Of a stretch of 38,171 nucleotides of DNA, positions 1 to 38,171 are shown piece by piece; position 1 is the stretch's first letter; the number at the start of each line of letters is the position of its first letter. The notes beneath the pieces are model-generated. The model did not search any database. It saw only the letters and a list, made by a program, of their open reading frames with translations, and was not told where the DNA came from. Origin of the DNA: a bacterium (lineage in GTDB: Bacteria > Patescibacteriota > Dojkabacteria > JAKAPS01). The translations under genes and the position numbers were made by a program. The stretch covers positions 1-38,171 of the forward strand of contig JAKAPS010000009.1 of NCBI GenBank assembly GCA_021806925.1, in the 5' to 3' direction.

Positions 1-138
1 CAACGCCGAAGAAAGATTCTTACAGGACACTCTGTTTACCAAATGAAGTGGAATTCCCTAAAACCATCTATTACAACCAAAATTCAATTCTATTTAAAAA
101 ATTGATCCCTCATTCGCGATACTCGTGTAAGTAAAGGA

Positions 139-417
139 TTGGATGTTTTATGTAGAGCATATAAATATACAAAATTCAGTTCTAGAAATAGATATATGGA
201 ATTTGGGATTACTATAGATGAACAAAATTCTAGTTATAGCTGCTATATGATATATAGAAATGGGATGAAAGTTACATTAAGTACAGACTTAAACGAGTAT
301 ATTGGTAGACTTACCACAATGACTTTAGAATATAAAGGAGTATTTGAACAATGGATATTTGATTCAAACACATTTGAAATCAAAAACTATTTAAAGATGA
401 GAGAAAATGAAATATAA
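139..417 (+). CDS. hypothetical protein (start uncertain, TTG at 139 or ATG further in)
   Basis: Open frame of 92 aa; no recognised motif. Confidence 0.4.
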   Translation: MDVLCRAYKYTKFSSRNRYMEFGITIDEQNSSYSCYMIYRNGMKVTLSTDLNEYIGRLTTMTLEYKGVFEQWIFDSNTFEIKNYLKMRENEI

Positions 418-430
418 CTGCCCTTATCTA

Positions 431-459
431 TTGGTTTGATCTTTAATATCTGTTAATAT
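431..459 (+). promoter_or_regulatory. sigma70-type promoter of the 466 CDS (leaderless geometry)
   Basis: TTGGTT-17 nt-TAATAT, then acactc-ATG. Confidence 0.6.
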
Positions 460-465
460 ACACTC

Positions 466-1200
466 ATGTCTTATTACACTGATGCTGATAGTGAAAATTA
501 CGAATATCCACAGAACATAATGGATTTAGCTTATTTTGCAGTTTTATCATACCTATTGAATAAGAATTCTGTTAATATGGATCCTATTGCTGAGGAGATA
601 AAAAATCAATATATTTTAGATGATTCTAAACAATCTAATTTTGAAAAATTTCCTAATACAAGATTAGAGGTTAATAAGGAGAATCCAAATATCCTAACTA
701 TTGAATTTATAAATCCTGAAAAAAGTAGTGTTGTAAAGTATACACATGAAAATGGGATAAACATCAGTGTGGAAAGAACATTCAATACGGTATTAGAAGG
801 AAAAGATGAAGTTAATAGATTCAATGTAGTAGAGAATAAACTAGATAATACAACAACAATAGAGTGTAAATTACCAAATGACGATGTTCTTACATTGGTT
901 TATGATACTTATTATTTATTAGGTAAGGATTATAACGAGATATTCAATACTAATGGTCTTGTTCTACCTGATGAAGAACCTGATTATGATTCCATGTTAG
1001 TTACTGATATATCAACTTTAGGTTCTCCATTAACTTGTGCAGAAATGTATGCAGATATTAAATCTGAATTTCCTGAATCACAACATAGAAACTATATATG
1101 CGTAACATACTATAGTTCAAATGAGAAACTTTGTAAGGAATGGAATATACAAAATGGGACTGAAAAGATTCTATCGTTTCGGGAATACTATATTAATTGA
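466..1200 (+). CDS. hypothetical protein, 244 aa
   Basis: Long ORF with promoter TTGGTT(431-436)-17-TAATAT(454-459) 6 nt before ATG. Confidence 0.75.
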   Translation: MSYYTDADSENYEYPQNIMDLAYFAVLSYLLNKNSVNMDPIAEEIKNQYILDDSKQSNFEKFPNTRLEVNKENPNILTIEFINPEKSSVVKYTHENGINISVERTFNTVLEGKDEVNRFNVVENKLDNTTTIECKLPNDDVLTLVYDTYYLLGKDYNEIFNTNGLVLPDEEPDYDSMLVTDISTLGSPLTCAEMYADIKSEFPESQHRNYICVTYYSSNEKLCKEWNIQNGTEKILSFREYYIN

Positions 1201-1484
1201 ATATATCTTACGTGCATGTTTGTACAGGTGTATAACAAATACACATAATATATTATTGTTACGCCTTTAATAAATTTTTAACCATATTGCATAGAAAATA
1301 TATTAATCTTTATTAATTTGTTCTATCACCCATAACAAATTTTTCAAGACTTACATTCTTACATGCAAATAATCAGATTAATATTTGCAATATAATACAA
1401 TAATTAAGCATAATAATTGGATTAAGATCTCTTTTGTTACAACTTAATCCGTTTAATGTATAGCTAGTAACTAGCTGTATTATA

Positions 1485-1513
1485 TTGACGAATTTCATCT
1501 TTTATATTAAAAT
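1485..1513 (+). promoter_or_regulatory. sigma70-type promoter of the 1520 CDS (leaderless geometry)
   Basis: TTGACG(1485-1490)-17 nt-TAAAAT(1508-1513), then gcacaa-ATG(1520). Confidence 0.6.
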
Positions 1514-1519
1514 GCACAA

Positions 1520-2077
1520 ATGTCATATGAAGGTGTAGAAGAGAGAGTTGCTGAATTAAAAAAACAAGAGCAGGTAATTAATGATAGAATTACAGAATTT
1601 TTGCTTCCAATACAAGCAGAAATAGGACTGCATTTATTTAATAAAAAAACAGGGATTCAAAATGTTGCAGAAACATTGAATTCTAAACACAAATATTTCA
1701 ACGATAAATTGTATACCGTTGAAAGGTATAATGATGATAAAGAATTGGTTTTTAGTTACAAAGATACCAAATCTGGCGTTGAAGAGAGAATAACATATTC
1801 ATATGATGAGAATAGTTTCAATGTAATTGGAGTAATTGCAGTATGCAATGACGGAAAAGGCAATATAATTTGCGAGGAGCACAAAATGGATAGCGAGGGG
1901 AATGTAACAAGAATCATATCAATGAGAGATGTAAATAGATCTACTGCTATGCGTATCTTTTATTATCCTGATAAAAGTTCTAAATATATATTGGATGATT
2001 ATTTGAGTAGTGAGGAGCTTCTTATGAAAGATGGTAATGTAATTAAATATACGATTACTCCTAGCCCTGATTATTAA
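1520..2077 (+). CDS. hypothetical protein, 185 aa
   Basis: ORF preceded by a promoter; no recognised domain. Confidence 0.75.
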   Translation: MSYEGVEERVAELKKQEQVINDRITEFLLPIQAEIGLHLFNKKTGIQNVAETLNSKHKYFNDKLYTVERYNDDKELVFSYKDTKSGVEERITYSYDENSFNVIGVIAVCNDGKGNIICEEHKMDSEGNVTRIISMRDVNRSTAMRIFYYPDKSSKYILDDYLSSEELLMKDGNVIKYTITPSPDY

Positions 2078-2141
2078 ATATTTGGCTTTTTCCCTGTATT
2101 TATGATAATATTCATGTTAGAAACAAAAGAAAGATAAATAA

Positions 2142-3302
2142 ATGACAATACAAAACTATGATCCTAAAAAGGAAGAACTGTTAAAACTCATTGATTCCAG
2201 GCCTAGAGTAAAGATATCTAAATCAGATATCATTGAAGGGGTTATCTGTGGAATTAAGAATGGAGTTATTCTAGTAAATGTGAATGGAAAATCAGAGGGT
2301 ATAATCTCAGGTAGAGAATTAGCATCTGAGGACTATGATGTGAAATCATTGAATATAGGGAGTAAGATATTTGTTTATGTTCTATCTACTGAAAAAGAGA
2401 AAGAGGGGCAATTGAATTTGTCTTTAAAGAGGGCTGATACAGCAAAAAAATGGATTGAATTAGAAAATGCTAAAGAATCACAAGAATTAGTAGAGGCACT
2501 TGTTGTTGATGCTAATACAGGAGGTCTTTTAGTAAAAGTTAAAGGTGGTATACCCGCATTTATTCCAACATCGCAAATTGACAGTGTCAGGCTTGCCGAA
2601 GGATTTGGTTTAGATGAATCTGCTGATGAATCAAGAAGTGAAATGAACTCAAGAATTCCATTTAGGTTATCACAATTCATTGGACAAAAATTATTTGCAA
2701 GGGTTATTGAAGTAGTTAAGGACAAGAATAAGGTTGTCCTTTCTGAAAAGGTCTCATTATCAAAAACTGATATTGAAGCAAGAGATGATGTATTTAGAAA
2801 TGCACAACAGGGAGATGTTTTTGATGCTGTTGTAACTGGTGTAACAACTTTTGGTCTTTTTGTTAACGCACAAGGTATGGAAGGTTTAGTCCATCTAAGT
2901 GAAATATCATGGGATAAAGTATCTGACCCATCTGACTACTATAAAGTAGGGGATAAGTTGAAAGTACAGCTTATGAATGTGGCTGAAGACGGAAAAAGAG
3001 TTGCTTTTTCTGTAAAAAGATTAATTCCTGATCCATGGTTGAATAGCGGGTCATATAAGGCTGGTACGACTGTTGAAGGTATTATTCAGAAAATTAATAA
3101 TTTTAATGTTCATGTCAAACTAAAAGATGGTGTGAACGGTGTAATTCACTTAAGCGAGTTTACTGAACCTCCAAAGGTTGGTGAAAGCTATGAATTTAAA
3201 ATCTTTTCAATATCAAATCTTGAGAGACATCTTAATTTGACATTCTCCGATGAAAAAGTTCAAAGTAGAATAGCAAAGGCAAAAAAGAAAACTACAGCTT
3301 AA
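2142..3302 (+). CDS. rpsA: S1 RNA-binding domain protein (30S ribosomal protein S1-like)
   Basis: Repeated S1 motifs, e.g. GDVFDAVVTGVTTFGLFVNAQGMEGLVHLSEISWDKVSDPSDYYKVGDKLKVQLMNV and GTTVEGIIQKINNFNVHVKLKDGVNGVIHLSEF. Confidence 0.85.
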   Translation: MTIQNYDPKKEELLKLIDSRPRVKISKSDIIEGVICGIKNGVILVNVNGKSEGIISGRELASEDYDVKSLNIGSKIFVYVLSTEKEKEGQLNLSLKRADTAKKWIELENAKESQELVEALVVDANTGGLLVKVKGGIPAFIPTSQIDSVRLAEGFGLDESADESRSEMNSRIPFRLSQFIGQKLFARVIEVVKDKNKVVLSEKVSLSKTDIEARDDVFRNAQQGDVFDAVVTGVTTFGLFVNAQGMEGLVHLSEISWDKVSDPSDYYKVGDKLKVQLMNVAEDGKRVAFSVKRLIPDPWLNSGSYKAGTTVEGIIQKINNFNVHVKLKDGVNGVIHLSEFTEPPKVGESYEFKIFSISNLERHLNLTFSDEKVQSRIAKAKKKTTA

Positions 3303-3335
3303 TTTTATCAAGCAGTGCTTTTTACTGATAAAATT
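3301..3335 (+). terminator. hairpin after the S1-domain gene
   Basis: AATTTTATCA (3301-3310) / TGATAAAATT (3326-3335), 10-bp perfect arms with 15-nt loop; weak U-tract. Confidence 0.4.
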
Positions 3336-3340
3336 ATTCT

Positions 3341-3368
3341 TTGATTTTGATTATTAGTGTGATATAAT
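3341..3368 (+). promoter_or_regulatory. promoter of clpC with extended -10
   Basis: TTGATT(3341-3346)-16-TATAAT(3363-3368) with TGn extension; ATG at 3379. Confidence 0.55.
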
Positions 3369-3378
3369 TTTACATAGG

Positions 3379-5898
3379 ATGAATGGATTTGTAAGATTAA
3401 CAGTTAACGCTAAAAACATACTTAAATATGCATTAAATTTATCCATTGAGAAAAATGGTGGGAATGTTAATGCAATATATATTCTAAAGGGTATATTAGA
3501 GTCTCCTCAATCTCTTGCATTTAAAGTTCTAAGCAGTGCTGGATTTGTTGAGAAATTACGACCAATAGTAGATAAATACATACTTGAACATGAGGAGGGT
3601 CATGTTGATATTATTGATAATGTAGAAAAGAAAGAAACAGAGCTCAGTTCTGAATTTAAGGATATATTGGAATTATCTTACATCTATGCTAAGAATGAAA
3701 GTCATGTATTTGTAGGAAGTGAGCATATATTACTTTCAATATTTTCACTAAAGAGTATAGCTGAGAAGAGTAAACTTAATGAATCAGACGTAAGACAAGC
3801 TTTACTCCCGGTTTTAAAAGAAGGTCTAACAGTAGATAATTTAGAAAAAACGCTAAATAAAATAGCGAACTATCCACTAGGTATACTTTTTAAACCTGAG
3901 TCTGGTGATGAAATGAGAAATGAACTGTTGCCAGCAATTCCATCAATCTTGCCGCTATTTGGAAGAAACCTTACATTATTAGCAAAGAAAGGGCAATTAT
4001 CTAAGATATACGGCAGAGAGAAAGAAATAAACAGGCTTATTGGAATACTAGAAAGAAGATCGAAGAACAATGCAATTCTTACTGGAGATAGTGGAGTAGG
4101 TAAAACAGCAATTGTAGAAGCACTTGCTAACAGAATAGCTACTGGATATCAGCTGCCAGATAACATGCTTGATATGGAGATATGGCAGATCGATGTTCCA
4201 AGACTACTTTCCCAAGGTGAAATGAAAGCTGATCTTGAAACGAAAATCCTTGCTATTATTCATGAAGCTGAAATAAAGGGTAATATAATATTTTTTATAG
4301 ATGAAATACACATGATATTTTCTGGTGGTTTTGGAATGCCTAACCAGGATATTGCAAGTATTCTGAAGCCATTTCTTCTTAGAGAGGATCTGCGTTTTAT
4401 TGGTGCAACAACTTCAAATGAATATCAGAAATTTATTGAAAATGACGCGGCATTAGCCAGAAGGTTTCAAAATATTCGCGTAGATGAAATTCAAAAAGAG
4501 GATGCACTTATGATATTAAATAATTCAAAACACGATTTTGAAAATTATCATGGAATATTAATAGATGATAATGCAATTGAAGTTTGTGTTGATCTTGCAA
4601 GTAAATATCTAAGTGATAGGTTTCTTCCAGATAGTGCAATTGATTTGCTTGATGAAGCATGTGCAAATATTAAGACTCAGATAACAAAGTCACCGGAAGA
4701 GTTGAGAGAGGCAAAATTGAAATTAGCCGAAGTATCTGAGAAAAAGGATAAATTAGTTGATGAGTTTAATTTTAGTGAAGCAAAAAAAATGAGAGAAATT
4801 GAAGAAGGTCTACTTGTTTTTATTGAACATACTATAAAAACATTAAAAAGAACAAGGAAGGCTACTCGTTTAAAGGTAAATGAAGAAAGTATAAGACAGG
4901 TTGTATCGAGATGGACTGGTATACCTGTTGAATCTTTAACTAACGACGAGATTAATTCATTAAAAACACTCGATGTTTCTATGAAAATGAAGATTATTGG
5001 TCAAAGTGATGCAATTCATAGAGTTGCACAGCAAATAAAGTCAGCAAAACTCGGGTTAAAATCTCCCAATAAGCCATTAGCGTCTCTCATGTTTCTAGGG
5101 CCTACTGGTGTTGGAAAAACAGAGACTGCAAAGGTTTTAAGCGACCTATTGTTTGGAAGCAGAGATAGACTTGTACAAATTGATATGAGTGAATATATGG
5201 AAAGCTATTCTGTATCTAAATTGATAGGTTCTCCTCCTGGATATATTGGATATACAGAAGGAGGTCAATTAACAGAGAAGATAAGAAGGCATCCATATAG
5301 TGTTGTTTTATTTGATGAAATTGAGAAGGCACATCCTGATGTTCTTAATATATTGTTACAAATTCTTGAAGAGGGTAGATTGACTGATAGTAAGGGGAGG
5401 GTAGCAAATTTCAAAAACACTGTAGTTATATTAACTTCAAATATTGGTGCAAGAAATATTATAGATGATTCTATTCTTGGATTTAATATACCAAAACCAG
5501 AGGATACAATTGAGAAGGAATCATATGATGATATGCGTAATTCATGTATGCAGGAGATGAAGGACGTCCTACCTCCAGAGTTGATAAACAGAATTGATGA
5601 TATAATCATATACAGAGGATTGAATGAGAAGGATATAAAGACAATTGCAAAAAATGCAGTTAATGAACTTCTATCACGATTAAGCGCTAATGGAATAACA
5701 TTGAGTATTAATAATAAGGTTATTAATTTAGTTGCATCCCAAGGTTTTTCTAAAGAATTTGGTGCAAGACCTATTCACAGGTCTATAAACGAGAATATAG
5801 AGTTCCCATTATCTGATTTTCTTTTGAGTGATATTAAAAATATGAAGAAGAAAATTACGGCAAATGTTGAAAAGGGGAAAGTAGTATTTAATGTATAA
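3379..5898 (+). CDS. clpC: ATP-dependent Clp protease ATP-binding subunit, ClpC type
   Basis: Clp_N region, two AAA+ modules (TGDSGVGKTAIVEALA; FLGPTGVGKTETAKVL), VSRWTGIPVESL linker, SPPGYIGYTEGGQLTEKIRRHPYSVVLFDEIEKAHPDVLNILLQILEEGRLTD. Confidence 0.95.
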   Translation: MNGFVRLTVNAKNILKYALNLSIEKNGGNVNAIYILKGILESPQSLAFKVLSSAGFVEKLRPIVDKYILEHEEGHVDIIDNVEKKETELSSEFKDILELSYIYAKNESHVFVGSEHILLSIFSLKSIAEKSKLNESDVRQALLPVLKEGLTVDNLEKTLNKIANYPLGILFKPESGDEMRNELLPAIPSILPLFGRNLTLLAKKGQLSKIYGREKEINRLIGILERRSKNNAILTGDSGVGKTAIVEALANRIATGYQLPDNMLDMEIWQIDVPRLLSQGEMKADLETKILAIIHEAEIKGNIIFFIDEIHMIFSGGFGMPNQDIASILKPFLLREDLRFIGATTSNEYQKFIENDAALARRFQNIRVDEIQKEDALMILNNSKHDFENYHGILIDDNAIEVCVDLASKYLSDRFLPDSAIDLLDEACANIKTQITKSPEELREAKLKLAEVSEKKDKLVDEFNFSEAKKMREIEEGLLVFIEHTIKTLKRTRKATRLKVNEESIRQVVSRWTGIPVESLTNDEINSLKTLDVSMKMKIIGQSDAIHRVAQQIKSAKLGLKSPNKPLASLMFLGPTGVGKTETAKVLSDLLFGSRDRLVQIDMSEYMESYSVSKLIGSPPGYIGYTEGGQLTEKIRRHPYSVVLFDEIEKAHPDVLNILLQILEEGRLTDSKGRVANFKNTVVILTSNIGARNIIDDSILGFNIPKPEDTIEKESYDDMRNSCMQEMKDVLPPELINRIDDIIIYRGLNEKDIKTIAKNAVNELLSRLSANGITLSINNKVINLVASQGFSKEFGARPIHRSINENIEFPLSDFLLSDIKNMKKKITANVEKGKVVFNV

Positions 5899-7240
5899 AT
5901 GTTCTAATTGCAATTCAGTTCAATCGAAATGGTCTGGTAAATGTGTAAACTGTGGTGAGTGGAACACATTAGTTGAACAGCAACAGTCTCTTCAGAATCT
6001 TAAAAATAAAAAGAAAAAAAGTACTCAGGTAAATTCTGGAGCATTTGGGGTTAGGTTACTAAGTCGTGAAGAGGGAAGTAATAAAAGGTTCTCAAGTGGA
6101 TTTAGTGAATTTGATAGGGTTTTAGGTGGCGGTTTTGTAAGCGGTGAAGTAATTCTTCTTACTGGTAATCCTGGCATTGGTAAATCAACACTTCTTTTAC
6201 AGGTGGTTGGTAATTTGATTGAAAATGGTAGTAGGTGTCTATATATTTCCAGTGAGGAATCATTTGAACAGATAAATTCAAGAGGTCTACGTGTGATTGA
6301 TGTTGAGAGGAATAAAGATTTTAATATATATACAGGAAGGATTATTGAAGAGGCTATTGATGTTGCGCTTCAATCTGAAAAATATGATTTTGTTGTTATT
6401 GACTCTATATCTACTTTTGTGTCCAATGATTATGATGGTGTTTTTGGTGGAATTGGGAATATAAAGACAGTGATATTAAAGATTCTTGATTATGCAAAAA
6501 CAACAAATACAACTGTACTTGTTGTTGGGCATGTTAATAAAGAGGGAGCTATTGCAGGTCCTAAATTGCTTGAGCATATGGTTGACGCATTAATCTTTTT
6601 AGAGGGGGATTCTCATCATGACTATAGAATGCTTAGAAGTGAAAAGAATAGATTCGGATCAAGCGGTGAGATTGGTTTTTTTGAAATGGAAGAAAAGGGG
6701 TTTAAGGAAATAAAGAATCCATCAGAGTTATTTGTTTCTAAACTTACTCAAGGAAAACCTGGAGTTGTTGTTGGTTCTGCTATTGAGGGAAATAGGTGTT
6801 TGTTTTTTGAGGTACAAACTTTACTAGCTCCTTCATTCCCACAACAGGTAAGGAGAATACCTCAGGGTATAAGTCACAATAGGCTTGTTATTCTTTCTGC
6901 TGTCGCATCAAAGTATTTAAAATTGAAGCTTGAAAATTTTGATATATATCTAAGTATTGCTGGAGGGCTAAAGGTTGATGATCCAGCAATTGATCTGTCC
7001 GTTATTATGTCTATATATTCTGCAAAAAAAGGTGTTCCAATTGCACATGAAACGCTTTGGATAGGTGAAGTAGGATTGAGTGGTGAGGTTAGGAGAATAA
7101 GGAATATTGAGAAAAGAATAGAGGAGGCCAGGGGACTTGGTGTAACAAAGGTCTATACTTCCATTCTCTATGAGAAAGAGCATAAGGGAGTTGAAATAAC
7201 AGGGTTAAAGAACATTACAGACATCTTATCCACAAAATAA
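5891..7240 (+). CDS. radA: DNA repair protein RadA
   Basis: N-terminal zinc finger CSNCNSVQSKWSGKCVNCGEW, Walker A GNPGIGKSTLLLQ, KNRFGSSGEIGFFEM (KNRFG motif), Lon-like C-terminus. Confidence 0.95.
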   Translation: MYKCSNCNSVQSKWSGKCVNCGEWNTLVEQQQSLQNLKNKKKKSTQVNSGAFGVRLLSREEGSNKRFSSGFSEFDRVLGGGFVSGEVILLTGNPGIGKSTLLLQVVGNLIENGSRCLYISSEESFEQINSRGLRVIDVERNKDFNIYTGRIIEEAIDVALQSEKYDFVVIDSISTFVSNDYDGVFGGIGNIKTVILKILDYAKTTNTTVLVVGHVNKEGAIAGPKLLEHMVDALIFLEGDSHHDYRMLRSEKNRFGSSGEIGFFEMEEKGFKEIKNPSELFVSKLTQGKPGVVVGSAIEGNRCLFFEVQTLLAPSFPQQVRRIPQGISHNRLVILSAVASKYLKLKLENFDIYLSIAGGLKVDDPAIDLSVIMSIYSAKKGVPIAHETLWIGEVGLSGEVRRIRNIEKRIEEARGLGVTKVYTSILYEKEHKGVEITGLKNITDILSTK

Positions 7241-7264
7241 GGAAGAAGGAAAGAGTTATCCACA
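7226..7264. promoter_or_regulatory. two direct DnaA-box-like sites
   Basis: TTATCCACA at 7226-7234 and 7256-7264, exactly 30 bp apart, both extending to TTATCCACAAA. Confidence 0.5.
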
Positions 7265-7329
7265 AATGCTGTTTTATATTGTAGATACTGGATAAATAGT
7301 GTGGTTACGGCAGACTACTTACTATGGGC

Positions 7330-7358
7330 TTGACAAACCTCTGGCTATAGGATATAAT
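7330..7358 (+). promoter_or_regulatory. consensus sigma70 promoter of the ncRNA candidate
   Basis: TTGACA(7330-7335)-17 nt-TATAAT(7353-7358): full consensus with optimal spacing. Confidence 0.85.
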
Positions 7359-7364
7359 AATAGT

Positions 7365-7570
7365 GTACATTAAAAATAAGGTAGGGTTAGATTGATATCA
7401 GATTCCTGAGTCTGGTTAGTAAAAGAAGCTTTACTGGGCTCTAGGATTTGATATTAATCAACTGCTTTGAAAATATGACAGATTTTGATAAGTTAGTCTA
7501 TATGAACAACAGTATAAAATAACCTATCAGGGTCGGTCGGGGCAGTGCCGATCCTGTATACCTTTTTCAT
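7365..7570 (+). ncRNA. unassigned structured RNA candidate between radA and rho
   Basis: No plausible ORF. P1 GGTAGGGTTA(7380-7389)/TAACCTATC(7520-7528); P2 GATTGATATCA(7390-7400)/TGATATTAATC(7449-7459) with apical stem GTTAGTAAA/TTTACTGG; P3 ACTG(7460-7463)/CAGT(7510-7513); final hairpin AGGGTCGG(7529-7536)/CCGATCCT(7548-7555), then CCTTTTT. Confidence 0.6.
7529..7567 (+). terminator. probable intrinsic terminator of the ncRNA candidate
   Basis: 8-bp GC-rich stem AGGGTCGG/CCGATCCT (one G-U) followed by gtatacCTTTTT; the gap before the U-tract is longer than ideal. Confidence 0.5.
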
Positions 7571-7634
7571 TTTTGCATCTTTCTGTAATATAGTGTACAA
7601 TATACTTTAGATTATATATCTCCCAATAAAAATT

Positions 7635-8915
7635 ATGAATTTAAATGAATTAGAATCAAAAAACTTAGCTCAATTGCGTAAAATTGCTAAAGAGAAGGGT
7701 GTTGTTAACATTAGTGAATTTAGCAAAGCAGAGCTTATACTTAAAATTGTTGAAAAAACAAAAACATCTCAATCAGAAGAAGGTAATATCGCTGTTGAGG
7801 GTGTCCTTGAGGTTATAAACGATGGAGCACATGGTGTGCTTAGGAGTTTAAGACTTCTTCCAGGTGATAATGATGTTTATGTTTCTGGTAGCCAAATAAA
7901 AAGATTTAATCTTAGAAAAGGTGACTATATATCTGGATTTGCAAGGGCTCCAAAAGATAATGAAAAATATTTGTCTCTTTTAAAACTTGAAAAAGTTAAT
8001 AACAAGAGTCCTGATCTAGCTGCAAAAAGAGTTCTATTCGAGCAATTAACTCCAATATTTCCTAATAAACAAATAATACTTGAAACAGAGTCTAATATAT
8101 TGTCAACAAGAATTATTGATCTTCTTGCTCCTATTGGTAAAGGTCAAAGGGGTATGATTGTTGCTCCTCCAAAATCCGGAAAGACATTCCTTTTAAAGGA
8201 TATTGCAAATGGTGTAGCTAAGAATGACCCTGAAATCCATTTAATGGTCGTTTTAATAGGAGAGAGACCTGAAGAAGTAACCGATATGAGAAGATTTGTC
8301 AAGGGCGAGGTTATTGCTTCAAACTTTGATGAGCCTCCAGAAAATCAGGTGAGAATTGCTGAACTTGCTCTTGAAAGAGCTAAAAGTTTGGTTGAAGATG
8401 GAGCAGATGTTATGATCTTAATGGATAGTCTAACAAGGCTTGCAAGAGCATATAACATGGTGTTACCAACATCTGGAAGAACTCTTTCAGGTGGTTTTGA
8501 TCCGGTTGCCCTTTATCCACCAAAAAGATTCTTTGGTGCTGCAAGAAATTTTGAAGAGAAAGGTTCTCTTACAATTATTGCAACAGCATTAGTTGATACA
8601 GGTTCAAGAATGGACGACCTTGTTTATGAAGAATTCAAAGGAACAGGGAACATGGAGCTTATGCTTGACAGGAAATTATCTGAAAGAAGAATATTTCCTT
8701 CTATTGATATTCTTCGTTCATCTACAAGAAATGAAGAACAATTATTTTCAAAAGATATGTTAAATGATTCATGGAGAGTCAGGAGAATGATTGATGCTAT
8801 ACGTAACGCTTCTGTAACTCAGGACAGAGCATATGAAGGTATTGAAGCATTCATAGATAAACTTAAGAAGACAAAAAACAATAAGGAATTCATTGCAAGT
8901 CTTTATGAGAATTAA
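7635..8915 (+). CDS. rho: transcription termination factor Rho
   Basis: Rho N-terminal region, [68 protein letters not shown]. Confidence 0.96.
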
Positions 8916-8933
8916 ACAGCCATTAAACCGCTA

Positions 8934-8963
8934 TTGTATTACATCGAAAATATATGTTACTAT
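8934..8963 (+). promoter_or_regulatory. promoter of RRM gene (leaderless geometry)
   Basis: TTGTAT(8934-8939)-18-TACTAT(8958-8963), then attggt-ATG(8970). Confidence 0.5.
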
Positions 8964-8969
8964 ATTGGT

Positions 8970-9233
8970 ATGAAGATATTAAAAATATCAGGTATTACTG
9001 AAGGTACTTCAAATAAAGATATAGAAGATATTTTTTCCAGACTTGGAGAAGTGTCTGATGTCTTTTTATTCATTGGTGGACCTTTGGATAAGCCATGCTT
9101 GACTGGGGAAGGTACCGTTATATTTAAAGATGATTCCAAAGTTGATGAAGCTATTGAAAAATACAATGGCATTAATATAAATGGAGGTATACTTACTTTA
9201 ACCCTTGACAATAGGGATACAAATAACTTATAA
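8970..9233 (+). CDS. small RRM-type RNA-binding protein
   Basis: Single RRM: MKILKISGITEGTSNKDIEDIFSRLGEVSDVFLF...GEGTVIFKDDSKVDEAIEKYNGININGGILTL. Confidence 0.75.
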   Translation: MKILKISGITEGTSNKDIEDIFSRLGEVSDVFLFIGGPLDKPCLTGEGTVIFKDDSKVDEAIEKYNGININGGILTLTLDNRDTNNL

Positions 9234-9234
9234 T
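9205..9234 (+). promoter_or_regulatory. near-consensus promoter inside the RRM gene 3' end
   Basis: TTGACA(9205-9210)-18-TATAAT(9229-9234), then acagat-ATG(9241). Confidence 0.75.
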
Positions 9235-9240
9235 ACAGAT

Positions 9241-10170
9241 ATGAGTGAATACATAAAAGTGCAAGAAGTTCCATCTGATGATAGGGCTATTAGGGGGTTG
9301 GGATTAGATACTGAAAAATATAATCCTAGTGATTTTATTGAGTCTTTACGAAAAATTAATGGTATAAATCTAGGTATACTAAATGTATTAGAGAGCAATA
9401 ATAATGATGAAGGTTTAAAAACATCCCTTTTAGTTTTAGGTAAGTTATATAGTAGTGTAGATGAACTTTTTGGTAATAAGAATGTTTCTGATGAGGTTAA
9501 GAGTAAATTATTTAAAATAGTTATAGGTGATGAAGAAAATCCTTTAAAAATAAAGGAGCATTTTTCAAAATGGGTTACTAATGTTAGTGGGGTTTTAGAA
9601 GCAAATCGTGTTTGGAATAAAAGTAAAAGAAGTAATAGTTCTAGTGCAGGTATTGCTAAGGGTCAAGATAGTTCATTAAATTTTTATGAACAAATTGGTA
9701 AACAAATTCAAAAAGATGAAGGTTCACAAGTTCTTCTTATGATAACGTTGGCTATGGAAGGTGTTTTGGATGATATTGGAAGTCATACTAAGATAAAAAT
9801 TGGGGAAGTAAGATATACTAATAAAGGTCAAATTGTTATAGCATATAAGGTTGGTAAAAAATATATTGGATTCGCTTATGGTGATGATGGTATTCTTAAT
9901 CTTTTTGATGAAAATGATACTCAAATCGTTTCTCAAAATGTGAAGCATGTAGGGGTTGAGGTGTCTGGAGATACAGCTGATAAAAATGCACACAGAGTGA
10001 ATTATATAGGAGTAGCAAGTACACAACCACTACCCGTGGAGCAGGTGCAGCCCAAACAACCCCCAACAGAATCGATTGCACAGACAGCAAAAAAAACAAG
10101 ACTAGGTAGAATTTGGGAGGGTATAGTTCATCTCCTGAGTAGGAAAAACAGAGCTAAGAAAAAGATGTAA
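9241..10170 (+). CDS. hypothetical protein with basic Pro/Gln-rich C-terminus
   Basis: ORF; start reassigned to ATG 9241 because the promoter -10 ends at 9234. Confidence 0.75.
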   Translation: MSEYIKVQEVPSDDRAIRGLGLDTEKYNPSDFIESLRKINGINLGILNVLESNNNDEGLKTSLLVLGKLYSSVDELFGNKNVSDEVKSKLFKIVIGDEENPLKIKEHFSKWVTNVSGVLEANRVWNKSKRSNSSSAGIAKGQDSSLNFYEQIGKQIQKDEGSQVLLMITLAMEGVLDDIGSHTKIKIGEVRYTNKGQIVIAYKVGKKYIGFAYGDDGILNLFDENDTQIVSQNVKHVGVEVSGDTADKNAHRVNYIGVASTQPLPVEQVQPKQPPTESIAQTAKKTRLGRIWEGIVHLLSRKNRAKKKM

Positions 10171-10242
10171 CCGGTACGCAAAATTGATTGAACGTATTTT
10201 TGTGTGGTTGGTGTTTGTTTATGATATAATCTGTTCATATAC

Positions 10243-12540
10243 ATGAAGAAGTACTTCTATAATCTGGTCATGTTTCCGTATCCGTCTTCTGCTCTGTTAC
10301 ATATAGGGCATGCATATATATATAGTGCAACAGATGTGTATGGGAGGTATAGAAAGCTACTAGGGGATGATGTCTTTCAACCAATGGGATTTGATTCTTT
10401 TGGTATACATGCTGAAAATTATTCTTTGAAAGTAGGGAGGCATCCTAGTGAAGTTGTTTCTGAGAACATAGAGAATTTCAGAAAGCAGGTAAAGTCCCTT
10501 AATACAGATTTTTCATGGGATAATGAAATTGTAACCAGTGACCCCTCCTACTATAAATGGACTCAATGGATATTTCTAAAACTTTATGAGAAGGGATTAG
10601 TAGAAAAAAAATTATCTAAGTTAAATTATTGTCCAAATTGCAAAACTATTCTTTCAGATGAGATGGTAATTGGGGGAAAATGTGAGAGATGTTCTACTGT
10701 AACTGAAAAAAAAGAAACTTTTCAGTGGTTTTTTAAAATAACAGAATATGCGGAAAGGTTGTTAAATAACCTATCCGAATTAGATTGGCCAGAGTCCGTT
10801 ATTACTGCTCAGAGGAATTGGATAGGGAAGAGTGAAGGAGCAAGTATAACATTTGATCTTGAAGATGAGAGTGGTAATAGTTTAGGAGATACTGTTACTG
10901 TATTTACAACTCGTCCAGATACCTTGTTTGGTGCAACATTTATTGCTGTAGGATACTCACATAAATTAATCAATTTAGTACCTGAAAAATATTTAGATGC
11001 TGTAAATACTGCACTTCATATATTTAAATCAAGAAGTGATCTTGATAACGACAAAGAAAAAGAGGGTATATTTTCTGGTATATATGCAGTCAATCCACTG
11101 AATGGTGATTTGATTCCAGTATATATTACAAACTATGTCCTTGATTCGTATGGGTTTGGTGCTCTTATGGGTGTTCCAAATCATGATAAAAGAGATTGGG
11201 ACTTTGCACATAAATATGGAATAAGGGTTCAACAGGTTGTTGAATGTGAATTTGAGAATAATAAGAATGATGTATATGAGGGAGAGGGAAAGTTGATTAA
11301 TAGTGATGAATTTACAGGAATGGAATCTTCACTTGCAAGGGAAAAAATAACTAGAAAATTGAAATCAATTGGTAAGGGCGATTTTCATACAACATATAAA
11401 CTAAGAGATTGGTGTGTTTCAAGGCAGAGATACTGGGGAGCACCTATTCCAATTATTTATTGTGATAAATGCGGCACTGTTCCAATTGAAGAGAAAGATT
11501 TGCCAGTCTTTTTACCTAGTCTTGTTGAATACAAACCAACAGGCGGTGTAAAGGGACCATTATCTGGTGTAGAAATGTTTATGAATGTTACATGTCCGAA
11601 GTGTGGAGGTAATGCAACACGTGAAAGTGATGTACTTGATAATTTTGTAGATAGTGCATGGTACTATTTAAGGTATCCATTTAGTGATAATGGTATAGTT
11701 CCTTTTGTTAAGGAAGAAATGAAGAAATATTTCCCGGTTGATGTATATGTTGGTGGAGCAGAACATGCTGTACTGCACCTTTTGTATTCAAGGTTCCTAT
11801 CAATGGTATTGTTTGATATGAAGTATATAGATTGGGAAGAACCATTTAAGAAACTAAGAACAAGCGGACATATAAAGAATAAGGGGATAAAGATGAGCAA
11901 ATCTAAGGGTAATGTAATTATACCAGATGAACTAATAGCAAAATATGGTGCAGATACACTTAGGTTATACTTACTGTTTGCTTGTCCATTCGGAGAAGGC
12001 GGTGATTTTATTGAAGAAAATATAGCTGGTATAACAAGATTTCTTGAAAGAGTAAAAAAAGCAAATGAACTTAAAAAACGTGACGTGAGAATCGAGTCTG
12101 GAGAGGAGATTAATTTATTTAATGATCTAATCAGAAAAATATCACTTGATATTGATAACTTCAAATTCAATACAGCAATATCATCAATGATGATATATTT
12201 AAACAACCTATATACTAATGGTATTGATGAGGAGCTATACTACAAATTACTTACTATGCTGTATCCGTTTGCTCCTGAAACTGTAGTGGAATTAATTCCA
12301 GAAGGATTTGAGTTAAAGTGGCCTAAAATAGAGGAGAGTGATAACATAAATTTAAGTAAAAAATTAATACCTGTACAAATAAATGGTAAATTCAGGTTCA
12401 CTATTGATGTTAAATTAATTGATATGAGTGATGAAAGTAGAGTCTTTAAATACATAAATGAAAACAGTAAGACTAAACTTGATTTACAGAATGCTAAAAT
12501 GTATTATGTAAAGGATAAAATCTTAAACATTGTATTATGA
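10243..12540 (+). CDS. leuS: leucyl-tRNA synthetase
   Basis: MFPYPSSALLHIGHA (HIGH), CPNCKTILSDEMV, WIGKSEGA, TTRPDTLFGATF, RDWCVSRQRYWGAPIPI, FVDSAWYYLRYP, IKMSKSKGNV. Confidence 0.95.
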   Translation: MKKYFYNLVMFPYPSSALLHIGHAYIYSATDVYGRYRKLLGDDVFQPMGFDSFGIHAENYSLKVGRHPSEVVSENIENFRKQVKSLNTDFSWDNEIVTSDPSYYKWTQWIFLKLYEKGLVEKKLSKLNYCPNCKTILSDEMVIGGKCERCSTVTEKKETFQWFFKITEYAERLLNNLSELDWPESVITAQRNWIGKSEGASITFDLEDESGNSLGDTVTVFTTRPDTLFGATFIAVGYSHKLINLVPEKYLDAVNTALHIFKSRSDLDNDKEKEGIFSGIYAVNPLNGDLIPVYITNYVLDSYGFGALMGVPNHDKRDWDFAHKYGIRVQQVVECEFENNKNDVYEGEGKLINSDEFTGMESSLAREKITRKLKSIGKGDFHTTYKLRDWCVSRQRYWGAPIPIIYCDKCGTVPIEEKDLPVFLPSLVEYKPTGGVKGPLSGVEMFMNVTCPKCGGNATRESDVLDNFVDSAWYYLRYPFSDNGIVPFVKEEMKKYFPVDVYVGGAEHAVLHLLYSRFLSMVLFDMKYIDWEEPFKKLRTSGHIKNKGIKMSKSKGNVIIPDELIAKYGADTLRLYLLFACPFGEGGDFIEENIAGITRFLERVKKANELKKRDVRIESGEEINLFNDLIRKISLDIDNFKFNTAISSMMIYLNNLYTNGIDEELYYKLLTMLYPFAPETVVELIPEGFELKWPKIEESDNINLSKKLIPVQINGKFRFTIDVKLIDMSDESRVFKYINENSKTKLDLQNAKMYYVKDKILNIVL

Positions 12541-13286
12541 AGATATTTTTCAAAGTTGTTATTCCTTTAGTTGCTGTTTTTTTTGTGTTGTTTTTTGCTT
12601 GGGATATATTCTATGCAGGTAATAATTCAAACTCCAATAGTTCAGTAATAGGGAATTCAAGTACATGTAATATTAAATATATGCCAAATATAAAACAATA
12701 TAACGGATACCCAAATATGTGTATCAATGAGAATACTGACTATTATGGTCAGATACAAACGTCGTTGGGGAATATAGATATAAAATTGTTAACACCTATT
12801 GCACCTAAAACAGTAAATAGCTTTATATTCCTTTCAAAATCGGGCTTTTATAGTAATTTGACCTTTCATAGAGTAATTCCTGGATTTGTAATTCAAGGAG
12901 GAGACCCGACAGGAACAGGAACAGGAGGCCCTGGATACAGTTTTGCTGATGAAATCAATCCATATATATTAGGGTTACAGGATTCTGTTATACAATCAAA
13001 CATACAAAGCGGTTACATATATTCACATTCACTTCAAACAATTCATCTAACACAAGGTGTGCTTGCTATGGCAAATTCTGGGGCAAATACCAATGGTTCA
13101 CAATTTTTTATCACATTAAGTGATCAAAGCTCTTCACTTGACGGCAAATATACTCCATTTGGGATTGTTACAAAAGGTATGAATATTGCACAGTCAATTG
13201 CAAATGTTCAAACTGATTCTAATAACAAACCTTTAAAAAATGTTGTTATATACAAGATATTAATAGGGGATAAGCCATTTAATTAA
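12537..13286 (+). CDS. peptidyl-prolyl cis-trans isomerase, cyclophilin type, N-terminal membrane anchor
   Basis: FHRVIPGFVIQGGDPTGTGTGGPGYSFADE, LAMANSGANTNGSQFFITL; hydrophobic N-terminus; ATGA overlap with leuS. Confidence 0.93.
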   Translation: MKIFFKVVIPLVAVFFVLFFAWDIFYAGNNSNSNSSVIGNSSTCNIKYMPNIKQYNGYPNMCINENTDYYGQIQTSLGNIDIKLLTPIAPKTVNSFIFLSKSGFYSNLTFHRVIPGFVIQGGDPTGTGTGGPGYSFADEINPYILGLQDSVIQSNIQSGYIYSHSLQTIHLTQGVLAMANSGANTNGSQFFITLSDQSSSLDGKYTPFGIVTKGMNIAQSIANVQTDSNNKPLKNVVIYKILIGDKPFN

Positions 13287-13289
13287 TAT

Positions 13290-13901
13290 ATGCATTCTTT
13301 TGGTCCATTTGATGACAGTGGAAGAAATCCTGGAGAAGATGCTGAAGTATTATTGATAGCTAGGGTATTACTTGAATTATCAAAATTTAACGTTGGAAAA
13401 TACACAGCAGAGGTTGATAATAATAAGCTTGGGATAGAAAAAAGATTCTATGGCGGTAAAGATTCTAGACATCCTCAATTTTGTAAGTACATTATTACAA
13501 GTGAGGGAGCAAATAACGAATATTTCTCAATAATTGTTAATCAAAAAGATATTACAGCCACTGTAAAAGATCATAATAGAGATATTACATTCACCTCTGG
13601 CAAGAATTTTAGTGTACTGAGTGGAAGCACTTATACATCAAATCATTTAGGTTTTAGGATTTACTATCCAGATGATACTACAAATTTTGAATCTGCAGTT
13701 TATCGATTGCTTGCTCCCATAGCAGGAATATTAGAAAATGCACATAAGTTCGAAAAAGTTATTGAAGAGGAAGGAACAGATACGCCAGAACAACAAGATG
13801 TAGATCCTACTGATTCTGATGAGCCAATGACTCCAATACAGGAGGCTATGAAAGTCTTAGATGAACTTATAAATGAAAATTCGAGTGATGGGGCAGAATA
13901 G
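13290..13901 (+). CDS. hypothetical protein, 203 aa, acidic C-terminus
   Basis: ORF immediately downstream of the cyclophilin; no recognised domain. Confidence 0.65.
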   Translation: MHSFGPFDDSGRNPGEDAEVLLIARVLLELSKFNVGKYTAEVDNNKLGIEKRFYGGKDSRHPQFCKYIITSEGANNEYFSIIVNQKDITATVKDHNRDITFTSGKNFSVLSGSTYTSNHLGFRIYYPDDTTNFESAVYRLLAPIAGILENAHKFEKVIEEEGTDTPEQQDVDPTDSDEPMTPIQEAMKVLDELINENSSDGAE

Positions 13902-13909
13902 GACACAGG

Positions 13910-14335
13910 TTAATAATAAAGTCGTAAGGTGAATGTATTTACACATTTCCATTGTATTTTTCTTAAAGTGCTTCTTAATGTGTTGTCGTTGTACAGAAAA
14001 GCACTTTTTATATGTGTTGGAAGCTGTTCCTCTGCAGATTCGATAGATTTGCATATAAAAGCATTTTCTGCTGCAATTTTCTTTATGAGTTTTTGGATTG
14101 TATTGAATTCTCTAGGAAGAGAAATAAGGATGATATTTGGTTCAAACTGAGGGTCAAGCATAGTAAATCTTAATAGGCAAATTATATGAGATGTGAGAAA
14201 CAATTGCAAATAAAGGAACTTTTGACTATATAGAATATTAAGATCTGATATACATCTGCTGCTCTGGTAGTGGTACTGTATATGCAAGAAATCTAATACT
14301 CTATAATCTGTTTACCAGGCAGCAACTATAGCTGA
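13910..14335 (-). pseudogene. probable degraded guanylate-kinase-like P-loop kinase
   Basis: Minus-strand fragments in different frames: ...GKQIIEY*ISCIYSTTTRAADVYQ (S-TTR motif at about 14260-14277) and MLDPQFEPNIILISLPREFNTIQKLIKK...FLYNDNTLRSTLRKI (resembles a GMK C-terminus ending ..vNDdl..t...I). Confidence 0.4.
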
Positions 14336-14487
14336 AGATGGCAATTTATAAAACAGGTAATAAGAAGAATCACATACACAGGAGAGCAGAATTCAAAAGA
14401 CAAAGGGATTATCAATATTCTGGTTGATTCCCAACTTTGGCGGATAAAAATATGTTATTATTCCTGGGGGTTGTGTATATGATGCTT

Positions 14488-15360
14488 TCAGCGAATTCTA
14501 TTGCTTGCAAGATTTGGGTAGCGAACTCGACAATATTTGTCAGTTTCACAAAAGAGCCCTTGGCAATCAATTGCATGTAATTTTCTCCCCCATAGATTTT
14601 TGAATTGGATTCCAAGCCTTTTAAATTCTTCATCTTGGTTTTCTACCATATATTGAATAATATATGAGAGAGGCTTATTGTCCGTATCTTCAAAACATTT
14701 TGTAATGCCGCGTTGCGCTCCTGGTCCTGCAACAGTAAAATCATTTTCATCAAAATTAAATACCGTACTGTAATGAAGATCAATAGCAATTTGGTATGCC
14801 ATGAAATCCCCAATCATTGGTAATGTATGTAATATTATATAGAGTTCTTCTAAAGTTTTTGCATTTAATAATGCATGTTTTTTCTTTCCAGAAACAAAAA
14901 GTTCATGAAGCATCTGTAGATGATTTTCGTACTTCTTGGATAAGCCATATATATGTGTGGATGCAAGAATGAATGCATTTCCATATATGACTCCTTCTTC
15001 ATTTTTTATCTCTTCAAGGAGTGTGGCGTACCTTTTTGTATTGAAATTTTCTAAAGAAACAGGTGCTCCTAATTTTTCTTCTAACTTTTTCCACGTCGTA
15101 TCTTTATTCAGTAATCGAAAGAAGATAATTCTGAATAGTGTATCTTCAGGGGGTGTTTGATTTGCATAAATGACATCCTTGATGAGACATTGAGAAACCC
15201 TATCACTTGCTCTATAGGTATTACAAAATTTATATGTTTGCAATATTGGATCTTTTGTGAATGGTGCTGCTTCTCCGTGGAATTTTTTAAAAAATATTTC
15301 TTGACGCTCAGCTGCAAAATACCAGTACATGTCAAATATATACTGTCTCTTTTTTATCAT
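14488..15360 (-). CDS. DNA base hypermodification-type protein: 5-hmdU DNA kinase helical domain / alpha-glutamyl-putrescinyl-thymine pyrophosphorylase fold
   Basis: Motifs YWYFAAERQEIFFKKFHGEAAPFTKDPILQTYKFCNTYRASDRVSQCLIKDVIY, LPMIGDFMAYQIAIDLHYS, FTVAGPGAQRGITKCF, LGIQFKNLWGRKLHAIDCQGLFCETDKYCRV. Confidence 0.8.
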   Translation of the reverse strand: MIKKRQYIFDMYWYFAAERQEIFFKKFHGEAAPFTKDPILQTYKFCNTYRASDRVSQCLIKDVIYANQTPPEDTLFRIIFFRLLNKDTTWKKLEEKLGAPVSLENFNTKRYATLLEEIKNEEGVIYGNAFILASTHIYGLSKKYENHLQMLHELFVSGKKKHALLNAKTLEELYIILHTLPMIGDFMAYQIAIDLHYSTVFNFDENDFTVAGPGAQRGITKCFEDTDNKPLSYIIQYMVENQDEEFKRLGIQFKNLWGRKLHAIDCQGLFCETDKYCRVRYPNLASNRIR

Positions 15361-15378
15361 ATCTTTTAATTTTCTTGT

Positions 15379-15408
15379 ATTATATCTGCATCAGTAAGAA
15401 GAATACAA
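15379..15408 (-). promoter_or_regulatory. promoter of the hypermodification-type gene
   Basis: Minus strand TTGTAT-18-TATAAT (TATAAT at 15379-15384), start codon 18 nt downstream. Confidence 0.55.
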
Positions 15409-15828
15409 AATCCCCACTCTTCTTGTCTTGTAAGTAACAAATTCAAATGAATTTTTTTTACATTTCATCTTATGACGGTAGAGGGGAACTATAATCTTCC
15501 CATTTTAGAAACAACCTAAAGAGTTTTTTACCATGCTGTATTTTTTAATATTTCGGGAAAAGTGAAATAAGGTAAGAAACAGGAGAGTGGTCCATTAAAT
15601 TTACGTATACATCAAAAAAAATGATTTAATGTCCACCATTAGGAAATCACATTTATGCTTCGATTACCCTCTTTTTGAACTGCTCGGAATTTCCAGGTGG
15701 TTGGATTTTCCCCCTCCTGAAACAATTATAAATGGTGAATATGAATCTTACAAAGAAATACTATTAGTGATTCGGAGAGTACTTGAAATGCCAATTCCTC
15801 ATTCTATATCCGTATGACTCTTTAGGTT

Positions 15829-16836
15829 TTATGATCTTGAAGTAATGAATTCATACGAATTAACAACGTTGATTGGTGTGCCTCCTTTTCGATAAGTATC
15901 TATTTCCTGTAGGATATTTTCGAAATTGCTTCCGTTTAAGCTTTTCTCATTAATTAACGATATCAAACTATCTGTTATCGTATTATATTTTATATTTTCA
16001 TTCGGCTTTCTGTAATCAAAGATAGAAAGAGACAATTTTTCATATAAAGGAATGAATGATTCAATAAAAGATTCAAGTGCTGCATTATCAGCGATGAAGG
16101 GTTTTAGATCATTGATGATATCATTTTTATAGGCATTAAAAGTAGTAAGAACTTTTCTGTCAAGATTTATCTTAAATTCTAAATCTGCCTGAATATGTAA
16201 GTCTTTATCAAGCTCTTGAAGATCTGGTCGTATTCCTTTTTCCAAGAACCATAAAAGATCAAAATAATCTCTTCCTTTAGGGATAGATCTATTTTCTCGG
16301 CCTATTTTCTTGTCTCTAGTAAAGATGGCATTTACTTTCCCGGTAAATAAAAGAGGAAGTGGATATGCTTTTATAATGTAACTTTGTCTTGGGATAAGAT
16401 CAGGCTTTGTATTTGAAAAGGATGTCTTTTGTATATCAAGCTTAACATATAATATCTCACTTTCACTTGCATTACTTACTCCTAACATCCGTAAAATCGG
16501 AAATTTTAATGTAATTGTCTGGTTATTATTAGTTACAGATGCATAGATATCATCATATGCAAGTTCTCTTTTAAAATACTGTATTAAGTCATCTTTGAGA
16601 TTGTTGATGTTAACTGATTCTATGAAATCGAGGTCAATATCTTCTGAAAGTCTAGGTAACTCATAACATATTCTCAGGCAAGTTCCTCCCTTGAAAAGTA
16701 AATTTCTATAAGTAACAGATGTATAGATGTATTCTAATATATATTCAATAAGAGACATCTTTAGTATACTCCTCAGATACTCTGGTCTGTCTTTGCGGTC
16801 TTTTTCAATTATTTGTTTTAACTTTTCAAGAAACAT
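15829..16836 (-). CDS. AbiEii/AbiGii-type nucleotidyltransferase toxin
   Basis: LLFKGGTCLRICYELPRLSEDIDLDFIE (nucleotidyltransferase GGT...SEDIDLD), plus RDYFDLLWFL; overlaps the upstream antitoxin gene. Confidence 0.85.
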   Translation of the reverse strand: MFLEKLKQIIEKDRKDRPEYLRSILKMSLIEYILEYIYTSVTYRNLLFKGGTCLRICYELPRLSEDIDLDFIESVNINNLKDDLIQYFKRELAYDDIYASVTNNNQTITLKFPILRMLGVSNASESEILYVKLDIQKTSFSNTKPDLIPRQSYIIKAYPLPLLFTGKVNAIFTRDKKIGRENRSIPKGRDYFDLLWFLEKGIRPDLQELDKDLHIQADLEFKINLDRKVLTTFNAYKNDIINDLKPFIADNAALESFIESFIPLYEKLSLSIFDYRKPNENIKYNTITDSLISLINEKSLNGSNFENILQEIDTYRKGGTPINVVNSYEFITSRS

Positions 16837-17425
16837 TCCTTTTATAATTCACTAAGTTATTATATATAGTTTTCATTCTGGAATTAGTTTTGCAATACAC
16901 TTCTAATTCTTCTAGATCTTTTGTCCCTAGCTCATCAAGATTCAGGCGCAGTGAACTTATATCTATATTATCTGATTTAAGATATAAATAATCAAAAAGT
17001 GCTTTTGCTTTTGTTGCATAATATACATCATTTTCAATAAAATATCCAATAAATAATCTTTTAGTAAGATTTCTATATGAGTATATTCCTAATGTGTTTT
17101 TATAGGTATTTGTTTTCTTTGTAGATATTGAAGTAAATGTATAGACACTTTCTGTTAATATTGAGTACTTGCTAAGCATATACTCCAGGCTCAAGTAAGA
17201 AGGTATTTTAAGTCTATTAGCAATTTTTTCTTTATATAGGAGAGTATTATTATTTTCAATATAAAATTTTGTTGTATATAAACCCTTTTTTAGTTGTATA
17301 TAAGTATTATCTTTTACTCTTCTACCTACAAGTTTATAAAGAGATTTCCCCTTCAGATTGGTTAACTCACTAAGGGTTGATAAATTGAAAGTTTCTAATT
17401 GTCTTATTTTTTCTATATATTTCAC
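16826..17425 (-). CDS. AbiEi-type antitoxin / transcriptional regulator (GTG start)
   Basis: N-terminal winged-helix-like region, LKKGLYTTKFY, IPSYLSLEYMLSKYSILTESVYTFTSISTKK, YYATKAKALFDYLYL; operon with the AbiEii-like gene. Confidence 0.8.
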   Translation of the reverse strand: MKYIEKIRQLETFNLSTLSELTNLKGKSLYKLVGRRVKDNTYIQLKKGLYTTKFYIENNNTLLYKEKIANRLKIPSYLSLEYMLSKYSILTESVYTFTSISTKKTNTYKNTLGIYSYRNLTKRLFIGYFIENDVYYATKAKALFDYLYLKSDNIDISSLRLNLDELGTKDLEELEVYCKTNSRMKTIYNNLVNYKRNVS

Positions 17426-17427
17426 AA

Positions 17428-17463
17428 TACCCCCATTATATGGGGTAATTATGAAATAGTCAA
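17428..17463 (-). promoter_or_regulatory. abiE-like promoter with embedded operator
   Basis: Minus strand TTGACT(17458-17463)-17-TATAAT(17435-17440); inverted repeat TACCCC(17428-17433)/GGGGTA(17442-17447) brackets the -10. Confidence 0.8.
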
Positions 17464-17632
17464 GATTAAAATTCCCATTTTAAGTGATTCAGAAGTTTTG
17501 ATGTGAAAGTGATAAAAGTTGGATTTAACACGGAATTACTATTCAAGCCTGTGAATAATAGAAAGTTTGCTAATTTGTAGTGGAAAAGTATTTTTGAATG
17601 AAATACTAAGTGGTTGTAAAAGAATAAAATGA

Positions 17633-18071
17633 TCAAGAATGTGGAAAGATAGAGTAGTTCAATTCTGGAAAGAGCTCATGGGGGATAATATGATGTTTTT
17701 CATTTGTTTCTCACTTACTTCTATTTTTGTTTCATATTGGGCTTCATCAACACAGGCATATACTTTTAAACCAGATTTTGTTGTCGTTGAGGCAATTAAG
17801 CTTATGATTGTTTGGATGGAACTGAGTGGAATCCCTTTCCAATTGAGGGAGATAAAAGAAAATAGTTTATGTTCAATTGCATTCCATTTACTCGCGCCTC
17901 TTGGAAAATGACATACTGTTATCGTTAATCCCGATGCTTTATGTACACAAAGCTTATCTCTCTATAGCCTAGCTGTATTGCATCTGATGCACATATTAAT
18001 CTTTTTTGTCTTTCATTTAACTCGGGAAATATCCGCGCGTATTTCTTCTCGTATTGGGCATTTGATTCCAT
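17633..18071 (-). pseudogene. ISAzo13-family transposase remnant with large internal deletion
   Basis: Minus strand N-terminal part MESNAQYEKKYARIFPELNERQKRLICASDAIQLGYREISFVYIKH, then directly C-terminal part GLTITVCHFPRGASKWNAIEHKLFSFISLNWKGIPLSSIQTIISLIASTTTKSGLKVYACVDEAQYETKIEVSEKQM, frameshifted tail ELNYSIFPHS*. Confidence 0.85.
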
Positions 18072-18228
18072 CCCTACAGATTACTCCTTTTTCCCAAACC
18101 GTTCAACTTATTCCTTTACAACTCCTAATTGCAAAGGGTATTTATCCTACACCTATACCCCATAATTAGTAAAAAAATCCATAGTGTATTATGAGAACTC
18201 TTACTCAATCTTAATTGTCTACTACTAA

Positions 18229-18257
18229 TTGACAAATATAGGGGATAGATGTAAGAT
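18229..18257 (+). promoter_or_regulatory. promoter of DUF4143-type ATPase
   Basis: TTGACA(18229-18234)-17-TAAGAT(18252-18257); ATG 12 nt downstream. Confidence 0.65.
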
Positions 18258-18269
18258 AAGTGCAGACAT

Positions 18270-19451
18270 ATGATATTACCTCGATATATATTACCTGCAC
18301 TTGAGAATGAAATGACAATGGCAGAAAATCTTGTCATAACAGGCATGAGACAAGTGGGGAAGACCACTATGCTCAAGCATCTTTTTTCTCAGATAGATTC
18401 ACCTAATAAGATACTTCTTGATTTAGAAAATCCTTTATATAGAAAACTTTTTGAAGAAGAACACTTTGATAAAATCTGGCAAAATCTTGCAGAATTCGGT
18501 ATTCTCAAAGAGAAAAAAGCATATATATTTTTGGATGAAGTTCAAAACTTACCTAGTATTAGTCAGGTTGTAAAATATTTATCAGATCACTGGGAGGTTA
18601 AATTCGTCCTAACTGGCTCAAGTAGTTACTATCTTAAAAATATGTTTCCAGAATCAATGTCTGGTAGAAAAGTTGTCTATGAAGTATTTCCTCTTACGTT
18701 TGATGAATTTTTGGGATTCAAAGGAATTTCCCGTCAAGAGATAACATCATTTACCGATAAAGCAGAAAATAAAAATATAATTGCCTATGAAAAATACAGC
18801 GGATATTACAAAGAGTATGTAACCTACGGAGGATTCCCAAAAGTTGTCTTGCAACAAGATCCAGAGAGAAAAAGAATAATACTAAATGAAGTTTTTACTT
18901 CATATTTTGAGCATGACGTAAAACTGCTTGCTAACTTTAAAGAATTTGGGAGAATACGAGATTTAATTCTTTTACTTGCTCCTTGTATCGGACAGAAGAT
19001 TGATGTGAGTAAACTGGGGGTAATACTCGGTACTAGTAGAGAAACAGTGTATAGCTATTTAACATTTCTTGAAAAAACGTATTTTATAAAGTTATTACCA
19101 AAATATTCAAATAGCATAGATAGACAAGTTGCAGGAGGAAAAAAACTCTTCTTATGTGATAGCGGTATAGCAACAATATTAGGATCTGTTTCTGAAGGAC
19201 AACTATTGGAACAAAGCGTATTTCAAACATTACATCCACAACATGATTTAGCCTTTTTTATAACTAAAAGTGGGGGAGAAATTGATTTTGTCGTAGACAA
19301 AGAAACTGCACTTGAAGTAAAAACTAATGTAAGTAAACAAGAAATAGAGTTTTTCAAACGAAAAATGTATAAGCAATCATTCAAACATGGATATCTTGTT
19401 AGTTCAGGATTTTCTTCTGAACCAGAAGTTATAGTAACAATGAGCTTATAA
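18270..19451 (+). CDS. AAA-family ATPase with DUF4143-type C-terminal domain
   Basis: VITGMRQVGKTTMLKHLF, AYIFLDEVQNLPSISQVVKYLSD, FVLTGSSSYYLKNMFPESMSGRKVVYEVFPLTFDEFL, GGEIDFVVDKETALEVK. Confidence 0.9.
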   Translation: MILPRYILPALENEMTMAENLVITGMRQVGKTTMLKHLFSQIDSPNKILLDLENPLYRKLFEEEHFDKIWQNLAEFGILKEKKAYIFLDEVQNLPSISQVVKYLSDHWEVKFVLTGSSSYYLKNMFPESMSGRKVVYEVFPLTFDEFLGFKGISRQEITSFTDKAENKNIIAYEKYSGYYKEYVTYGGFPKVVLQQDPERKRIILNEVFTSYFEHDVKLLANFKEFGRIRDLILLLAPCIGQKIDVSKLGVILGTSRETVYSYLTFLEKTYFIKLLPKYSNSIDRQVAGGKKLFLCDSGIATILGSVSEGQLLEQSVFQTLHPQHDLAFFITKSGGEIDFVVDKETALEVKTNVSKQEIEFFKRKMYKQSFKHGYLVSSGFSSEPEVIVTMSL

Positions 19452-19607
19452 CGGATGGTATTAAGGAATTCGAAGAGTTGAAAGGTAAGAGAATAGAATT
19501 TATTCCATTAAATAATTTTTGGAAGATGATTTTAGAGTTATGTAAATTATTGTGAACTCAAACAACAAAAAGCATTTCAAAAAATAGGTAATTGAAAATT
19601 AAATTGT

Positions 19608-20201
19608 CTATATTCTACCTGAATATCCCATTACCTTATGCTGCACAACTGTATGAGCATCATTTACTTCACCATACTTAAACCATAGTTGTATTTCTTC
19701 AAGTGCCTCTTCAGGTGTTCCTGATGCGTGTATAAGATTGTAGAAGGGTCGTTTATGTGAATTAGCAAGATCAGCATTATCAAAGCTATAGTCTCCTCTT
19801 ATTGTACCAGGTGCTGCAAGTGAAGGTACAGTACTACCTACAAATTTTCTAACTAGCTTTACAGCATCTGGTCCTTCAAGTACAAATGCAAGTACAGGAC
19901 CGCTTGTAAGGTATTCTACATTCCATTTTTTTACAAGTTTGCCAATTTCAATTGGATCCTCTGTTCCAAGTCTTTCTATTGGGTCAATTCCTTTCTCCTT
20001 ATATTCAGTCAATGTTCTATTACCAACAGTTTCTAGCCATTCTTTTGAATTAGGGTAATGTTTCTCTCCCATTTCAGTTGTAGCACGTACCAACTTCATA
20101 CCGCATATTTTTAAGCCCGCTCTTTCAAATCTATGAAGTATTTCACCCATAATACCTCTAGCTACTGCATCATGTTTTAATATTACTAATGTTTTTTGCA
20201 T
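19608..20201 (-). CDS. ndk: nucleoside diphosphate kinase (extended form)
   Basis: QKTLVILKHDAVARGIMGEILHRFERAGLKI, SGPVLAFVLEGPDAVKLVRKFVGSTVP, PGTIRGDYS, NLIHASG active-site His. Confidence 0.9.
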   Translation of the reverse strand: MQKTLVILKHDAVARGIMGEILHRFERAGLKICGMKLVRATTEMGEKHYPNSKEWLETVGNRTLTEYKEKGIDPIERLGTEDPIEIGKLVKKWNVEYLTSGPVLAFVLEGPDAVKLVRKFVGSTVPSLAAPGTIRGDYSFDNADLANSHKRPFYNLIHASGTPEEALEEIQLWFKYGEVNDAHTVVQHKVMGYSGRI

Positions 20202-20215
20202 AATATATTTACTCT

Positions 20216-20797
20216 TTAAAAGAAATATTCATCTACTCTTGAGTATTCAAGAGGTTTGAAATCTTCACCAAACCACAGTGCAATTTCTTCCTGTGCTTCT
20301 TTCTCATTTCCAGACACATGAAGAAGATTCATAATGGCTCTAGACTTCATTGTACTTGATACACTTGAGTCATGAGAAAATCTTGATAGTATGGTTCCAG
20401 AATCTGCGTTAAGTGGTACTGTTGTTCCTCTTAATTTTCTTGCGACTTCAATTGCATTAAATCCTTCCCAAACAGTTAATATAACTGGTGCGCTTTTCAT
20501 ATATTCAACCAGTTTTCTGTGTACATCAATTCCTACTGAGTATTCATCAGTACCTAAGTCATGTTCAATATTTAATATCTCTAGATTCTTCAATGTCTTG
20601 CTTCCTAAACTCTTTACATATTCTTTATCATCCTGTCTATAGTGCTTGATTAATTTCTCATCAGATAAGTTTTCCATTTTACAAGCAACTAATTTTAATC
20701 CAATCTTTTCAAGTTCATCAAAGATTGTTCCAACCATACCTCTTAACAGAGTATCTGGTTTCAACATTATCAACACTTGCTGAGTTTTTACTTTCAT
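20216..20797 (-). CDS. nucleoside diphosphate kinase paralog (diverged)
   Basis: QQVLIMLKPDTLLRGMVGTIFDELEKIGLKL, APVILTVWEGFNAIEVARKLRGTTVP, SGTILSRFS, NLLHVSG. Confidence 0.85.
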   Translation of the reverse strand: MKVKTQQVLIMLKPDTLLRGMVGTIFDELEKIGLKLVACKMENLSDEKLIKHYRQDDKEYVKSLGSKTLKNLEILNIEHDLGTDEYSVGIDVHRKLVEYMKSAPVILTVWEGFNAIEVARKLRGTTVPLNADSGTILSRFSHDSSVSSTMKSRAIMNLLHVSGNEKEAQEEIALWFGEDFKPLEYSRVDEYFF

Positions 20798-20983
20798 AAA
20801 TATTTAGTATCTAACTAATTGCATAATAGCACAATGGTAGAAAAAAATAAAATAGGGGAGTGTTAGCTCAGATTATCTAATATATAATTCTACATAAATA
20901 TTGTGCATCTTAATGCATATTACTTTTTTTTACTTGTTTTGCTTCTTGGGCATTGATTGTATAACGTAAAAATAGTGTGTTAG

Positions 20984-21002
20984 CAGTTGGACTAGCCAAC
21001 TG
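20984..21002. repeat. inverted repeat
   Basis: CAGTTGG-ACTAG-CCAACTG. Confidence 0.6.
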
Positions 21003-21032
21003 TCATATTCCCTAATTTGTGTTTGTATCAAA

Positions 21033-21049
21033 AATTGAACTGTTCAATT
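21033..21049. repeat. inverted repeat upstream of tRNA-Arg
   Basis: AATTGAAC-T-GTTCAATT, perfect 8-bp arms. Confidence 0.65.
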
Positions 21050-21110
21050 AAGGCGTATAGTGTAATATTGTGATATAATGAATTAATGTATTAAATTTTG
21101 GTTGTGTTTA

Positions 21111-21185
21111 GCCCTTGTAGCTCAGTCCGGATAGAGCATCTCGGTCCTAACGAGGGGGTCACAGGTTCAAATCCTGTCAAGGGCA
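21111..21185 (+). tRNA. tRNA-Arg (anticodon CCT)
   Basis: GCCCTTG acceptor pairs with CAAGGGC; anticodon loop GTCCTAA; T-arm ACAGGTTCAAATCCTGT; no encoded CCA. Confidence 0.93.
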
Positions 21186-21242
21186 TAGATTGCTTTAATA
21201 TGTAGTATATATTGATTTATATATATTTCAGAATTTTTATTT

Positions 21243-21914
21243 ATGAAAATAAGTAAAAGACAAAAGAGAATAATTGTTAAATCATTTTTCAATTCTATTT
21301 TTATTGCTTGTCTGGTATATGTTATTTTTTCCTTTGGTCCTTTTATTAAATATGAAGTTTATTACAGATTATTTCTTCTTGAGGGTAAAAAATATGCAAT
21401 AAATTTACAAAATGGTGAAGTACATACATCATGGTTATCAAATATATTCTCATCAGATAGAACAATATATATAAAGCCAGTGAATGAAAATTTTGACATT
21501 ATAATACCTCAAATAGGATTAAATGAAAAAATAATATCAATAAATGCAAATGATCCTAATCAGGTAGTTGATGCTTTGAGAGTTGGAGTTGGAAGAGCAG
21601 AAGGAACAGCATATCCTAATCAATATGGAAATATGTATTTGTTTGCACATTCTTCAACAAGTGTATTATCAATAGACAGATATAACAGTGTGTTCACACT
21701 ACTAAGAGATTTAAATATAGGGGATAAGGTATATATATTTTATCAAGGTAAACAATATACGTACCAGATATATAAAAGGGAAATAGTATCACAAAATGAT
21801 ACGAAAGATATGACATTTAAATCACCGTTTCCCCAAATTACTCTTCAAACCTGTGATCCACCTGGATTTGATATAAACAGATTGTTGTTGTTTGCAAGGA
21901 ATATAAAATCATAA
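21243..21914 (+). CDS. sortase family protein, N-terminal membrane anchor
   Basis: MYLFAHSS (catalytic His), ITLQTCDPPGFDINRLLLFAR (TLxTC...R). Confidence 0.88.
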   Translation: MKISKRQKRIIVKSFFNSIFIACLVYVIFSFGPFIKYEVYYRLFLLEGKKYAINLQNGEVHTSWLSNIFSSDRTIYIKPVNENFDIIIPQIGLNEKIISINANDPNQVVDALRVGVGRAEGTAYPNQYGNMYLFAHSSTSVLSIDRYNSVFTLLRDLNIGDKVYIFYQGKQYTYQIYKREIVSQNDTKDMTFKSPFPQITLQTCDPPGFDINRLLLFARNIKS

Positions 21915-21928
21915 GTGTTAATAATGGA

Positions 21929-21955
21929 TTTTATTAATATTTTTTATTAATAAAA
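21929..21955 (+). terminator. AT-only hairpin after the sortase gene
   Basis: TTTTATTAATA / TATTAATAAAA, 11-bp arms with TTTTT loop. Confidence 0.35.
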
Positions 21956-22247
21956 TAAACTGTATAACTGACCTTTCGCAAAGCTTTAATATGTAATATC
22001 CTGTTTGTATTGATATATATGAACAAAGCACAAATGTTGCAAAAAATTTGTTGTTACTATATAACGTTATACGGAGTAAAAATTATATGCTATATATTAT
22101 TACAGAATGATGATATATTCTTCTTACTAGAGAAAAGTGATTAATTCAATAAAATAAGCATAATCAAAAAAAGCTTAACAGGATGTATTAAGGACATAAT
22201 TTCAAACAGTATCATGCGAAAGATCCAATATAACAAACACATCGTTT

Positions 22248-23126
22248 ATGTCAGTTGAACCTAAAATTGATATTAATGAAATTAATGATTCTGTATTAAT
22301 TTCAAGACAAATTGAACTTGATAGAGGTACAAATCTTGAAGTTTCAATCAAGCAAGTAACCTATCCTATAGGTAATGAAAGAGGAGAACCAAAAGGTGAA
22401 AGAAGGATGTTTGCAGTATGTATGGGCCCTCTTGTATATAAGCTTGTTCAAGGACCATTAAAGTTTTCTAGTGAAAAAAAGAATACACAAATAGAAAATG
22501 AATTACGTACACTAGGAGTGATAGGGCATTTACCAGGTACTGTTAGTTTATTACCTAATGCGTTTAATAAAGTTAATGAAATTTATGAATCAACTATCCC
22601 TGGAATTCCTTTATCAAACATTTTAAATGATCTTTTAACTGCATATATAAAAAGATATTTATCTGAAGATGAATTTAAAATCATATTGCACAAGATTTAT
22701 TCAGATGCAAAGAGTCTTTTGGATAATCTCCATAAATATGGTGTAAAACATTGTCATCCTCATTGTAGAAATTTTAATATTGAACCTAGTAATTGTGCGG
22801 TTGGCATTTTTGATTTCACAACAGCAGAGAAAACTGAAGGTAAAAATTTAACACTTGATGAGTATGCTTATTTGAATAGTTGGCTTAATAGCCAACTGGA
22901 CTTTATATTTGATATGTCAATTGAACAAATAGAAGATATAACTTATAGTGATGAAGAATTAGAATCAGTAATAAAAAAAATTGAACCGATTATATTAAGA
23001 TCAATGCTACATAGTCTAGGTATTAATAACGTTAGTGATTCTTATATACAGAAAATAATGGATACTATTACAGACATTATTTTAGAGTGTCCAACTATTG
23101 TATATCCAAAAGACTATACTTGCTGA
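22248..23126 (+). CDS. protein-kinase-fold-like protein with altered catalytic loop
   Basis: LHKYGVKHCHPHCRNFNIEPSNCAVGIFDFTTAE resembles HxDxxxxN...DFG with HCHPHCRN and DFT. Confidence 0.55.
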   Translation: MSVEPKIDINEINDSVLISRQIELDRGTNLEVSIKQVTYPIGNERGEPKGERRMFAVCMGPLVYKLVQGPLKFSSEKKNTQIENELRTLGVIGHLPGTVSLLPNAFNKVNEIYESTIPGIPLSNILNDLLTAYIKRYLSEDEFKIILHKIYSDAKSLLDNLHKYGVKHCHPHCRNFNIEPSNCAVGIFDFTTAEKTEGKNLTLDEYAYLNSWLNSQLDFIFDMSIEQIEDITYSDEELESVIKKIEPIILRSMLHSLGINNVSDSYIQKIMDTITDIILECPTIVYPKDYTC

Positions 23127-23155
23127 CGGAATCCAAGTCGTATTTATAGCATATT

Positions 23156-24508
23156 TTATATATTACCTATTCCAATAAACACTACGTTATTGTTTGTGTC
23201 AGAGTATATAATGCCGTCATTATTTGGGGAAAGAATATAGTTCGTAACAGATACATTGGAACTGGTAATAGGGTGTATATTACTCATGTTTATATCTGAC
23301 ATGTATATAGTTGAATTCTCTTCAAATATTATGCTCTGATCATAAGGAGAGAAATATACATTATTAAACTTTTCACTGCTTTTTGTAAGAAACATTATTC
23401 TGTTATTTTCAGGAGTATACATGTAGTAATTGTTAGAATTATCTGTGCATATTACGTAGTTGCCACCTTGTGATACATATATACAGTTATATCCGCCTAC
23501 GGTAGCATACAGACCTGATGAGTTATAAATATTTGAACTTTTCCCGTTATATATTGAATAATAGGATTTATCTGATGATATTTGTATCAGTTGATTTAAA
23601 CAGAAATCACTTGAGAAATCAGTTCCATCATTATTAATATCGTAAAGGCAGTATTTATTTGAGTTGTTTTTAGTTTCAATCAATGTTTTATAGTTCTCAG
23701 GATACACATTTAAAATAGCCTCATTTGCGTTATTTTGTGTTGATGTTTGATATAGGATTGTTTCCTTCAAGTTATACAGGTTGACACTAACAGCTTCAGT
23801 GTTATTGTACATGATCAATGTATTATCATCATTTCCCCACATTATATTGTTGAAGTCATTTATATTAGGAACAGTAGATAATTGTATAAAATTTGTCCCA
23901 TCGGAATTCAATATACTGCTATTGTTATATGAATCAGATAATAGCAATATGCGTGATTCATTAGGGGAGTATGTTAGATTTTTTACTGGTAGATTGGATG
24001 TATATATTAATGAGGTATTTTCCCCAAAATTAATATTTAAAATATTTTTGTATGTATGTGAATATATGTCTGTAACGCTCGAATTTACAGGGTCAATAGT
24101 GGTAAAAAGGAATTGATCCTTTCCAAAATATACATTTGTCTTCTTGTATGTTTGGTCAAGATAGCTAAACGTGAATTGCTTTTCGGTTAAGATAGGATCA
24201 ATTGATTTTGCACTATCAGGTGAGACCAATATATGAGTATTGTATGAGTAGTACCCTTGAAATGAAACTGTTACATTGTATTCATTAGGAATAAGGGAGA
24301 GTATAGATATAGGTGTTGTACCTTTAAATTGGTTGTTGATATAAACGTTAGCTCCAGTAGGTGAAGAGTTTATGTGAATTGCTCCAGTTTGGAAAAATGA
24401 AAATTTTTGAAAATCTATTCTGTATCCTGTTGCGAATGAAAAGATTACTACAGAAATTAAAATTACAACACATAGGTGAATTAGCGACCCAAAGAAGGAT
24501 TTTAGCAT
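23156..24508 (-). CDS. PEGA-domain protein with predicted beta-propeller-like repeats, N-terminal TM
   Basis: TGAIHINSSPTGANVYINNQFKGTTPISILSLIPNEYNVTVSFQGYYSY; repeated S/N-rich blade-like segments. Confidence 0.75.
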   Translation of the reverse strand: MLKSFFGSLIHLCVVILISVVIFSFATGYRIDFQKFSFFQTGAIHINSSPTGANVYINNQFKGTTPISILSLIPNEYNVTVSFQGYYSYNTHILVSPDSAKSIDPILTEKQFTFSYLDQTYKKTNVYFGKDQFLFTTIDPVNSSVTDIYSHTYKNILNINFGENTSLIYTSNLPVKNLTYSPNESRILLLSDSYNNSSILNSDGTNFIQLSTVPNINDFNNIMWGNDDNTLIMYNNTEAVSVNLYNLKETILYQTSTQNNANEAILNVYPENYKTLIETKNNSNKYCLYDINNDGTDFSSDFCLNQLIQISSDKSYYSIYNGKSSNIYNSSGLYATVGGYNCIYVSQGGNYVICTDNSNNYYMYTPENNRIMFLTKSSEKFNNVYFSPYDQSIIFEENSTIYMSDINMSNIHPITSSNVSVTNYILSPNNDGIIYSDTNNNVVFIGIGNI

Positions 24509-24536
24509 TTTATTTTATTCTATACCTCTTTATATT

Positions 24537-24554
24537 ATAATCAATTTTGATTAT
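24537..24554. repeat. inverted repeat overlapping the mreB-like start
   Basis: ATAATCAA-TT-TTGATTAT, 8-bp perfect arms, overlaps the -10 (24536-24541) and ATG (24553). Confidence 0.55.
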
Positions 24555-25548
24555 GAATAGAATAGGCATTGATTTTGGCACTGCAAACACAATCATTTTT
24601 AAAGAAGGTAAAGGGATTGTTCTAAATGAACCGACGGTTGTTGCTATAAGCCAGCAGGCAAACAAAATAATAGCAATTGGCAACGAGGCAAAGACTATGC
24701 TAGGAAGAACTCCAAACGGCATAATAGCAAAACGACCGCTTAAGAATGGTGCAATAGCAAGCTATAAAATAACAGAGGCTATGATGAGATATTTTCTGAC
24801 AAAATCTCTCGGTGTTACTAAATTTATAAAGCCTGATGTAATCGTTTCAGTTCCAACAGGATCTACTTCTGTAGAAAAAAGGGCAATATATGAGGCACTT
24901 TTGTCAGCAGGTGCAAGAAAGATATCCCTTGTATTTGAGCCATACCTAGCTGCATTAGGTGCAGGTATGCAAATCAATGAATCTTATGCGAATATGATAG
25001 TCAATATTGGAGGTGGTACTACAGAAATAGCTATAATTTCATTGAACGGAATAGTCGCATGGAGTTCGGAGCGTGTTGCAGGAGATGCTTTTAATGAGTA
25101 TCTGTCTCAACACTTGAAACGAAAATTTTCATTAAATGTAGGGGAGCAAATGTCGGAATATATAAAGATTCAAGTAGGAAGCGTATTGCCAATGAATAAG
25201 CCTAAAACAATTGAAGCAAGAGGAAGAGATAGTATTACTGGATTACCTAAGAATATTTTAATAAATTCTAACGATTTAATTGATGCGTGGCGTACTCCAT
25301 TAAATCAAATAGTTTCAACAATAAAGAAAGTTTTAGAAAAAACACCTCCTGAACTATCAAGTGATATTATAGATAGGGGAGTTGTACTAAGTGGCGGTAG
25401 TGCAAATATGAGAGGGTTAGACTTTTTCCTTACAAAAGCAATAGGTGTTCCATTTTTTATTGCAGAAGACCCTGTATTTTGTGTTGCTAAAGGAACTGGT
25501 ATAATAATAGAGGAAGGTTTAAATGTTGATAATATAGTTAGGATATGA
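24553..25548 (+). CDS. mreB: MreB/Mbl-like rod-shape actin homolog
   Basis: IGIDFGTANTIIFKEGKGIVLNEPTVVAIS, EAKTMLGRTP, RPLKNGAIASYKITEAMMRYF, VFEPYLAALGAG, VNIGGGTTEIAIISLNGIV. Confidence 0.92.
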   Translation: MNRIGIDFGTANTIIFKEGKGIVLNEPTVVAISQQANKIIAIGNEAKTMLGRTPNGIIAKRPLKNGAIASYKITEAMMRYFLTKSLGVTKFIKPDVIVSVPTGSTSVEKRAIYEALLSAGARKISLVFEPYLAALGAGMQINESYANMIVNIGGGTTEIAIISLNGIVAWSSERVAGDAFNEYLSQHLKRKFSLNVGEQMSEYIKIQVGSVLPMNKPKTIEARGRDSITGLPKNILINSNDLIDAWRTPLNQIVSTIKKVLEKTPPELSSDIIDRGVVLSGGSANMRGLDFFLTKAIGVPFFIAEDPVFCVAKGTGIIIEEGLNVDNIVRI

Positions 25549-26933
25549 AATTAGATTTATTTATATTAGTTTTGTCACTTATTCTTTGTATATTTTTCTT
25601 CTATAGGAAAAAATCTATATTTTTTCTTAGTATAATATTTTCAGGGATTGAAAGAATATTTGTTCCAATTGGATTTAGCCTTTCTCCTGTAGTACTTACA
25701 GCCATATCTTCTGCAGAGAGTCTAGTAGTTTCATGTGTTTCAAATAAAACAGATTGGAGTAAATACATTAAACAATTCATTCAGAATTCCAGATCATTTA
25801 TATTTCTGACATTAACTTTATTCTTTCCAGCATTTATATCTGGCGTGTTTTCATTTGAAAGAGGACTATCTATAAAATCATCATTATTCATATTCCTATA
25901 TGTTATATTCATATTTGCAAATTTATTATCACTTAAAAAATATAGAAATATTGATACAATATTTAAACTTTTAATATTTTCAACAAGTATATATTCCATA
26001 TATGGAATTATTCAGTATATAAGGTATAGGATAGGATTGTATCCTGATGTATATATTGTTAAAGTATTAAACAAAGGGTTAAGTCCACTTTCTTTTGTAA
26101 CTTCAGGAACTAAAACCAGTCTAAGGCCTAATAGCCTATTTAGTGATGTAAACACATTTGCAGGCTACCTAGCCTTATTTATTCCTATTGAAATTTATTA
26201 CATATATAGTTCAATTAAAAAGACTAAAGAGAATTTTAATGAAAAGGCTGATTATATAAGAAAAAATGTAATATATTTAATATTTTTTAGCATACTAGTT
26301 CTTATTAATTTTATATCATTAATCCTGACAGAATCTAAAAGTATTATTGGAGCTATACTATTTGGAGTAATATGGATATGTATATTCTATATTATTAAAT
26401 TTCCAGGTAATATAAAAAAATTCTTACAAATTATTGGAATAATGATTATAGCTATTGCTATTATAATATTTGCATTTAGAAAAGATGAGATGAAGTTATA
26501 TAAAAAAGATGTGTTAAACACATTCTCATATCATGCTCATGCTATGTTTATTGAAGTGTCATATTTATCCTTCTCTACTCATGCTATCACTGGAACTGGT
26601 ATAGGAACGTTCTATGACTATTATAATTCATTAGTTAAATCAGGGGAAGTTAAGAACTATGGGCAAGCGGATTATCCTCCATTGGAAGCTAGAATTTTAG
26701 CGGAGGAAGGGCTTATAGGATTTGCTGGATTTATATTGTTCATATCATTTCTTTATTATAAAATAATAAAAATAGGTGATAATTTTTTAAGCCTATTTAC
26801 AGGCTTAGGGTTGTCTTTTTTACTTGGTATGAATCTATTTCATGCTTACTTCTTCCTTTTTTTCAGCAGTGTATACATATCATTAATCCTTTATTTTCTC
26901 AGTATAAACACAAATCAAAAGGGAGTTAAGTGA
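25545..26933 (+). CDS. O-antigen ligase / Wzy-like polytopic membrane protein
   Basis: Multiple TM helices; LRPNSLFSDVNTFAGYLAL and loop GTGIGTFYDYY...PPLEARILAEEGLIGFAGFILFI. Confidence 0.75.
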   Translation: MKLDLFILVLSLILCIFFFYRKKSIFFLSIIFSGIERIFVPIGFSLSPVVLTAISSAESLVVSCVSNKTDWSKYIKQFIQNSRSFIFLTLTLFFPAFISGVFSFERGLSIKSSLFIFLYVIFIFANLLSLKKYRNIDTIFKLLIFSTSIYSIYGIIQYIRYRIGLYPDVYIVKVLNKGLSPLSFVTSGTKTSLRPNSLFSDVNTFAGYLALFIPIEIYYIYSSIKKTKENFNEKADYIRKNVIYLIFFSILVLINFISLILTESKSIIGAILFGVIWICIFYIIKFPGNIKKFLQIIGIMIIAIAIIIFAFRKDEMKLYKKDVLNTFSYHAHAMFIEVSYLSFSTHAITGTGIGTFYDYYNSLVKSGEVKNYGQADYPPLEARILAEEGLIGFAGFILFISFLYYKIIKIGDNFLSLFTGLGLSFLLGMNLFHAYFFLFFSSVYISLILYFLSINTNQKGVK

Positions 26934-27133
26934 AGTGAAGTTAAAAATGAAATAGAATAATTAAAGACTATAGATTAAAGAATGAAGAAAAAATTATAGT
27001 AGATTAGGAAACCCAATTATTATATATTTTTATTTATCCTTTTTTATTATTATTTTCTTATCTCTTTACTTTTTTATTTATTTCTTTTCCTTCCTTGTTT
27101 CTTCTATCTATTTTCATATTTCTCATGTTTTTA

Positions 27134-27154
27134 TCAACTAAGAACCTTAGTTGA
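27134..27154. promoter_or_regulatory. inverted repeat overlapping the -35 of the glycogen-synthase-like gene
   Basis: TCAACTAAG-AAC-CTTAGTTGA, 9-bp perfect arms; -35 TTGAAA at 27151-27156, -10 TATACT at 27175-27180. Confidence 0.65.
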
Positions 27155-27188
27155 AATTTAATATGCTAAAGGTATATACTACCAGGTA

Positions 27189-28742
27189 ATGGCAAGTAAG
27201 TTTCAGCCTCTTAAGATTCTATTTGTTGCTGCAGAAGTTGCTCCGTATACAAAGTTTGGTGGATTGGCCGATGTTGCGTGGGCACTTCCAAGGGAACTAA
27301 AATCACTTGGTCACGATGTTAAAATAATTATCCCAAAGTATGGAAGTATTGATACAGAAAAATTCAATATAAAAAAATACAGGGATAATATAGTCGTAAA
27401 GACAAAAAGTGGAGATATAGTATCGAATATATATAAAGGAATAATACCCGATAATATAGAGGTCTTCCTGGTAGAAAATAGAGAATACTATGAGCTTAGA
27501 AGTAATGTCTACGGGTATAGCGATGACGCTAGGAGGTTTATGCTTTTATCATTAGCAGCACTTGAATTTGTTAGAGGTGAAGATTTCAATCTAGATGTAA
27601 TCCATGCTAATGATTGGCATACTGGATATCTTCCGAACCTACTTAAAACTGTATATAAGAATGATGAAAAACTAAACTCCATATCAACAGTTTTTACTAT
27701 TCATAACCTTTCTCTTCAAGGAATTAACAAGAGAGCATTAAAACCAACTGAAATTGATCAAGGGAATTCACCATTACCGGATTTAATGAGTGATGATATC
27801 AATAAGATAAATGGACTGCTAAGAGGGATAATATATTCCGACTTTGTAAACACTGTTTCTGAAAGATATGCTAGAGAAATATTAACTCCAGAGTTTGGAG
27901 AGGGGTTAGACCCTGTTCTAAAAGAAATGCGATACAAATTAACAGGAATACGTAATGGACTTGACTATAAAGTGTTAAGTCCTGATGTAGATACTAATAT
28001 TTATGTTAATTATGATTTAAATTCAATAGAAAAAAAAGTAGAAAATAAGATTGAGTTTCAGAAGGAATTTGACTTAGAGGTTAATCCTGATATTCCATTA
28101 ATTGGGTTTGTTGGAAGACTGACTGAAATGAAAGGACTTGGTTTAATGCATGATACACTGGGACCTCTCCTTGAAAACCTTAATTTTCAATTCTGTGTTG
28201 TTGGTGGCGGTGATGAATATTGGGAGAATTTCTTTTTGAAATTAATAGAGAAATATCCAAAGAAAGTAGCTGGTCATGTTATGATATCAACAACATTTGC
28301 ACAAAAATTGTTTGCTGCTACAGATATATTTCTTTATCCATCTAAGTTTGAACCTTGTGGTATAGCGCATGCTATAGCAATGAGATTTGGCTCTGTTCCT
28401 ATTGTTAGAGAAACTGGTGGGCTTGCAGACAGTGTAGTTGATGTAAATAAGTACCCTGATAAGGGTGAGGGCTTTATGTTTAAAGAATACGATAAGATGG
28501 AATTCCTTATCCAATTAATTGAAGCTATAACTATATACAAATACAATAGGGGAGAATGGAATAGAATAAGGGAGAGAGCGATGAAAAGAGACCTGTCATG
28601 GAAAAATTCTGCAATTAAATATGTACATGTTTATGAGAAAGCTATTGATAAACATGATAAATGGATGAAAAGAGAGAATCTTAGATATCCAGATAATCCC
28701 GGTGAGGTTCCAGGATATTCTGCAATGGAAGTTTTAAGTTAA
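27189..28742 (+). CDS. glgA: glycogen/starch synthase-like GT5 glycosyltransferase
   Basis: ILFVAAEVAPYTKFGGLADVAWALPRELKSLGHDVKIIIPKY, VIHANDWHTGYLP, FTIHNLSLQG, GIRNGLDY, FLYPSKFEPCGIAHAIAMRFGSVPIVRETGGLADSV. Confidence 0.93.
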   Translation: MASKFQPLKILFVAAEVAPYTKFGGLADVAWALPRELKSLGHDVKIIIPKYGSIDTEKFNIKKYRDNIVVKTKSGDIVSNIYKGIIPDNIEVFLVENREYYELRSNVYGYSDDARRFMLLSLAALEFVRGEDFNLDVIHANDWHTGYLPNLLKTVYKNDEKLNSISTVFTIHNLSLQGINKRALKPTEIDQGNSPLPDLMSDDINKINGLLRGIIYSDFVNTVSERYAREILTPEFGEGLDPVLKEMRYKLTGIRNGLDYKVLSPDVDTNIYVNYDLNSIEKKVENKIEFQKEFDLEVNPDIPLIGFVGRLTEMKGLGLMHDTLGPLLENLNFQFCVVGGGDEYWENFFLKLIEKYPKKVAGHVMISTTFAQKLFAATDIFLYPSKFEPCGIAHAIAMRFGSVPIVRETGGLADSVVDVNKYPDKGEGFMFKEYDKMEFLIQLIEAITIYKYNRGEWNRIRERAMKRDLSWKNSAIKYVHVYEKAIDKHDKWMKRENLRYPDNPGEVPGYSAMEVLS

Positions 28743-28825
28743 ATATATTAGGCAAAATCGATTCATCTTCAATTCATGTTTAATTGATAATGAGTTTTAT
28801 ATTGTTACCTTACATTATCCTGTGC

Positions 28826-28854
28826 TTATTTATTTATTTATTTATTTATTTTTT
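28826..28854. repeat. TTTA tetranucleotide microsatellite
   Basis: TTATTTATTTATTTATTTATTTATTTTTT. Confidence 0.8.
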
Positions 28855-29573
28855 CTATTGCCATACATCATTGATATTTTAATATATTCAATTGCGCATC
28901 AGTATATACGAATATATATGGAAGGGAATATATACAAAGAGAGTAAATATATAATTAAAGATAAGCGAATTGATAATAAGTTTTAAATAAAATAGCTAAT
29001 TATGTTCTTTTGTTAAACCAAAGGAAACACTCAATATATTCTATCTAGAGATTTTAAAGCACATTTATAGTTTTACAACATGTCAGATGAAGTCTTGTGC
29101 CTGATATATAAATAGATTTTTACTGACAGCATATAATATATAGGTCATATAATTTCATGAGAATGTTTAAGTAATATAAATATTCTTATATTTTTTTCCT
29201 TATTAAATTGTTCGAGTGTATAAAGTTATAAACAATATTATCCACAATAAACCCCATAGTATATACGACACTAAAATATGATTCAAGCGTTACTTTACCG
29301 GGGTTTCTAAGTGTAAATATCAAAGAGTAATCCTCTTTTGATTTATAAATATTGTGCATTTAACATATAAGTGGAAATATTTATACATAAACTGAAGCAG
29401 AAGAGAAGGGGATTGTAAAGATGCTTGATACTATAGGTTTTTAATATGTGCTATACCTGTAATCCGTTTTAACATCCTGTAATTTTCTTTATAATTATTA
29501 ACTGGAGTTATATATTATCTTATTTGTTATATATTTTTATATCGAATTTCTGAAGTATTTGTTTTTAGGAATA

Positions 29574-29607
29574 AAAAAGCCTGTAAAGATAAATTTACAG
29601 GCTTTTT
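29574..29607 (-). terminator. intrinsic terminator of the rplJ-rplL operon (bidirectional form)
   Basis: AAAAAGCCTGTAAA(29574-29587)-GATAAA-TTTACAGGCTTTTT(29594-29607), 14-bp perfect stem. Confidence 0.93.
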
Positions 29608-29666
29608 GTCGAATTATTTGGATAGAAATATATATTTTTAATAATTAAATATATATGTATATTACC

Positions 29667-30077
29667 TTATTTTAATTCAACAACTGCACCAGCATCTTTA
29701 AGGAGTTTCAAATATTTATCTGCATCATCCTTATTTAATGCTTGTTTTACAATCTTTTCTGCACTATCTGATGCTTCTACCATTGCTTTAGCATCCATCA
29801 AATTTAATTCAGGTAATATTACTCTTATTGCTTTAATAACTTCAAGCTTCTTGCTACCTGAACCCTTAAGTACTAGATCAAATGATGTTTTTTCTTCTAC
29901 TGGAGCTTCCTGAGTATTGCTACCTTGAGTATTTACAGGACCTGCCATCATCATTCCCTGTGATGCACTTACTCCAAACTTTTCTTCAAGTGCTTTTACT
30001 AATTCTGATAATTCAACGACTGTTAAATTGCTTATTGCATCTAACAATTCATCTTTTGTTAATGATTTGCTTGCCAT
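29667..30077 (-). CDS. rplL: ribosomal protein L7/L12
   Basis: LTVVELSELVKALEEKFGVSA, SFDLVLKGSGSKKLEVIKAIR, DAKAMVEAS, LLKDAGAVVELK. Confidence 0.95.
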   Translation of the reverse strand: MASKSLTKDELLDAISNLTVVELSELVKALEEKFGVSASQGMMMAGPVNTQGSNTQEAPVEEKTSFDLVLKGSGSKKLEVIKAIRVILPELNLMDAKAMVEASDSAEKIVKQALNKDDADKYLKLLKDAGAVVELK

Positions 30078-30081
30078 ATAT

Positions 30082-30615
30082 TTATTTTGTCACCTCCTCA
30101 ACTGTATTTTTGTTAGCTATAATATTGAGTACAAATACTAGTTTTTGAATATTGCTATTTAATACATTAACTAATCCTTGGGTAGGGTAGTTAAGCATTC
30201 CAAGAAGTTTACTTATTAATTCTTCCTTTGTTCCAATATCTTTAAAACTAATAGTTTCAGTTGATGTAAATGTTTTTCCTTCAATGTAGCTTCTTCTCAC
30301 TTCAATCTGTTTTGTTAAGTCAGCTAATTTTACTAAGCTTTTTATCACTTTAGAAAACTCATCATTTGTAAAAGTAACTGCAAGTCGTCCTACGAAATTC
30401 TCATCTGTAAGTTTTATCTCAAAATCGTTCAATACTTTTTCTAATAGTGTATTCTTAGCTAATAGAAATACACTATCCTCTAATTCATTCTTAAAATTCT
30501 CTATATCTTTAGTCTTGATATCTTTAATATCTATTAGAATAATGTTTTTATATTTAGTTAGCAAAGTATTATACCTCTCGATAACTACTTGTTTTTGTTG
30601 TTTTGTGTTAGCCAT
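30082..30615 (-). CDS. rplJ: ribosomal protein L10
   Basis: Position before rplL; ending and length typical; FLLAKNTLLEKVL, NEFLGxLAVTF-like segment NFVGRLAVTF. Confidence 0.9.
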   Translation of the reverse strand: MANTKQQKQVVIERYNTLLTKYKNIILIDIKDIKTKDIENFKNELEDSVFLLAKNTLLEKVLNDFEIKLTDENFVGRLAVTFTNDEFSKVIKSLVKLADLTKQIEVRRSYIEGKTFTSTETISFKDIGTKEELISKLLGMLNYPTQGLVNVLNSNIQKLVFVLNIIANKNTVEEVTK

Positions 30616-30674
30616 TTTTTTGTTTTTATATTTTTTATTTATATATTTAAGTTTTTATATATATTTTATTAATA

Positions 30675-30845
30675 TCTAAAAAGCCTTTAATAAAGTTTTT
30701 TTTCTCTAGTTCAACTTCTTCTAAAAAGAAGAGAGTTGAAACTATAAAAACTCTATTAAAGGCCTTAGATTACTCTTTAATTTTCAAAGTCTAAACAGGA
30801 AATATTAACACATATACATGCGACCTGTTTTCTAAGACCAATAAA
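30675..30845 (-). ncRNA. L10 leader-like attenuator in the rplA-rplJ intergenic region
   Basis: On the minus strand: GCCTTTAATAGAGTTTTT/(A)AAAACTTTATTAAAGGC pairing (30746-30763 with 30683-30700), nested TTCAACT..CTTCT-TTTT-AGAAG..AGTTGAA hairpin, then CTTTTTAGA. Confidence 0.65.
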
Positions 30846-30847
30846 TT

Positions 30848-31543
30848 TTATATAAACTTAATGAACTCATCAGTACTTATCTTCACTGATAGTCCCATTG
30901 TAGCAGAAATATACGCAGATTTAAAGAGTATTGCAAATGGTTTTACATTCATAGATTGCAATTGCTTTATAAATCTCTTTATATTTTCATATATTTCATC
31001 ATCTTTCGTATTTACGTTGCCTATGCTTATATGAACTACACCATTTTCATCACTTTTGAAACTTACCTTACCTGATTTATATTCCTCTATTGTTTCTTTT
31101 ATCTTTTCTGTAACTGTTCCAGTCTTTGGGTTAGGCATTAGACCTCTAGGTCCTAATACTCTTCCAAGTGAAGCAATTTTGAGCATTGCTTGAGGGTGTG
31201 CTAGACATATATCAAATTCTAGCCAGCTTTTATTAATTTTTTCAATATAGTCATCAAGCCCTGCATATGTTGCACCTGCTTCAATAGCATCTTTTACTAC
31301 TTTTTCATCTCCAAAAACAAGAATTCTCTTTTCTTCCTTTTTTATAGGGCTGACTAAAGAAATACTTCCTCTAACTGGTTGTTTCTTTTCCTTCTCATCT
31401 AGATTAAGATATATAGATAAATCAATTGTACCATCAAACTTAGAATATGAAAGCTCCTTGGCTTTCTTAATTTGATTTAATAATCCTACTGATTCCTTCT
31501 TAGATGAAGGTATTAGTGCTTTATATTTTTTTCCTCTTTTCAT
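30848..31543 (-). CDS. rplA: ribosomal protein L1
   Basis: LGRVLGPRGLMPNPKTGTVTEKIKETIEEYKSGKVSFKSDENGVVHISIG. Confidence 0.96.
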   Translation of the reverse strand: MKRGKKYKALIPSSKKESVGLLNQIKKAKELSYSKFDGTIDLSIYLNLDEKEKKQPVRGSISLVSPIKKEEKRILVFGDEKVVKDAIEAGATYAGLDDYIEKINKSWLEFDICLAHPQAMLKIASLGRVLGPRGLMPNPKTGTVTEKIKETIEEYKSGKVSFKSDENGVVHISIGNVNTKDDEIYENIKRFIKQLQSMNVKPFAILFKSAYISATMGLSVKISTDEFIKFI

Positions 31544-31595
31544 TTTATTTTTGTATTTTAATATATATTTTCTATTTTTTCTTTGTATACTTAAT

Positions 31596-32021
31596 TTATT
31601 CCTTTACTTCAATCCCCATGTTTCTAGCTGTTCCTAGTACCATTTTTACAGCTGAATCAATTGACTTAGTATTAAGATCTGGCATTTTTAATTTTGCAAT
31701 TTCAATTGCCTGATCCATTGTAATTTTTCCAACCTTTACCTTGTTTGATGTTGCAGAACCTTTTTGAATATTTGCTGCTTTTTTTAACAAATAGGATACA
31801 GGACTTATTTTAGTTGTGAAGTCAAATGTTCTATCTTCATAAACTGTTATTAATACTGGAATCAAGTCGTTGTTCATCGCTTTTGTTTTCTCGTTGAAAC
31901 GATTACAAAAATCACCAATATTTAACCCTTGCTGTCCGAGAATTGCACCAACAGGTGGATTAGGACTTGCTTTTCCTGCAATAATTTGTAACTTTACAAT
32001 TGATTTTATTTTTTTTGCCAT
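31596..32021 (-). CDS. rplK: ribosomal protein L11
   Basis: KLQIIAGKASPNPPVGAILGQQGLNIGDFCNRFN; SAVKMVLGTARNMGIEV. Confidence 0.97.
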   Translation of the reverse strand: MAKKIKSIVKLQIIAGKASPNPPVGAILGQQGLNIGDFCNRFNEKTKAMNNDLIPVLITVYEDRTFDFTTKISPVSYLLKKAANIQKGSATSNKVKVGKITMDQAIEIAKLKMPDLNTKSIDSAVKMVLGTARNMGIEVKE

Positions 32022-32026
32022 TTGTT

Positions 32027-32554
32027 TTAAATTTTTCTAACTTGAGAGAAATCAAGTTCAACAGGTGTTTCTCTTCCAAATATAGAGAGAAGCACTGTTA
32101 TTTTACCTTTTTCATCATTGATTTCACTGATTTTTCCTGTGAAGTCCTTAAATGCTCCTTCAGCTACTTTTACCACATCATTAAGTATAAAGCTAGTTTG
32201 GTAAACTGGCTGTTCAACTTCCATAAATTTGAGTATAGAAGTTACTTCTTCTTCAGTTAGTGGAGTAGGGAGTCTTCCAGTGCCTGCAAACGATACAACA
32301 CCTTGTGTATCTCTGACTAGTGCCCATGTATTATCATTTAAATCCAGTTGAATTAATATGTATCCTGGTAAGATCTTTTCTTCAACATTTTTTCTTTTTC
32401 CATCATTTATTACAATTCTGTTCTGTGTTGGAACAACAATTTCTCCAAGATATTCTGTTAGCCCAGCGATATCAATTCTTTGCTTTATCAATCCTTTTAC
32501 TTTATCTTCATGTCCAGCATATGTATTTAATACATACCATTTTAAATTTGCCAT
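32027..32554 (-). CDS. nusG: transcription termination/antitermination protein NusG
   Basis: KWYVLNTYAGHEDKVKGLIKQRI, KILPGYILIQLDLNDNTWALVRDTQGVVSFAG, GAFKDFTGKISEINDEKGKITVLLSIFGRETPVELDFSQV. Confidence 0.97.
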   Translation of the reverse strand: MANLKWYVLNTYAGHEDKVKGLIKQRIDIAGLTEYLGEIVVPTQNRIVINDGKRKNVEEKILPGYILIQLDLNDNTWALVRDTQGVVSFAGTGRLPTPLTEEEVTSILKFMEVEQPVYQTSFILNDVVKVAEGAFKDFTGKISEINDEKGKITVLLSIFGRETPVELDFSQVRKI

Positions 32555-32560
32555 TTTTAT

Positions 32561-32746
32561 TTATATAATATATGTATAAATTACTTTTCCAAGCAATAAA
32601 TCAATAACAAACATAAAAGCCATTAGAAATACTGAAACAATAGCTACCATTTGTATTGTCTTCAAAACCAGTTTGTTTTCTGCCCATGTTATATTTCTGA
32701 ATTCCTGAACGACTCCAGAAACATATGACAATATTTTTGAAAACAT
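32561..32746 (-). CDS. secE: preprotein translocase subunit SecE
   Basis: 61-aa single-TM protein EFRNITWAENKLVLKTIQMVAIVSVFLMAFMFVIDLLLGKV upstream of nusG. Confidence 0.88.
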   Translation of the reverse strand: MFSKILSYVSGVVQEFRNITWAENKLVLKTIQMVAIVSVFLMAFMFVIDLLLGKVIYTYII

Positions 32747-32813
32747 CTAGCAAATATTATCAGAAAAATACAATTATTTCAACTTTTTAGAAAAATGTAT
32801 ATTGCTTATAGTT

Positions 32814-32885
32814 CAGGCTCAGTAGGATTCGAACCTACATTAACGGTTTTGGAGACCATTGTTCTGCCATTGACACTATGAGCCT
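32814..32885 (-). tRNA. tRNA-Trp (anticodon CCA)
   Basis: AGGCTCA/TGAGCCT acceptor; anticodon loop CTCCAAA; T-arm GTAGGTTCGAATCCTAC; 3' CCA not encoded. Confidence 0.94.
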
Positions 32886-32925
32886 AAGATACAAAATATC
32901 TATTCTTTTGCTTCTTAATTGTCTT

Positions 32926-33093
32926 CTATTTCTTTATTTCTTTATGTTCAGTATGTTTCACACACTTTGGACAGAACTTGTTTAGTGTAAGCTTATCCTT
33001 AGTGTTATTATTGTTCTTTCTGCTTGTATAGTTTTTTCTTCCACAAACAGAACATTCAAAGTATATTACAACTCTATTTCCTTTTTTTGCCAT
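32926..33093 (-). CDS. rpmG: ribosomal protein L33
   Basis: [55 protein letters not shown]; start moved in from the ORF track because the longer ORF runs into tRNA-Thr. Confidence 0.93.
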
Positions 33094-33114
33094 ATTTTCC
33101 TTGTTTTCTTTATT

Positions 33115-33187
33115 AGCTGAAAGAGAGAGTCGGACTCTCGACCTTTCCCTTACCATGGGAATGCTCTGCCAACTGAGCTATTTCAGC
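33115..33187 (-). tRNA. tRNA-Thr (anticodon GGT)
   Basis: GCTGAAA/TTTCAGC acceptor; loop ATGGTAA; T-arm GAGAGTCCGACTCTC; no encoded CCA. Confidence 0.93.
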
Positions 33188-33190
33188 ATA

Positions 33191-33265
33191 AGCCTTCTGT
33201 CAGATTCGAACTGACGACCTGCTGTTTACAAAACAGCCGCTCTAACCGGTCTGAGCTAAGAAGGC
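33191..33265 (-). tRNA. tRNA-Thr (anticodon TGT)
   Basis: GCCTTCT/AGAAGGC acceptor; loop TTTGTAA; T-arm GTCAGTTCGAATCTGAC; no encoded CCA. Confidence 0.93.
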
Positions 33266-33515
33266 ACAATTTTCTTCTTAATACATTAGCCTCAAGTAAA
33301 GATAAAATGTATTAGGGAAATGTTTTTTTCCTTTGTTTTACAAAAGAAATTAAGAACTAAAAGCATTAACACACGATTAATACTTAACAATCGTTCTTAT
33401 AAAAAAATCGTTGTAAGGAAATTTTTATATTTCCCTATACAATTTTTACACATTCACCTTTACTATTTTGGCTTCAGGTATTATACCTCTATTTAGAGAT
33501 TATAGCAAAAATTTT

Positions 33516-34148
33516 CTATAATATAAATTTGAATGCAAAGTTTACTGCTGGGTATATAACCATAGAAATGAGTGTCTGACCATTGAAAATAGGTAAATAC
33601 ACGAGTACAAAGAGTATAAGCAAATATTGGAAGGTATTTATTCTGCTATAAAAATCAATTGGTAGGAATTCTCTTAAAATACTGCTTCCATCAAGAGGAG
33701 GAATTGGTAATAGATTGAATACAGCAAGTCCTACATTAATTTCAACAAAGTAATAGAGCAGGGGAATTATAAATGAAAATGTATTTATATTGAAGTTAAT
33801 GTATATATAGTAGTTCAGATTTATTAATCCAACTGAAAGAAGTGCTAGGAGTATGTTTGATAATGGGCCTGCAATTGCCACCATTAGATAGCTTCTTCTA
33901 GTGCGTAAATTTGTTTCATTTACCATTACTGGTTTTCCCCAGCCAAAGTTTGTAAACATCATCATTAAAAATCCGGTCCATTCAAAATGATCGGCAGGAT
34001 TTAGGCTTATTCTGTCAGTTGAAGTATTGTCGCCAAGTAATTTTGCAACCAGTGCATGTGCTGATTCATGAAAACTTACACTAAACAAAATAACTATAAA
34101 AATAAGGATTGCTTGATAAAGTCCGATTGAAAATATATTCTCTATCAT
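33516..34148 (-). CDS. M50/site-2-protease family metalloprotease
   Basis: SVSFHESAHALVAKLLGD (HExxH), AIAGPLSNILLAL, NLLPIPPLDGSSIL. ATG at 34148 preferred over TTG 34169 because a TATAAT lies only 3 nt from the TTG. Confidence 0.88.
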   Translation of the reverse strand: MIENIFSIGLYQAILIFIVILFSVSFHESAHALVAKLLGDNTSTDRISLNPADHFEWTGFLMMMFTNFGWGKPVMVNETNLRTRRSYLMVAIAGPLSNILLALLSVGLINLNYYIYINFNINTFSFIIPLLYYFVEINVGLAVFNLLPIPPLDGSSILREFLPIDFYSRINTFQYLLILFVLVYLPIFNGQTLISMVIYPAVNFAFKFIL

Positions 34149-34202
34149 ATCTCTTGAAATATCTTCCAATTTATTATATCATATCCGAATAGAAATAAAA
34201 GA

Positions 34203-34418
34203 ATGAAAAAATGTGATTTGTGCAACAAGCAGTCTTTCTTCGGTAGAAATATAAGACATAAAGCCTCTGGTTCATGGGCAAGAAAGGCTACAAGAACTAG
34301 TAAAACTCAATTACCAAATTTAAGGAATTTGAAGATGTTAAATGAAAACGGAACACCAGTAGTTATTAAGGTTTGTATGAGCTGCTACAAAGCAATCAAT
34401 TTAAATCAAAAGGCTTAA
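34203..34418 (+). CDS. rpmB: ribosomal protein L28
   Basis: MKKCDLCNKQSFFGRNIRHKASGSWARKATRTSKTQLPNLR. Confidence 0.92.
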   Translation: MKKCDLCNKQSFFGRNIRHKASGSWARKATRTSKTQLPNLRNLKMLNENGTPVVIKVCMSCYKAINLNQKA

Positions 34419-36432
34419 CTCTTATATTTGCCTTCTTTTCTACACTCGAATATATTTCTTTAATTATATTTTTTACGTGTTTTAGTTTCCCTTTTTTTAT
34501 CTTTATGGTTACTTGGTAATAATACATGTTTTTTGTTTTAAAGAGTGAAGATTTTGAAGGCCCTAGCAGATATATGTCCTTTTTGATAATGTGTTTATTT
34601 AATTCTTTCTTAATGCCACTAAACACCTTTTTTATATTTCTTAATCCAGTTTCCTCAGTTCTTGATTTTACTATTAGCTGAATTAAATCATAATATGGCG
34701 GATATTTTAATTTTTTCCTAAAAACCATCTCTGATTTATAGAATTTAGCATAGTCGTTTTCAAGTGTTAGCTTTAGTATGCTGTTGTTTGTGTTATACCC
34801 CTGAATTATATTTATTCCATTGTACTTTCCTCTTGAGCTTCTGCCTAGTAATTGAGTTATTCTTTGATATACTGTTTCATTTGTTTTGAAAGAAGGGAAT
34901 ACTAGATCTTGATCAAGATTTGTATACGCTGTTAGATAAACCTTCTCAATATCTATACCTTTTATTACAATTTGTGTTCCAATTAATATATTCGTTTCTC
35001 CATTGATAAAGGAGTTGATTGTTTCTTCATATTTATTCATTCTTACTGAGTCGCCATCAAGAATAGCTACTCTCGCTCCTGGTATTTTCTCAACAATCTT
35101 TGATAATTTTTCAATTCCAGTACCTAAGAATTTTAAATCAACTGAATTACATACTTTGCAATATTGCTTTATTGTAGTTTTGTAATAACAATGGTGGCAT
35201 ACTAGGTATTTTCTGTTACTAATATTATGGTAAACAAGTGGTAGGTCACAATTGGGGCATCTTTCAACATATCCGCAATCATTACATATTATTGATTGAC
35301 TGAATCCTTTTCTGTTCATATACAGTATCGACTGCATATTAAGGTCTATTGCTTCTTTAATTTTCTCATACAGGGTTTGTGATATGATTTTTGTGTCATA
35401 TTCCATACTTTTCTTATCTACTCTGTTATTTTTCTTTGTTAGATCAACAACAATTGTTTCTGGATATTTATTTGATATTCGTTGTGTCAAAGTGTGATGA
35501 ATGTATTTTTTGTCATAAAATACGTCAATACTTGGTGTAGCACTGGACAAGACTAATTTTGCATTCTCCAATTTTACCAATTTCTCAGCCAGTATAATTG
35601 TTGAATATTGTGGAGTATTTTCTTGAAACAGGCTCCTTTCATGAAATTCGTCTATAACAATTAGACCAAGATTCTTAAATGGTGAGAATATTCCACTTCT
35701 TGATGAGATTATTATCTTCTTTTCACCGCTTTTTATATGTTCCCATATATCACGTCTAATTGATTTACCAATTTTGTAGTGGATTAAACATATATCTTCT
35801 TTTCTAAATATTTCCTCAAACTTTTTAACTAACTGCGGAGTGAGTGATATTTCTGGTACGATTATAGCAGCTTGTTTACCATGTTTTATACATTCATTTA
35901 CTAATCTCATATATACTTCTGTTTTACCGCTTCCAGTAACACCTCTTAATAGATGAAATTTAGATTCAGAGGCAGATATATCATTAAATGCTTTTAATTG
36001 TTCATCATTTAATTTCCTTGTAAATGTAACTTTTGATTGTTTTTTGTTCTTTACAACTCCTACACTATCTTCTTTATCTCTATTTAATTTAGAGTTAATA
36101 GGGAAAAATAGCTTTAATGATTCATATACGTTCTGCATGAATGTATCTGACAGATAAATTCCTAATTTAAATTGATTCTCAGTTATATATGAATTGAAAT
36201 TTACCTTTGAAATATCCTTTATTTTTTTTAACGGAGTAGTAGGGGAGTCATCTTTGCCGCAAATTACACCTAATTTAACATTTTTTCCAAATGGAACCTC
36301 TACTTCACCTCCTAGTCTGTATAGTTCTTTTAATTCATCTGGTAATCTATATGTGAATAATTTAGAATAGCCATATATATTAGTGTCTACAGCAACTTTT
36401 ATTAATATGTCATCAGTAATTTTGTTATTCAC
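34396..36432 (-). CDS. priA: primosomal protein N' (PriA helicase)
   Basis: LLRGVTGSGKTEVYMRLV, VIDEFHERS, SILYMNRKGFSQSIICNDCGYVERCPNCDLPLVYH (zinc clusters), GTQIVIKGIDIEKVYL, QLLGRSSRGKYNG. Confidence 0.95.
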   Translation of the reverse strand: MNNKITDDILIKVAVDTNIYGYSKLFTYRLPDELKELYRLGGEVEVPFGKNVKLGVICGKDDSPTTPLKKIKDISKVNFNSYITENQFKLGIYLSDTFMQNVYESLKLFFPINSKLNRDKEDSVGVVKNKKQSKVTFTRKLNDEQLKAFNDISASESKFHLLRGVTGSGKTEVYMRLVNECIKHGKQAAIIVPEISLTPQLVKKFEEIFRKEDICLIHYKIGKSIRRDIWEHIKSGEKKIIISSRSGIFSPFKNLGLIVIDEFHERSLFQENTPQYSTIILAEKLVKLENAKLVLSSATPSIDVFYDKKYIHHTLTQRISNKYPETIVVDLTKKNNRVDKKSMEYDTKIISQTLYEKIKEAIDLNMQSILYMNRKGFSQSIICNDCGYVERCPNCDLPLVYHNISNRKYLVCHHCYYKTTIKQYCKVCNSVDLKFLGTGIEKLSKIVEKIPGARVAILDGDSVRMNKYEETINSFINGETNILIGTQIVIKGIDIEKVYLTAYTNLDQDLVFPSFKTNETVYQRITQLLGRSSRGKYNGINIIQGYNTNNSILKLTLENDYAKFYKSEMVFRKKLKYPPYYDLIQLIVKSRTEETGLRNIKKVFSGIKKELNKHIIKKDIYLLGPSKSSLFKTKNMYYYQVTIKIKKGKLKHVKNIIKEIYSSVEKKANIRVKPFDLN

Positions 36433-36508
36433 TAGTGTTATTTATTCCAAATATATATATGAAGTGTATCAGATATTATCTAGATATATATTACTCTGCT
36501 ACACCTTC

Positions 36509-37363
36509 CTATTTTAATACATTTTTACGTTTAAAAATATATTGAGTAGTTATAAGTGCAAATACTAACAATAACAATATTAAACTGAAGAATTGTGTTG
36601 TAATGTTTTTATTTGAATATATGGTTTGTAATGGATAAACTATGTATGGCAGGTGCATAAGAAGGATTAGAAATATAGTAAGACCAGGTAAGTATATACC
36701 ATAGGTTATTCTTCTATTTAATGATTGAATAGATACATATGCATAACCTATTAAAAGAATTAAATATATGGAGTCAAACATATAGTTTTGTAATATATAT
36801 GGAATATATTTCATAAAAAGAGGGATAATTCCAATAAGAAAGAGTAAAGAAAATAGGGAAGTCTCATGAATCCAGATACTTTTATTTTGTTTATCAATTA
36901 GAGAAAAACCAGCTAAGAGACTCATGCTCATTAGAGTAAAGAATGAATAAATACTGAATATATTAATATATACGTTATGTGTTGCAACTAAACTAAATGA
37001 GAATACTATAGATAATATGTATATCCTTAGAACACCTAGGAATACATTTAACCATTTATATACGTTAGAATGAAGATTAAATTTGACAGTATAAATATAT
37101 AACAATATTTGTAAAAACAATGTAAGAACATATGTTATTAGAGGAATAAGGAGGTATGCTTGATATGTATTAAATGCACTATAAAAAAAGAAGTACATCA
37201 AAGATATTAGAATAACTGTTAGTAATATATTTAATTTACTAAATATACCTAATCTAATCTTATCAATATTATTTACTATACAGTATGCCATATCATATGA
37301 AACTAGTATAAACATTGATATATACACCCCTATACACAGAACATACACAACATAATCCATCAC
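36509..37363 (-). CDS. hypothetical polytopic membrane protein (start GTG 37363 or ATG 37360)
   Basis: Hydrophobic, several predicted TM helices; no recognised motif. Confidence 0.7.
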   Translation of the reverse strand: MMDYVVYVLCIGVYISMFILVSYDMAYCIVNNIDKIRLGIFSKLNILLTVILISLMYFFFYSAFNTYQAYLLIPLITYVLTLFLQILLYIYTVKFNLHSNVYKWLNVFLGVLRIYILSIVFSFSLVATHNVYINIFSIYSFFTLMSMSLLAGFSLIDKQNKSIWIHETSLFSLLFLIGIIPLFMKYIPYILQNYMFDSIYLILLIGYAYVSIQSLNRRITYGIYLPGLTIFLILLMHLPYIVYPLQTIYSNKNITTQFFSLILLLLVFALITTQYIFKRKNVLK

Positions 37364-37473
37364 CTACATATTAACAGGAGAGAATGATGAGTGTCTAATT
37401 CTGACTTAATACGAGTTTACTCTATCAGATAAACACATATTATCGTTTTTAAGTTTATCTGAATAATGCCTAA

Positions 37474-38031
37474 TTAGTAAGTTTTTCGCTTCGTTACGGA
37501 TTCATTATATTTTGGATCTTCTCTTAACCCAAGGAAAACCATCAAACGAGTAAGAGAACTCATTATCTTCCATCTTTGTCTTCTTGTAGTGTTATATTTT
37601 ATTTCTATTGTTTGATATGTTGTACCAAACTTATCAAGATAGTTAATCGATTCTAACACTCCTTTATTATATTTAAATTCCATAATAATATCATTATTGT
37701 TAGTCGTTTTATATGGCCTGTACAACCTATCAATATCTTCTCTAAATACAATTTTTCCTTTTGATGTCAGAACAGTAATAGTTTTATACCTTAACATTGT
37801 GTCAAAATCATGTTTATTCATAAACTCTATAAGCTTATATCTTTCAAATACACATTTATTCATATCAATAATAGACTGTTTGTTAGATGCAATAAAGTTA
37901 AAAGCACAAAAAGGCATACCTCCTTCATCAGTTCTTAATTTGAAATGTTTATCTAAAAAAGGACCTATAGTTAGTGGCCTTTCAAATGTAGAACCATTAT
38001 GATTATCAGCCAAAAAAACAACACCTTTCAT
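37474..38031 (-). CDS. hypothetical protein, 185 aa
   Basis: ORF with -10-like TACAAT 7 nt before ATG; no recognised domain. Confidence 0.65.
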   Translation of the reverse strand: MKGVVFLADNHNGSTFERPLTIGPFLDKHFKLRTDEGGMPFCAFNFIASNKQSIIDMNKCVFERYKLIEFMNKHDFDTMLRYKTITVLTSKGKIVFREDIDRLYRPYKTTNNNDIIMEFKYNKGVLESINYLDKFGTTYQTIEIKYNTTRRQRWKIMSSLTRLMVFLGLREDPKYNESVTKRKTY

Positions 38032-38171
38032 AGTCTGTATTGTAACCCGAGTTTTGCAGTAAGTGAGTAAAAGAAATAAGCGAATGGATTGTTGTGGCAG
38101 GAAGAAAGGGTGTCAAGGATTCGGAGACTTGATGTTGTCTGTAGTTGTATGTTAATCTAGATATGTATGTT

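Follow-up and report, generated by a model that had tools for sequence, protein, structure and literature searches.

The sRNAs CsrB/C sequester protein and have GGA loops as their signature. In enterobacteria Rho autoregulates its own expression, and the sRNA SraL acts on the rho leader and pairs with it (PMC6582626). Comparative genomics has also yielded orphan structured RNAs, which are supported by covariation and have no assigned function (PMC2864571). Patescibacteria are largely uncultured, and their non-coding RNAs have hardly been charted. Here we describe an RNA lying between radA and rho in a Dojkabacteria (WS6) genome of 928,548 bases. The window, i.e. the whole stretch of 38,171 nt that was analysed, is contig C1 of this genome and encodes S1, ClpC, RadA, Rho and LeuS; its Rho is most similar to those of Dojkabacteria (WS6) genomes.

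The RNA has points in common with each of these systems. With SraL and rho leader autoregulation it would share control at the RNA level connected with rho. Unlike SraL, to which we found no relation in sequence or structure, it is a separate structured gene located next to rho; its hairpins covary, and no pairing is known for it. It resembles CsrB/C in its repeated hairpin modules, its conserved loop signatures and a possible titration of protein, but the signature is GGGGCAGU or a helix with wobbles and a mismatch, the number of modules is one to three, and it is linked to rho. Its covariation and unassigned function are those of the orphan RNAs, from which it differs by the lack of a match in Rfam 15, its restriction to Patescibacteria and its link to rho. 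We regard it as an undescribed RNA family, categorically new as a family, whose mode of action may be of a known kind, that of a regulatory protein-binding RNA. We found no report of this RNA in the part of the literature covered, with most subscription journals and preprints lying outside.

The gene is recognizable from its signals (Table 1). The sequence TTGACA-17-TATAAT at 7330–7358 scores 12/12 and is the only such site within 6800–8200, so that the perfect-consensus promoter claimed in the initial annotation is real. The TATRGGS extension 5' of the -35 box is common to 31/33 promoters of the class, and a similar extension is found in two loci outside of it, L146 and L147. No ORF of at least 40 aa is present in the radA–rho gap (7241–7634) and stops interrupt all three forward frames of the predicted transcript, in agreement with the region having been called ORF-free. 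The GC-rich hairpin followed by a T-run could likewise be located, and T-rich tails 3' of this hairpin occur in other class members too. The locus is thus a real independent non-coding RNA gene consisting of a promoter, about 200 nt devoid of an ORF and an intrinsic terminator, followed by rho; we infer that it is transcribed.

Table 1. Features of the radA–rho region, in window coordinates
Feature	Position	Strand	Remarks
radA	5891..7240	+	5' neighbour of the RNA in most of the class
Two exact DnaA-box-type sites	7226..7234 and 7256..7264	+	TTATCCACA; upstream of the RNA promoter
RNA promoter	7323..7358	+	TATGGGC + TTGACA-17-TATAAT
Predicted transcript (~200 nt)	about 7365..7567	+	5' end placed by the -10 box, 3' end by the T-run
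Hairpin H	7392..7457	+	C-A mismatch; core GTCTGG 7410–7415 / CTGGGC 7434–7439
Hairpin P4	7487..7528	+	GATAAGTTA...TAACCTATC; adjoins P5, as in relatives
Hairpin P5, stem of the intrinsic terminator	7528..7556	+	CAGGGTCGGT - loop C GGGGCAGT - GCCGATCCTG; GGGGCAGT at 7539–7546
T-run, terminator tail	7563..7567	+	3' of P5
Candidate rho promoter (weak)	7572..7601	+	TTTGCA-18-TACAAT, 9/12
rho	7635..8915	+	conserved 3' neighbour of the RNA

The predicted transcript (7364–7568) folds with -66.0 kcal/mol as compared to -42.3 ± 4.5 kcal/mol for shuffled sequences (z -5.3), and none of 200 shuffles folded as well. The conserved fold consists of the separate hairpins H, P4 and P5 and is not the closed three-way junction that had been drawn by eye, two of whose three arms turned out to be wrong. 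The drawn P2 (7390–7400/7449–7459) is real and forms the base of the longer hairpin H. For the closing stem P1 (7380–7389/7520–7528) the pair probabilities do not exceed 0.16. Its 3' strand is part of P4, whose pairs have probabilities of 0.80–0.84 in the ensemble; a closed junction is therefore unsupported. P4 is found at the same position in homologues. The proposed P3 (ACTG/CAGT with an inner ATATGAC/GTCTATAT stem) would pair the invariant loop of P5 and is not seen in relatives. A pseudoknot between the P5 loop and the 3' strand of H was also considered and found on inspection not to be conserved across relatives.

Covariation across homologues, which the initial annotation had named as a check, is strong for both H and P5. 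The alignment of H is gapless over 24 base positions per side with 95.4% of cells paired. Changes on both sides occur in 16/23 pairs, and the covariation score is 0.633 compared to 0.18 for shuffled alignments, with a sharp drop when the two strands are slid against each other. For P5, 29 distinct sequences taken from both class and phylum showed 95.7% pairing and both-side changes in 7/8 pairs, with a score of 0.823 versus 0.237 shuffled; since these sequences were gathered under the requirement of at least 6/8 pairs the paired percentage is biased, the both-side changes less so. Against these varying stems some elements stay fixed. GGGCAGU of the P5 loop is invariant in all 29 distinct sequences. 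In H the mismatch (C7406/A7443 in the window, adjoined there by U7407/U7442) is conserved, and inspection of the alignment rows shows the C at column 15 facing A, U or C. The three innermost pairs of the core, U-G, G-U and G-C, never vary.

The same gene lies 5' of rho in Dojkabacteria loci, with a strong promoter, one or two H hairpins, small hairpins and P5 followed by a T-rich tail. We built two covariance models, R1 from the 3' part of the RNA as trained on the class, and R2 from H. R1 detects the RNA in 45/58 class genomes with one copy each, and R2 finds H in 9 of the 13 genomes that gave no R1 match (L209–L212, L214–L217, L219), which together gives 54/58. Of the remaining four, three (G025, G053 and G056) have assemblies without rho, and in G017 the RNA was undetected. 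R2 matches H of the window at 55.6 bits and gave no other match in 453 kb; in the complete class genome G024 (733,750 bases) its sole matches are the RNA's two H modules. The modules can also occur on their own: family f11 has a promoter and H only, in one or two copies and without P5, whereas G064, G070 and G085 have P5 only and G016 has two P5-type loops. Such P5-only or H-only forms span 40–120 nt. BLAST candidates for second copies of the RNA in the genome of the window proved to be coding or chance matches. One Dojkabacteria genome carries two full copies in tandem (L042, 2557–2860).

At gathering thresholds Rfam reported tRNAs only in the window and nothing on the RNA, and at loose thresholds just chance matches of the eukaryotic miRNA or lncRNA type. 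Twenty homologous loci of the class and 20 other rho loci gave known tRNA and tmRNA only. With neither the window RNA nor its homologues matching a family, and with strong covariation, the claim of an undescribed structured RNA of about 200 nt stands. That the RNA is a known housekeeping RNA diverged past recognition is already contradicted and has next to no probability left. In its favour, SRP RNA was not found in the 58 class genomes. However, the RNA gives no match to the SRP RNA models (RF00169/RF01854) and has no GNRA/AGCAG SRP core, and G024 is devoid of an SRP (Ffh/FtsY-type) GTPase motif, motifs of the EF-Tu, EF-G, IF2 and LepA type being found there. The whole SRP pathway therefore seems to be absent from G024 and may have been lost in Dojkabacteria. 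There is likewise no match to RNase P RNA (RF00010), a true copy of which is located in the same genome (G000:C10:81295–81628), or to tmRNA (RF00023), whose tRNA-like ends and tag ORF the RNA lacks; the true tmRNA is encoded at another place in G024 and, in family f9, as a neighbour of the RNA. The initial annotation had already set the RNA apart from all three.

It had also considered a diverged 6S RNA (RF00013), which neither the architecture nor Rfam supports. A housekeeping role appears quite improbable to us, for instance that of 6S RNA, which binds RNA polymerase and serves as a template for product RNAs. The RNA is similar to 6S RNA in being a stable-RNA-like gene of about 200 nt; it is universal in the class, single-copy and equipped with a very strong promoter, and 6S RNA itself was not found in the genome of the window. 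On the other hand it is modular, with separate hairpins and a terminator instead of the single long hairpin whose central bubble mimics an open promoter, and 20 homologue loci gave no Rfam 6S match. The short P5-only and H-only forms do not fit 6S RNA either, and such a role would leave the link to rho unexplained.

The position in front of rho raises the question of a cis-acting leader or attenuator, in which transcripts of the strong promoter stop at P5 and either regulated read-through or a 5' leader hairpin sets rho expression. Indeed, most lineages of the phylum have rho next to the RNA on its 3' side, within the class P5 serves as a terminator, and the enterobacterial rho leader provides a precedent (PMC6582626). 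Within the class, however, a promoter scoring at least 10/12 is found between P5 and rho in 34/35 loci, as compared to 8% of shuffles; the window itself has 9/12 at a place where relatives score 10–12/12. Furthermore the RNA is kept where it is not linked to rho. In several genomes of family f2 it precedes rplJ-rplL with rho about 6 kb off on the opposite strand. In f9 it adjoins tmRNA far from rho, at a distance of 240 kb in G009 and on another contig in G016, and in G085 the two are again on different contigs. Conserved antiterminator pairing of P5 was not found on inspection of relatives. Because of the separate rho promoter and the persistence of the RNA where rho is not adjacent, we consider the RNA an independent trans-acting gene in the class. 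A rho-regulating leader had been suggested initially; the RNA does have a real, phylum-wide link to rho, but a pure leader is unlikely in the class, and we regard control of rho in cis as an unlikely overall explanation that still deserves attention. As a side observation, the f2 loci (L150, L152, L016) differ from the window (7.6–30.6 kb) by an inversion with the RNA/rho and rplJ/rplA junctions as its endpoints, so that rplJ-rplL follows the RNA and rho follows rplA.

Outside the class the situation may differ. A simple scan found a promoter of at least 10/12 just upstream of 2/34 hairpins and a T-run at 5/34; since most hairpins have neither adjacent to them, cis and trans forms may not be the same. 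Tiny units of promoter and hairpin are present in L146, L147 and L148. In WWE3-like loci the hairpin has no separate promoter and forms part of the intergenic leader immediately 5' of rho, as a cis-acting leader would have it.

We then compared the regions upstream of rho in 49 Patescibacteria loci outside the class (31.7 kb). In the 650 nt preceding rho we counted 28 copies of GGGGCAGT, each of them a hairpin loop on the sense strand. A background of 800 kb from 20 of the same genomes, searched on both strands, contained 12 occurrences with one in a hairpin. This corresponds to odds of about 700 (Fisher 5e-39), a p-value that overstates independence because loci and genomes share descent. With the shorter core GGGCAG a hairpin is found in 37/49 loci, while control cores give few and the overlapping shifted cores GGCAGG and GCAGGG 12 and 5, respectively. 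In other phyla, 13 rho loci gave no P5-type hairpin upstream of the gene, and 15/49 rho loci outside the class had none within 700 nt. A search with the DNA pattern GGTNGGGGCAGTNCC, which is too strict for WWE3-type stems, over 380 genomes returned essentially only these loci. Upstream of the RNA the gene varies by lineage, being RadA, sortase-like, PIN/TRAM-like or S41-peptidase-like as named from translations; rho remains the neighbour. Of the RNA-positive genomes in the phylum sample 34/34 have rho, in comparison to just 100 of all 380 sampled genomes, a co-occurrence confounded by taxonomy because R1 was trained on the class, in which rho is nearly always present.

Conserved recognition-type signatures on covarying stems, a feature of protein-binding regulatory sRNAs, are present here. 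Mismatch, wobbles and loop stay invariant on helices which vary freely, so they are probably recognized by another molecule, most simply a protein. The steady company of rho and its presence in 34/34 RNA-positive genomes make Rho or a partner of Rho the best candidate. The gene, its fold, covariation and modularity, its linkage to rho and its independence from rho in several lineages are computational observations; on this ground we tentatively favour, as a reading that is possible but short of probable, a trans-acting protein-binding regulatory RNA of the Rho circuit, of which we infer the partner and the direction of the effect. The RNA would be a discrete, promoter-driven and intrinsically terminated sRNA composed of the separable modules H and P5, each with an invariant non-helical signature, which in H consists of the mismatch together with the tandem wobbles and in P5 of the GGGGCAGU loop. 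Rho itself or its partner would bind these signatures, and the RNA would tune the amount or activity of Rho in trans. Other lineages of Patescibacteria have a P5-type hairpin within the rho leader or close to it, and there the same effect could be exerted in cis. Modules do swap, with H alone in f11 and P5 alone in other classes.

Alternatively the GGGGCAGU loop could be the seed of a base-pairing antisense sRNA. Seeds typically are exposed loops that stay constant on a changing stem, as is the case here. On the other hand, we saw no conserved complement inside the RNA, one seed for the whole phylum would need a target conserved to the same degree, and the H signature lies inside a helix and thus points to recognition by protein. 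We consider base pairing improbable.

A protein-binding RNA of the Rho circuit has against it that the ligands known for Rho are unstructured and rich in C. In its favour we count a change in the RNP1 RNA-binding motif of Rho, which reads DGFGFLR in E. coli. In Rho of the window this motif (residues about 60–71) is replaced with respect to its FGF aromatics. Most of the class has NDG[AST]HGVLR and many other Patescibacteria have GHGFLR or GHGVLR. A near-universal class RNA with invariant signatures, tied to rho though most genomes of the phylum lack rho, points to an unknown control of termination. The motif of 25 nt is defined and open to direct test with purified Rho and existing metatranscriptomes.

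The promoter of the RNA is accompanied by DnaA-box-like sites. Allowing up to one mismatch, 46 of them are present in the promoter regions of 33 class loci (L010–L058), where 1.4 are expected from the flanks and 1.5 from the whole-genome rate, although the effective number is smaller because the loci are related. In the large family they are located about 20 nt before and about 51 nt after the start of the -35 box. The strong enrichment of the sites suggests control of the RNA promoter by DnaA. A wider scheme, in which the hairpin RNA would be a dedicated ligand of a Rho with remodelled RNA-binding motif, termination would be controlled in this way throughout the phylum, and the DnaA-box-flanked promoter would couple termination to the replication state, seems doubtful to us. 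A replication origin at the RNA was rejected: there is no skew flip at 7.3 kb of the window, and in G024 dnaA is about 54 kb away. Elsewhere in the window, an AT-rich intergenic region of 925 nt (28742–29667) contains one exact TTATCCACA at 29238 and is found near a local GC-skew reversal and convergent genes.

A loop of the P5 type was also seen apart from rho. Two genomes have a putative rod-shaped RNA with a promoter and a GUGGGCAGG loop in the gap from glgA to a GH57-like gene (L275 at about 7600–7760; L287 at about 16500–16640 on the reverse strand), the L275 copy being without an Rfam match. The occurrence of a GGGCAG-loop hairpin at this place means that the loop may serve something broader than Rho.
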